The translations under genes were made by a program, and so were the position numbers. The notes beneath the pieces were generated by a model. The model ran no database searches. It was not told the DNA's origin and was given only the letters and a program-made list of their open reading frames with translations. From a virus, in IMG/VR virus record IMGVR_UViG_3300032285_004213, positions 1-45,038 of that record: a DNA stretch of 45,038 nt. One strand, written 5' to 3'. This document shows, in pieces, positions 1 to 45,038 of this stretch (position 1 is the stretch's first letter; each line of letters opens with the position of its first letter).

Positions 1-546
1 AAGCCGTTTTACATAGGAATAGGAGAGTCTGAAGATAGAGCTTACGAAACAAAAGGTAGAACAAGAGCTTGGAAAAATATATCAAAGAAAGGTTACGACG
101 TAGAAGTTCTTTTTAATGATCTGAGTTGGGAAGAAGCCTGTGAGAAAGAAAAAGAGTTTATAGCTCTTTATGGTAGAAGAGATAAAAAGGCCGGCACTTT
201 AGTTAATATGACTGATGGAGGCGAAGGTACTGTTGGATATAGGCATACAGTTAAGACAAAAGAAAAATGTAGATTAGCTTCAACAGGAGAAAATAACCCA
301 TGGTATAAAAAAGAAAGACCGGATCACAGTCTAAAAATGCAAGGAGATAAAAACCCTTGTTTTGGTAGAACAGGAGAAAAAAATCCTAGATTTGGTAAAG
401 AAGGATATTGGAAAGGAAAAACTACTACCGTTGCTAAAAAAATAGTTTATGAAGGAATAGAATTTGAATCACAAAATAAATTAGCAAAATATTTAAATAA
501 ATCAAGGTCATATATAACAAAATTGATTAAACAAAATAAATTATAA
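1..546 (+). CDS. GIY-YIG homing-type endonuclease, 3' part only
   Basis: The frame is open from the first base, so the gene begins before the window and about 181 residues are visible. The start reads KPFYIGIG, the second half of a GIY-YIG nuclease core, followed by an ALYGRRD segment and a GGEGT motif that such phage enzymes often carry. The middle has NUMOD3-like DNA-binding repeats (NNPWYKKERPDHS, DKNPCFGRTGEKNPRFGKE). The C-terminus looks like a small NUMOD1-type helix-turn-helix ending YITKLIKQNKL. Such enzymes cut DNA at a specific site and promote their own spread between phages. It ends 4 bases before the tail tube gene, so it sits as a free-standing insertion in the virion gene block. 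The catalytic N-terminus cannot be checked here. Confidence 0.8.
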   Translation, partial: KPFYIGIGESEDRAYETKGRTRAWKNISKKGYDVEVLFNDLSWEEACEKEKEFIALYGRRDKKAGTLVNMTDGGEGTVGYRHTVKTKEKCRLASTGENNPWYKKERPDHSLKMQGDKNPCFGRTGEKNPRFGKEGYWKGKTTTVAKKIVYEGIEFESQNKLAKYLNKSRSYITKLIKQNKL

Positions 547-550
547 TAGC

Positions 551-1036
551 ATGCCTGTCCTCGATCCCAATGAAGTGATGTTTACGGCGTTTGAACCTAC
601 AGTATCAAATCGCTTTGTCATGTACATAGATGGTATTCCATCTTATATGATTAAAAAAGCTGATGCTCCTGGTGTTACTTTAAACGAGATCAAAATAGAT
701 CATATTAACGTTTATCGTAAGATCAAAGGTAAAGCTGAGTGGAAAGACATGACCTTGTCATTATATAATCCTATTTCTCCTTCAGGTCAACAAGCTGTAA
801 TGGAGTGGGTACGTCTTCACCATGAATCAGTTACTGGTCGTGATGGCTACTCTGACTTTTATAAGAAAGATTTAAACCTTTCTATCATCGGTCCAGTAGG
901 AGATATTGTAAGTGAGTGGATTATTAAAGGTGCGTTTATTAAGGAAGCCTCTTTCGGAAGCTATGACTGGTCAACATCTGATCCAACTGAATTAACTATC
1001 TCAATAGGAATGGATTATTGCGTATTGAATTATTAG
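551..1036 (+). CDS. Tail tube protein, T4 gp19-like
   Basis: The product has 161 residues, the usual size for the T4 gp19 tail tube family. It has the family layout: an N-terminal strand region (SNRFVMYIDGIPSYMIKKAD), a central segment (INVYRKIKGKAEWKDMTLSLY), then GQQAVMEWVRLHHES and a C-terminal strand region ending in ISIGMDYCVLNY. Hexameric rings of this protein stack to form the inner tube through which DNA passes. It is followed by a clear terminator, which suggests strong separate expression as expected for a high-copy virion protein. The tail sheath gene is not in the window and would be expected upstream. Confidence 0.85.
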   Translation: MPVLDPNEVMFTAFEPTVSNRFVMYIDGIPSYMIKKADAPGVTLNEIKIDHINVYRKIKGKAEWKDMTLSLYNPISPSGQQAVMEWVRLHHESVTGRDGYSDFYKKDLNLSIIGPVGDIVSEWIIKGAFIKEASFGSYDWSTSDPTELTISIGMDYCVLNY

Positions 1037-1060
1037 ACTAAAAAGATATATTTAAGAAAA

Positions 1061-1084
1061 GGCCCCTTACTAGGGGCTTTTTTT
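1061..1084 (+). terminator. Rho-independent terminator after the tail tube gene
   Basis: A GCCCC/GGGGC stem with a TTACTA loop is followed directly by a run of seven Ts. It lies 25 bases after the tube gene stop. Confidence 0.8.
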
Positions 1085-1106
1085 ATTTTAAAAAATTATT
1101 TATTCT

Positions 1107-1114
1107 TATATTTA
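1107..1114 (+). promoter_or_regulatory. Putative promoter box TATATTTA
   Basis: TATATTTA lies 18 bases before the ATG of the gp26-like gene and directly after a terminator. It matches the box found before many other transcription units here and resembles the Bacteroidetes -7 element (TAnnTTTG). No consistent -33 box is visible. Confidence 0.4.
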
Positions 1115-1132
1115 TATATAAATACATAGTTT

Positions 1133-1900
1133 ATGTCAGAACAAAAGTTTACGATTCCAACAGAAATGATTGACCTACCTTCAAAAGGTCTAATTTACCC
1201 GAAAGAAAGTCCACTATCATCAGGACAAGTTGAAATGAAGTATATGACTGCAAAAGAGGAAGATATTCTTACAAATGTCAATTTACTTCGTCAAGGTACA
1301 GCAATTGAAAAAATGCTAAAATCTCTTATTAAATCTCCTATTAATTATGACGATCTTACTTTAGGAGATAGAAATGGCCTTCTTATTGCGGCTAGAATAT
1401 TAGCTTATGGTAAAGACTACTCCTTTAAGTACAGGAATGCTAATACAGACGAGGAAGAGACCGTGAATATAGATCTACAAGATCTTAAATATAAGGTCAT
1501 GGATGAGTCTCTATTCAACAATAAGAATGAATTTACCTTTGTATTACCGTATTCAAAAAATACTGTTACATTTAAAGTACTTTCAGTAGCGGAAGATAAA
1601 AAAATTGATGAAGAAATTAAAGGCATGAAAAAAATGGTTGGCCAAGAAGCCGGCTTAATTTCAACTAGATTAAAACATCAGATTTTATCTGTTAATGGAG
1701 ATTACTCTACAAAAACAGTTAGAGACTTTATTGATCAAGGATATTTACTATCTAGAGACTCAATAGAGCTTCGTAAACAAATAGAAAAAGTTACCCCTGA
1801 TATTGATATGACCGTTAACTTTACCCTAAAGGACAGCACGGAGGTGTCAACAGGCCTTCCGATGACGGCCGAATTCTTTTTTCCCAGTACAGGGCTATAG
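1133..1900 (+). CDS. Baseplate hub assembly protein, T4 gp26-like
   Basis: The product has 255 residues and opens with FTIPTEMIDLPSKGLIYP, the DLPSKG signature of the T4 baseplate/gp26 family, followed by MKYMTAKEEDILTNVNLL and a KMLKSLI segment typical of it. In T4, gp26 takes part in baseplate hub assembly. Related proteins act as chaperones that precede the tape measure gene. The order here (gp26-like, small protein, tape measure) fits that role. The 3' end holds a T6C3 run inside a stretch where the +1 frame of the next gene is also open (1866-1900), so a frameshifted longer product is possible. Confidence 0.65.
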   Translation: MSEQKFTIPTEMIDLPSKGLIYPKESPLSSGQVEMKYMTAKEEDILTNVNLLRQGTAIEKMLKSLIKSPINYDDLTLGDRNGLLIAARILAYGKDYSFKYRNANTDEEETVNIDLQDLKYKVMDESLFNNKNEFTFVLPYSKNTVTFKVLSVAEDKKIDEEIKGMKKMVGQEAGLISTRLKHQILSVNGDYSTKTVRDFIDQGYLLSRDSIELRKQIEKVTPDIDMTVNFTLKDSTEVSTGLPMTAEFFFPSTGL

Positions 1901-1910
1901 AGCCCAATTC

Positions 1911-2168
1911 ATGACAGAAGTATTTGAACTCACCTACCATGGAGGAGGAGGATTTACGTATTCTGAGGTTTGGAATATGGATATTGCTAAGCGCAGATTC
2001 AATTTAAAAAAGATAAATGAATATCTTGGAAAAGTTGAAGAGATTCGTAATGAGTCTAGACAGAAGATAACAGAGAAAACAGATCCTAATAAATTAAAGA
2101 TCCCAGACTTTGTAAAATCTAAATCTGAAGAAAGTACGTTTGTTTCCAAAGTAAAAACTAAAAAGTAA
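1911..2168 (+). CDS. Small tail assembly protein, possible chaperone extension
   Basis: This 85-residue protein lies between the gp26-like gene and the tape measure candidate. The N-terminus reads VFELTYHGGGGFTYSEVWNM, followed by AKRRFNLKKINEYL and a charged Lys-rich tail. Its position and size match the second half of a G/GT-type tail chaperone pair. Its frame is open upstream from 1866, overlapping the end of the preceding gene, so it could be made either from its own ATG, 10 bases after the previous stop, or as an extension by +1 frameshift. I do not recognise a named family with certainty. Confidence 0.55.
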   Translation: MTEVFELTYHGGGGFTYSEVWNMDIAKRRFNLKKINEYLGKVEEIRNESRQKITEKTDPNKLKIPDFVKSKSEESTFVSKVKTKK

Positions 2169-2195
2169 ATATTTATTCGTAGGTAATACAAATAA

Positions 2196-4577
2196 ATGTC
2201 AGAAGAAAATAAAAATACCGGTCCGCAACTAGGTGGTAATGCTAACCAAGCAAGGAATACACAAAACCTCGCTACTGAAACTCTAAAGACTCAGGGTGAT
2301 TACAATAATCTATTAAAAGAAGGTCAAGGAATACTTAAAAAAATAGTAAGTTCCTATGAGAGTATAGAAGGAAGATTAGAGTCTTTAAGTAAATCTTCTA
2401 TTAATATAAAGCAGATTAATCAAGAGATCCTTAAAGCAAAACAAAAAGATTTTATTGTATCAAAAAAATTAGAAGAAACATCCAAAAATGTAAATGCTAA
2501 TAATAATGCTGCAATAAAAGATTATTTAACAAGTTTAGAGCATGTTGCAAATGCTAGAGCAGAAGATAAAGATTTATTACAAGAATATGTAAAATCAGCT
2601 TATGAACAATTAAATGTAGAAGAGCAAAGATATGTTACATTAAAAGAAGCAGATGATCTAAATAAAAATGCGGTTAAGTATGCAGAAGAAAAATTAGAAG
2701 CTGAAAAACAAGTTAATAAAAGTCTTGGTTTATCTGGATCTTTATTAGGAGGGATTGCAAATAAATTAGGTTTAGGCCAAGAATTTTACGCAGATATGGT
2801 AGAAACCGCCAAAGAATATCAAAAAGTTGGCGAGAAGATGAGTTTTGGAGAAAAGTTTGGATTCTTAACAAAATCTGCAAAAAATGCTGTAAAAGAAACT
2901 TTATCTGATCCTATAGGACAAGTTGGATTAGTTATAGGTGCTTATAAAGCTGTAGAGGCGGGTTTAACTGCAGTAGGTAATGCAGCATCAAAAGCAGGAA
3001 GTTTCTTAAAAGGAATGTCTGAAGATTCATCAAATGTAGTTTCAGATTTAACAGGAGGAATATCTGGATTAGTAAAAAATATTCCATTAGTAGGTGGACT
3101 TTTAGGAGGATTAATAGACGGCGCATCTTCTTTTCTTGATCTTATACTGGGTGTTGATGACAACATTATTAAAATGGGTCGGCAGCTTAATCTCAGTACA
3201 GATGAAGCAAGAGCCCTAAATAGGCAATATCAAGACATTGCATTCAATAGTGGAGATATATTCACAACATCTAAGAAGTTATTTGAAATGCAAGTTAAAA
3301 TCTCTAATCAATTAGGGGTAACTAACTTACTAACAAATGAAAGATTAGCTACTGCAGTAAAATTACAAGATATAGCTGATTTAGATGAAGAAACACAAAA
3401 ATCAATAGTTGAATCTTCTATATTAACAGGAGAATCTTCAAAAGATACCGTACAATCTGTATTAGCTCAAGTTCAAGGCTTAAAACAAGCTACTGGAATA
3501 CAATTCCAAAATCAAAAGATATTAAAAGAAACAGCTAGTTTATCAGGATATTTAGGTTTATCGTTTTCAAAATACCCAGCTCAACTTACTAAATCTTTAT
3601 TAGCTGTTAAAGCTATGGGAATGGAGCTAAAAGAAGTTGATGCTTTAGCAGATTCTTTTTTAGATTTTGAATCTTCTATATCTAAAGAATTTGAAGCTCA
3701 ATTATTAACCGGAAAAGATATTAATTTAACTAAAGCTAGAGAAGCTTTTTTAAATAATGATTTAGCCGCAGCTGCGCAAGAAATAACTACACAGGTAGGA
3801 GACTCAAATGAATTTTTGAAACTTAATCGTATTCAAGCTGAGTCTTTAGCAGGCGCATTTGGTATGTCTCGTGATCAAATGGCCGAAATGCTAAAAAAAC
3901 AAGAACTCTTAGCAAAGCTCGGAGCAAAAGATACAGATAATGCAAGAGAACAATTAAAATTAGGATTAGCAAAATATCAAAATCAAAAAGCATTAGCAGC
4001 AGCAGTTGGAGAAGAGGCTTATAATAATTTAGTAAATGCATCAACTCAAGAAAAAATTGGGGCATTTATGGAAAAAATAAAACAATCTATAGTTGACTTT
4101 GTTGAAAAAACAAATTTAATAGACAAAATAGAAGGTTTCATAAATAAATTATCAGATCCTACGTATGTTAATGGATTAATGAAAAAAATACAGGGATTTT
4201 TTGCCGGAGCAGTAGAATTTGTAGGAGAGGCCGCATATCAAATAGTAAATGCACTTGATTATCTTGCATTTGGACAAATAGATGAAGGTTTTATAAGAAG
4301 CTTAAGATCTGGATCTAAAAATATAGCAAATCAAATTAGATCTGTAGGTGCTGGAGGTTTTATATCTGTAGGAGAAAATAAAGCAAATAATGAAGTATTA
4401 TCAACAACTGGAACTGTAGACCAATCAAATAAAATAAAAATGGGAGCTCCAACAGTAATTATTAATGATTACAGTAAATATGATCCTATTACGGCTCAAA
4501 AAATTAGAGATATGCAAGTTACTACAGCAGATCACGATCACCGAACAGGGGATTATAAAAGTGAAACAGGAGGATAA
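2196..4577 (+). CDS. Tail tape measure protein candidate
   Basis: The product has 793 residues. The first 200 are rich in Gln, Asn, Lys and Glu and look coiled-coil. Residues about 235-320 are Gly/Ala/Leu-rich and hydrophobic (GLVIGAYKAVEAGLTAVG, NIPLVGGLLGGLIDGAS). The remainder is long and helical (ARALNRQYQDIAFNSGD onward), with a second hydrophobic stretch near GFFAGAVEFVGEAAYQIVNAL. This pattern and the position just after the tail chaperones indicate a tape measure protein that sets tail length and may help DNA cross the inner membrane. No named tape measure domain was recognised, so the call rests on size, composition and order. Confidence 0.65.
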   Translation: MSEENKNTGPQLGGNANQARNTQNLATETLKTQGDYNNLLKEGQGILKKIVSSYESIEGRLESLSKSSINIKQINQEILKAKQKDFIVSKKLEETSKNVNANNNAAIKDYLTSLEHVANARAEDKDLLQEYVKSAYEQLNVEEQRYVTLKEADDLNKNAVKYAEEKLEAEKQVNKSLGLSGSLLGGIANKLGLGQEFYADMVETAKEYQKVGEKMSFGEKFGFLTKSAKNAVKETLSDPIGQVGLVIGAYKAVEAGLTAVGNAASKAGSFLKGMSEDSSNVVSDLTGGISGLVKNIPLVGGLLGGLIDGASSFLDLILGVDDNIIKMGRQLNLSTDEARALNRQYQDIAFNSGDIFTTSKKLFEMQVKISNQLGVTNLLTNERLATAVKLQDIADLDEETQKSIVESSILTGESSKDTVQSVLAQVQGLKQATGIQFQNQKILKETASLSGYLGLSFSKYPAQLTKSLLAVKAMGMELKEVDALADSFLDFESSISKEFEAQLLTGKDINLTKAREAFLNNDLAAAAQEITTQVGDSNEFLKLNRIQAESLAGAFGMSRDQMAEMLKKQELLAKLGAKDTDNAREQLKLGLAKYQNQKALAAAVGEEAYNNLVNASTQEKIGAFMEKIKQSIVDFVEKTNLIDKIEGFINKLSDPTYVNGLMKKIQGFFAGAVEFVGEAAYQIVNALDYLAFGQIDEGFIRSLRSGSKNIANQIRSVGAGGFISVGENKANNEVLSTTGTVDQSNKIKMGAPTVIINDYSKYDPITAQKIRDMQVTTADHDHRTGDYKSETGG

Positions 4578-4582
4578 TATAA

Positions 4583-6433
4583 ATGGCACTAATAGATTTA
4601 AGGACAAATTTAAAAAGCTTAAAGTATGGCTCAGATAGACCTGGTGGTGGATCATCTGGGCAACCTTATATTCAGACAAGCATACCGCCTACTAATTTAG
4701 TATCAATAAATCCAGATACTCTTGGAGGTGCTGGTAATACTAGTCCTATATATAAAATTAATTCTACTGGAAATTTAGATTTTCCTATTAGAGGAGGCGC
4801 TATAAATTTTGAAATAGGAAATCAAACATTTACACTATCTAGCCAAATTGATAAATCAAGAATAAGAAAATTTTTTGAAGATACTCCTAGAGGAAAAGCG
4901 TTTATAGATAAACAAGTAGGATTACAATTATCTAATCCTAAAATGGAAACAGGTAATACTTTAGTTGGATTTAATCAATCAAATCCACTACCTGGTTTAT
5001 TAGAAAATACTAGAGTTTATAATTTAGGTAAAAATACTTTAGCTCAAGTTGGAGTTCAAGGAACCGGAGTTCATGCTATTAGACATGGTGTAGTTCCATT
5101 TAATCCATTCCAAAAAAATTACTACGCTATAGTAGATGCTCAAAATGTAAATAATACAGCGGCGTCAAATAGACTATTAGCTTTGACAGGATTAAAAATG
5201 ACAACTGGTCCTCAATTTAATGATATAAGAAATATTCCTGATATTAATTTAATTAATACATTAGGTATATCATTAAATAGAAGTCTTATGTTCCAATACC
5301 TTGGAGGACCTGGTTCTACTTACGGTGTTGGTGTAACAACTATTAAAAGAGTAGTAGACACAACTAAATTAAAGTCTACTAGAGCCATGATGTATAATCA
5401 GTTAATGACTCAAGACACTAATAACACAACAGAAGGAATTCGTACTACTAATATTAAAGATTTTAGAGACTCTGTTTCTATAATAGAAGGAAATACATTA
5501 GCAGGAACTTATACTCCATGGAGTAATAATACTATAGATAAAAGATTTTATGTGGCTGCTGGTTCATATAAAGATAAAATGAATAATTTATATCCATTCG
5601 CTTTTAAAAATGATTCAGCTCCTTGGGAATTAGATAAAGATAATACTCAAGATATAATAAAGTTTGTATTTGAAGCAATTAGCAATGACGATACTTCTTA
5701 TTCAACAGCACTATTTTTTAGAGCATTTTTAATTGGTGGAATTACGGACAACAACTCAGCGCAGTTAAATTCATTTAAATACATGGGTAGAGGTGAAAAC
5801 TTTTACACATATCAAGGTTTTGAAAGATCTATAGGGTTTTCATTTAGAATAGCTGCAGGATCTAAAGATGAATTAAGACCATTATATAATAAATTAAATA
5901 ATTTAATGAGTCAAGTTTATCCTGATTATAGTTCTAAACAAGGAATTATGAGAGCTCCTGTAGTTAGAGTGACAATTGGAGATTATTTATATAGAGTCCC
6001 AGGATTTATAGAAAACGTAAATGTGACTATTGATAATAATACACCTTGGGAAATTAATTTAGACAATGATTCTGCTCAACTTCCTCAAGTAGTTGATGTC
6101 GCTATATCATTTAGACCTATTATGGATATACTTCCTAAAAGATCTTCTATAAATAAATCTATAGAAACCAGCACTGCTACTAATAATATAAGTCAAGAAA
6201 CAACCACAATATCTTCTAATAATACTGCATTAATAGCTAATATACCCAATAAATCAAATACTACAGATACATTTATAAAATCAGGAGAAGTAATTAGTAC
6301 TACTTCTAAGTATGTAACAATACCACCAGATCAAATAATATCTAAAATCCCTCCTATAAAACCACCCTCTTTTAATATACCAAATTTTAAATCTAATTTT
6401 GAAAATAAATTTAATACTAATTCAGGTAAATAA
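4583..6433 (+). CDS. Baseplate/tube-cap structural protein (gp48/gp54-like region)
   Basis: The product has 616 residues. The N-terminal half is Asn/Thr/Gly-rich and not recognisable. Residues about 455-515 (VTIGDYLYRVPGFIENVNVT, NNTPWEIN, LPQVVDVAISFRPI) resemble the C-terminal core of T4-type tail-tube cap and junction proteins, in which a PWEI motif is followed by an LP-VV-V-FRPI strand pair. The last 80 residues are Ser/Thr/Asn/Pro-rich and probably flexible. It sits between the tape measure candidate and gp53, where a baseplate protein contacting the tube is expected. The next gene starts on the last base of its stop codon (TAATG), so the two are translationally coupled. Confidence 0.5.
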   Translation: MALIDLRTNLKSLKYGSDRPGGGSSGQPYIQTSIPPTNLVSINPDTLGGAGNTSPIYKINSTGNLDFPIRGGAINFEIGNQTFTLSSQIDKSRIRKFFEDTPRGKAFIDKQVGLQLSNPKMETGNTLVGFNQSNPLPGLLENTRVYNLGKNTLAQVGVQGTGVHAIRHGVVPFNPFQKNYYAIVDAQNVNNTAASNRLLALTGLKMTTGPQFNDIRNIPDINLINTLGISLNRSLMFQYLGGPGSTYGVGVTTIKRVVDTTKLKSTRAMMYNQLMTQDTNNTTEGIRTTNIKDFRDSVSIIEGNTLAGTYTPWSNNTIDKRFYVAAGSYKDKMNNLYPFAFKNDSAPWELDKDNTQDIIKFVFEAISNDDTSYSTALFFRAFLIGGITDNNSAQLNSFKYMGRGENFYTYQGFERSIGFSFRIAAGSKDELRPLYNKLNNLMSQVYPDYSSKQGIMRAPVVRVTIGDYLYRVPGFIENVNVTIDNNTPWEINLDNDSAQLPQVVDVAISFRPIMDILPKRSSINKSIETSTATNNISQETTTISSNNTALIANIPNKSNTTDTFIKSGEVISTTSKYVTIPPDQIISKIPPIKPPSFNIPNFKSNFENKFNTNSGK

Positions 6434-6741
6434 TGCAATCAAGATATCAAAATATAAAAATAACAAAATATCAGGATAAAGGAGCTCAATATTATTTAAA
6501 TAATATTTATCCAGATATTCCTTTATCAGAAAATGATAGTTATGTTATATCAACATTAGGAGATAGGTTAGATCTATTAGCATTAGATTTTTATGGAGAT
6601 GTAAGTTTTTGGTGGGTAATAGCTTCTGCGAATGGATTATCTGGAGATTCATTATATATAGAACCAGGATTACAAATTAGAATTCCTAATGATGTTACTG
6701 CAATACTAAATCAATATAAACTAGTAAATACCGTAAGATAG
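6433..6741 (+). CDS. Baseplate wedge protein, T4 gp53/LysM-like
   Basis: The product has 102 residues. The core LGDRLDLLALDFYGDVSFWW, then VIASANGL, then IEPGLQIRIP, is the LysM-like fold shared by T4 gp53 and tail protein X: a short motif that starts a process, a conserved FWW, and a final G-L-x-I-R-I-P strand. In T4, gp53 clamps baseplate wedges together around the hub. It is shorter than T4 gp53 and consists almost only of this domain. The ATG overlaps the previous stop by one base, and only 2 bases separate it from the hub gene. Confidence 0.75.
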   Translation: MQSRYQNIKITKYQDKGAQYYLNNIYPDIPLSENDSYVISTLGDRLDLLALDFYGDVSFWWVIASANGLSGDSLYIEPGLQIRIPNDVTAILNQYKLVNTVR

Positions 6742-6743
6742 TT

Positions 6744-9700
6744 ATGCCATTATCTGATAAAATATCTAATATATTAGGAACTGAGATACCATTTTGGGTA
6801 ATGCAACAATTAGATACTAGATCTAAACAAAATACTCAAGATGTAAGGGATAATGATAATCTTATATACTTAGCAAATAAAAGTGCCTGGGTTAGATTAG
6901 TATCTTCTATTAATCTAAGCAAACAATCAGATTTTGAATATTTTAAAAGAATTATAGGAGATGATAGTTTAAGGAACGGTGAAGATTTAGCCAAAAAATT
7001 TGTTCTTTTTGGAGGCACTTCAAAATACCTAAATACAAATTCTTACGGATTAAGATCTGGTATAGGCCAAGATGGAGCTTACGGGACATTAGGAAATACT
7101 GAAATTCAAAAGTATGGTTATAGACCTATGCCAGGTATTACTAATGTTAGTATAGAAACTCAAGGTAAATTAGGATCAGTTAGAGCAGCTAGTATTAATT
7201 TTAAATGTTGGGATAAAGATCAATTAGATATTATTGATGCTTTATATTTTAAACTAGGTTTTTCCATGTTTTTAGAATGGGGACATACGTTTTTTTATAA
7301 AGCAGATACTAATAAAGTTGAATCTAGTGAATTATATAGCATAGATCCATTTAAATCTGGTCTTAATAAAGAAGAGATTTTTTATCAAATAGCAGAAAAT
7401 TCAAGAAATTCTGAAGGCAATTATGGAGGCATGCTCGGTATAGTTAGCAACTTTAATTTTTCTTATAATCAAGAAGGTGGATACGATTGTATATTAAAAT
7501 TAATAAGTTTAGGTGCTCTCGGAGATTCAATAAAAATTAATAATCCAGGTGCATTGCCAGGTTTATTAAAAGAAGAGATTTTAAATCTCAATAATACATT
7601 ATTAGATATAGCTAAAGCAGAACAAGATTTAATTAAAGCTAAAGCAGATGCAGAGGCAAAAGTAGTTGCTGATGCTGAGGCTAAAAAAAATCAAATTAAA
7701 ACTGCACAAAGTTTTATAGACACTTATATACAATATGCTAAAGAAAAACAAAGATACGTAGGCGGAGATATACTATATCCATCAGACGTACCTAGAGATA
7801 TAAACTACGCAGATTTTGGTATTAATACTCCAAAATATGGACAAGTTTTATTTATAAGAAGATTAAAAGGATTTATTCCAACAAGTTCAGACTACTTAAA
7901 AGATACTACAATAGTATTAGATGGCAGTAAATTTCTAACTAAAGTAGAAAAGCTAGACTTTGCTACATATACAAGAGGAGTAAATGATACTGAATCAGGC
8001 GGCAAAAAAACAATAACTAAACTAAATTTTTCAGACGAAAGAGTTTGGGAATATTCAGAAAATTTTACACAAACCTTAAAAGATTTTGGTTTGTTTGCAC
8101 CGATAGCCGCCGGTGTAAGTGCAGTAGTTAGTATAATAGATCCTAAGTCAGATTCAAGCATACCAGAAACTGTAAAAGCAGATAGCACATCAGAACTTAC
8201 TGTAGGATATAAAGGAATAGCTAAAAAATCAAATTATAATATTACTATAAAACGACGTAATTGGGCATATAATAATGAAGAAAATATAGTTGATTCTTAC
8301 AAATATTCTATATTTTCTATTACAGATAAAAATGCTTACTATTATATAGACGCTCCAACATTTACACAGCAGTTAAAAAATGTATTAAATAATCCTAATA
8401 ATCTTAAGGTAAAAAGTATAGATATAAATTATGATACAGTAAAAATAGTTTTATATTTTACAATACCGTTTACTAGAACTGTAAAAGTATATACAGATGA
8501 AGAAGAGGGGCCAAATGGAACTATAATTAAAGCAACTATAAAAGAAAAACCTGTTACATACAATCTATATTGCGAAATAACTATAGAGGATACTAGTCTT
8601 ATAAGTAGTTTTAGTACATCTAATGTTCAAGAACCTATAGATTTTTTACAAGTAGAAAAAAAATTATCTGATCAAAATCAAGAGGAAACAACAACTGAAG
8701 AAGATCAAAAAAAACGAACTGAAGCATTATCTGCACAGATAGATTCTTCATTACAATATCAATCTGGTTTAGAAATTATACTTAGAACAATAGAAGTACA
8801 TTCTTTATCTAAAGCAATTAACAATAATGGACTAGATATAAAACAATCAGTATATCCATACAATTTATGGGATACTAATGATAAAATAGGCGGTAAAACA
8901 TTTTTAGAGCAGATATTTTCTAACGGTATTTTTAGTAGTTTTATAAGTGATCTTGTAAAAGATGACGGCATACCAGATTCAGTAGGAGATAAATTAAAAC
9001 TATATACAAAATACGGATTTGCTTCTAGTTTAATGGCAAATTCAGTAAAATTAGAAGATCTTCAAGGAAAAAAAGTAGACTATAAAAAATTACTAACATC
9101 ATATACTGTACCATATAATATAAGTCAAGAAATAACTAAGGGAATTAGTACTAATCACCCTGTATATATTCCTTTTGGGTTATTATTAATGATATTAAAT
9201 AATATATGTACTATATATGATACAAAAAAAGACGGGCAATTACAGACTCCATTATTATATATAGATTTTAATCCAGAATTAAATTTTTGTTTAAGTAATA
9301 ATAAACAATTAAGTACAGATCCTTGGACAGCATTAATTCCTTTTCAAGGTACTTCTGAAGATTATAGAAGTTTATTTGATCCTAAAATATTACAACCTGG
9401 CGATGATTATATACTACCAGTATCAGGAAGTAATGACTATACTTTATTATTTGATCCTAAAAATGAAGATGCGCTTTCTGGACAACTTCCTCTATTTAAA
9501 GAAGACAGTCCATATAGAGGTAAAATAATGAACATACTACTTAATTTAGATTATCTAATTAATTTAGTTAAACAATTTGCTAGTAAGGATAGTACAAATA
9601 AAGTTTATTTAAAACCATTTTTAGAACAAATATTATCTGATTTAAATAAATCATTAGGTAATTTTAATATTTTTAGGTTATCATATAATGATAATGGAAA

Positions 9701-10994
9701 TACCCTTCAGATTGTAGATGATCAGTTAGTTCCTCCACAAGGAAACGAAAACTTAATACCTACAGATAATACTACAAGTTTAATAGCCACAACTAATACT
9801 AGAACAATTCCTTTATTAGGTAAATCTTCTATTGCAAAATCAATAGAAATAAAATCAGAGGTGAGTAGTAAGTTAAGTAATATGTTAGCTATATCTGCTA
9901 ATCCAGATTTTAAAGACAAAGCAACCTTATCTACAAATGGAGATTCTGTTGGATATATAAATGAATCTTACTATGATAGATATATAACTAATCGCCAAGA
10001 AGTTACATCTTCTAAACAAGATAATTTAGATACTATAATTGTTTCGGCGACTAAATTTAATACCGCGATAAAAGAATTTTATAGTACTACAAATCCGTCG
10101 TCTACTAATGTATCTCAAGCTACGAATTACTATATAGATAAGATGACCAAGATAAAAAACGATGATTATGCTACTAGAGCATCTGCTATGATTCCAGTAT
10201 CTATTAATTTTAACACAGATGGAATTGGTGGTTTAAATATGATGCAAGGATTTACTATTCCTGAAGAATTACTACCTTATACATATGCAACTAGAAAAAT
10301 TGCTGGTATGCCTATCGATCATCTTAGCAAAGTTGGATTTGTTATTATTGGTCTTTCACATACTTTAGAAAGCAATACCTGGAATACATCAGTAAAAGCT
10401 AATATGATATTTTTAAAAGAAAAATCTGAATTCTCAGGCTCTGTTTCAAAATTGTCTACTACATTAAGACCATTTACTAATAATGGAACTGGAGATTCAT
10501 ATAGTTATACACCGCAAACAAATTTTATAGCCGTAGAAAATGATGCTAAAAAATCTGCAGAGACATATTTAGGTCATGGACTCAGTGCTGAAGAGTGGAC
10601 TCAGTTAGTTGCTGTAACATTTGCTGAAGCTTCTGAAAATCAAACAGAAAGAGCATATGTAATGGGAGTAGTATTAAATAGAGTAAAAACAAATTTTGGC
10701 GGTTATGGTACTACAGTTACAGCACAAATAACAGCAAAAAATCAATTTGAATCAGTAACAGGTAAAAATACAAATAATTTTAGAAGTGGACCAAATTCAT
10801 TAGCAGCAACTAGTATATATGGAGCTGCTGAAAAAATACTACCATCTGTACCAAAAACATACTTGTTTTTTACTTCTGCAAATAGGTCATTATTTTATGA
10901 TTCTAACGGAAATAAAATACAAGGCAGAGATTCTTCTAATTTCGACAACGCAGTAAAAAATTATAAATTGATCGCAGGATCATATTTTGGATAA
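6744..10994 (+). CDS. Giant baseplate hub protein with C-terminal SleB-like cell-wall hydrolase
   Basis: The product has 1416 residues. The N-terminal region (about 125-185) has GITNVSIETQGKLGSVRAAS and FKLGFSMFLEWGHTFF, which look like a hub ring domain. A coiled, Ala/Lys-rich helix follows at about 285-320. Near residues 1150-1230 there is a gp27/gpD-like section (SKVGFVIIGLSHTLE, WNTSVKANMIFL). The last 150 residues (EEWTQLVAVTFAEASENQTE, YVMGVVLNRV, ITAKNQFESVTG) match the SleB/Hydrolase_2 family of cell-wall hydrolases, with the early Glu in FAEAS as the probable catalytic acid. It would combine the roles that T4 splits between gp27 and gp5: central hub plus a lysozyme that opens peptidoglycan during entry. 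No needle domain was recognised. Confidence 0.65.
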   Translation: MPLSDKISNILGTEIPFWVMQQLDTRSKQNTQDVRDNDNLIYLANKSAWVRLVSSINLSKQSDFEYFKRIIGDDSLRNGEDLAKKFVLFGGTSKYLNTNSYGLRSGIGQDGAYGTLGNTEIQKYGYRPMPGITNVSIETQGKLGSVRAASINFKCWDKDQLDIIDALYFKLGFSMFLEWGHTFFYKADTNKVESSELYSIDPFKSGLNKEEIFYQIAENSRNSEGNYGGMLGIVSNFNFSYNQEGGYDCILKLISLGALGDSIKINNPGALPGLLKEEILNLNNTLLDIAKAEQDLIKAKADAEAKVVADAEAKKNQIKTAQSFIDTYIQYAKEKQRYVGGDILYPSDVPRDINYADFGINTPKYGQVLFIRRLKGFIPTSSDYLKDTTIVLDGSKFLTKVEKLDFATYTRGVNDTESGGKKTITKLNFSDERVWEYSENFTQTLKDFGLFAPIAAGVSAVVSIIDPKSDSSIPETVKADSTSELTVGYKGIAKKSNYNITIKRRNWAYNNEENIVDSYKYSIFSITDKNAYYYIDAPTFTQQLKNVLNNPNNLKVKSIDINYDTVKIVLYFTIPFTRTVKVYTDEEEGPNGTIIKATIKEKPVTYNLYCEITIEDTSLISSFSTSNVQEPIDFLQVEKKLSDQNQEETTTEEDQKKRTEALSAQIDSSLQYQSGLEIILRTIEVHSLSKAINNNGLDIKQSVYPYNLWDTNDKIGGKTFLEQIFSNGIFSSFISDLVKDDGIPDSVGDKLKLYTKYGFASSLMANSVKLEDLQGKKVDYKKLLTSYTVPYNISQEITKGISTNHPVYIPFGLLLMILNNICTIYDTKKDGQLQTPLLYIDFNPELNFCLSNNKQLSTDPWTALIPFQGTSEDYRSLFDPKILQPGDDYILPVSGSNDYTLLFDPKNEDALSGQLPLFKEDSPYRGKIMNILLNLDYLINLVKQFASKDSTNKVYLKPFLEQILSDLNKSLGNFNIFRLSYNDNGNTLQIVDDQLVPPQGNENLIPTDNTTSLIATTNTRTIPLLGKSSIAKSIEIKSEVSSKLSNMLAISANPDFKDKATLSTNGDSVGYINESYYDRYITNRQEVTSSKQDNLDTIIVSATKFNTAIKEFYSTTNPSSTNVSQATNYYIDKMTKIKNDDYATRASAMIPVSINFNTDGIGGLNMMQGFTIPEELLPYTYATRKIAGMPIDHLSKVGFVIIGLSHTLESNTWNTSVKANMIFLKEKSEFSGSVSKLSTTLRPFTNNGTGDSYSYTPQTNFIAVENDAKKSAETYLGHGLSAEEWTQLVAVTFAEASENQTERAYVMGVVLNRVKTNFGGYGTTVTAQITAKNQFESVTGKNTNNFRSGPNSLAATSIYGAAEKILPSVPKTYLFFTSANRSLFYDSNGNKIQGRDSSNFDNAVKNYKLIAGSYFG

Positions 10995-11008
10995 TTTAAA
11001 ATAAAGCT

Positions 11009-11641
11009 ATGTCATTAAGATACTATCCATCATTTAGAATCATAGAAAATTTAAATACTAAAGGAGGTGAATTTACTTTAGATGGTAAGCCGTATTCTGG
11101 AAAATATTATGAGGCTTATGATGGCAGAGCATTTTCAGGCCCAACACCAGAGTCTGGAGATAATAAAGAATTAAAAAGAATTACTAAATACATAAGTGCT
11201 CCTGGTTTAAATAATATGAATATCTCAGAAAACCAGAAAAAAAATATTGCAGCACAATCACCAACAAACTTAAATAGAATCCCAGGCAAACCTAATTCAT
11301 ATTATCCTAATCCCACAGAAGAAGATTATAAAAAAGGCTATTTAATAAGATACTTTACTAAAAAAGAAAATGAAAAAGGTTTTGTTATAGAAATATCAAG
11401 AGATGAATATAACTCCATAGTAGACGGCACTGCAGATTATAATATATCTATATACCAAACAGTACAAATACTTTGGAAAATAACAGGGCCTTTAAAAAAT
11501 AAAAGAACATCTCAATATAATACAACGGCAGGAATTATTGATACAAATGAAAGATTAGTAGACTCTGCGAATAAAACTTTTTTAGGAATAAAAGATTTCA
11601 TAGGAGGAGACTACACAAAATTTGCAAGACCTACTATGTAA
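11009..11641 (+). CDS. Putative virion protein of unknown function
   Basis: The product has 210 residues and follows the hub gene by 14 bases, ending the virion block. The N-terminus (YPSFRIIENLNTKGGEFTLD) leads into GKPYSGKYYEAYDGRAFSGP, a strand-rich segment, and then an Asn/Pro-rich stretch. The middle has GYLIRYFTKKENEKGFVIEI. I do not recognise the family. Location suggests a baseplate or tail accessory protein. There is no signal peptide or membrane segment. Confidence 0.5.
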   Translation: MSLRYYPSFRIIENLNTKGGEFTLDGKPYSGKYYEAYDGRAFSGPTPESGDNKELKRITKYISAPGLNNMNISENQKKNIAAQSPTNLNRIPGKPNSYYPNPTEEDYKKGYLIRYFTKKENEKGFVIEISRDEYNSIVDGTADYNISIYQTVQILWKITGPLKNKRTSQYNTTAGIIDTNERLVDSANKTFLGIKDFIGGDYTKFARPTM

Positions 11642-11670
11642 ATAATTTATATATGATCAAATAAGTTTGT

Positions 11671-11678
11671 TATATTTA
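11671..11678 (+). promoter_or_regulatory. Putative promoter box TATATTTA
   Basis: The box TTTGT-TATATTTA ends 16 bases before the ATG of the polymerase-like gene, in the gap between the virion block and the replication block. A similar TTTGT-TACATTTA precedes the SSB gene (13489-13501). Confidence 0.4.
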
Positions 11679-11694
11679 GTTTAAATAAAAGGTT

Positions 11695-12990
11695 ATGTAT
11701 TTCATCATTGAAGATAAAGAACAATTGGATAAACTAGAGATGTCAGATCAGGCATTTATCCAAGTAGTTACTTCAAATGATTACTACCATCCCAAACTTA
11801 CCAGAGTAAGTCTAATCTATTATAATAATTCAGAGAAAGGCTATATATTTGTTATTAATCATGAAGAAGGCTTTTCATTAGATATTAAATTAGTACAGTC
11901 ATTTTTACAAAAGCATAACAAGATCTACTTACTAGATAGTAAATTACATTCTTACTTTTTAGATCTTCCTAATTCTATAGATGTTCAATTTATCTGTTTA
12001 GATAAAAATAATGAATACAGTTCTTTTGAGTGTAATAGTAATGTGCACAGAGATTTTTATATAAAGTATCCTGCACTACCTACTATAAATGAAATTATTC
12101 CAATTTCAAAACACTATGAAAAGTGTCAATGTTTATATCAATTAGTCAAAGACTATTTTGAATTAGAAATGGATATTGAACTACAAAATAAACTAGTTGA
12201 CGCTTATAAGCATGTTGAAGAAACAGGAATAAAAATAGATCTTAATTGCTTTCATGAGAAGTTCACTTTTCAGCATAAAGAGTATTCATTATTAGGAGAT
12301 AAGATTTATTCTTATTATAACTTATATAATTTAACTGCTAGACCAACTAACTCATTTAATGGAGTTAACTTTTTAGCAATACCAAAAGATCAAGAATTTA
12401 GAAAGTGCTTTATACCGCAAAATGATTTTTTAGTTGAGTTTGATTTTGACGCATATCATTTAAGATTAATTTCTGCATTGATTGGATTTGAATGTCCAAA
12501 AGAGTCTATGCATGAATACTTAGGAAAATTATATTTTAGTGTAGAAACCTTAACTCCAGAGCAATATAAAGAATCCAAGTCTATTACATTTAAACAGCTT
12601 TATGGAGGTATAGAAAAACAATACCAAAATATTGATTTCTTTAAATCTCTTAATGAATTTATAGAACAAGAATGGAAAAAATATAATGCACATAAAGCAT
12701 TAATTTTACCTACAGGAAGGATCCTAAAAAAGTTACCTGATATGAATAAGTTGAAGTTATTCAATTATATTGTTCAAAATCTAGAAACTAAAGAAAATAT
12801 ATTCAAGATATTAGAAATAAACAAACTACTAACTAAAAAGAAAACAAAGCTTATTTTAATCACATATGACTCCTTTTTGTTCGATTTTTCACAAGAGGAT
12901 GGCAAAACCTTACTAAAAAAGATCAAAACTATATTAGAAGGGGATAACATGCTTGTCAAGCACAAATACGGATCTAACTATGCTTTCTAG
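11695..12990 (+). CDS. Reduced, divergent family A DNA polymerase-like protein
   Basis: The product has 431 residues, much shorter than the 767-residue polymerase at 21725. All three family A palm/fingers motifs can be traced. Motif A is FDFDAYHLRL, with the catalytic Asp at D250. Motif B is KSITFKQLYGG, with K295, F299 and Y303 in the K-x3-F-x3-Y-G spacing. Motif C is LITYDSFLFDF, with D392. Departures are notable: the steric-gate Glu of motif A is His (H255), the motif B Arg is Tyr, and the Glu after the motif C Asp is Ser. No 3'-5' exonuclease motifs are visible in the first 180 residues. It could be a specialised polymerase, a primase-like enzyme or a binding protein built from a polymerase fold. 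It precedes the SSB, UvsX and helicase genes. Confidence 0.6.
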   Translation: MYFIIEDKEQLDKLEMSDQAFIQVVTSNDYYHPKLTRVSLIYYNNSEKGYIFVINHEEGFSLDIKLVQSFLQKHNKIYLLDSKLHSYFLDLPNSIDVQFICLDKNNEYSSFECNSNVHRDFYIKYPALPTINEIIPISKHYEKCQCLYQLVKDYFELEMDIELQNKLVDAYKHVEETGIKIDLNCFHEKFTFQHKEYSLLGDKIYSYYNLYNLTARPTNSFNGVNFLAIPKDQEFRKCFIPQNDFLVEFDFDAYHLRLISALIGFECPKESMHEYLGKLYFSVETLTPEQYKESKSITFKQLYGGIEKQYQNIDFFKSLNEFIEQEWKKYNAHKALILPTGRILKKLPDMNKLKLFNYIVQNLETKENIFKILEINKLLTKKKTKLILITYDSFLFDFSQEDGKTLLKKIKTILEGDNMLVKHKYGSNYAF

Positions 12991-13026
12991 TAATATTCAA
13001 TATTTATTAACAGTAAACAAAAGGTT

Positions 13027-13455
13027 ATGGAGCAAATGAATGCAGTAGAAATTACATCAGACCAGCTTATGAATAAATTATTTTGTACCTTTTCGCCAAA
13101 AGATGGTTTAGAAGATACACTAAGAGAAATAAATAAAGAATACACAATTCTATATAAAAAGATATTTGTTTTATCTTCAATAGATTCTAACGAGTACTTA
13201 TGTACTTATAATATTGAAATTGAAGGAGCACAAACAAAAATTCTTCCAAATACTATCTTAGTGCATAGAAAGAAAGAAACTAATACCTTATATACTATTA
13301 ATGCTCTTAACACTTTGATTAAGAAATTAAATGGTGGAGTACTAGATACATCGTTTCCTATCACTTGGGATGATTATAAAAACTCAGTTATCCTTACTCA
13401 AGGAGACGACCTCAAAAAGTTAAATACTGCTATTCATAAGATAGTTGCTATCTAA
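13027..13455 (+). CDS. Hypothetical protein in the replication block
   Basis: The product has 142 residues and the family is not recognised. It is soluble and mixed alpha/beta, with MNKLFCTFSPKDGLEDTLRE near the start, a central strand region (YLCTYNIEIE) and a C-terminal helix (NTLYTINALNTLIKKLNG). It sits directly before the SSB gene. In T4 the region next to gene 32 holds the helicase loader gp59 and a late transcription co-activator, so a replication accessory role is possible, but only by position. Confidence 0.45.
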   Translation: MEQMNAVEITSDQLMNKLFCTFSPKDGLEDTLREINKEYTILYKKIFVLSSIDSNEYLCTYNIEIEGAQTKILPNTILVHRKKETNTLYTINALNTLIKKLNGGVLDTSFPITWDDYKNSVILTQGDDLKKLNTAIHKIVAI

Positions 13456-13490
13456 CTTAAAAGAAAAACTATTTCCGATTAAGTTTTTTT
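13454..13490 (+). terminator. Weak AT-rich terminator before the SSB gene
   Basis: AACTTAA (13454-13460) pairs with TTAAGTT (13479-13485) across a 18-base loop, and a T-run follows. The stem has little GC, so activity is uncertain. Confidence 0.35.
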
Positions 13491-13517
13491 TGTTACATTT
13501 ATAAAAATCAGTTACGT

Positions 13518-14327
13518 ATGGACATTTCCGTTTTAAAATCAAGACTGTCGGCTCTACAAAATCCACGTGGAGGACAGAAGAAAGACCTTTCCCAGACCCT
13601 TTGGAGGCCTACCGTGGGCAAACATTCAGTAAGGATCGTACCTTCAATGTTTGACAAACAGAACCCATTTAAAGAGGTTCTAATGCATTACGGGATCAAT
13701 AACAGATCCATGATTAGTTTATCAAATTTTGGCGAAAAAGATCCAATCGTTGAATTTGCGCAAGGCTTAAGAAAGTCTAGCGAAAAAGACAATTGGCAAA
13801 TGGCTAAAAAGCTTGAACCGAAACTCCGTATCTTTGTTCCTGTCATTGTAAGAGGCGAAGAAGATAAAGGCGTTAGGCTTTGGGAATTTGGTAAGCAAGT
13901 TTACATGGACTTGTTAAGTATCGCCGAAGATGAGGACGTAGGAGATTACACAGATCCTATTACAGGAAGAGACATTACAGTTGAAACAGCTGGTAAAGAA
14001 ACCACTGGATTAATGTATAATACTTCTACTGTTAGGGTACGTACAAAATCTACTCCACTATCTGATGATGCTGCAAAAGTAGATCTATGGTTAAAAACAC
14101 AACCAGATCCTCTAACTCAATTCAAAAGGTATAGCTATGAAGAAATGAAAACAGCTCTTCTAGCACATTTAAATCCTGAAGAAGAGATTAAAGAAGCTGC
14201 TGAACAGGTAGTAACAAAACCAGCAGGCGATCTGCCTTGGGAACAACCAGCCCCTAAACAAGGTTACAGTCTGAATACTTCAAAAGCAAGTGTAGATTCA
14301 GAAATTGATAGCCTATTTGACATCTAA
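13518..14327 (+). CDS. Single-stranded DNA-binding protein, T4 gp32-like
   Basis: The product has 269 residues. The N-terminus (MDISVLKSRLSALQNPR) is a basic helix like the cooperativity domain of gp32. The core (TLWRPTVGKHSVRIVPS, PFKEVLMHYGI, GVRLWEFGKQVYMDL) is the gp32 OB-fold signature, and YTDPITGRDITVE follows. The C-terminus is acidic (DSEIDSLFDI), the tail that recruits replication partners. The protein has no cysteine, so the zinc site of T4 gp32 is absent. It coats single-stranded DNA in replication and recombination, alongside UvsX and the helicase downstream. It has its own upstream box and a strong terminator, fitting high expression. Confidence 0.85.
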   Translation: MDISVLKSRLSALQNPRGGQKKDLSQTLWRPTVGKHSVRIVPSMFDKQNPFKEVLMHYGINNRSMISLSNFGEKDPIVEFAQGLRKSSEKDNWQMAKKLEPKLRIFVPVIVRGEEDKGVRLWEFGKQVYMDLLSIAEDEDVGDYTDPITGRDITVETAGKETTGLMYNTSTVRVRTKSTPLSDDAAKVDLWLKTQPDPLTQFKRYSYEEMKTALLAHLNPEEEIKEAAEQVVTKPAGDLPWEQPAPKQGYSLNTSKASVDSEIDSLFDI

Positions 14328-14335
14328 CAAAAAAA

Positions 14336-14359
14336 GCCCCTTCTTCGGAAGGGGTTTTT
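14336..14359 (+). terminator. Strong terminator with UUCG loop after the SSB gene
   Basis: CCCCTTC (14337-14343) pairs perfectly with GAAGGGG (14348-14354) around a stable TTCG tetraloop, followed by five Ts. Confidence 0.9.
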
Positions 14360-14376
14360 AAACTAAACAGTTTCGT

Positions 14377-15441
14377 ATGGGAAAATCATCATTAAATAGC
14401 ACTATATCTAGTGCAATCAAAGGTACTAATACTTTAGAACAATTTAAGAAAGGTAAAAATTTATCTTCTGGTGTAGTATTCAAGCAACCTTCTTGGATTC
14501 CACTATCACAAGCATTTCAAGACACGCTACAAATTCCTGGTATTCCTATCGGGCATATTACTTTACTTCGTGGACACTCTGATACTGGTAAAACAACTGC
14601 TTTATTAGAGGCCGCAGTTTCTGCACAAAAGATGGGAATACTTCCTGTTTTTATTATTACAGAAATGAAATGGGATTGGAGTCATGCAAGAGCTATGGGA
14701 TTTCAATTTGAAGAAGTAGCAGATCCTGTAACAGGAGAAGTTATAGATTATCAAGGATTCTTTTTATACATTGATAGAGAAAAGCTTAATTGCGTAGAAG
14801 ATGTATCAGCATTTATTGCAGATATTCTTGATGAACAAAAGAAAGGTACACTACCTCATGATATTTGTTTCTTCTGGGATTCAGTAGGATCTATTCCATG
14901 TAGAATGAGTATAGAAAAATCTACAAATAATAATGAGTGGAATGCAGGAGCGATGTCTCAACAATTTGGTAATTTTATCAATCAAAGAATTGTACTATCT
15001 CGTAAAGCAAGCCAACCTTATACTAATACATTAGTAGCAGTAAATAAAATTTGGGTAGCTAAACCTGATAGTCCAATGGGTCAACCAACTATGAATAATA
15101 AAGGTGGTAATACAATGTATTTTGATTCATCACTTATTATTACATTTGGTAATATTGCAAAAGCAGGAACAAATAAAATCAAAGCCACTAAAAATGGTAA
15201 AGAGATTGAGTTTGCTAAAAGAACTAGAATTAGTTGTGATAAAAATCACATAACAGGAGTTACTGCGGTGAATAAAGTTCTTATGACTGTTCATGGCTTT
15301 ATTAAAGACGATAAAAAAGATCTTGAAGAATATAAAAAGAAACATAGCGATGAATGGACAAAGGTCTTAGGATCTGGAACCTTTGACGTAGTAGAAGAGG
15401 AAACAGAATTGTCACCAGATATATTTGATCTACAAGATTAA
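14377..15441 (+). CDS. uvsX: UvsX/RecA-type recombinase
   Basis: The product has 354 residues. Walker A is GHSDTGKT (G66-T73). The region HDICFFWDSVGSIP is the Walker B and following switch segment, and ITEMKWDWSHARAMGF is typical of phage UvsX. MYFDSSLIITFGNI lies where the core beta-sheet ends. The C-terminus is acidic. It forms filaments on single-stranded DNA and drives strand invasion for recombination-dependent replication. It is followed 2 bases later by the 5' exonuclease gene and then the helicase, a compact recombination-replication operon. Confidence 0.88.
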   Translation: MGKSSLNSTISSAIKGTNTLEQFKKGKNLSSGVVFKQPSWIPLSQAFQDTLQIPGIPIGHITLLRGHSDTGKTTALLEAAVSAQKMGILPVFIITEMKWDWSHARAMGFQFEEVADPVTGEVIDYQGFFLYIDREKLNCVEDVSAFIADILDEQKKGTLPHDICFFWDSVGSIPCRMSIEKSTNNNEWNAGAMSQQFGNFINQRIVLSRKASQPYTNTLVAVNKIWVAKPDSPMGQPTMNNKGGNTMYFDSSLIITFGNIAKAGTNKIKATKNGKEIEFAKRTRISCDKNHITGVTAVNKVLMTVHGFIKDDKKDLEEYKKKHSDEWTKVLGSGTFDVVEEETELSPDIFDLQD

Positions 15442-15443
15442 TA

Positions 15444-16457
15444 ATGAATAAAGAATACCAAAAAATATTCGAATCTTTAAAAGAGGAGAAGATGGATGAT
15501 AGTGTAAATAGTAGAGTCTTAATCATAGACTCTCTAAACACTTTTTTAAGAGCTTTTACAGTAATAAGACATATTAATCCACAAGGAAATCATATAGGAG
15601 GTCTAACAGGATTTTTACGATCTTTAGGATACGTTATTAATCTAGTTAGACCGACTAGAGTGATTCTAGTCTTTGATGGTCAAGGTGGGTCTACAAATAA
15701 AAGATATATCTATCCTGAATATAAAGGAAATCGTGGAATTAATAGAGTTACTAATTGGGACGCATTTGAATCTCAACAAGAAGAATCAGAGTCTATTACA
15801 AATCAAATTGTAAGATTAATTTTTTATCTAAAACAACTTCCTGTAGATCTTATATCAATTGATAAAATTGAAGCAGATGATGTTATAGGATATATGGCAG
15901 GAAAATTAGATGGAGAAATTACAATCATGTCTTCTGATAGAGACTTCCTACAATTAGTTAATGAAAAAATATCAGTCTACTCTCCTATTAAGAAAAAATT
16001 CTATGATAAAGATATGGTTTTATCTGAGTATGGAGTAACTACTGATAATTTTTTAACGCAAAAGATTTTATTAGGAGACTCTGGAGATAATGTACCTGGA
16101 GTAAGAGGACTAGGATCTAAAACAATGCTTAAGTTATTTCCTGAGTTAGGTTCTGAAAAAGAAATAAGTTTAGATCAAATATTAGAAAAGTGTAAAGCCG
16201 GAGATAAAAAATTGCATGAGTCAATAGTTAATTATGAATATCAACTACGGATTAATAAGAAGCTCATGGATTTAAGAGAGCCTAATATTCCGGACGAAGC
16301 AAAAGAAGAGATAGATTTTTTGATACTTCACCCTAATAAAGAGCTTAATTCACAAGAATTTATTAATTTGTATAACGAAGATAATCTAGGTAATGCGATC
16401 GCCAATTTACCATCATGGATTTTCAAGCATTTTAATCAAATAGCAAAATATAAATAA
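15444..16457 (+). CDS. 5'-3' exonuclease / RNase H (flap nuclease family)
   Basis: The product has 337 residues. Metal-binding acidic motifs of the FEN family are visible: RVLIIDSLNTFLRAF near residue 25, VILVFDGQGGSTNKR near 75, KIEADDVIGYMAGK near 140, and ITIMSSDRDFLQLV near 160. The helix-hairpin-helix GDSGDNVPGVRGLGSKTM follows near 215. In T4 this enzyme removes RNA primers and flaps during lagging-strand synthesis. An N-terminal extension of about 20 residues precedes the first motif. It lies 3 bases before the helicase gene. Confidence 0.88.
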   Translation: MNKEYQKIFESLKEEKMDDSVNSRVLIIDSLNTFLRAFTVIRHINPQGNHIGGLTGFLRSLGYVINLVRPTRVILVFDGQGGSTNKRYIYPEYKGNRGINRVTNWDAFESQQEESESITNQIVRLIFYLKQLPVDLISIDKIEADDVIGYMAGKLDGEITIMSSDRDFLQLVNEKISVYSPIKKKFYDKDMVLSEYGVTTDNFLTQKILLGDSGDNVPGVRGLGSKTMLKLFPELGSEKEISLDQILEKCKAGDKKLHESIVNYEYQLRINKKLMDLREPNIPDEAKEEIDFLILHPNKELNSQEFINLYNEDNLGNAIANLPSWIFKHFNQIAKYK

Positions 16458-16460
16458 GTT

Positions 16461-17846
16461 ATGAGTTCATTAAATCAGTTGCAACAGTACGGAATGGGTT
16501 TTCAAGTTAAGGTTTTATCTAGCTTGTTAAAACATAAAGAATTTTTACAGAATATAAATGATATTCTAGATACAGAGATGTTTGATAATCCAGCACATAA
16601 ATGGATTGTAGGAGAGATTATTAGATATTATTACAAATATCATACAACACCATCATTAGATTCACTTCAAGTTGAGGTAAGAAAAATAGAAAATGAAGTT
16701 TTAAAGGTTAGTGTAGTTGATCAATTAAAAGAGGCTTTTAAAGCTGCTAATGAAGATAGAGAATACGTAGAGCAAGAATTTTCAAATTTCTGTAGAAATC
16801 AGCAACTTAAAAAAGCTATTCTTAATTCTGTCACTCTTTTAGAAAGAGGTCAATATGATGATATTAAGTATATGATGGATGCTGCATTAAAAGCAGGTCA
16901 AGATAAGTCAATAGGACATGAATATGAAAAAGATATTGAAACTAGATATCGTGAAGAAGAGAGGGCGGCAATACCGACAGCTTGGCCACATATTAATGAA
17001 CTATTAATGGGAGGACTCGGTAAAGGAGATCTAGGACTTATATTTGGTAATCCTGGTGGAGGAAAATCATGGATGCTAGTTAATCTAGGAGCGATGGCTG
17101 TACAAGCAGGATTTAATGTGTGTCATTATACTTTAGAACTATCTGAGTACTACGTAGGCAAACGTTATGATGCTCTTTTTACAGGTATAGATGTTCAACA
17201 AGTTCACAAACATCGCGGCTCTATTGAGGAATCTGTGGTTAAATTGAAAGGCAAATTAATTATTAAAGAATTCCCTATGGGTAAAGCAACTACCCATACT
17301 ATTGAATCACATATCCAAAAATGTGCCGATCTAGGATATCCACCGGATCTAGTTATTATTGACTATGTAGATCTTCTAAAGAGTAAAACAAAGTCTATTG
17401 ATCCAAAAGATGCTATTGACGATGTTTATACAGCGACTAAAGGAATGGCTAGAGAACTTAAGGTTCCAATTTGGACAGTTTCTCAGGTAAATAGAGCGGG
17501 TGCTAAAGATGATGTAATCGAAGGAGATAAGGCGGCAGGATCTTATAATAAGATGATGATTGCGGATTTTGCTATGTCTTTATCAAGAAAAAGACAGGAT
17601 AAAGTAAATGGAACTGGTCGTATGCATATTATGAAGAACAGATACGGTATGGATGGAATGACTTATGCTGCCAAAATAAGTACCAATAATGGTAATATTG
17701 AGATCAATTCTGATAGCTTAAATGATGATGAACTAAATATAGAAGGGCAAAACCAAAATAATAATCAGCCTAAAACATTCGGTTCTTCATTAGACAGGGA
17801 TGAGAAAGCTTATTTGTCAAATAAATTTTTTGAGTTAGGACTATAA
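16461..17846 (+). CDS. Replicative DNA helicase, DnaB/gp41-like
   Basis: The product has 461 residues. The N-terminal helical domain (residues 1-150) resembles the DnaB N-terminal domain. Walker A is GNPGGGKS (G196-S203), inside GGLGKGDLGLIFGNPGGGKS. LVIIDYVDLLKSK is Walker B, and VPIWTVSQVNRAGA is the conserved H3/H4 region with sensor Gln. It forms a hexamer that unwinds the fork ahead of the polymerase. The Asn/Gln-rich linker before the last 20 residues probably exposes a tail for partners. No primase is recognised nearby. Confidence 0.88.
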   Translation: MSSLNQLQQYGMGFQVKVLSSLLKHKEFLQNINDILDTEMFDNPAHKWIVGEIIRYYYKYHTTPSLDSLQVEVRKIENEVLKVSVVDQLKEAFKAANEDREYVEQEFSNFCRNQQLKKAILNSVTLLERGQYDDIKYMMDAALKAGQDKSIGHEYEKDIETRYREEERAAIPTAWPHINELLMGGLGKGDLGLIFGNPGGGKSWMLVNLGAMAVQAGFNVCHYTLELSEYYVGKRYDALFTGIDVQQVHKHRGSIEESVVKLKGKLIIKEFPMGKATTHTIESHIQKCADLGYPPDLVIIDYVDLLKSKTKSIDPKDAIDDVYTATKGMARELKVPIWTVSQVNRAGAKDDVIEGDKAAGSYNKMMIADFAMSLSRKRQDKVNGTGRMHIMKNRYGMDGMTYAAKISTNNGNIEINSDSLNDDELNIEGQNQNNNQPKTFGSSLDRDEKAYLSNKFFELGL

Positions 17847-17861
17847 ATTAGCTAAAAGAGC

Positions 17862-17869
17862 TATATTTA
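17862..17869 (+). promoter_or_regulatory. Putative promoter box TATATTTA
   Basis: TATATTTA lies 19 bases before the ATG of the small gene at 17889, just after the helicase stop. Confidence 0.35.
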
Positions 17870-17888
17870 TTAGAGAAAAACAGATACC

Positions 17889-18110
17889 ATGAATTTTATA
17901 ATTGATCTATTCAAAAAAGCAGTAAAAGGTGACAATTTCAGAGCAGCTGAACCAGCAATTAAATATAATGATAAAATTGCTCAGTTGAATTCACAGTCTC
18001 CTAATCAATATAGTAAATTGACTACGACTAGCATCAGTAAAATTCAAAAGACAACTGCTACTCTAAATCAGTCAACCACAAACGGTTCGACTCTTCCTGG
18101 AACTATTTAA
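17889..18110 (+). CDS. Small hypothetical protein, Ser/Thr/Asn-rich
   Basis: The product has 73 residues. The N-terminal helix (MNFIIDLFKKAVKGDNFRAA) is amphipathic. The rest is rich in Ser, Thr, Asn and Gln (KLTTTSISKIQKTTATLNQS) and likely disordered. No family is recognised. It is preceded by a promoter-like box and followed by a 109-base gap with a palindrome, so it may be a one-gene unit. Confidence 0.4.
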   Translation: MNFIIDLFKKAVKGDNFRAAEPAIKYNDKIAQLNSQSPNQYSKLTTTSISKIQKTTATLNQSTTNGSTLPGTI

Positions 18111-18152
18111 TAGTTCAAATCATTAAATATTAACAAAGGGTTTTGACCTGTG

Positions 18153-18176
18153 CTAGAAAGCTATGTAGTTTTCTAG
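18153..18176. promoter_or_regulatory. Palindrome upstream of the ribonucleotide reductase gene
   Basis: CTAGAAA-G-CTA-TG-TAG-T-TTTCTAG forms an 11-pair inverted repeat with one G-T mismatch and a 2-base centre. It is preceded by GGGTTTTGACC. It lies 44 bases before the reductase ATG in the only non-coding gap of this block. It could be an operator for a dimeric regulator or an mRNA hairpin. It lacks a following T-run, so it is not a standard terminator. Confidence 0.4.
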
Positions 18177-18219
18177 GATAAATTTTTATTTTTTAAACTT
18201 TAATAAACAACAATTAAAA

Positions 18220-20070
18220 ATGGACATTACACAACAAATTTTGTCTGAAATCACAGTCTATAACAAGTATGCAAAGTATTTACCAGATGTAAAAAGACGA
18301 GAAACTTGGAATGAGATAGTTACCAGAAACAAAGAAATGCATTTACAAAAGTTCCCGCAATTAACAGATGAAATTGAAAGTGTATATAAATTAGTTTATG
18401 ATAAAAAAATTCTACCGTCAATGCGTTCCATGCAATTTGCAGGAAAGCCCATTGCTATTAACAATGCTCGTATATTTAACTGCTCTTTTGCTCCTGTTGA
18501 TGATTGGAGAGTATTCTCAGAAGTAATGTTTTTACTTTTAGGCGGTTGCGGGGTAGGATATTCAGTACAAAAACATCATGTGGAACAACTTCCTGAAATA
18601 GTTAAACCTACTAAAGAAAAAAGATATCTTATTGGAGACTCTATTGAAGGTTGGGCAGACGCAATAAAACTACTAATGAAATCTTATTTAGTAGGAGGTC
18701 CAAGACCTAAATTTGATTTTAGAGATATTAGACCGAAGGGATCTATGCTTATTACAGCAGGTGGAAAAGCTCCTGGTCCTGAACCTCTAAAAGAATGTCT
18801 ATTTCAAATTCAAAAAATATTAGATCGTAAAGAAACAGGAGATAAGTTAACTCCTATTGAATGTCATGATATGATCTGTTATATTGCCGATGCAGTATTA
18901 TCAGGAGGTATTCGTCGTGCAGCTCTAATTAGTTTATTTTCTTTCGATGATGAAGAAATGTTAACTTGTAAATTTGGCGCTTGGTGGGAAAATAATCCAC
19001 AAAGAGGTAGAGCAAATAATTCTGCAACTATTCTTCGTGATCGTATTCAAAAAGAAGAGTTTATGGACTTGTGGAAAAAAATTGAATTATCTAACGCAGG
19101 TGAACCAGGATTTTTCTTTACTAATGATAAAGATTGGGGAACTAATCCATGCGCTGAAATTGCATTAAGACCTTTCCAATTCTGTAATCTTTGTGAAGTT
19201 AATGTATCTAATCTTGAATCTCAAGAAGATTTAAATGAAAGAGTTAAAGGTGCAGCATTTATCGGAACTCTTCAAGCTTCATATACTGATTTTCACTATC
19301 TTCGTGAAATATGGAAAAAGACAACTGAAAAAGATGCACTAATTGGTGTTGGTATGACAGGTATTGCTTCTGGGGCTGTATTAAAATTAAGTATGAAAGA
19401 AGCGGCAGGAATTGTAAAAGAAGAAAATGAAAGAGTAGCTAAAATTCTTGGAATACATAAAGCTGCTAGATGCACAACAGTAAAACCTTCAGGAACTACT
19501 TCATGCGTTCTTGGAACTTCATCTGGAGTTCATGCTTGGCACGATGACTATTATTTCAGAAGAATTAGACTTGGTAAGAACGAATCTTTATATACTCACT
19601 TGTTAATCAATCATCCAGAGTTAATAGAAGATGAATACTTTAAACCTCAATCTCAAGCAGTAGTTACAATTCCACAAAAAGCACCAGAAGGAGCAATTAC
19701 AAGATCTGAATCTGCAATGGATCTATTACATAGAGTAGAAAAAATGCATAAAGAATGGATTAAACCTGGACATAGAACAGGACGTAATACGCACAATGTA
19801 TCTGTAACAATTTCTCTTAAAACAGAAGAGTGGCCTGAGGTTGGTGAATGGGCATGGAATAATAGAAATAATTATACCGCTCTATCTTGTCTACCTTACG
19901 ATAACGGATCTTATGTTCAAGCTCCTTTTGAAACAATAACTAAAGAACAATTCGATAATTTTATTTCAACTTTACACGAAGTAGATCTTTCTAAAGTAAT
20001 CGAATTTGAAGATTATACTGATCAAAAAGGAGAATTAGCCTGCGCAGGAGGTGCATGTGAAATTGTCTAA
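18220..20070 (+). CDS. nrdJ: Class II (B12-dependent) ribonucleotide reductase
   Basis: The product has 616 residues. It contains NARIFNCSFAPV, with the first redox Cys, and GGCGVGYSVQ. The finger loop NPCAEIALRPFQFCNLCEVN carries the thiyl-radical Cys and catalytic Glu. TVKPSGTTSCVLGTSSGVHAW is the conserved late motif. The C-terminal tail CAGGACEIV holds the Cys pair that shuttles electrons from thioredoxin. This makes deoxynucleoside triphosphates from ribonucleotides using adenosylcobalamin, independent of oxygen and of a small subunit. It is shorter than the Lactobacillus monomeric enzyme (739 residues). A thioredoxin is encoded at 35982. No cobalamin riboswitch was seen upstream. Confidence 0.88.
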   Translation: MDITQQILSEITVYNKYAKYLPDVKRRETWNEIVTRNKEMHLQKFPQLTDEIESVYKLVYDKKILPSMRSMQFAGKPIAINNARIFNCSFAPVDDWRVFSEVMFLLLGGCGVGYSVQKHHVEQLPEIVKPTKEKRYLIGDSIEGWADAIKLLMKSYLVGGPRPKFDFRDIRPKGSMLITAGGKAPGPEPLKECLFQIQKILDRKETGDKLTPIECHDMICYIADAVLSGGIRRAALISLFSFDDEEMLTCKFGAWWENNPQRGRANNSATILRDRIQKEEFMDLWKKIELSNAGEPGFFFTNDKDWGTNPCAEIALRPFQFCNLCEVNVSNLESQEDLNERVKGAAFIGTLQASYTDFHYLREIWKKTTEKDALIGVGMTGIASGAVLKLSMKEAAGIVKEENERVAKILGIHKAARCTTVKPSGTTSCVLGTSSGVHAWHDDYYFRRIRLGKNESLYTHLLINHPELIEDEYFKPQSQAVVTIPQKAPEGAITRSESAMDLLHRVEKMHKEWIKPGHRTGRNTHNVSVTISLKTEEWPEVGEWAWNNRNNYTALSCLPYDNGSYVQAPFETITKEQFDNFISTLHEVDLSKVIEFEDYTDQKGELACAGGACEIV

Positions 20071-20242
20071 TAACGATTTTATAGAAAATGAACACTATTA
20101 TTTAGAAAATGGGAGAGTGGTTTTTACCGCTCTCTTTCATTTAGATAGAGGAGAGTGTTGTGGAAATAAATGCAGACATTGCCCATATGATCCAGAGTGG
20201 ACTAAGGGAACTACAAAAATAAAAGATAAAGAATCAGATTAA
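20057..20242 (+). CDS. Small Cys-rich protein, DUF5522-like
   Basis: The motif run ENEHYYLENGRVVFTALFHL, then RGECCGNKCRHCPYDP, is that of the DUF5522 family of small bacterial proteins with a CCGxxCRHCPY cluster, likely a metal site. The frame is open further upstream, but I place the start at GTG 20057 because AGGAGG (20046-20051) lies 5 bases before it, giving about 61 residues. It overlaps the reductase end by 14 bases and is therefore co-translated with it. The function of the family is unknown. A redox or metal role next to the reductase is a guess from position. Confidence 0.7.
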   Translation: MKLSNNDFIENEHYYLENGRVVFTALFHLDRGECCGNKCRHCPYDPEWTKGTTKIKDKESD

Positions 20243-20247
20243 TAATG

Positions 20248-20255
20248 TATATTTG
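20248..20255 (+). promoter_or_regulatory. Putative promoter box TATATTTG
   Basis: TATATTTG matches the Bacteroidetes -7 consensus TAnnTTTG exactly and lies 19 bases before the ATG at 20275. Confidence 0.4.
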
Positions 20256-20274
20256 ATTTATATAAAATAAAGTT

Positions 20275-20505
20275 ATGATATTAACAATTAGTGAAGGAAT
20301 AGTATATTTAGTGGTCACTTTAATTTTAATGGGAATTCAAGTTTGGCAGGTAAGAAAATTTCATTTACAAAATAAAGAATTAGATCTTATTTGGGAACAA
20401 ATAGGAATACTTGCTATGACTACTAGTATTAATATTGAAAAACTTCAAAAATCAATAGATGAAAAAGAATCAAAAAGTAAATCAAGAGTTAAACCAAAAA
20501 TCTAA
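20275..20505 (+). CDS. Small membrane-anchored protein
   Basis: The product has 76 residues, with one N-terminal membrane segment (EGIVYLVVTLILMGIQVW) and a charged cytoplasmic helix that ends Lys-rich (SKSKSRVKPKI). The family is not recognised. Its 3' end overlaps the next gene by 47 bases. Confidence 0.5.
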   Translation: MILTISEGIVYLVVTLILMGIQVWQVRKFHLQNKELDLIWEQIGILAMTTSINIEKLQKSIDEKESKSKSRVKPKI

Positions 20506-20659
20506 AGGTCTTGGAGATACTATTGCTAAAGTAACTAACTTTTTTGGCATAGATATTTTAGCAGATAAGATAGCAAAATTATTTGGTAAACAAGACTGCG
20601 GTTGTACTAGAAGAAAAGATAAGTTAAATAAACTTATTCCGTATAAAAAAAATAAATAG
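20459..20659 (+). CDS. Small basic protein with CGC motif
   Basis: The product has 66 residues. It has an amphipathic middle (GLGDTIAKVTNFFGIDILAD, then KIAKLFGK) and a C-terminal DCGCTRRKDKLNKLIPYK. The C-G-C-x-R-R-K-x-x-L-N-K pattern looks conserved-type, but I cannot name a family. The start used overlaps the previous gene by 47 bases. No internal ATG gives a better start. Confidence 0.5.
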   Translation: MKKNQKVNQELNQKSKGLGDTIAKVTNFFGIDILADKIAKLFGKQDCGCTRRKDKLNKLIPYKKNK

Positions 20660-20661
20660 TT

Positions 20662-21681
20662 ATGAAATTAGAAAAATTTGAAAAGCTTAAAGTAAAATTA
20701 GAAATCCTTAAGCTTGAAAAAAACTTTTTTGCTCTTAATAAAGTACTATATTACTTTTCATTTTTAGGTAATATATTTCTTATTTATTTCGGATACTTTT
20801 TTATAAAGTCTATAACAGACACACTTCCAGATCTATTTCCGTATCAGAATACGTTTTTAACAGTTTTTATTGCATTATTTTTAACTGGTTATGAATTAAC
20901 AAAAAGATTTGTTATAGAACAATTTTCTATATCTGTCTTACAATTGAAAAAAATAAACACTGGTTTGGTAATAGGTTTTATAGTTTCTTTGTTATTAATC
21001 TCAGGATCTTTTTACCTTTCTATAAATGGAGCACACAGGTTAGTAGATAGTACTGAAGAAATAGTATCAACTTTAGATAGTAGTATCGCTAATAAACAAG
21101 ATTCAATAAGTAAGTACTATGATAAAGAAATTCTATATTATAGATCACAACCAGCGAAAACGAGAGAGGATAGAAGATATAGAGATTCTACAGTTGCATC
21201 ATTAGAATCTATAAAAGAAACTAAATTAAATAAAATAGAAGTTAAAACAGAGACTGGCTCTAAATTAACTATAGATAAAAATAAAGAGAACGATGTAGCT
21301 TTTATATTCATGACTATTTTCTTAGAGTTTATTATAGTGTTAGGTGTCGCATTCAATTCATTTTATTTAATCGGAACTTATCAAGAAACTAAAACTTTAT
21401 TAGCTACTCCAAAATATAAACAAATACAATTAAATTTACAATTACTTAAATTATACTTTCAAGCAGGAAAAAAGAATCCTGGAGATCTTACTTTATCTGC
21501 AAGTAAATTTATGTCTATAGTAAAAAATCAAAAAATAAACTGTACTCAATCTGAAGCTCGCAGTTTTATAACTTTATGTTTAGAGTTAGACATTATCAAA
21601 GACACTAAAAATAGAAGAAAAGAATATCAAGTAACTTATGAAGAGGCTAAGAAGTTGATTCTCAAGGAAGAATTGCTATAA
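20662..21681 (+). CDS. Polytopic membrane protein with coiled coil and C-terminal winged-helix-like region
   Basis: The product has 339 residues. Membrane segments are visible near 28-48 (LYYFSFLGNIFLIYFGYFFI), 63-79 (TFLTVFIALFLTGYEL), 100-122 (LVIGFIVSLLLISGSFYL) and 210-235 (VAFIFMTIFLEFIIVLGVAF). A charged helix (ISKYYDKEILYYRSQPAKTR) lies between the third and fourth. The last 70 residues (LSASKFMSIVKNQKINCTQS, EARSFITLCLELDIIKD) resemble a winged-helix fold ending in a strand. The family is unknown. A membrane-tethered DNA- or partner-binding role is possible. It begins 2 bases after the preceding small gene. Confidence 0.5.
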   Translation: MKLEKFEKLKVKLEILKLEKNFFALNKVLYYFSFLGNIFLIYFGYFFIKSITDTLPDLFPYQNTFLTVFIALFLTGYELTKRFVIEQFSISVLQLKKINTGLVIGFIVSLLLISGSFYLSINGAHRLVDSTEEIVSTLDSSIANKQDSISKYYDKEILYYRSQPAKTREDRRYRDSTVASLESIKETKLNKIEVKTETGSKLTIDKNKENDVAFIFMTIFLEFIIVLGVAFNSFYLIGTYQETKTLLATPKYKQIQLNLQLLKLYFQAGKKNPGDLTLSASKFMSIVKNQKINCTQSEARSFITLCLELDIIKDTKNRRKEYQVTYEEAKKLILKEELL

Positions 21682-21712
21682 GGATTTATTTTTTTAATTA
21701 AGCATCTTTTTA

Positions 21713-21720
21713 TATATTTG
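21713..21720 (+). promoter_or_regulatory. Putative promoter box TATATTTG
   Basis: TATATTTG lies only 4 bases before the ATG of the DNA polymerase gene. If it is a -7 element, transcription would start at or inside the start codon, giving a near-leaderless message, or it may serve another function. Confidence 0.35.
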
Positions 21721-21724
21721 ATTT

Positions 21725-24028
21725 ATGAATAAAAGTTATGTAACTGTGGACTCAATAGACAAATTAAAAAGTCTAATTGAACACATTAAAGCGAATGACG
21801 TAATAGCATTTGATACAGAGACAAATAGTCTTAATCCTCGTAAAGGTAAAATCATAGGTTTCTCTGTCTCAGGTGAAGAAGGAAAAGGATACTATATGCC
21901 AACTATGATATTCAAAGATAATGAGCTTCAAGATGCAATGATTGAAGATAAACTCGCTCATGATCTGGCAAAGAAAACAATATCATTACTTATTGGGAAA
22001 AAATTAATTATGCATAACGCATCTTTTGATACAAGATTCGTTAAGTGTTTTTATGGTGTTGATCTACTTCCTAGTCTTTATGCAGATACACTTTTATTAG
22101 TGCATACAGTAAAAGAAGAGGGCGCAGGTTATATGGCAGGTTCTCCATTCGGCCTCAAAGATATAGCTAAAATGATTCAGACACATATTGGTTTAGATGT
22201 TGAAAAAGCTGCTAATGAAGAACAAATAGCTCTTAAGACTTCTATTAAAGAAAATGGTGGATCAATTACAAGAGAGAGTTACGAAATATGGAAAGCAGAT
22301 CTAGCGCTACTTTCAGAATATGCTGCTGCAGATACAGATTTAACTTTAAGAGTTTATAATCATTTTATTAAGCAGCTTTATGCAGAAGGTCTAGAAAAGT
22401 TTTTCTTTGAAGATGAAGTTATGCCTTTATATAAAGAAGTAACTATTCCTATGGAACAAGTAGGAGTTAAACTTGATCTTCCGTTAATTAATAAAGCAAA
22501 GACAGATATAGAAGTTCATTTAAAAGAATATTCTGATCTTGTGATGAAAGAATTATTGCAAAGCTCTGATGTAAAAGCCTGGGTTGTTTATAAAGCGCAA
22601 GATGCATATCCAGCAAATAATAAAGGAACATTCGCTCAGGAGTTATGTAAAGAATTTGATCTACCTTTAGAAAGATCAGAAAAAACACAAAAATTTAATA
22701 TAAATAAATCTGCACTAACAAGACTTCCTGAATCGGAAATAAAACACTTTTTGATACATGGAGATCCTGCAGTACTAGATAAAGATTTGTGTATTAAGAT
22801 TAGTCTTCGATTATGGAAAGAAGATAATGATGGAGCATTTTTTAACATACAATCTAAAGATCAAATGGGTGAAATTGCTTTTGGAGTTCTTGGTATTAAA
22901 CCAATGTCAAAGACTGCAAAAGGCAAACCTCAATTTGATGATGATATGGTCCAATCAATAGCAGAGAAATATAGTTGGGCAAAAAACCTTAGAATATATA
23001 ATAGACTACTTAAAATTAGATCTACTTATATAGAAAGATTTTTAACAGCTCAAGAAGATGGTAGATACTATTTCTATTATAAACAACATGGTACAGTATC
23101 TGGTAGATACGGTTCTGATGCTCAACAATTACCTAGACCTAAAGAGGAAGGAGACGATGATCCAATAGTTATTGAATATAATAATTTGATCCGAGCATTT
23201 TTTATTCCAGATGAACATAATATTTTTATTGATTGTGACTATGAATCTCTTGAGCCACATACTTTTGCTCACGTATCTGGTGATGAAGGCTTAAAAGATA
23301 TTTTTAGAAATGGTTGGGATTTTTATTCTACTATTGCAATAAAAACAGAAAAGCTAAATCAATATTCACCAGATAAAAAAGCACCTAACTATCTACGTAA
23401 ATTAGATCCTAAATTAAGAAATAAAGCTAAAGCTTATTCATTAGGTATTCCTTATGGAATGGGTGCTTATGCTCTAGGTATGAATTTAGGTATTGCTACT
23501 AAAGAAGCAAAGAAACTTGTTGAAGGTTATTTAAACGGATTTCCTCAACTTAAAGAGTGGATGGACTCTTCTAAAGCTCAAGCAAAAGCTGTAGGATTTG
23601 TTAAAACTCAAGTTGGACGCGTAAGACACTTGCCTAAAGTAAAAGCAATTTATGATAAAATTGGAGACGATTTACTTGATTGGAATATAAAGAAAGAAAT
23701 GGAATACCAATATGGTGTAGATAAAGTAAAAAGTCTTTCAAGAGATTACATAAATGGATTAAACAATAGTTGTAATGTTCAGATACAAGGTCTTGCTGCG
23801 TCTATTGTAAACCGTGCAGCATTAGCTATCAATAGAAAGTTTAGGGAACTAAATATACGAGGCTGGGTATGTGCCCAGATCCATGACCAGTTAGTTATTG
23901 AAGTAGATCATGATATCGCAGAAGATGCGGCCAAGATCGTCCAGGATTGCATGGAGAATACTACTAAACTTAGCATTGCTTTAAAAGCACCGCCATCCCT
24001 AGCTAAAAACCTTCGTGATGGTCACTAA
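21725..24028 (+). CDS. DNA polymerase I family (family A) with 3'-5' exonuclease
   Basis: The product has 767 residues. The exonuclease domain has VIAFDTETNSL (Exo I), LIMHNASFDTRF (Exo II) and LSEYAAADTDLTLRVYN (Exo III). The polymerase domain has motif A IDCDYESLEPHTFAHVSGD (D505, with the steric-gate Glu at E510), motif B RNKAKAYSLGIPYG with the R-x3-K spacing, and motif C AQIHDQLVIEVD (D721). The Glu that usually follows the motif C Asp is Gln (Q722). The motif B Phe position is Leu. It is the main replicative polymerase by size and completeness. Another, reduced family A-like protein lies at 11695. Confidence 0.92.
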   Translation: MNKSYVTVDSIDKLKSLIEHIKANDVIAFDTETNSLNPRKGKIIGFSVSGEEGKGYYMPTMIFKDNELQDAMIEDKLAHDLAKKTISLLIGKKLIMHNASFDTRFVKCFYGVDLLPSLYADTLLLVHTVKEEGAGYMAGSPFGLKDIAKMIQTHIGLDVEKAANEEQIALKTSIKENGGSITRESYEIWKADLALLSEYAAADTDLTLRVYNHFIKQLYAEGLEKFFFEDEVMPLYKEVTIPMEQVGVKLDLPLINKAKTDIEVHLKEYSDLVMKELLQSSDVKAWVVYKAQDAYPANNKGTFAQELCKEFDLPLERSEKTQKFNINKSALTRLPESEIKHFLIHGDPAVLDKDLCIKISLRLWKEDNDGAFFNIQSKDQMGEIAFGVLGIKPMSKTAKGKPQFDDDMVQSIAEKYSWAKNLRIYNRLLKIRSTYIERFLTAQEDGRYYFYYKQHGTVSGRYGSDAQQLPRPKEEGDDDPIVIEYNNLIRAFFIPDEHNIFIDCDYESLEPHTFAHVSGDEGLKDIFRNGWDFYSTIAIKTEKLNQYSPDKKAPNYLRKLDPKLRNKAKAYSLGIPYGMGAYALGMNLGIATKEAKKLVEGYLNGFPQLKEWMDSSKAQAKAVGFVKTQVGRVRHLPKVKAIYDKIGDDLLDWNIKKEMEYQYGVDKVKSLSRDYINGLNNSCNVQIQGLAASIVNRAALAINRKFRELNIRGWVCAQIHDQLVIEVDHDIAEDAAKIVQDCMENTTKLSIALKAPPSLAKNLRDGH

Positions 24029-24061
24029 AAAGAAAAATTGTTTATCTCTACAAAAATTATA

Positions 24062-24069
24062 TATATTTA
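24062..24069 (+). promoter_or_regulatory. Putative promoter box TATATTTA for the chaperone block
   Basis: TATATTTA lies 82 bases before the small heat shock gene. This gives a leader of about 75 bases, the longest in the window, which contains one arm of an inverted repeat and GGAAGGGAAC near the start codon. Confidence 0.4.
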
Positions 24070-24082
24070 TAATAAAAGGTAC

Positions 24083-24092
24083 GGTAGGCCTT
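24083..24092. repeat. Left arm of inverted repeat flanking the small heat shock gene
   Basis: GGTAGGCCTT here is the exact reverse complement of AAGGCCTACC at 24566-24575, on the other side of the heat shock gene. It lies in the untranslated leader. Confidence 0.55.
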
Positions 24093-24151
24093 TAGTTACG
24101 AAATAAACATTTATAAACCGTTCACCGGAAGGGAACACAAAACAAAAAAAC

Positions 24152-24562
24152 ATGGGAACATTAAGACCATTAGAGCTCGATCCATTTGACTTGCTCTGGA
24201 AAGACCTCTTCGAAACAGCACCACACTTCTCTGCTATTACGCAGAAAATATCACATCCAGTAGACATTTACGAAACAGAAGACGGCATTAAATTTGAAAT
24301 TGCTGCAGTAGGCTTAGACAAAGAAGATATCGACATCTTAGTCGATGGAGATCAGCTTCGTATCAAATACGAAAAAGTAAAGCCAGTAAATCAAGAATCT
24401 GTTATTTATCGCGGAATTAAAAGATCAGGGTTTGATCTAAGTTGGAAAATTTCAGTTAAATTTGAACTTTCTAAATTAGAAGCAAAACTTGATAAAGGAC
24501 TTTTAATTTTAGACATTCCTTATGCGGAATCTAAAAAACCAAAACAAATAGAAATTAAATAA
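24152..24562 (+). CDS. Small heat shock protein (Hsp20/alpha-crystallin)
   Basis: The product has 136 residues. The alpha-crystallin domain runs from about 40 to 130 (HPVDIYETEDGIKFEIAAVG, LDKEDIDILVDGDQLRIKYE, SWKISVKFELSKLEAKLDKG), with the A-x-L-x-x-G-L-L-x-L-type close as KLDKGLLILDIP. The N-terminus is short. It lacks the classical C-terminal I-x-I/V anchor but ends QIEIK, which can serve as one. It holds unfolded proteins in an ATP-independent way. Small heat shock proteins are known from T4-like marine phages. It heads a chaperone block with GroES and GroEL. Confidence 0.85.
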   Translation: MGTLRPLELDPFDLLWKDLFETAPHFSAITQKISHPVDIYETEDGIKFEIAAVGLDKEDIDILVDGDQLRIKYEKVKPVNQESVIYRGIKRSGFDLSWKISVKFELSKLEAKLDKGLLILDIPYAESKKPKQIEIK

Positions 24563-24565
24563 AGT

Positions 24566-24575
24566 AAGGCCTACC
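24566..24575. repeat. Right arm of inverted repeat flanking the small heat shock gene
   Basis: AAGGCCTACC is the exact reverse complement of 24083-24092. It lies just after the heat shock stop and is followed by a partial repeat of CTAC. Confidence 0.55.
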
Positions 24576-24585
24576 TACCTAAGTT

Positions 24586-24774
24586 ATGTTTTCAATCTGC
24601 AAAAATTTTATTAAAGTAAATGATGACTTGTTCCTAGTCAAGCGAGTTCTATTTGAAGATCGAATAAAAGATCTTGAAGGAATTAAGCAGTGGCTTGGAG
24701 TAGACGCAGTCTATAAAAAAGATAACCTACTCTATTTTTGTATTAAAATAGATGAATTAGAAATTGTAAATTAA
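24586..24774 (+). CDS. Small hypothetical protein before groES
   Basis: The product has 62 residues (MFSICKNFIKVNDDLFLVKR at the start and LYFCIKIDELEIVN at the end). It is soluble and likely alpha/beta, with two Cys. No family is recognised. It lies 6 bases before groES and is probably on the same message as the chaperones. Confidence 0.5.
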   Translation: MFSICKNFIKVNDDLFLVKRVLFEDRIKDLEGIKQWLGVDAVYKKDNLLYFCIKIDELEIVN

Positions 24775-24780
24775 CAATAT

Positions 24781-25071
24781 ATGAATAAAATAACCCCACT
24801 AAATGGTTTCATTTTGTTGAAACCCGTAGAAACACAAGAAGAGACATTCGGTAATATCATTATTCCTGATCTAGGCAAAGAAAGACCTGAAATGGGAGAA
24901 GTAGTAGCAACATCAGACATCTACAATTATAACACTGATAAATTTGTAGTATCTACTTTAGAAGTAGGCGAGATTGCACTAATCCCTAAAATGGGATCTC
25001 AAAGAATTGTTCTTGATGGACAAGACTATTTCATTTGTAAAGAATCAGATATTTTAGGAGTTATTGAATAA
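24781..25071 (+). CDS. groS: Co-chaperonin GroES
   Basis: The product has 96 residues, the standard GroES length. It begins ITPLNGFILLKPVE, has the mobile loop ETFGNIIIPD that contacts GroEL, then RPEMGEVVATSD, and ends KESDILGVIE. It forms the heptameric lid of the folding chamber. It lies 14 bases before groEL, as in bacterial operons. The acidic, hydrophobic mobile loop is not unusual. Host origin versus phage lineage cannot be judged by eye. Confidence 0.9.
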   Translation: MNKITPLNGFILLKPVETQEETFGNIIIPDLGKERPEMGEVVATSDIYNYNTDKFVVSTLEVGEIALIPKMGSQRIVLDGQDYFICKESDILGVIE

Positions 25072-25085
25072 AAAAATTAAATAAT

Positions 25086-26702
25086 ATGAGTACAACAAAA
25101 AATGTTTTTGGAACAGAACTTAAAGAAAAGTTATTGTCCGGTATAGAAAAATTAAATGCATCAGTATCATCAACACTAGGTCCAGGAGGGCGTACTGTTT
25201 TGATTCGTGAACAATCTGGCGAAGTTAAAGTTACAAAAGACGGTGTAACAGTTGCAAAAGCTTTTCATAAACTAGAAGATGATATTGAAGATCTTGGTGC
25301 ACAACTTGTAAAGCAAGTAAGTGTAAAATCTGCAAATGAAGCAGGTGATGGTACAACTACATCAACATTAATTGCAACTGAAATTGTAAAAGCCGGATTA
25401 AAAGAAATTCGCCAAGGTTATAATGCTGTTGAGATTAAAAATGAAATTGATAAAATTGTTTTAGAAGTAATTCAAGAAATTAAAGACAAAGCAACTGAAA
25501 TTTCTTCTGAAGAACAAATTAAACAAGTCGCAACTATTTCAGGTAATAATGATCCAGAAGTCGGTAATTTAATTGCTACTGCAATTGAAAAAGTTGGACG
25601 TGAAGGAGTTGTAACTATTGAAGAATCTAAGACTGGTGAAACCTCTCTTGAAGTTGTTGAAGGTATGCAATTTGATCGTGGATATAAATCTCCATACTTT
25701 GTTACTAATAATACAACAATGCAAGCAGGACTTGAAAATCCTTATATCTTATTGTATGATGGACGTATTACAACTGCACAAGAATTACTTCAAGTACTTA
25801 CAAAAGCAAATTCAGAAAATAGATCTCTATTAATTGTTGCAGAAGATATTGGAGACGAAGCACTAGCTACACTTATTGTAAATAAAATGCGTGGTATTAT
25901 TCAAGTATGCGCAGTAAAAGCACCTGATTTTGGTGAAAGAAAAACTTTGATCTTAGAAGATATTGCTATCTTAACTGGAGGACAAGTAATTTCTAAAGAT
26001 AAAGGGCATAAGCTTGATAAATTAACTCCTGCGCAACTTACAGATTTTTTAGGCACTGCTAGAATGTCAACTATTACTAAAGAAGAAACTACTATTGTAG
26101 ATGGTAAAGGGGATGAAGCTAAAATTGAAGCTAGAGCAATTGAGATCAAAGATCAAATTGAAAAAGCTACTTCATTTTATGAGAAAGAAAAACTACAAGA
26201 AAGACTTGGTAAGTTGATTGGCGGTGTTGCAATTATTTCTGTAGGTGGTAATTCTGATATTGAAATTAAAGAAAAGAAAGATAGAGTTGAAGATGCATTA
26301 TTTGCGACTAAAGCAGCACTTGAAGACGGAGTAGTTCCTGGAGGTGGTACTGCATTATATCAATCATCTCTTAATCATAGAGCAGAAACTAGTGTTAATG
26401 TATCAATTGCAAGATCAATTCTAGTAGACGCACTTCAAGCTCCATTTAAGAAAATTCTTGATAATGCAGGAGTAAAAGAATGGTGGACAAAAATTCCTGG
26501 TGAAGGTCAAGTTTATGATGCAAAAAATCATAAAATAGTAGATGCATTTGAAGCAGGTATTATTGATCCAGCAAAAGTGGTTATTACTGCACTAAAAAAC
26601 GCAGCTTCAGTAGCAGGAACAATCCTAACAACTGAAAGTGTTATTTTTGAAAAATTAGGTAAAGATGAGAAACCAGCAGACCCAATGATGGGTATGATGT
26701 AA
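25086..26702 (+). CDS. groL: Chaperonin GroEL
   Basis: The product has 538 residues, close to the bacterial 540-550. Visible signatures are [42 protein letters not shown] (nucleotide-binding and catalytic Asp region), [22 protein letters not shown], and [15 protein letters not shown] near 410. The end has a short DPMMGMM tail in place of the usual GGM repeats. It forms the double-ring folding chamber that works with GroES. A complete, apparently intact chaperonin pair in a phage is uncommon. It may fold the phage's own large virion proteins. A strong terminator follows. Confidence 0.95.
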
Positions 26703-26710
26703 AAAATAAA

Positions 26711-26732
26711 GCCCCACTTCGGTGGGGTTTTT
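26711..26732 (+). terminator. Strong terminator with UUCG loop after groEL
   Basis: CCCCAC (26712-26717) pairs with GTGGGG (26722-26727) around a TTCG loop, followed by five Ts. The same design follows the SSB gene. Confidence 0.9.
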
Positions 26733-26734
26733 CA

Positions 26735-26742
26735 TATATTTA
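26735..26742 (+). promoter_or_regulatory. Putative promoter box TATATTTA
   Basis: The box starts 3 bases after the groEL terminator and 27 bases before the next ATG, exactly where a new unit needs a promoter. Confidence 0.45.
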
Positions 26743-26761
26743 TTATAGTAAATAATAAAAA

Positions 26762-27145
26762 ATGAAAACGCAACTAAACGAAAGTAAAAGAATGCAGCAA
26801 TTAGCTGGCATATTGAAAGAAGAAAAATCTTGGGATGATGTAGATAAAGAATTAGCAGATAAAGAAGCTCAAGATATGGAAAATGCTAGAGCATTTACTA
26901 ATACCACGCAAGGTAAAAACGCAGTAAGAGTAATCAAAGCTTTAATTAGTAAACCATATGGGTATGATAAATTAGATAAAGTACTACAGATATTAAATTT
27001 AGATAGGCAAAATTTTATATATGCCGCTAAAGCCGCAGGTATGGATTTTGGAACAGATGCCGCCGGTATTCATATATATGATGATAATTACCAAGATCAA
27101 GACGTATCTATAAATCAAATAAATGGTGAGTGGATTGTAGGATAG
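26762..27145 (+). CDS. Hypothetical protein
   Basis: The product has 127 residues. The N-terminus LNESKRMQQLAGILKEE is a short amphipathic stretch. The middle (VRVIKALISKPYGYDKLDKV, LQILNLDRQNFIYAAKAAGM) is helical, and the end (VSINQINGEWIVG) is a strand pair. No family is recognised. It heads a two-gene unit between two terminators. Confidence 0.5.
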   Translation: MKTQLNESKRMQQLAGILKEEKSWDDVDKELADKEAQDMENARAFTNTTQGKNAVRVIKALISKPYGYDKLDKVLQILNLDRQNFIYAAKAAGMDFGTDAAGIHIYDDNYQDQDVSINQINGEWIVG

Positions 27146-27164
27146 TAATAAAAATATAAATGTT

Positions 27165-27362
27165 ATGACAGTAGATGAAAAATATGATATTTTTTGTAAA
27201 AAATATTGGGAAGGTGTAGATGAAATTAAAAAAACCAGTGAAAGATGTGCTGATATTTTGTATAAATATGGAGCTCCTCTTACTAAAGAAGAATGGTTAA
27301 AATCAAAATTTAATGATCAAAACCATACGTCAATAGAAGATGGAGAAGATTTCAATAGTTAA
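27165..27362 (+). CDS. Small hypothetical protein
   Basis: The product has 65 residues, is acidic and helical (YDIFCKKYWEGVDEIKKTSE, then LTKEEWLKSKFNDQNH) and has two Cys. No family is recognised. It follows the previous gene by 19 bases and ends before a terminator. Confidence 0.45.
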   Translation: MTVDEKYDIFCKKYWEGVDEIKKTSERCADILYKYGAPLTKEEWLKSKFNDQNHTSIEDGEDFNS

Positions 27363-27370
27363 ATAATAAA

Positions 27371-27396
27371 GAGCTCTCAATTACGGGGGCTTTTTT
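27371..27396 (+). terminator. Moderate terminator upstream of the three-gene operon
   Basis: AGCTCTC (27372-27378) pairs with GGGGGCT (27385-27391) using two G-T pairs around AATTAC, followed by Ts. Confidence 0.55.
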
Positions 27397-27439
27397 ATTA
27401 TACTTAATAGATAAAGTTTCTAAGTAATTAGAAATTATT

Positions 27440-27447
27440 TATATTTG
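27440..27447 (+). promoter_or_regulatory. Putative promoter box TATATTTG of the three-gene operon
   Basis: The box lies 15 bases before the ATG. GTTTC at 27416-27420 lies 19 bases upstream of it, near the position of the Bacteroidetes -33 TTTG element, making this the best promoter match in the window. Confidence 0.5.
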
Positions 27448-27462
27448 AATAAATAATAGGTT

Positions 27463-28395
27463 ATGAAAGCAGCAATTGTAGGAATGCTAAATAATGTGAG
27501 TAACAGTCAAAATCATCATGGTGGTGGTTATTCACGGATCATGGTTAGTATACTAAAAGAATCCATTCCAGAAGTAGAATTTACAGTTAATCCAGAACCC
27601 GGTACTTGGAATGAATATGACTGCCTCTGCATTTTAGAAGGAGTTAATTATCAAGAAAATACTTTTAATTTTATTGGAGGTCCTCAACCTGAACATACAG
27701 AGAAGCTAAAAGCTATTCTTGATTATAAAGGTACTATTAAATTTATTAATAAGTCATTAGACTTTTCTCAATTCAATAAAAGATTTGGTCTTGAAGGAGA
27801 ATTCCCTACAGGTAAAACTATTGACTTTGCTACAAAGTATGGTGAGAAAACTAAAAAAATAGTAAGAGGAGATTCACACTCACTTAGTGTTTGGAAACCT
27901 GGTTTCGGTATTAACAGAACTGATGGTAAAACTTTGTTTGGATTTTTAAAAGATGCGGATTCTTTAGTTAAAGAGTGGAATGAAAAGTATGATGAAGTAA
28001 TTTTATATTTTGGAAATATTGATCTTCGTTTTCATTTAATGAGGCAAGAAAATCCAAGAGCTGCAACAGGAGATCTATTTAGAAGATATATAGAATTTGC
28101 TAAGAAATTAAATAATGCAACTCTAGTTAATTTGTTACCTGTTGAGCATGAAAGTCGTAAATTACCTGGTACAGGTTTATATCTTAAACAACCATTTTTT
28201 GGAACAAGACAAGAGCGAATGGACTTAAGAGATGCTGCTAATAGAATAATGAATAATTCAGGACTCAATACAATTCAATGGCCTGATGAATGGATCGATG
28301 AAGATGGTACAAAAATGTTTGAGTATATGGAACCTAAACAATCTGTACATTTAAAGCCTAAATATTATAAGTACTTTAACCAATATAATGACTAA
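27463..28395 (+). CDS. SGNH-hydrolase-like protein, first gene of candidate modification operon
   Basis: The product has 310 residues. Motifs fit the SGNH fold: GDSHSLSVW (G136-H139) as the nucleophile block, a YFGNIDLRFHL segment (G184-D187) in place of the usual G-x-N-D or GEIDCR block, and SVHLKPKYY (H296) as the catalytic His block. The usual nucleophile is Ser138. An N-terminal segment (NHHGGGYSRIM) precedes the domain. SGNH enzymes cleave or form esters on many substrates. The substrate is not known. The next gene's ATG overlaps its stop by one base (TAATG), so the two are coupled. Confidence 0.5.
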   Translation: MKAAIVGMLNNVSNSQNHHGGGYSRIMVSILKESIPEVEFTVNPEPGTWNEYDCLCILEGVNYQENTFNFIGGPQPEHTEKLKAILDYKGTIKFINKSLDFSQFNKRFGLEGEFPTGKTIDFATKYGEKTKKIVRGDSHSLSVWKPGFGINRTDGKTLFGFLKDADSLVKEWNEKYDEVILYFGNIDLRFHLMRQENPRAATGDLFRRYIEFAKKLNNATLVNLLPVEHESRKLPGTGLYLKQPFFGTRQERMDLRDAANRIMNNSGLNTIQWPDEWIDEDGTKMFEYMEPKQSVHLKPKYYKYFNQYND

Positions 28396-29438
28396 TGCAA
28401 AAATTTATAATTAATGAAAAACTGTTAGACGCATTAGATGAATATGATAAACGAAGTCTACTAATGCAACAGCATGGTAGTTTAAAACTTCCATATCAAG
28501 GAGATCTATATAAAGATGTAAATGATGATCTAATTTATCATGTACCTATTTATGATACTGCACATCGTAGATTTGCTGCATTCTGTGCATTTACAGAAGC
28601 GGTATGGTATAAAGAGAAAGATCTAAGAGGTATGGGTGCCCACTTTACTCATCATGATATTAAAGACGAGTTTGATTGGTTCATGTTATTTTATCTATTT
28701 AGATTATGTGGATCAGGAATTAATTATGTTCCTAGATATAAAACAGATCATATCAAGGATGTATTAGGAACGCATGGTTTCGGTAATTTTTGGATTGTAG
28801 ATTCTATATTGAAAGAGCGTTACACATGGCCAGAATGGAAGCAGGACCTTTATAATAGGATAACACCATTTACAGATAATAAAGGTTATCTACTTCCTCA
28901 ATTTACATTTGAAGGTGAGACTAGAGGTCACTTGAGAAGATTTATTCTTGATCATGCAGAAGGCTTAGTTAGACACATATATGAAGCTGTTACTACAAAA
29001 AGACTTGACATATATCAAGTAACTGATATAGGTAATGAATATCTAAACAATATTGGATTTAAAAAACAGAATTTTGTTGTAACTGCATTCGCTGCAGATT
29101 TAGGAGAGTATTTCCCTCAATATGTTAATCCTAAAGGTTGGGTATACGCTGGAACAAATGCAGTTCGTTGTATTAAAGCAATATTTCCTAAAGTAAGTCC
29201 TAAAGTAAAAGAGTTCGAGTATATTAATGAAGTGCTACAATTCTTATCAAATAGATATAATTTAAATCCTATTGATTGTGAAGATAGTAGAGCTTGCGAC
29301 GTGGTAAGATATTTTCAAGAATATCAGTCTGAAGATCATATTATTAAAAATAATGGTAGAAGAATGTATAATAATTCTATTCTTAAACAAACGTGGGGTC
29401 ATGATAAATACTATGACTTCGCAACTAAACTAAAATAG
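28395..29438 (+). CDS. Possible amino acid:DNA transferase-like (alpha-glutamyl/putrescinyl thymine pyrophosphorylase-type) protein
   Basis: The product has 347 residues and is largely helical. The segment DWFMLFYLFRLCGSGINY, with G106-N110, and GTHGFGNFWIVDS (H127-W133) resembles a helix-hairpin-helix DNA-glycosylase-like core. Predicted amino acid:DNA transferases of phages that hypermodify thymine have been described as distant relatives of that fold. FRRF-type and Arg-rich helices (GETRGHLRRFILDHAEGL) follow. The assignment leans on context: it is flanked by an SGNH-like gene and a PLP enzyme, and a pyrimidine-modifying enzyme is encoded 3 kb downstream. A plain unknown helical protein is the alternative. 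Confidence 0.4.
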   Translation: MQKFIINEKLLDALDEYDKRSLLMQQHGSLKLPYQGDLYKDVNDDLIYHVPIYDTAHRRFAAFCAFTEAVWYKEKDLRGMGAHFTHHDIKDEFDWFMLFYLFRLCGSGINYVPRYKTDHIKDVLGTHGFGNFWIVDSILKERYTWPEWKQDLYNRITPFTDNKGYLLPQFTFEGETRGHLRRFILDHAEGLVRHIYEAVTTKRLDIYQVTDIGNEYLNNIGFKKQNFVVTAFAADLGEYFPQYVNPKGWVYAGTNAVRCIKAIFPKVSPKVKEFEYINEVLQFLSNRYNLNPIDCEDSRACDVVRYFQEYQSEDHIIKNNGRRMYNNSILKQTWGHDKYYDFATKLK

Positions 29439-29440
29439 TT

Positions 29441-30328
29441 ATGTTTATAAACAAAGCAACAGATCAATCTAATTTAGACATGTCTGACGGTAGGGATTTA
29501 AACTACTATCTTGAAATGACAAAAGACTATAAACATGATTTTGAATTTCAATTAAAACAAGCAGAAGGTTTTACAATAGTCGATGATGGAGAATTTCAAT
29601 ATGGCACTAAAGCTAAAATGGGAGACTTCATGATCAGTCAAGTAAAAGAAGACACTTTAGTTTATGTAGCACCAAGAACAGGTTATGCTCCGTATTCACT
29701 TACATATCTTGCAAAAAAATATAATAAGAAGTTGATCTTATTTATGCCAGCATCTAAAGAAGCATCTGAGCACCAGCTTAGAGTTATTGAAGATGGCGCG
29801 ACTCCTATATTTTTAAAAACACCGGCTATGCCAACTATTAATGGTTGGGCAAAAGATTTTGCAAAACAAATTGGAGCAAAGTATTTACCATTTGGACTTA
29901 AACATGAACAAGTTGTAGCAGGAGGAGTAAGAATATTTCATGACGCATTTAAAGATAAAATAATTCCGAATATGTGGACTGTATTTTCTACAGGAGTTTT
30001 ATCTAGAACATTACAAATTGCTCTACCAAATACAAATTTTAATGCGGTAGCAGTTGCAAGAAACGTACAACCAGGTGAATTAGGTAGAGCCAAATTTTAT
30101 ACTCATCATAAAGATTTTCTAAAAAATGCAGAAATAGAAACTCCATTTGATTGTATTAAAACTTATGATGCAAAAGGTTGGGAATATATGAAAAAATATG
30201 GACACTTAAAAGATTGGTTTTGGAATGTAGCTAGAAATATGCCAAAGCCAACAATTAAACCAAGTGACATTGATTCTCAAAGAGGGTGGGGCGACAAGTC
30301 TGATATTATTAAGTACTTAGGAGAATAG
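29441..30328 (+). CDS. PLP-dependent enzyme, fold type II (ACC deaminase/D-cysteine desulfhydrase-like)
   Basis: The product has 295 residues. YGTKAKMGDF matches the GNKxRKLEF motif of ACC deaminase and D-cysteine desulfhydrase, with Lys57 as the likely Schiff-base Lys. YVAPRTGYAPYSLTYLAKKY resembles the small-domain segment that binds substrate carboxylate. MWTVFSTGVLSRTLQIALP stands in for the Gly-rich phosphate-binding loop. Such enzymes eliminate or replace beta groups of amino acids. A phage copy could prepare or trim an amino-acid-derived group on DNA or a nucleotide. It is shorter than free-living relatives (about 330). It ends the operon. Confidence 0.6.
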   Translation: MFINKATDQSNLDMSDGRDLNYYLEMTKDYKHDFEFQLKQAEGFTIVDDGEFQYGTKAKMGDFMISQVKEDTLVYVAPRTGYAPYSLTYLAKKYNKKLILFMPASKEASEHQLRVIEDGATPIFLKTPAMPTINGWAKDFAKQIGAKYLPFGLKHEQVVAGGVRIFHDAFKDKIIPNMWTVFSTGVLSRTLQIALPNTNFNAVAVARNVQPGELGRAKFYTHHKDFLKNAEIETPFDCIKTYDAKGWEYMKKYGHLKDWFWNVARNMPKPTIKPSDIDSQRGWGDKSDIIKYLGE

Positions 30329-30352
30329 TTTTATTAGATTAATAAATTTAAT

Positions 30353-30360
30353 TATATTTA
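30353..30360 (+). promoter_or_regulatory. Putative promoter box TATATTTA for the nucleotide operon
   Basis: TATATTTA ends 4 bases before the ATG at 30365, at the junction between the three-gene operon and the nucleotide genes. Confidence 0.35.
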
Positions 30361-30364
30361 CTTT

Positions 30365-30670
30365 ATGAATATATTAGAACAAGCAAATGAGATCATTTAT
30401 AAAAGAAATGAAGAAAAAGCTAGGCAGTATGGACCAATGCAAGAAGGCATGCAAGAAGCGGCTAAGATAGCCTCTCTATTGTCTCACAAAGAAATTACTG
30501 CTGTAGATATGTACAATTGTATGATAGCCTTAAAACTATCTAGACAAGCATATAATCATAAAGAAGACAATTTGCTAGATGCAGTTGCATACATGGCATC
30601 ATTAAACGATTATCAAAATAATTTACAAAATGAAAATTCTAAAGACGAGAGACGTAAAGACACCAAGTAG
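30365..30670 (+). CDS. Small phage protein, DUF6378-like
   Basis: The product has 101 residues. The pattern NILEQANEIIYKRNEEKARQ, then YGPMQEGMQEAAKIAS, VDMYNCMIALKLSRQ and EDNLLDAVAYMASLNDY is that of a small helical phage family (DUF6378). The E-x-x-D-x-x-x-D spacing recalls MazG-type nucleotide pyrophosphatases, but this is only suggestive. It overlaps the dUTPase gene by 41 bases, linking it to nucleotide metabolism. Confidence 0.6.
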   Translation: MNILEQANEIIYKRNEEKARQYGPMQEGMQEAAKIASLLSHKEITAVDMYNCMIALKLSRQAYNHKEDNLLDAVAYMASLNDYQNNLQNENSKDERRKDTK

Positions 30671-31058
30671 AGGAACATCTGAAAGTGCAGGTATAGATTT
30701 TTATGTACCTAATGATTTCGAAGATGTAGTATTACAACCAGGAGAATCAGTATTAATTCCATCAGGAATTAAAGCTCAAATTCCAAGAGGAAATGCCCTA
30801 ATTGCATTCAATAAATCTGGAGTTGCTACTAAACAAGGTCTTATGGTTGGAGCTTGTGTAGTTGATGAAGACTATGAAGGAATTATACATCTTCATATGA
30901 CAAATACATCAAACAAAGAACAGCTTATAAAATCAGGACAGAAATTGGTACAATTTATTTTACTACCAGTAAACTATTCTGAAGTACGGGAAGTACATGA
31001 ATTACAGTCTAGAAATACAGAAAGAGGATCAGGCGGATTTGGATCAACAGGTCTTTAA
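30630..31058 (+). CDS. dut: dUTPase (deoxyuridine triphosphatase)
   Basis: The product has 142 residues. Conserved trimeric dUTPase motifs are clear: SAGIDFYVP (motif 1), FNKSGVATKQGLMVGACVVD (motifs 2 and 3), DEDYEGIIHLHM, QKLVQFILLP (motif 4) and ERGSGGFGSTGL (motif 5, the closing tail). It hydrolyses dUTP to dUMP, keeping uracil out of DNA and supplying dUMP. The start at 30630 gives the normal N-terminal strand (MKILKTRDVKTPSRGTSESA). It overlaps the upstream gene by 41 bases. Confidence 0.92.
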   Translation: MKILKTRDVKTPSRGTSESAGIDFYVPNDFEDVVLQPGESVLIPSGIKAQIPRGNALIAFNKSGVATKQGLMVGACVVDEDYEGIIHLHMTNTSNKEQLIKSGQKLVQFILLPVNYSEVREVHELQSRNTERGSGGFGSTGL

Positions 31059-31069
31059 AAATTGAAAAT

Positions 31070-31288
31070 ATGATGCTTGAATTTCAACACCCAATACCAG
31101 TAATAGTAGAAGGGGGAAAAGAGGGCTACGCTATTTATGTTACAAATAGTGGGCAATTTGAAAATGATGTTTGGTGTGTTGCTCATTGCGACGGAGGATT
31201 TGTTAGACATTATAGATCAGATCAAATAATTATTCACTCAAATGGAACTTTTGGAATAGTTAAAAGTCCATTAAATAAAAAACCTTGA
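31070..31288 (+). CDS. Small conserved-type phage protein, function unknown
   Basis: The product has 72 residues with FQHPIPVIVEGGKEGYAIYV, ENDVWCVAHCDGGFVRHYRS and NGTFGIVK, a compact beta-rich pattern that looks like a real phage family. The function is unknown. The next gene starts at TTG overlapping its stop (TTGA). Confidence 0.55.
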   Translation: MMLEFQHPIPVIVEGGKEGYAIYVTNSGQFENDVWCVAHCDGGFVRHYRSDQIIIHSNGTFGIVKSPLNKKP

Positions 31289-31686
31289 GTAAATTAGATA
31301 AAGTATTTATTAATATAGCAAAGGAAACATCTACTCTGTCACACTGCGTTCGATCTAAGGTCGGCGCAGTTTTAGTTAAAAGTGGAAATATAATTTCCTT
31401 TGGATATAATGGAACTCCAGCAGGAATGGATAATTCTTGTGAAGAAAATGATACTACACTACCACATGTAATCCATGCAGAAGTAAATGCTATTCTTAAA
31501 GCAGCTAAAACAGGTAACTCTATAGATGGATCTACTTTATACTTAACGCTTTCTCCGTGTCTAGACTGCTCTAAACTTATTTTGCAATCAGGAATAAAAA
31601 AAGTTGTATATTTAACTAATTATCGTAATCTTGAAGGAGTACAATTTCTTAAACAATTTATAGAAGTAGAACAATATGGAGAATAA
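31285..31686 (+). CDS. dCMP deaminase
   Basis: The product has 133 residues. The zinc site is complete: HAEVNAI (H64, catalytic E66) and SPCLDC (C92, C95), with the substrate-binding FGYNGTPAGMDN loop. It converts dCMP to dUMP. The start is TTG at 31285, overlapping the previous stop (TGA) by three bases, since no ATG gives the needed N-terminal SKLDKVFINIAKETSTLS segment. It overlaps the next gene by 11 bases. In T4 this enzyme balances dCMP and dUMP. Confidence 0.9.
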   Translation: MSKLDKVFINIAKETSTLSHCVRSKVGAVLVKSGNIISFGYNGTPAGMDNSCEENDTTLPHVIHAEVNAILKAAKTGNSIDGSTLYLTLSPCLDCSKLILQSGIKKVVYLTNYRNLEGVQFLKQFIEVEQYGE

Positions 31687-32320
31687 AATATATAAAACAC
31701 CAACTATAGCATTTGAATATCTTTATCATTATATATTAGGTAAAGGTGAAGACTTTGCAGGTACCAAAGCAATATTCAATTCAGTATTTACTATTCAAGA
31801 TCCAACACAAAAAGTAATAGAAACTCCTAAACGTAAGTTTAATCAAGACTATGCTGACTATGAGTGGGATTGGTATCGTAAAGGTGATAGAGATGCTAGT
31901 GAAATAGCAGAGAAGGCCAAGATATGGAAACAAATGATGGTTCCTTTTACTACAGAAGTAAATTCTAATTATGGATATTTTTGGAATTACAATGATCAGC
32001 TTAAAAGAGTTATTGATGAACTAAAGAGAAATAAAGAAACAAGACGTGCAATTATTGTACATTATCTATTACATGAATTAGATAGATATCAATATGATAC
32101 TCCTTGTAATGATGTACTTAATTTTTATATTAAAGATGATAAATTACAATTGACAGTATTTGCAAGATCTATAGATTTAGTTTACGGATTCTGTAATGAT
32201 CAATATACTTTTGCAAAGCTAATGGAATTAGTATCAGAAAAGACTGGCTATCCTATTGGTGAAATGCATTGGATGATAACTAATCTTCATGTTTACCCAA
32301 GACACTACGATTTATTATGA
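31676..32320 (+). CDS. Thymidylate-synthase-fold enzyme, probable dCMP hydroxymethylase or methylase
   Basis: The product has 214 residues. Counting from the nucleophile C144 gives E. coli thymidylate synthase spacing exactly: R164 and D167 (ARSID, equivalent to R166/D169), G171 (G173), D175 (N177), H205 and Y207 (H207/Y209). The base-selecting Asn177 of thymidylate synthase is therefore Asp175. This is the change found in T4 dCMP hydroxymethylase (D179), and it is known to move thymidylate synthase toward dCMP. The His after the Cys is Asn145. NSNYGYFW matches the conserved LGPVYGxQWR region. The chain stops 7 residues after Y207, so the C-terminal 50 or so residues that close over folate in thymidylate synthase are missing. 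Confidence 0.75.
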   Translation: MENKIYKTPTIAFEYLYHYILGKGEDFAGTKAIFNSVFTIQDPTQKVIETPKRKFNQDYADYEWDWYRKGDRDASEIAEKAKIWKQMMVPFTTEVNSNYGYFWNYNDQLKRVIDELKRNKETRRAIIVHYLLHELDRYQYDTPCNDVLNFYIKDDKLQLTVFARSIDLVYGFCNDQYTFAKLMELVSEKTGYPIGEMHWMITNLHVYPRHYDLL

Positions 32321-32805
32321 TTATACCAACAAGATTATCAAGAGAAACTTTAGAAGCTAAATTATCTACCCTAGATAATAAAACCTATAATAAGTTTATG
32401 TGGTGGAGAAGGTATCAATCTAGGCAAACTAAACCGGATAAATCTACATTTTATGATAAAATTGTAAATGGTGATTTTGAAACATCAGACTATTACTATC
32501 AAGCAGAGTATGAAAATTATCTTTTAGAGGATGCAGTAAAAGATATAAAACATTATGAAGATAAAGTTAGTCATATTAGCATGTTTAGAGCAAGACATAA
32601 AAGACTAATGGAGGATTATCAAAAAGAAGAGGCTGAGATTTTACGTAAATTAAAATTAGAATTTAAAAAAGTATTTAAAATATCCAAACAAGATTTAGAA
32701 CGGATTATGGAAACTTTTGACGGTACTACATTAGAATTATACCAATACGTAAAAGATGAATATAACAAGAATAGTCAGCGAATGCAAGAAGTATCAATAT
32801 CTTAG
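32317..32805 (+). CDS. Hypothetical protein, helical and charged
   Basis: The product has 162 residues, starting at ATGA, which overlaps the previous stop. It is Lys/Glu-rich and helical (YENYLLEDAVKDIKHYEDKV, RHKRLMEDYQKEEAEILRKL), with an early WWRRYQSRQTKPDKS segment. No family is recognised. Its 3' end overlaps the DUF1643-like gene by 50 bases. Confidence 0.5.
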   Translation: MIIPTRLSRETLEAKLSTLDNKTYNKFMWWRRYQSRQTKPDKSTFYDKIVNGDFETSDYYYQAEYENYLLEDAVKDIKHYEDKVSHISMFRARHKRLMEDYQKEEAEILRKLKLEFKKVFKISKQDLERIMETFDGTTLELYQYVKDEYNKNSQRMQEVSIS

Positions 32806-33238
32806 TATTTTTGAATGGGGAGAAAAATCTATTAATCCATTAGGAGTTGTAGGGTTAAATCCATCTATAATAAAAAATGGTAAAAATAGTACAATATCAA
32901 TTTTAAAAGATCTAGCTATTAAAGAAGGATTTGATGGTCTAGTCGTTTCTAATTTATATGGCTACATAAGTCCAAACCCAAAAGATCTTAAAAAAATAAA
33001 AGATCCTATAGGAAAAGACAATGATAAGTGGATAGATCACATGAAAGATATTTGCCAAAAAATAATTTGTATTTGGGGCAATTCTGGTGATACTTATAGA
33101 AAGGAGAGTATCTTAAAAAATATAAATGAAAAAGCATATACAGTAGGACTCACTAAATCAGGAAATCCTAGACATGTACTACATACTAAAAAAAACTTGC
33201 CACTAATAAAATATAAAGGTTATGAAAATGCAATTTGA
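32756..33238 (+). CDS. DUF1643-like protein
   Basis: The product has 160 residues. The signatures LGVVGLNPSII, STISILKDLAIKEGFDGLVV, SNLYGYISPNP and IICIWGNSGD fit the DUF1643 family, whose typical pattern is GLNPS, then NLF, then WG. The function of the family is not established. It starts inside the previous gene. It precedes a phage protein of unknown function by 17 bases of overlap. Confidence 0.7.
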   Translation: MNITRIVSECKKYQYLSIFEWGEKSINPLGVVGLNPSIIKNGKNSTISILKDLAIKEGFDGLVVSNLYGYISPNPKDLKKIKDPIGKDNDKWIDHMKDICQKIICIWGNSGDTYRKESILKNINEKAYTVGLTKSGNPRHVLHTKKNLPLIKYKGYENAI

Positions 33239-33794
33239 AAATTCTTTTTTTAAATCTCTTAAGAGCTTATCTTGGTTAGAAAGTAAGCCATATAAATTTT
33301 ATAAGCTTTTTTCTAATGACATCCCCTTATTTTTAAAAAATATTTGGGTTTTTCGACGTGAACTCTGGTCTCATCGCTGGTGGGATTATCATTTTACTCT
33401 TGAAATCTTTCAGAGATCATTAAAAATTCAAGAAGAAGGTACTAGAACTAAAGGTATTGAAATAGATTCTAGTAGAGAAAAAAAAGAGGTTAAAATGAGA
33501 AGAGCTATAGAGCTTATACAAAACAAATTAGACTCTAATTATATTGATAGAACTGAGGAAAAATATGGTAAACTAAGTGATAAAGAGTGGAAGTTTGAAA
33601 AAACAGAAAATGATTATTATATTTTAGTAGATGAAGATTCAGCAGAAGAAAAAGCTCACAATAAAATGATTTTTGATAAAGCTCATAGATTAGAGGAAAA
33701 AGAATGGAAGGAGTTATGGGAAATCATAGAAGGAAAAAAATATACGGAGTATAAAGATTATGATGGATCAGATCTCCGTGCATGGTGGGATTAA
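33222..33794 (+). CDS. Phage protein of unknown function
   Basis: The product has 190 residues. The central FRRELWSHRWWDYHFTLEIF and RSLKIQEEGTRTKG segments look strongly conserved-type, and the rest is Glu/Lys-rich and helical. It has a WKELWEII segment and ends LRAWWD. It has no membrane segment. An internal ATG at 33228 is an equally good start. Confidence 0.5.
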   Translation: MKMQFENSFFKSLKSLSWLESKPYKFYKLFSNDIPLFLKNIWVFRRELWSHRWWDYHFTLEIFQRSLKIQEEGTRTKGIEIDSSREKKEVKMRRAIELIQNKLDSNYIDRTEEKYGKLSDKEWKFEKTENDYYILVDEDSAEEKAHNKMIFDKAHRLEEKEWKELWEIIEGKKYTEYKDYDGSDLRAWWD

Positions 33795-33812
33795 AAATTA
33801 AAAATATATTAT

Positions 33813-34037
33813 ATGAAAGCAATACTAGAATTTGATTTACCGGATGATGAAACAGAATTTAATTTCGCAACTAAAGGATCAGAATATTATTTAACTCTTT
33901 GGGATTTAGATCAATGGCTTAGAGCTAAAATTAAATATGATGATACTCTCCATGAAAAGGAGTATGAAGCCTATGAAAAATCAAGAGAGCAACTTAGAGA
34001 GATAATGAACAATAATGGAATAACTTTTAATGATTAA
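33813..34037 (+). CDS. Small phage protein of unknown function
   Basis: The product has 74 residues (MKAILEFDLPDDETEFNFAT, WDLDQWLRAKIKYDD, EAYEKSREQLREIMNN). It is a strand followed by two helices and looks like a widespread small phage family. No function is known. It overlaps the next gene by 8 bases. Confidence 0.55.
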   Translation: MKAILEFDLPDDETEFNFATKGSEYYLTLWDLDQWLRAKIKYDDTLHEKEYEAYEKSREQLREIMNNNGITFND

Positions 34038-34221
34038 TACAATGCTAGGATTTATTATTTTATTTTTATCAATATTAGGATCACTAGCTTGGTTATGGGC
34101 CGGCGGCATAGAGTATATGCATAAGAAACACCCAGATTATAAAGGTGAAGATTTTTTAGACGAAGACGAAGTTAATAAAAAAGCCGGCAGAGACTGGTGG
34201 GATGATCATATAGATGACTAG
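34030..34221 (+). CDS. Small membrane protein
   Basis: The product has 63 residues, with one N-terminal membrane helix (LGFIILFLSILGSLAWLWAG) and a short, acidic cytoplasmic tail (DFLDEDEVNKKAGRDWWDD). The family is not recognised. Confidence 0.5.
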   Translation: MINTMLGFIILFLSILGSLAWLWAGGIEYMHKKHPDYKGEDFLDEDEVNKKAGRDWWDDHIDD

Positions 34222-34233
34222 ATATTTATTAGT

Positions 34234-35103
34234 ATGAAAATGCCTAAGAATATCCTTAATGAATGTGTTATTGCCACTTTACATTTGAATGGAGAAACAT
34301 TCTTAGCAAAGAATAGAGATCGTAAGTACAGCCCAGATATACAGATAATACATGAGATCAGAGGTGGTACTGAGATGGTATACATACATGATAGAATGAC
34401 AGATTGGTCAGAAGGAATGAATGAGTTTGGGATTGGAATTATAAACTCATCTTTGTTAGTTCATTATGATGAAATAGAAGCAGACGTTTTATCTGGTAAA
34501 TTTGACTATGATAAAGAAAAGAAAGGTGTTCAACCTTCTTATGATGGTCTTAAAATACGTAAAGCCTTAGAAAATCATGATTTAGGACCTACTATTAAAT
34601 CAATTATTGAATACACAGGAAAAGATAAGAAAGATGTAGGTGTAAAAGGCATGACTATGGTTTCAAATAATAAACACTCATTCGTTATAGAACTCACATC
34701 AGAACATCTCCCAGTTATTAAAAAAATAGATAAACCAAAAGTTACCGTACGTACTAATCACGGAATATCTTATCCTGATACTGGATATACAGAAGGAGAG
34801 AAAAGAAAGTCTTCCTTGTCTCGTATGAATACAGCAAAAGATGAATTAGAAAAAATATCTGATCCTAAACAAATACTTAATGTATTAGCAAAACAATGGC
34901 ATAAAGATACTTTTCTTAATCCATATAGAAGAGACAACGAATATAATATGCATACTACTGGACAGGTAGTTATGAATTTATCCAATTTAGAATTTACATA
35001 TAGACCTGATTCTCAGCACTCAACTTTCTCTGGATTTATAAATAAACTTCCTAAAAATTATGAGCCTAAAATTAAAGTAGAAATTTTAGAGCCTATATTT
35101 TAA
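34234..35103 (+). CDS. Ntn hydrolase (linear amide hydrolase / acyltransferase-like, C45-C59 type)
   Basis: The product has 289 residues. A 10-residue leader (MKMPKNILNE) precedes Cys11, which begins CVIATLHLNGETFLAKNRDR, the strand pattern of Ntn hydrolases in which the exposed N-terminal Cys is the nucleophile after self-cleavage. MTDWSEGMNEFGIGIINSS, GMTMVSNNKHSFVIELTS and VRTNHG match later strands, including the Asn-His pair region. Relatives cleave linear amides such as penicillin V, bile salt conjugates or N-acyl homoserine lactones. The substrate cannot be read here. It lacks a signal peptide. A terminator follows. Confidence 0.6.
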   Translation: MKMPKNILNECVIATLHLNGETFLAKNRDRKYSPDIQIIHEIRGGTEMVYIHDRMTDWSEGMNEFGIGIINSSLLVHYDEIEADVLSGKFDYDKEKKGVQPSYDGLKIRKALENHDLGPTIKSIIEYTGKDKKDVGVKGMTMVSNNKHSFVIELTSEHLPVIKKIDKPKVTVRTNHGISYPDTGYTEGEKRKSSLSRMNTAKDELEKISDPKQILNVLAKQWHKDTFLNPYRRDNEYNMHTTGQVVMNLSNLEFTYRPDSQHSTFSGFINKLPKNYEPKIKVEILEPIF

Positions 35104-35130
35104 AACAACAGTTTACTGCAAATAAAAATA

Positions 35131-35158
35131 GCTTCCATATCGGAGGTTTTTTTTATAT
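35131..35158 (+). terminator. Terminator after the Ntn hydrolase gene
   Basis: CTTCC (35132-35136) pairs with GGAGG (35142-35146) with one G-T pair around ATATC, followed by eight Ts. Confidence 0.55.
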
Positions 35159-35161
35159 TTG
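35154..35161 (+). promoter_or_regulatory. Putative promoter box TATATTTG
   Basis: TATATTTG overlaps the end of the terminator T-run and lies 4 bases before the ATG at 35166, and 174 bases before the secreted nuclease gene. Confidence 0.35.
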
Positions 35162-35165
35162 CTAT

Positions 35166-35357
35166 ATGACAAAAGAACAAAGACATAATTGGCTATTGAA
35201 GACTATGAAAAAGCAAACTGATCAATGGTTAAAAGAAGATCAGTATGAAGAGTGGCAAAAGAAAAATAAACCAAAGAACAGCTATACGTTTACTCCAAAG
35301 AGAACAATCAGGACTAGCGATATTTATAATAAAAAATGTTTAGATTATTATCAATAG
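35166..35357 (+). CDS. Small basic hypothetical protein
   Basis: The product has 63 residues, is Lys/Gln-rich (MTKEQRHNWLLKTMKKQTDQ, EEWQKKNKPKNSYTFTPKRT), and has no recognised family. Its last 22 bases overlap the nuclease gene start. Confidence 0.4.
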   Translation: MTKEQRHNWLLKTMKKQTDQWLKEDQYEEWQKKNKPKNSYTFTPKRTIRTSDIYNKKCLDYYQ

Positions 35358-35980
35358 TATCAATAGTTCTTTTTTTTAGTGTTTCATTAAAAGCACAAGA
35401 TACAGTAAGATTACACCATAAAGAATATACTACAGTATTTTCAAAATCTTTAAAGTATCCTGTATTAGTTGAATGGTGGGCGACAAAAGGAAAAGTTGCT
35501 TGTGAAAATCAACTACCAAGAAAAGATCAATTCGCACCAGATCCTCTTTTAGCCTCAGAAACTAATTTAGCAGCTGATTATAAAGGATCAGGAACTGATC
35601 GTGGCCACATGAGCCCAGCAGCCGATAATGAATGTTCAGGTGTTAAGGTATTAGAAGAATGTTTTTATTTTTCTAATATGGCTCCACAATATCATAGTCT
35701 TAATGCTGGAGATTGGAAAAGTTTAGAAACTCTTACTAGAGATCTAGCTATAAAAGAAGATTCTATTAAAGTATGGGCAGGATCAGTTGGATCAGCAAAA
35801 CAAATAGGTAAGATACATGTTCCTACAAAATGTTGGAAAGTTATCTATATTAAAAAAACAAAGGAGTGTATGGCATATATATTCAATAATGATACATCTA
35901 AACCCGATGGAATAAGTAACAATAAAGTAACAATAGAAGAAGTAGAAAAATTAACAGGTTTCAAATTTAAAATAAAGTAA
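35336..35980 (+). CDS. Secreted DNA/RNA non-specific endonuclease (NUC1/NucA family)
   Basis: The product has 214 residues. A signal peptide (MFRLLSIVSIVLFFSVSLKA, cut before Q) is followed by the beta-beta-alpha metal nuclease domain. DRGHMSPAAD (D88-H91, with His91 the general base) and YFSNMAPQYHSLNAGDWKSL (the Asn and His region that binds metal) are diagnostic. Export to the periplasm is predicted. It could degrade host or competitor DNA entering or leaking through the envelope, or help release progeny. It lies 1 base before a cytoplasmic thioredoxin gene. No inhibitor gene is recognised beside it. Confidence 0.85.
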   Translation: MFRLLSIVSIVLFFSVSLKAQDTVRLHHKEYTTVFSKSLKYPVLVEWWATKGKVACENQLPRKDQFAPDPLLASETNLAADYKGSGTDRGHMSPAADNECSGVKVLEECFYFSNMAPQYHSLNAGDWKSLETLTRDLAIKEDSIKVWAGSVGSAKQIGKIHVPTKCWKVIYIKKTKECMAYIFNNDTSKPDGISNNKVTIEEVEKLTGFKFKIK

Positions 35981-35981
35981 T

Positions 35982-36239
35982 ATGAATGTTATGTATTTTA
36001 GCGCTGATTGGTGCGCACCATGTAAAGTATTTAAACCAATTGTTCAACAAGTATCTAAAGAATTAGGAATTGGTGTAAATTATATTAATGTAGACTATGA
36101 CGCTTCTTATGGCGAAAAATATTCTATAACGTCAATACCGACAATATTAGTGTTAGATAATTCAGGAACTGTTGTGTATAGAAATTCAGGTGTAGTTTCA
36201 AAAGATCAATTATCTACAATATTAGCACAATTTAAGTAA
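35982..36239 (+). CDS. Thioredoxin-like protein
   Basis: The product has 85 residues. WCAPCK (C11, C14) is the active site, followed by a cis-Pro loop (SITSIPTILVLDNSG). It lacks a signal peptide and is shorter than classical thioredoxin (about 105), lacking the first strand and helix. It probably reduces the phage class II ribonucleotide reductase, whose C-terminal Cys pair needs such a partner. A role with the secreted nuclease upstream is less likely because the compartments differ. Confidence 0.8.
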   Translation: MNVMYFSADWCAPCKVFKPIVQQVSKELGIGVNYINVDYDASYGEKYSITSIPTILVLDNSGTVVYRNSGVVSKDQLSTILAQFK

Positions 36240-36295
36240 AAATACTTAATCTCTTCTTGTACTTTAGATATTTATGTGTGTAACAAATCTAACAC

Positions 36296-36922
36296 ATGTA
36301 TAAATATTTATATGCAAATTTACAAAATGTATTAATAAAATCTATTTTTGCATTTGTAATAGCGGCACTACTATTTCAAATTACTTTTGTATTTTTAGAT
36401 TTAACAGGAAATACAAATACACTAGATAAGATATCTAGTTGGTATTTTCAAAAATTTGACGGAAGATTTCAACAAATACCTGCAACTACTCAACAACAAT
36501 CTGTTTTTATTAATCCTGTAGTTAATAGTGTCAAGATAGGACCTATGACAGGAAATAAAAATTTAGCTTTTGGAGTAAAAAATATTATAGAAGAAATCGT
36601 ACAAGATAAAGGATACGATTTAACAACTAAAGAAAATGCTGATTTGTCTATTAATACTGATATAGTATATATGGATCAAAAACAAATCAGTACAAATGTT
36701 TCTATATTTCATAAAGATGAAAATAAGGTCGTGATAAGAATGGAAGGTAAACTCCTTGACAAAAAAGGAAAAGTTATCAAAAAAGAATTGGTCACCGACG
36801 AATCTTCAGAAATTTCCACATCAACATTATTGATTTCAGAATCTGGTGAATTTAATTCTACAGTTATGAGAAACGCAGTAAAAAAAACCTGCACTTTACT
36901 CATATCTAAACTGTTAGAATAA
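36296..36922 (+). CDS. Membrane-anchored envelope protein, possibly CsgG/LpoB-like
   Basis: The product has 208 residues, with one N-terminal membrane segment (SIFAFVIAALLFQITFVFL) and then a domain starting VNSVKIGPMTGNKNLAFGVK. KNIIEEIVQDKGYDLTTKEN and ADLSINTDIVYMDQKQ follow, and the end is RNAVKKTCTLLISKLLE. The strand-helix layout resembles the TolB-like domains of CsgG and LpoB proteins, but this is not certain. A 6-base inverted repeat (36274-36279 with 36292-36297) overlaps the ATG. It heads a set of surface genes and is followed 2 bases later by the cohesin-like gene. Confidence 0.5.
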   Translation: MYKYLYANLQNVLIKSIFAFVIAALLFQITFVFLDLTGNTNTLDKISSWYFQKFDGRFQQIPATTQQQSVFINPVVNSVKIGPMTGNKNLAFGVKNIIEEIVQDKGYDLTTKENADLSINTDIVYMDQKQISTNVSIFHKDENKVVIRMEGKLLDKKGKVIKKELVTDESSEISTSTLLISESGEFNSTVMRNAVKKTCTLLISKLLE

Positions 36923-36924
36923 AA

Positions 36925-38706
36925 ATGAAAAAATTAATCGCTTTTGCTTGGCTACTTCTAGTGGCCTTAACTTCGTCTGCACAGGTTATTAAATTAAAAC
37001 TTAACAATGAAATTAATAACACTATTTCAGATACCGTTAAACTAAATATAAACGGAACTCCACTACTTAAAGGTGATTATTTTTACGTGTATGTTAATGC
37101 TAATCTTAATAATGATGCTAATACTCGCTCCTTATATTTTGATTTTGAATATCAAAACACAGCATACACTTTAGTAGCAGTAGATCACACAGGAACAGGC
37201 GGTAATGGAGGATTATTACCTGGCGGTTCTCAAATATCATTAAGCACAAATGTATATCCTGGATTTAAATTTAGTGCTGGAACAAATAATACTACTTCAA
37301 ATGGTAATACAAATTATGCCAATGCAAGTTATATAGCTAATCAAAATTATACTATAGTTCGTTCAATGTTAACTTGGGCTACTAATAGTAGTAATGGTAG
37401 TGGGCAATGGGGTTTATTGCGATTAAAATTCCAATTAAATTCAGCCGTTACTGGATTTGCTTTTGATCCTATTAAAATGAACTTTGCTGCGGCTTATAAT
37501 AAAAGCGGGGCTACAAGTTCTACTATAATGGAAGCTCCTCTTGCAATGAATATTTACACTAATCCAAGCCAAGAAGCGTTTCTTAATGCTAAAGTAGATG
37601 TTAATACAAATGTAGGCGGATTAAGTTTAACGAGAGTAGCATTTTTAGAAGAAGGAACAAATGCTGTTTATGTAGCAGATGCTACTAGTAATGGTACTTT
37701 AAATTTAGATCAAACTAAGTTTAAAGCAAATACAAATTATAAAATAAAAGTAGGATTTAATGCTGATGCAATAAAAAATTTATATAACAATGCTATAACA
37801 GTATCAGATTATACTACAGCACAAGCTGAATTTATGAATCAAAACTTAGATGGAAGCTTTAATAATACCAGTATAAAAACAGGTATTGGATATACTGCAG
37901 CAGATATAAATGTAAATAAAACACTTGATGGTGGAGATGTAACTAGATTATTTGCTCAATCAGTAGCATTAGATACTTTCTTTGTATTACCTACTAATTA
38001 CACCCCAGGAACAGATACCTACTTATATGTTTCAACATATACTGAAGATGTATTCAATACAATGACACCTTCAAACTGGAAATCTAATACTACTGATTTT
38101 GTAATATTTAAAACAGGAATTAAAGGAGCTAATCTTCCATTAAGTTTAAAGTACGTTATTCCTGGTGATGTTAATAGATCACATTCATCTCAAGTTGTAG
38201 TAAATGGTAATGTTATATCAAATGCAAAAGCTAGTTTAAAATTAAATATAGCTAATTCGGCTTATGGTATTGCAAGTGTTAGTAACATACCATCAATAGA
38301 TGTTAATTTAAATAACTTAACTCTAACATCAAATACTATTGAAATACCAATTAATGTTAATACTAATAACAATAAAACTTCAGCTTTACAGTTTGAATTT
38401 CTTTATGATCCAACTAAAATTAAATTTGAAGAAATCAAATCTGAATTACCTAATACTTGGTATGTATTCGCTAGTCCTAAAGACGGAAAAATTAAATTTG
38501 GAGCAATTAATCAAGATTTAAAAAATCCAATTACTGGAGCTTTAATACCATTCAAATTAAAATTCTCATCAATAGGAAGTGGTTTAGATCTTGCTACTCA
38601 AATTAAAGTAGTATCTAATATGGATGCTAGTGATGATAACGGTAATCAATTAAATATTAACTTAAATTCAACAACAATTAAATTAACCGGATATAATAAT
38701 TTCTAA
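36925..38706 (+). CDS. Secreted cohesin/dockerin-like modular protein
   Basis: The product has 593 residues. A signal peptide (MKKLIAFAWLLLVALTSSA) is followed by a first beta-sandwich at about 25-195 (FYVYVNANLNNDANTRSLYF). A dockerin-type Ca2+ loop follows, DINVNKTLDGGD, with D327, N329, N331, D335 and D338 at positions 1, 3, 5, 9 and 12. A second partial loop is PGDVNRSH at D415. The last 140 residues (SNTIEIPINV, TSALQFEFLYDPTKIKFEEI) are cohesin-like. Cohesin and dockerin bind each other tightly, so the protein could self-assemble on the cell surface or capture host proteins. No polysaccharide-binding or catalytic domain is visible. The gene is Asn/Thr-rich. Confidence 0.65.
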   Translation: MKKLIAFAWLLLVALTSSAQVIKLKLNNEINNTISDTVKLNINGTPLLKGDYFYVYVNANLNNDANTRSLYFDFEYQNTAYTLVAVDHTGTGGNGGLLPGGSQISLSTNVYPGFKFSAGTNNTTSNGNTNYANASYIANQNYTIVRSMLTWATNSSNGSGQWGLLRLKFQLNSAVTGFAFDPIKMNFAAAYNKSGATSSTIMEAPLAMNIYTNPSQEAFLNAKVDVNTNVGGLSLTRVAFLEEGTNAVYVADATSNGTLNLDQTKFKANTNYKIKVGFNADAIKNLYNNAITVSDYTTAQAEFMNQNLDGSFNNTSIKTGIGYTAADINVNKTLDGGDVTRLFAQSVALDTFFVLPTNYTPGTDTYLYVSTYTEDVFNTMTPSNWKSNTTDFVIFKTGIKGANLPLSLKYVIPGDVNRSHSSQVVVNGNVISNAKASLKLNIANSAYGIASVSNIPSIDVNLNNLTLTSNTIEIPINVNTNNNKTSALQFEFLYDPTKIKFEEIKSELPNTWYVFASPKDGKIKFGAINQDLKNPITGALIPFKLKFSSIGSGLDLATQIKVVSNMDASDDNGNQLNINLNSTTIKLTGYNNF

Positions 38707-38708
38707 AT

Positions 38709-39071
38709 ATGAAAAAACTAATACCATTTTTATTATTGCTTTCTGTAGGGTGTACTAAAATAGATATTCAACCAATAAATCCTGCTAAAGTTTTAGACTT
38801 GGGTAATAACCCAATGTCAACCTCAATAAATAAAGTAACTCAAAATGAAAATATACTATCTGTTGAGTTTAATGTAACCCCAGGAGCTAAGTATTCAGTA
38901 CAATTTGTTCCCTTTAATAGTGATGAACCTGTAAAAATTGAAGGATTCACAGCAAGTACTGGAATAGTAACTAAAATATATGATTTATCATCTTTTAAAA
39001 AAATGGACTATAACTTAATATTTATAGATGTACTTGGAAATCAAGTAAAAATGCCAATAATAGTAAACTAA
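38709..39071 (+). CDS. Predicted outer-membrane lipoprotein
   Basis: The product has 120 residues. A lipoprotein signal peptide (MKKLIPFLLLLSVGC) places the lipidated Cys at 15. The mature part is beta-rich (ENILSVEFNVTPGAKYSVQF, then DYNLIFIDVLGNQVKMPIIV), resembling a small Ig-like domain. It lies 2 bases after the cohesin-like gene and could anchor it or be a separate surface protein. The family is unknown. Confidence 0.6.
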   Translation: MKKLIPFLLLLSVGCTKIDIQPINPAKVLDLGNNPMSTSINKVTQNENILSVEFNVTPGAKYSVQFVPFNSDEPVKIEGFTASTGIVTKIYDLSSFKKMDYNLIFIDVLGNQVKMPIIVN

Positions 39072-39078
39072 ATAGATT

Positions 39079-39681
39079 ATGAAAATTGATAATTTGAAAG
39101 GTCACATCCCAGATTCAATTTTAGCTCAATTACCAGACACAATTGCTAAATTTGAATTGAATACGTCTTTACGTTTAGCACACTTCTTAGCTCAAGCCGG
39201 TCATGAATCTGGTGGATTTAAGGTATTAAATGAGAATTTAAACTACAGTGCTAAAGGTTTAATGGGAATATTTAAAAAATATTTTCCAACAGAAGCTCTA
39301 GCCAAACAATACGAACGCAAACCTGAAAAAATTGCTAATAGAGTATATGGTGGTAGGATGGGAAACGGTCCAGAAGCCTCTGGTGAAGGATTTAAATATA
39401 AAGGACGCGGATGTATTCAATTAACAGGTAAAGATAATTATACCGCTTTTGGTAAATCAATTAATGAAAATATAGCTGCAAATCCTGACCTGGTTGCTAC
39501 TAAATACCCATTATTATCGGCTGCATGGTTTTTTTATAAGAATGGACTACACAAAATTGCAGATGGCGGAGCAACTGATGCAGTTGTAACTTCAATAACA
39601 AAAAGAGTTAATGGTGGAACTATCGGTTTACCTGATAGAATTAAGCATTTTAAAGAATATTACGAACTATTAAATAAATAA
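39079..39681 (+). CDS. Endolysin, GH19 (chitinase class I-like) muramidase
   Basis: The product has 200 residues. The first catalytic Glu lies in AQAGHESGGFKVLNENLNYS, and the second part GEGFKYKGRGCIQLTGKDNY is the GH19 signature. LSAAWFFYKNGLHKIAD and TKRVNGGTIGLPDRIKH follow. It has no signal peptide, so release needs a holin. It degrades peptidoglycan at lysis. It is followed by four small membrane proteins that could include the holin and spanin. Confidence 0.9.
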   Translation: MKIDNLKGHIPDSILAQLPDTIAKFELNTSLRLAHFLAQAGHESGGFKVLNENLNYSAKGLMGIFKKYFPTEALAKQYERKPEKIANRVYGGRMGNGPEASGEGFKYKGRGCIQLTGKDNYTAFGKSINENIAANPDLVATKYPLLSAAWFFYKNGLHKIADGGATDAVVTSITKRVNGGTIGLPDRIKHFKEYYELLNK

Positions 39682-39683
39682 CA

Positions 39684-39986
39684 ATGTCAGAAGAAGCACA
39701 AAATGAAGGGACTTGGTCCAGTCTTAAAAAAACAATTGTAGGAGTTGTTGGTACAGTAGTAACTGCCGGAGGCGTATGGCTTACCACTTTATTAGGTGGT
39801 GGAGATAAAGAAGCTACACCAGCACAAGCTCCTGTAATTAATATTACGAATACAAATCAACAAGCTCAACAAGCAGCCGGTGGTAAAACTGTTATTATTA
39901 AAGAAAAAACAGTAGAAGCTAAACCAGCAGTTCCAGTTAAGAAAAAAGAAGGCGATGAATTTAAAAATAAAGAACCACAATGGTAA
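39684..39986 (+). CDS. Small single-pass membrane protein, lysis accessory candidate
   Basis: The product has 100 residues. One membrane segment (TIVGVVGTVVTAGGVWLTTL) is followed by a long Ala/Gln/Lys-rich tail (NTNQQAQQAAGGKTVIIKEK). It starts 2 bases after the endolysin gene. The location suggests a holin or spanin-like component. No family is recognised. Confidence 0.5.
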   Translation: MSEEAQNEGTWSSLKKTIVGVVGTVVTAGGVWLTTLLGGGDKEATPAQAPVINITNTNQQAQQAAGGKTVIIKEKTVEAKPAVPVKKKEGDEFKNKEPQW

Positions 39987-40540
39987 ACAATAATGAAGCA
40001 GGTGGATTTAAAGATCTACTAAACGCAATGATGAGACGCAGATGGTATATTACTGCGTTAGTTTTAGGAGGTTTTATGTTAATAATAGCGGGAATATTTG
40101 TTGCTATTGTTAGAGAAAACGCTATTAGAGGTGAATGGAAAGAATTGCTTTTATTATTATTAGGTGCCTTTATTGGTAGCTATGGTAAAATCATTGACTA
40201 CTGGTTTAGTGATACTGATAAAGATAAAATGTTAGTTCAAAAGATGGATGAGGAAGATGGAGTTACTTTATCTCATACTAATGATATGAAAGAAAGTAAT
40301 AAGCCAGTAGGACCAACAATTCCAGATGCATTTGTAGTTGCCGCATCTCATGCTCACGAAATCAACATGGTTGAAAATAAACAAGAGTTTGAATTAAGAA
40401 AAGATCAACAAGAGCATGAACAAGAAATGGAAAAATTAGAATTTGAACATCATGCTCATAGACAGTGCGAACACGATTGGGTTGATAGCGATTATGATGG
40501 AGATCTAGAATGTTCTAAATGTGGTAAAATAAAAGACTAA
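39980..40540 (+). CDS. Two-segment membrane protein with C-terminal zinc ribbon
   Basis: The product has 186 residues, with two membrane helices (YITALVLGGFMLIIAGIFVA, and ELLLLLLGAFIGSYG). A charged helix (HEINMVENKQEFELRKDQQE) follows, then a C-terminal RQCEHDWVDSDYDGDLECSK, where C-x2-H...C-x2-C could bind zinc. It starts before the previous gene ends. The zinc ribbon is unusual for a lysis protein. Its role is unknown. Confidence 0.5.
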   Translation: MVNNNEAGGFKDLLNAMMRRRWYITALVLGGFMLIIAGIFVAIVRENAIRGEWKELLLLLLGAFIGSYGKIIDYWFSDTDKDKMLVQKMDEEDGVTLSHTNDMKESNKPVGPTIPDAFVVAASHAHEINMVENKQEFELRKDQQEHEQEMEKLEFEHHAHRQCEHDWVDSDYDGDLECSKCGKIKD

Positions 40541-40544
40541 AAAC

Positions 40545-40790
40545 ATGAAAAAATTTTTTTCAGACTTATTTAATGACAGTAATTCAATTAATGAAAAAGC
40601 AGTTATAGGATTTGGCGCTTTTTTGATGATGTGTGTTTTTGCAATTGCAGATATTGTAACAGGCGCTATGAACAAACCACTACTTGTAAATGAATTCATT
40701 TTTGATTCATTCAAAATATTAACTATTGCTTGCTTCGGTATAGCTTCTATTGATAAATTTATAAACAAAAAAACAATAATTAAAAATTAG
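40545..40790 (+). CDS. Small membrane protein, holin candidate
   Basis: The product has 81 residues and two membrane segments (AVIGFGAFLMMCVFAIADIV and LTIACFGIASIDKFI) with a basic C-terminus. This is the best holin candidate by topology and proximity to the endolysin (860 bases away). Confidence 0.55.
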   Translation: MKKFFSDLFNDSNSINEKAVIGFGAFLMMCVFAIADIVTGAMNKPLLVNEFIFDSFKILTIACFGIASIDKFINKKTIIKN

Positions 40791-40794
40791 TATT

Positions 40795-41064
40795 ATGGAA
40801 AAGATCCCAACTAAAAAAGCAGAATCTCTAATCAGCGCCTTAAAAGGAAAAAAACCAGTTGTTATAATTGCTTGTGTAGTAATCTTTATTGTAGGTATAT
40901 TTGCAGTTAAAAAAGGCTACATTGCAGAAGACATGTTAAATGTTGATACAATTGTATCATTTGTTAATGGAGCTCTTGGAAGCGATTCAGCTAAAGCTGC
41001 TGTTGATACTGCTGCTCATGTAGTAGATAGCGTTAGCAATGTAGTTGATAGTCTACCTAAATAA
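40795..41064 (+). CDS. Small single-pass membrane protein
   Basis: The product has 89 residues, with one membrane segment (VVIIACVVIFIVGIFAVKKG) and a tail with Ala/Val/Asp repeats (KAAVDTAAHVVDSVSNVVDS). It lies 4 bases from its neighbours in the lysis cluster. The family is not recognised. Confidence 0.5.
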   Translation: MEKIPTKKAESLISALKGKKPVVIIACVVIFIVGIFAVKKGYIAEDMLNVDTIVSFVNGALGSDSAKAAVDTAAHVVDSVSNVVDSLPK

Positions 41065-41067
41065 TAT

Positions 41068-41787
41068 ATGAAAAATTTATTCGTAGTGTTAATTTGCTTT
41101 TTATTAAGCAATATAGGATTAGCACAAACTATAGGCAGTACTAAAACTGAACAGTATAAAGCATCTTTTGAAACTAAAACTGATATTAGTCAATTTTTAG
41201 ATTATCAAGGTGAAACAATACCTATTCAAATTTTAAAATGCGGCATAGGTGAAGAAGTTTATGAGCAGTATCCTGAATTAAAAGAAAAAAAAGTAGGTTT
41301 AGGTGTAGCTAATATTACATTAGAATATCTAGAAAACCTAAATAGATTTTCTTTTACTGAAGATAAGACAGAGATCAAAAATAGAATGGTTAAACAATTC
41401 CAGGCTTCACAAGCTGGTATTTCTCAAGATAAACTTGATGGTAGAGGAAAAATTCGTTTAGCACATTATTTTGTTGAAATAGAAGTATATGATTGGAGTG
41501 TAAGTGATGATGAAGAGGTAAATCTAAAAGACGGAGTTAAAAATACAATGGTAACTCGTTTAGGTTTACAAGTAAGATTTACAGATGCTGAGACAGGAGA
41601 AATAATAGCGGCTTCAGGTTTAGGTGAAGCAAAGACTACTAGAGAATTAACTTTATTAAGTGATGCTACAGTAGATCCAGTTAAATTTAATCAATCAACA
41701 GTTAGTATAGCAACTAAAAAGGCCTTAGATATTGCATGTGCTAGAATATTAGGTAGAATGGTTAAGAAAGGCATATTTAAATCTTAA
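41068..41787 (+). CDS. CsgG-like curli-type secretion protein
   Basis: The product has 239 residues. A signal peptide (MKNLFVVLICFLLSNIGLA, cut before Q) is followed by the CsgG domain: KKVGLGVANITLEYLENLNR, VKNTMVTRLGLQVRFTDAET, IIAASGLGEAKTTRELT and STVSIATKKALDIACARILG. CsgG forms an outer-membrane secretion pore for curli subunits. No lipobox Cys is present at the signal cleavage site, so it may not be lipidated as classical CsgG is. It precedes an outer-membrane barrel gene by 5 bases. A phage copy could export surface proteins. Confidence 0.75.
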   Translation: MKNLFVVLICFLLSNIGLAQTIGSTKTEQYKASFETKTDISQFLDYQGETIPIQILKCGIGEEVYEQYPELKEKKVGLGVANITLEYLENLNRFSFTEDKTEIKNRMVKQFQASQAGISQDKLDGRGKIRLAHYFVEIEVYDWSVSDDEEVNLKDGVKNTMVTRLGLQVRFTDAETGEIIAASGLGEAKTTRELTLLSDATVDPVKFNQSTVSIATKKALDIACARILGRMVKKGIFKS

Positions 41788-41792
41788 CATGA

Positions 41793-43112
41793 TTGAAAAA
41801 ATTATTATTTATAGGAATATTTTTATTAGCTAGTATATTAGTTAATGGACAAAATTTTATACAAACCTACGTAGATCCATGTGATAATAAAGTTTATATA
41901 GTCAGTGTTCCTATCAATAGTCCAGGTACTTTAATTGTTATTAGAAGTGAATCTAAAATATTTAGTTATAGTGATATTTCAAGTGGATCAGCAGAAGCTT
42001 GGATAAAATCTATATTTGCTAAACCTTGTCCAGTTAGTCAACAAACAACGCAGGTAATTGCGCAAACAGCAGTTTCTGCCGCAACCACAGCCGCAGCAAG
42101 CGCAGCATCAAGTGCTGCATCTTCTGCAGCGAGTAGCGCAGCATCAAGTGCGGCATCTAGTTCAGCATCTAGCGCGGCTTCTAGTTCCGCTTCCTCAGCC
42201 GCTTCAGGATCTGTTTCAGCAACTACTACAACACCCACTAGTTCTACATCTTCTAGTAATACAGAGTCCAATAGTTCTAGTTCTTCTAGTTCATCTTCTG
42301 AATCAAAAACAGAAACAAAATCTGAATCTTCTGAAAGCAAAAGTGAGAGTAAAAGTGAAACTAAATCAGAAGAGAAAAAAGAAGAATCAAAATCTGAAAG
42401 TAAAAAAGAAGATAAGAAAGAGGAAAAAAAAGATAGCAAGAAAGAAAATAAAAAAGAAAAATCAGGAATAACAAATCCAGTGATAGTATCAGCTGATCTT
42501 AGTTTAGCACAACAAGGACCAAATAGATCTATAGTACCTGTTATGAATACAGGACTATCTAAATCTTCTATGACAGGTATGTCTAACTGGGGAATTAGTG
42601 CATCTATTTTTATGGATCTTAGTAAGATAGCTTTAACAGGTAGATATGGAAAAAATGAAACAAATGATAAAGGAGAGCTTGTAGCTGTTCATACTTTTAG
42701 TAGCACATATTTTACTGATTATAAAAATCACATGGCATTTTTAGCCTATACTTATGTGCAACCAATAAATAAATTAATAACAGGATATAATATAAGTTTA
42801 AATCAAGCTTTTATACAAGGAGGTCAAATTAATTTTGCGCCGTCTATTATTGGATTTGCCATGTATCCAATACAGTTTAAAAGAAAAATTATTACCCCAG
42901 ATTTATTTTTAATAAGTTCACCATATAGTTATTCTTTTAATAATAAAGTTGGAGTTAGAAATAAAGATCTAATATTTCTTACTGGATTTTCTACAGATAT
43001 GAAACTTACTAAAAAGTTTAAAATAAATCTTAATTTTAAAGTAAATGTAGGAACAAATAAAGCCAATCCTGCACTACTATCATCAATGATAGGAAGTAAA
43101 ATAAATATATAA
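41793..43112 (+). CDS. Secreted outer-membrane barrel protein with long Ser/Ala and Lys/Glu low-complexity region
   Basis: The product has 439 residues. The start is TTG (41793), chosen because the signal peptide MKKLLFIGIFLLASILVNG needs it. An ATG at 41789 is in a different frame. Residues about 25-85 form a small domain with two Cys. Residues about 90-225 are low complexity, first Ala/Ser (SAASSAASS repeats), then Ser, then Lys/Glu/Ser. Residues 230-439 have alternating strands (YFTDYKNHMAFLAYTYVQPI, GYNISLNQAFIQGG) of an outer-membrane barrel. It probably acts with the CsgG-like protein at the cell surface. Confidence 0.6.
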   Translation: MKKLLFIGIFLLASILVNGQNFIQTYVDPCDNKVYIVSVPINSPGTLIVIRSESKIFSYSDISSGSAEAWIKSIFAKPCPVSQQTTQVIAQTAVSAATTAAASAASSAASSAASSAASSAASSSASSAASSSASSAASGSVSATTTTPTSSTSSSNTESNSSSSSSSSSESKTETKSESSESKSESKSETKSEEKKEESKSESKKEDKKEEKKDSKKENKKEKSGITNPVIVSADLSLAQQGPNRSIVPVMNTGLSKSSMTGMSNWGISASIFMDLSKIALTGRYGKNETNDKGELVAVHTFSSTYFTDYKNHMAFLAYTYVQPINKLITGYNISLNQAFIQGGQINFAPSIIGFAMYPIQFKRKIITPDLFLISSPYSYSFNNKVGVRNKDLIFLTGFSTDMKLTKKFKINLNFKVNVGTNKANPALLSSMIGSKINI

Positions 43113-43172
43113 ATCTAATAAGAATTAATAATTTGGTAACTTTATAACAAAAATATTTTTTTATTTATAATT

Positions 43173-43862
43173 ATGGAAACTAAATTAACTATTGTTATTC
43201 CATGTAAAAATGAAGGCGCTGGAATCATTAATGTTTTAGAATTAATTTCAGAGCAAATAAATTGTAGAATAATTATTGCCGATTCATCTGATGATGAATT
43301 ATCGTACCCACTACTTAAAGAGTATAAAAAATCAAAATCAAATATAGAAATAATAGGCGGAGGTCTACCAGCTATAGCTCGTAATAATGGTGCAAAATTA
43401 TGTACAACTCCATATATACTATTTTTAGATGCAGACACATATTTGTACAATGATAATACAATTAATAATTGTTTAGATATTTGTATAAATGGCAATTATG
43501 ATTTAGTCACTTGTAAATTTACTACTGATAAAAAATATAATTGGATTTATAGAATTTTTGATATATTTCAATGGATTAGTTCAAAAACCAAACCTTTTTC
43601 ACTTGGAGGTTTTATGTTATTTAAAACAGAAACTTTTAATAAATTAGGAAGATTCAATGAAGAAGATAAAATTGCAGAAGATTACCACCTTAGTTCCAAA
43701 ATTAAACCTAGTTGTTTTAAAATCACAAACAATTTCGTTTATACTCCAAGTAGAAGATTTCATAAAAAAGGTATATGGTATATGATTAAGTTAGCTTTTA
43801 ATTCTTGGATAAATGTGAATAATGATAATTGGTTTAAAAAAGATTATAACTACTGGAAATGA
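43173..43862 (+). CDS. Glycosyltransferase, family 2
   Basis: The product has 229 residues. The GT-A fold is clear: LTIVIPCKNEGAGIINVLEL at the start, IIIADSSDD, a middle ARNNGAKLCTTPYILFLDAD with the D-x-D metal motif (DADT), and FSLGGFMLFKTETF. It transfers a sugar from a nucleotide sugar. A membrane segment is not visible, so it may act on a soluble or membrane-bound acceptor. It overlaps the next gene by 4 bases (ATGA), coupling it to the LpxH-like enzyme. Confidence 0.85.
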   Translation: METKLTIVIPCKNEGAGIINVLELISEQINCRIIIADSSDDELSYPLLKEYKKSKSNIEIIGGGLPAIARNNGAKLCTTPYILFLDADTYLYNDNTINNCLDICINGNYDLVTCKFTTDKKYNWIYRIFDIFQWISSKTKPFSLGGFMLFKTETFNKLGRFNEEDKIAEDYHLSSKIKPSCFKITNNFVYTPSRRFHKKGIWYMIKLAFNSWINVNNDNWFKKDYNYWK

Positions 43863-44605
43863 AAAATTACAAAGCAATAATTGTGTCAGATTTACATTTA
43901 GGAACTAAAGATTCTAGATGCGAAGAATTTTTACAATTTTTAGATAATCATCCAACAGATTTACTTATTCTTAATGGAGATATAGTAGACGGCTGGGCTT
44001 TAAATAGAGGGAGTAAGTGGAAAAAAGAACATACTAAAGTATTAGGTAAAATAATAAAATTATCAAATAAAATACAAGTAATTTGGATTAGAGGTAACCA
44101 CGATGAATTTATTCAAGAATTTATAGGATCTCATTTTGGTGGTATAGAATTTAGAGAAGATTATAGGATTGAATATGCTGAACATATAGAATATGATAAT
44201 TGGCAAAAAAAATGTTATTATGTTTTTCATGGTGATGTAATAGATATTTTTATAACAAAATATAAATGGCTTTCAAAAATAGGAGCTATAGGATATGATT
44301 TTGCACTATGGTTAAATAGATGGTATAACAAATATAGAAAGTGGAGAAAATTACCGTACCAATCAATATCTAAAAAAATAAAAGATGGTGTTAAAACTGC
44401 TACTATGTATGTTAATGATTTTGAAACTACCGCATTAAAAATGGCAGAAAAGAAAGGTTGCGATGGAGTTATCTGCGGACACATACATCAACCAGAAGAC
44501 AGAACTATAAATGGTAAAAGATATTTAAATTCTGGGGATTGGGTAGAAAACATGAGTGCAATATTAATAGATACTTACGGGAGAGTATATTTATATAAAA
44601 ATTAG
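43859..44605 (+). CDS. Metallophosphoesterase, LpxH-like (UDP-2,3-diacylglucosamine hydrolase type)
   Basis: The product has 248 residues. The five calcineurin-like metal motifs are present: IIVSDLHLGT (D and H), LILNGDIVDGW, IRGNHDEF, FHGDVID and VICGHIHQPE. The spacing and the WLSKIGAIGYDFALWLNRWY helical insert resemble LpxH, which acts in lipid A synthesis. In phage hands it could change lipid A or hydrolyse another sugar-nucleotide phosphate. It is coupled with the glycosyltransferase, so surface modification is likely. Confidence 0.75.
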   Translation: MKNYKAIIVSDLHLGTKDSRCEEFLQFLDNHPTDLLILNGDIVDGWALNRGSKWKKEHTKVLGKIIKLSNKIQVIWIRGNHDEFIQEFIGSHFGGIEFREDYRIEYAEHIEYDNWQKKCYYVFHGDVIDIFITKYKWLSKIGAIGYDFALWLNRWYNKYRKWRKLPYQSISKKIKDGVKTATMYVNDFETTALKMAEKKGCDGVICGHIHQPEDRTINGKRYLNSGDWVENMSAILIDTYGRVYLYKN

Positions 44606-44608
44606 TTT

Positions 44609-44728
44609 ATGATTAAATTACTAGATACCCTATTTAATTTTAATAGTGGTAAAAAAGCCAACTTCGAACAAGGATTATTTCTTGGAATAATAGCATTTGC
44701 ACTCTTATTATTTCTTTTTACGGCATAG
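44609..44728 (+). CDS. 39-residue small membrane protein
   Basis: ATG 44609 follows the phosphoesterase stop by 3 bases. The product opens MIKLLDTLFNFNSGKKANFE and has a membrane segment (GLFLGIIAFALLLFLFTA) at its C-terminus. It is placed in the same operon. No family is recognised. Confidence 0.5.
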   Translation: MIKLLDTLFNFNSGKKANFEQGLFLGIIAFALLLFLFTA

Positions 44729-44738
44729 AATAATTTTG

Positions 44739-44746
44739 TATATTTA
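44739..44746 (+). promoter_or_regulatory. Putative promoter box TATATTTA of the tmRNA
   Basis: TATATTTA lies 27 bases before the tmRNA 5' end, so the primary transcript would need 5' trimming, or the true start site is slightly different. TTTT lies at 44716-44719. Confidence 0.4.
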
Positions 44747-44773
44747 TATCATATAAATAGATCTTTAATTTAT

Positions 44774-45038
44774 GGGGATAACCGGTATCGATCTGAATGA
44801 TGAGATAGTACCACATGCAGGCGTTTGGTAGAGTCGCCTTAGAAAACTGCAAACAATAACTGACGAAATGTCAACAATGACCTTCGAAGATCTTATGGAC
44901 TTCGTAGGCGCTGATTACGCTTTAGCAGCCTAGTCCGCACTCGGGTGTGAGTAACCTAGGAACAGAAGACCACCGAGTACTCACAATCGACTCGTTAAAT
45001 AAGGACTGTGATTAAGAGTGGCTCCCTAGCTACGTTGA
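44774..45038 (+). ncRNA. ssrA: Phage tmRNA (ssrA), 3' end beyond the window
   Basis: The 5' end GGGGATAACCGGTATCGAT matches the tmRNA 5' acceptor and D-like region. AGGCG/CGCCT (44819-44836) looks like helix P2. The tag reading frame ends GCT-TTA-GCA-GCC-TAG (44919-44933), encoding ALAA. The likely resume codon is GAC (44862), after AATAACT, as in the AACU-preceded resume site of other tmRNAs. This gives a 23-codon tag that opens DEMSTM and ends GADYALAA. A shorter reading that starts at GCT 44910 (ADYALAA) is possible. Pseudoknot-forming sequence follows (CCTAG at 44929-44933 with CCTAGG near 44953). The T-arm and acceptor 3' strand are missing because the window ends. Confidence 0.88.

What the first reader, a model, noticed from the sequence alone, without database searches (positions are those of the whole stretch)
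27463..30328. Three-gene operon that may hypermodify DNA pyrimidines (SGNH-like, amino acid:DNA transferase-like, PLP fold-type II)
Three coupled genes, joined by a 1-base stop/start overlap and a 2-base gap, form one unit between a terminator and a new promoter box. The third has the GNKxRKLEF-like PLP Lys motif (K57). The first has GDSH, GNID and VH motifs of the SGNH fold. The second has a helix-hairpin-helix-like segment (G106-N110, H127-W133) in a mainly helical protein. Phages that put amino-acid-derived groups on thymine are known to use transferases of a glycosylase-like fold together with PLP enzymes. Four kb downstream lies a TS-fold enzyme with a dCMP-type active site. The specific combination of these three families is not one I recognise. 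The link to DNA modification is inference from context.
Basis: partly seen in the sequence, partly recalled or inferred. Interest (0 to 1): 0.75.

Follow-up and report, generated by a model that had tools for sequence, protein, structure and literature searches.

The report
Phage operon likely hypermodifying DNA cytosine
A small set of phage genes that travel together, next to an enzyme of the type that makes hydroxymethyl-cytosine, probably hangs an amino-acid-like group on the cytosines of the phage's own DNA; such modifications are known on thymine but, as far as I could find, not on cytosine.

Summary
The three genes are real and form a conserved cassette. o3 (29441-30328) is in the same PHROG as the PLP enzyme of phage M6's thymine-hypermodification cluster, with invariant Lys57. 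o1 (27463-28395) has an SGNH fold with invariant Ser138 and His296. o2 (28395-29438) matches no Pfam or PHROG profile; its AlphaFold model matches viral 'amino acid:DNA transferase' proteins (E 3.5e-9, probability 1.00), but sequence-profile tests were negative or underpowered. Where flanks allow, o1 and o3 flank o2 in 70/73 and 82/83 distinct loci, also in other gene orders further out; o1 and o2 are fused in one lineage. The linked thymidylate-synthase-fold enzyme has the dCMP-type Asp in 91 of 98 scorable sequences, so the likely target is (hydroxymethyl)cytosine, not thymine. o1 also pairs, without the PLP gene, with a 5-hmdU-DNA-kinase-like helical domain in other phages (59/60 loci; fused in Aeromonas phage 44RR), beside inositol-phosphate synthase in those examined. 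Best reading: amino-acid-type hypermodification of 5hmC, a cytosine counterpart of the M6/ViI thymidine pathways with a new SGNH component. The chemistry is untested, and no cultured phage with all three genes was found.

The parts
27368..27395 (+). terminator-like hairpin that ends the upstream unit
   Evidence: 11-pair stem with T-rich tail
27463..28395 (+). o1: SGNH/GDSL-fold protein (S138, N185, H296) with an N-terminal half of its own; shared core gene
   Evidence: AF2 pLDDT 94, Foldseek to GDSL acylhydrolases prob 1.00; phrog_13881/17781; residues
28395..29438 (+). o2: helical protein with an amino acid:DNA transferase-like fold (no profile match)
   Evidence: conserved triad context; ordered motifs
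29441..30328 (+). o3: PLP fold-type II enzyme, Lys57, same PHROG as phage M6 gp052
   Evidence: phrog_7093 E 3.4e-28, M6 gp052 in the same PHROG at 530 bits; alignment A6
30365..30670 (+). DUF6378 protein; a similar gene precedes o1 in the sister cassettes L220 and L239
   Evidence: Pfam; reading
30630..31058 (+). dUTPase-like (nucleotide pool)
   Evidence: sequence reading; a similar gene precedes o1 in L220
31285..31686 (+). dCMP deaminase-like (nucleotide pool)
   Evidence: sequence reading
31676..32320 (+). TS-fold enzyme of dCMP hydroxymethylase type
   Evidence: Pfam Thymidylat_synt 4e-25; best PDB match T4 dCMP hydroxymethylase 1b49, 3.4e-17, Asp aligned to the dCMP-specificity Asp; Asp in 91 distinct sequences of o1+o3 loci

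Best explanation
o1-o2-o3 together with the nearby dCMP-type TS-fold enzyme form a phage pathway that hypermodifies cytosine in its own DNA. Proposed route: the TS-fold enzyme makes 5-hydroxymethyl-dCMP, which is polymerised into DNA (inferred from the active-site Asp). o2, of amino acid:DNA transferase-like fold, then joins an amino acid or similar amine to the 5-hydroxymethyl carbon (inferred from fold, fusion and context). o3, a PLP enzyme related to M6 gp052, reshapes the attached amino acid, most likely by decarboxylation (inferred from homology). o1, an SGNH protein, does a step common to this and to an alternative PLP-free cassette: activating or de-blocking the 5-hydroxymethyl group, or adding or removing an acyl group (weakest step). 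Purpose: evasion of host nucleases (inferred). Shown here: gene linkage, families, key residues, fold predictions. Not shown: any reaction or product.
For: o3 is in the same PHROG as M6 gp052, the PALP gene beside the M6 ADDT gene gp051 and a radical-SAM-like gene, with a shared C-terminal PPF..YDxKxW..FWN motif. The o2 model hits 'Amino acid:DNA transferase domain-containing' viral proteins at E 3.5e-9, prob 1.00, and E 0.02, prob 1.00. Among 89 distinct o2 sequences, o1 lies upstream in 70/73, o3 downstream in 82/83 and the TS-fold gene downstream in 45/50 loci with enough flank. The set is kept in other gene orders: L344 TS-o2-o2b-o3-o1; L337 and L338 TS-o2-o3-o1; L342 o1-o2-o3-TS. o1 and o2 are fused in L333, as o1 is fused to a HMUDK_hel-related domain in 44RR. 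The TS-fold enzyme has the dCMP-type Asp in 91 distinct sequences; that residue marks contigs with modified cytosine experimentally (PMC8670742). A 174-kb relative without o2 in the cassette has a distant o2 plus o2b elsewhere.
Against: No ADDT match for o2 or about 25 relatives, and HMUDK_hel only below threshold in one, L319 (E 0.029). hhalign of o2 against ADDT, HMUDK and RRC profiles is at noise level. The o2 model (pLDDT 69) found no solved ADDT in the PDB, although glycinyltransferases 8z2m/8z2n are deposited. No 5hmC-DNA kinase was recognised, and T4 gp1 has no match in the window-type contigs. The TS-fold gene is also simply next to other nucleotide genes. Seven other contigs (39-65 kb fragments) whose cassette lacks o2 gave no o2 elsewhere.
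Confidence: 0.62

Rival explanations
1. The cassette hypermodifies thymine (5hmdU), as in M6, ViI and phiW-14, and the dCMP-type enzyme is an unrelated neighbour.
For: The only related characterised PLP/transferase systems known to me act on 5hmdU; M6 gp052 is the nearest relative of o3 in a characterised cluster.
Against: M6-type loci carry a TS-fold enzyme with a different motif (RSNDLIWGAYGANA type, 25 of 25), whereas o1+o3 loci have the Asp type (91 of 98); the 7 Asn types look like canonical thymidylate synthases, mostly a second gene well downstream. In distant lineages with other gene orders the Asp-type gene directly adjoins the set (L344, L338). No ADDT or HMUDK_hel match over cut-off in the window or the large related contigs.
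Confidence: 0.12
2. The TS-fold enzyme makes 5-methyl-dCMP rather than 5-hydroxymethyl-dCMP, and the cassette acts on 5-methylcytosine or on another base.
For: [quoted passage not shown]
Against: The best structural match is T4 dCMP hydroxymethylase, though only just ahead of a true TS (3.4e-17 against 1.1e-15). An ADDT-like substitution would need an oxygenated carbon (known chemistry of the thymidine pathways).
Confidence: 0.08
3. o1 and o3 make or recycle a small molecule (cofactor, amino acid derivative, inhibitor) used during infection, not a DNA base.
For: SGNH proteins and PLP fold-II enzymes mostly act on free metabolites (general knowledge); o3 has diverged to 39% identity in some loci (L148).
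Against: Tight linkage to an ADDT-fold protein and to a dCMP-type enzyme. In Erythrobacter phage ZS04 a related PLP domain sits inside a ParB-DNA methyltransferase polypeptide. o1 is fused to a HMUDK_hel-related domain in 44RR.
Confidence: 0.13
4. Sugar- or inositol-type modification of 5hmC: o2 is a cousin of the HMUDK_hel-type protein that transfers an inositol-like group, and o3 tailors an aminated sugar.
For: o1's other partner cassette has myo-inositol-1-phosphate synthase and FkbM methyltransferases.
Against: Those phage records lack o3 (0 of 9 apart from one weak partial hit, E 1e-5), and no inositol synthase was seen between o1 and the TS-fold gene in the window.
Confidence: 0.05

Closest known systems
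Phage M6 (Yuavirus) 5-(2-aminoethyl)deoxyuridine pathway: gp051 ADDT, gp052 PLP, gp053 radical SAM, gp055 HMUDK_hel
   Same: PLP enzyme of the same PHROG; a helical DNA transferase-like protein beside it; a TS-fold enzyme for the pyrimidine
   Different: dCMP-type TS-fold enzyme instead of the M6 type; SGNH protein instead of radical SAM in the cassette; o2 is not matched by the ADDT Pfam model
T4-type 5hmC pathway (dCMP hydroxymethylase plus glucosyl- or arabinosyltransferase)
   Same: dCMP hydroxymethylase-type enzyme
   Different: decoration by ADDT-like, PLP and SGNH proteins; no match to the T4 gp1 hmdCMP kinase in related contigs
5-carbamoyloxymethylcytosine phages (MetaGPA, PMC8670742)
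   Same: further decoration of 5hmC next to a dCMP-type TS-fold enzyme in environmental phages
   Different: a carbamoyltransferase there; the terms PALP, SGNH, ADDT and HMUDK do not occur in that paper's main text
o1 + HMUDK_hel-type cassettes (44RR type and large phages, found here)
   Same: o1 homologue, dCMP-type TS-fold enzyme, fused or nearby helical protein
   Different: HMUDK_hel-type protein instead of o2; no PLP enzyme; inositol/methylation genes in L239 and L220; no published description found

Membership tests
Amino acid:DNA transferase (ADDT, PF18724) - o2 | match to the family profile | tested here: not met
   no Pfam ADDT hit for o2 or its relatives even at E<=10
Amino acid:DNA transferase (ADDT, PF18724) - o2 | ADDT-type fold | tested here: inconclusive
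   BFVD ADDT-domain proteins E 3.5e-9 and 0.02, prob 1.00; solved glycinyltransferase not found; model pLDDT 69
Amino acid:DNA transferase (ADDT, PF18724) - o2 | transfer of an amino acid to an activated 5-hydroxymethylpyrimidine in DNA | not testable with these tools
   needs an enzyme assay
HMUDK_hel (PF18723) - o2 | profile match over cut-off | tested here: not met
   best is E 0.029, 14.2 bits against 25, in L319; RRC proteins of L239, L227 and L341 are over the cut-off
phrog_7093 / M6 gp052 PLP family - o3 | profile match, PLP Lys, C-terminal PPF..YDxKxW..FWN motif | tested here: met
phrog_7093 / M6 gp052 PLP family - o3 | activity of the M6 enzyme (amino-acid tailoring on DNA) | not testable with these tools
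   function of M6 gp052 recalled from the literature; the paper was not held
PALP (PF00291) - o3 | profile over cut-off | tested here: inconclusive
   window o3 itself no hit; relatives ZS04 40.1, Mae-JY30 46.3 and M6 39.5 bits against 35
SGNH/GDSL hydrolase - o1 | fold with Ser (block I), Asn (block III), His (block V) | tested here: met
SGNH/GDSL hydrolase - o1 | block V Asp three residues before His | tested here: not met
   position 293 is mostly Q or K
dCMP hydroxymethylase (T4 gp42 type) - 31676-32320 | TS fold with Asp at the dCMP-specificity position | tested here: met
dCMP hydroxymethylase (T4 gp42 type) - 31676-32320 | hydroxymethyl rather than methyl product | not testable with these tools
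   the T4 enzyme is only slightly the best match

The most novel reading that the evidence does not exclude
A widespread family of phages builds an amino-acid-derived hypermodified cytosine: 5hmC in DNA is substituted by an ADDT-superfamily transferase too diverged for existing profiles, trimmed by an M6-type PLP enzyme, and handled by a new SGNH-fold DNA-modification enzyme that is also shared with a second, inositol-linked 5hmC pathway in relatives of Aeromonas phage 44RR.
Probability: 0.45. Interest if true: 0.85.

Novelty: new variant of a known kind. Interest (0 to 1): 0.7.

Why it matters
Known amino-acid-based DNA hypermodifications are all on thymine, to my knowledge. This would carry that chemistry to cytosine, add an enzyme class (SGNH) with no role in DNA modification known to me, and give testable enzymes for DNA chemistry and for studying evasion of nucleases. 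The o1-plus-HMUDK_hel arrangement is present in cultured phages (44RR, 31, AS4), so part of it can be tested now by nucleoside mass spectrometry.

Tried and rejected
Profile-profile alignment of o2 with ADDT, HMUDK_hel and RRC families: noise, but HMUDK against ADDT failed too, so the test lacks power; an early global-mode run was discarded. The hhalign value of o3 against M6 PLP is not used as evidence because the iterated alignments share members; the PHROG match is used instead. 'o1-o3 is the core and o2 is optional' was revised: G003 carries o2 and o2b elsewhere. o2 in cultured phages: none. T4 hmdCMP kinase gp1 in the contigs: none except 44RR. ADDT or HMUDK_hel in the window's relatives: none over cut-off. 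The ordered three-motif pattern was written after looking at the families and misses o2b and ADDT, so it is descriptive only. Promoter claim not above chance. Key papers on thymidine hypermodification and the 2013 base-modification survey were not held.

Full report
OBSERVATION. The three ORFs lie exactly where stated and are translationally coupled (1-base overlap, 2-base gap). A terminator-like hairpin precedes them at 27368-27395, but promoter-like sites are no more frequent than in shuffles. The thymidylate-synthase-fold gene begins 1.35 kb after o3, not 4 kb. The window is a 45-kb virus record.

o3, THE PLP GENE. Window o3 has no Pfam hit but matches phrog_7093 'threonine dehydratase' at 3.4e-28. 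Pseudomonas phage M6 gp052 belongs to the same PHROG (530 bits). It lies between gp051, which is Pfam ADDT (E 1.4e-46), and a radical-SAM-like gene, in the cluster linked to 5-(2-aminoethyl)deoxyuridine; that link and the decarboxylase role of a PLP enzyme in it are from my knowledge of the literature, the papers not being held. K57 is conserved in 45/45 aligned homologues; the S-T-G phosphate loop and C-terminal Y242, D243, K245, N262 in nearly all or all. Relatives over the PALP cut-off occur in Microcystis phage Mae-JY30, beside ParB and methylase genes, and in Erythrobacter phage ZS04, where the PLP domain is embedded in a ParB-DNA methyltransferase polypeptide.

o1, THE SGNH GENE. AlphaFold2 gives pLDDT 94 and pTM 0.91. 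Foldseek finds GDSL/SGNH acylhydrolases and an acyltransferase at probability 1.00. S138 (81/81), H296 (79/79) and N185 (79/81) fit SGNH blocks I, V and III; the usual Asp of block V is missing, while H139, D187, R189, H191, R194 and E228 are invariant. This is either an unusual hydrolase/acyltransferase or a re-purposed fold. Homologues occur in Aeromonas T4-like phages and Tenacibaculum phage PTm1, in 474 IMG/VR stretches, and in only 8 MAG contigs among 84,980 bacterial and archaeal genomes.

o2, THE MIDDLE GENE. No profile recognises it. The AF2 model (pLDDT 69, pTM 0.73, shallow alignment) hits viral proteins named 'Amino acid:DNA transferase domain-containing' at E 3.5e-9 and 0.02, both probability 1.00, and a 39%-identical unnamed relative. 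It did not hit any solved structure convincingly, although a glycinyltransferase is deposited (8z2m). Sequence profile comparison was negative, but it also failed between HMUDK_hel and ADDT, so it cannot decide. Motifs G.G[NPQ][FYW], [AG]G[PTV][GN][AH] and [ED]xxxC occur in this order in 73/87 o2, 16/23 HMUDK and 13/51 RRC proteins and in 0/658 other ORFs of at least 250 aa. The pattern was chosen after seeing the families.

LINKAGE. Of 89 distinct o2 sequences, o1 lies upstream in 70 of 73 and o3 downstream in 82 of 83 loci with enough flanking DNA; the TS-fold gene follows in 45 of 50. Relatives at 48-69% identity keep o1-o2-o3, with TS after it wherever the contig reaches, and in L333 o1 and o2 are one ORF. 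Much more distant sets on MAG contigs keep the same genes in other orders: L344 TS-o2-o2b-o3-o1 packed in 4.5 kb, L337 and L338 TS-o2-o3-o1, L342 o1-o2-o3-TS. In 59 of the first 149 o1+o3 loci (overlapping fetches included) no o2 was detected, with o1 ending about 7 bases before o3 in many. A 174-kb contig of that type (G003) nevertheless carries a distant o2 and the paralogue o2b elsewhere. Hence o2 is probably part of the system in general, though this was shown for one genome only.

THE BASE. 31676-32320 aligns best with T4 dCMP hydroxymethylase (1b49, 3.4e-17), its Asp falling on the residue that sets dCMP specificity (RSIDLVYGFCND against RSNDVVFGFRND). Among distinct TS-fold sequences in o1+o3 loci 91 have Asp, 7 have Asn and look like canonical thymidylate synthases (such as RSVDTFLGLPFN), and 4 could not be scored; M6-type loci have a third motif. 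In a metagenomic genome-phenome study this Asp marks contigs with modified cytosine (PMC8670742). So cytosine is the likelier target. Whether the product is 5-hydroxymethyl- or 5-methyl-dCMP is untested.

A SISTER CASSETTE. The 795-aa protein of Aeromonas phage 44RR fuses o1 to a domain related to HMUDK_hel (called RRC here; sub-threshold in 44RR, over cut-off in relatives L239, L227 and L341). Of 60 loci with that domain, 59 have o1, and many have a dCMP-type TS-fold gene. L239 and L220 also encode myo-inositol-1-phosphate synthase (profile match in L239, similar reading in L220), FkbM methyltransferases and, in L239, a protein weakly like polynucleotide kinase. o3 is absent from nine such phage records apart from one weak hit. 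The logic is therefore: o1 plus the dCMP-type enzyme is common; o2+o3 or HMUDK_hel+inositol genes would give different decorations.

MECHANISM. Proposed: dCMP -> 5hm-dCMP -> 5hmC in DNA -> (o1/o2) amino acid or amine attached to the methylene -> (o3) PLP-dependent tailoring. In the thymidine systems 5hmdU is first phosphorylated by a DNA kinase and then substituted (PMC6449724). No kinase was recognised here, so o1 or o2 may supply activation. This is the weakest step.

NOVELTY. I found no report of amino-acid-type hypermodified cytosine in the held library, which is a limited search. The parts resemble known kinds; the combination, the base and the SGNH member are new to me. Hence 'new variant of a known kind', interest 0.7.

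Noticed in passing
L239 (950-6197), L220 (1650-6584): Large phages carry o1, inositol-1-phosphate synthase, FkbM methyltransferases and a HMUDK_hel protein as one block: a candidate inositol-based 5hmC modification.
   Followed up: partly
L050:2326-4764 (Erythrobacter phage ZS04): One polypeptide joins a ParB-like N-terminus, a DNA methyltransferase and a PLP fold-II domain inserted between methyltransferase motifs; in Microcystis phage Mae-JY30 the same parts are separate genes.
   Followed up: partly
L001:9054-9737, L096:2754-3443, L148:8954-9649: A conserved ~228-aa lipoprotein-like gene (signal peptide with Cys) is inserted between o2 and o3, or o1 and o3, in many relatives; absent from the window.
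   Followed up: no
L012:7294-7974, L089:4344-5027, L103:5939-6661, L006:732-1472: Homing-endonuclease-like genes sit in the gaps of the cassette in several relatives.
   Followed up: no
L344:2103-3074, L338:6142-7125, L324:2485-3462, L416, L417: o2b, a second helical paralogue of o2, lies between o2 and o3, or elsewhere in the genome (next to a distant o2 in G003).
   Followed up: partly
L414:2455-3300 (-): Next to the distant o2 of contig G003 lies a gene that reads like a HhH-GPD (MBD4-like) DNA glycosylase.
   Followed up: no
window 24152-26702: Hsp20-, GroES- and GroEL-like genes encoded in a row by the phage.
   Followed up: no
window 34234-35103: Weak match to acyl-CoA:6-APA acyltransferase (NTN hydrolase; E 0.009, below cut-off) in the same gene block.
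   Followed up: no
window 43173-44605: Family 2 glycosyltransferase followed by a calcineurin-like phosphoesterase.
   Followed up: no
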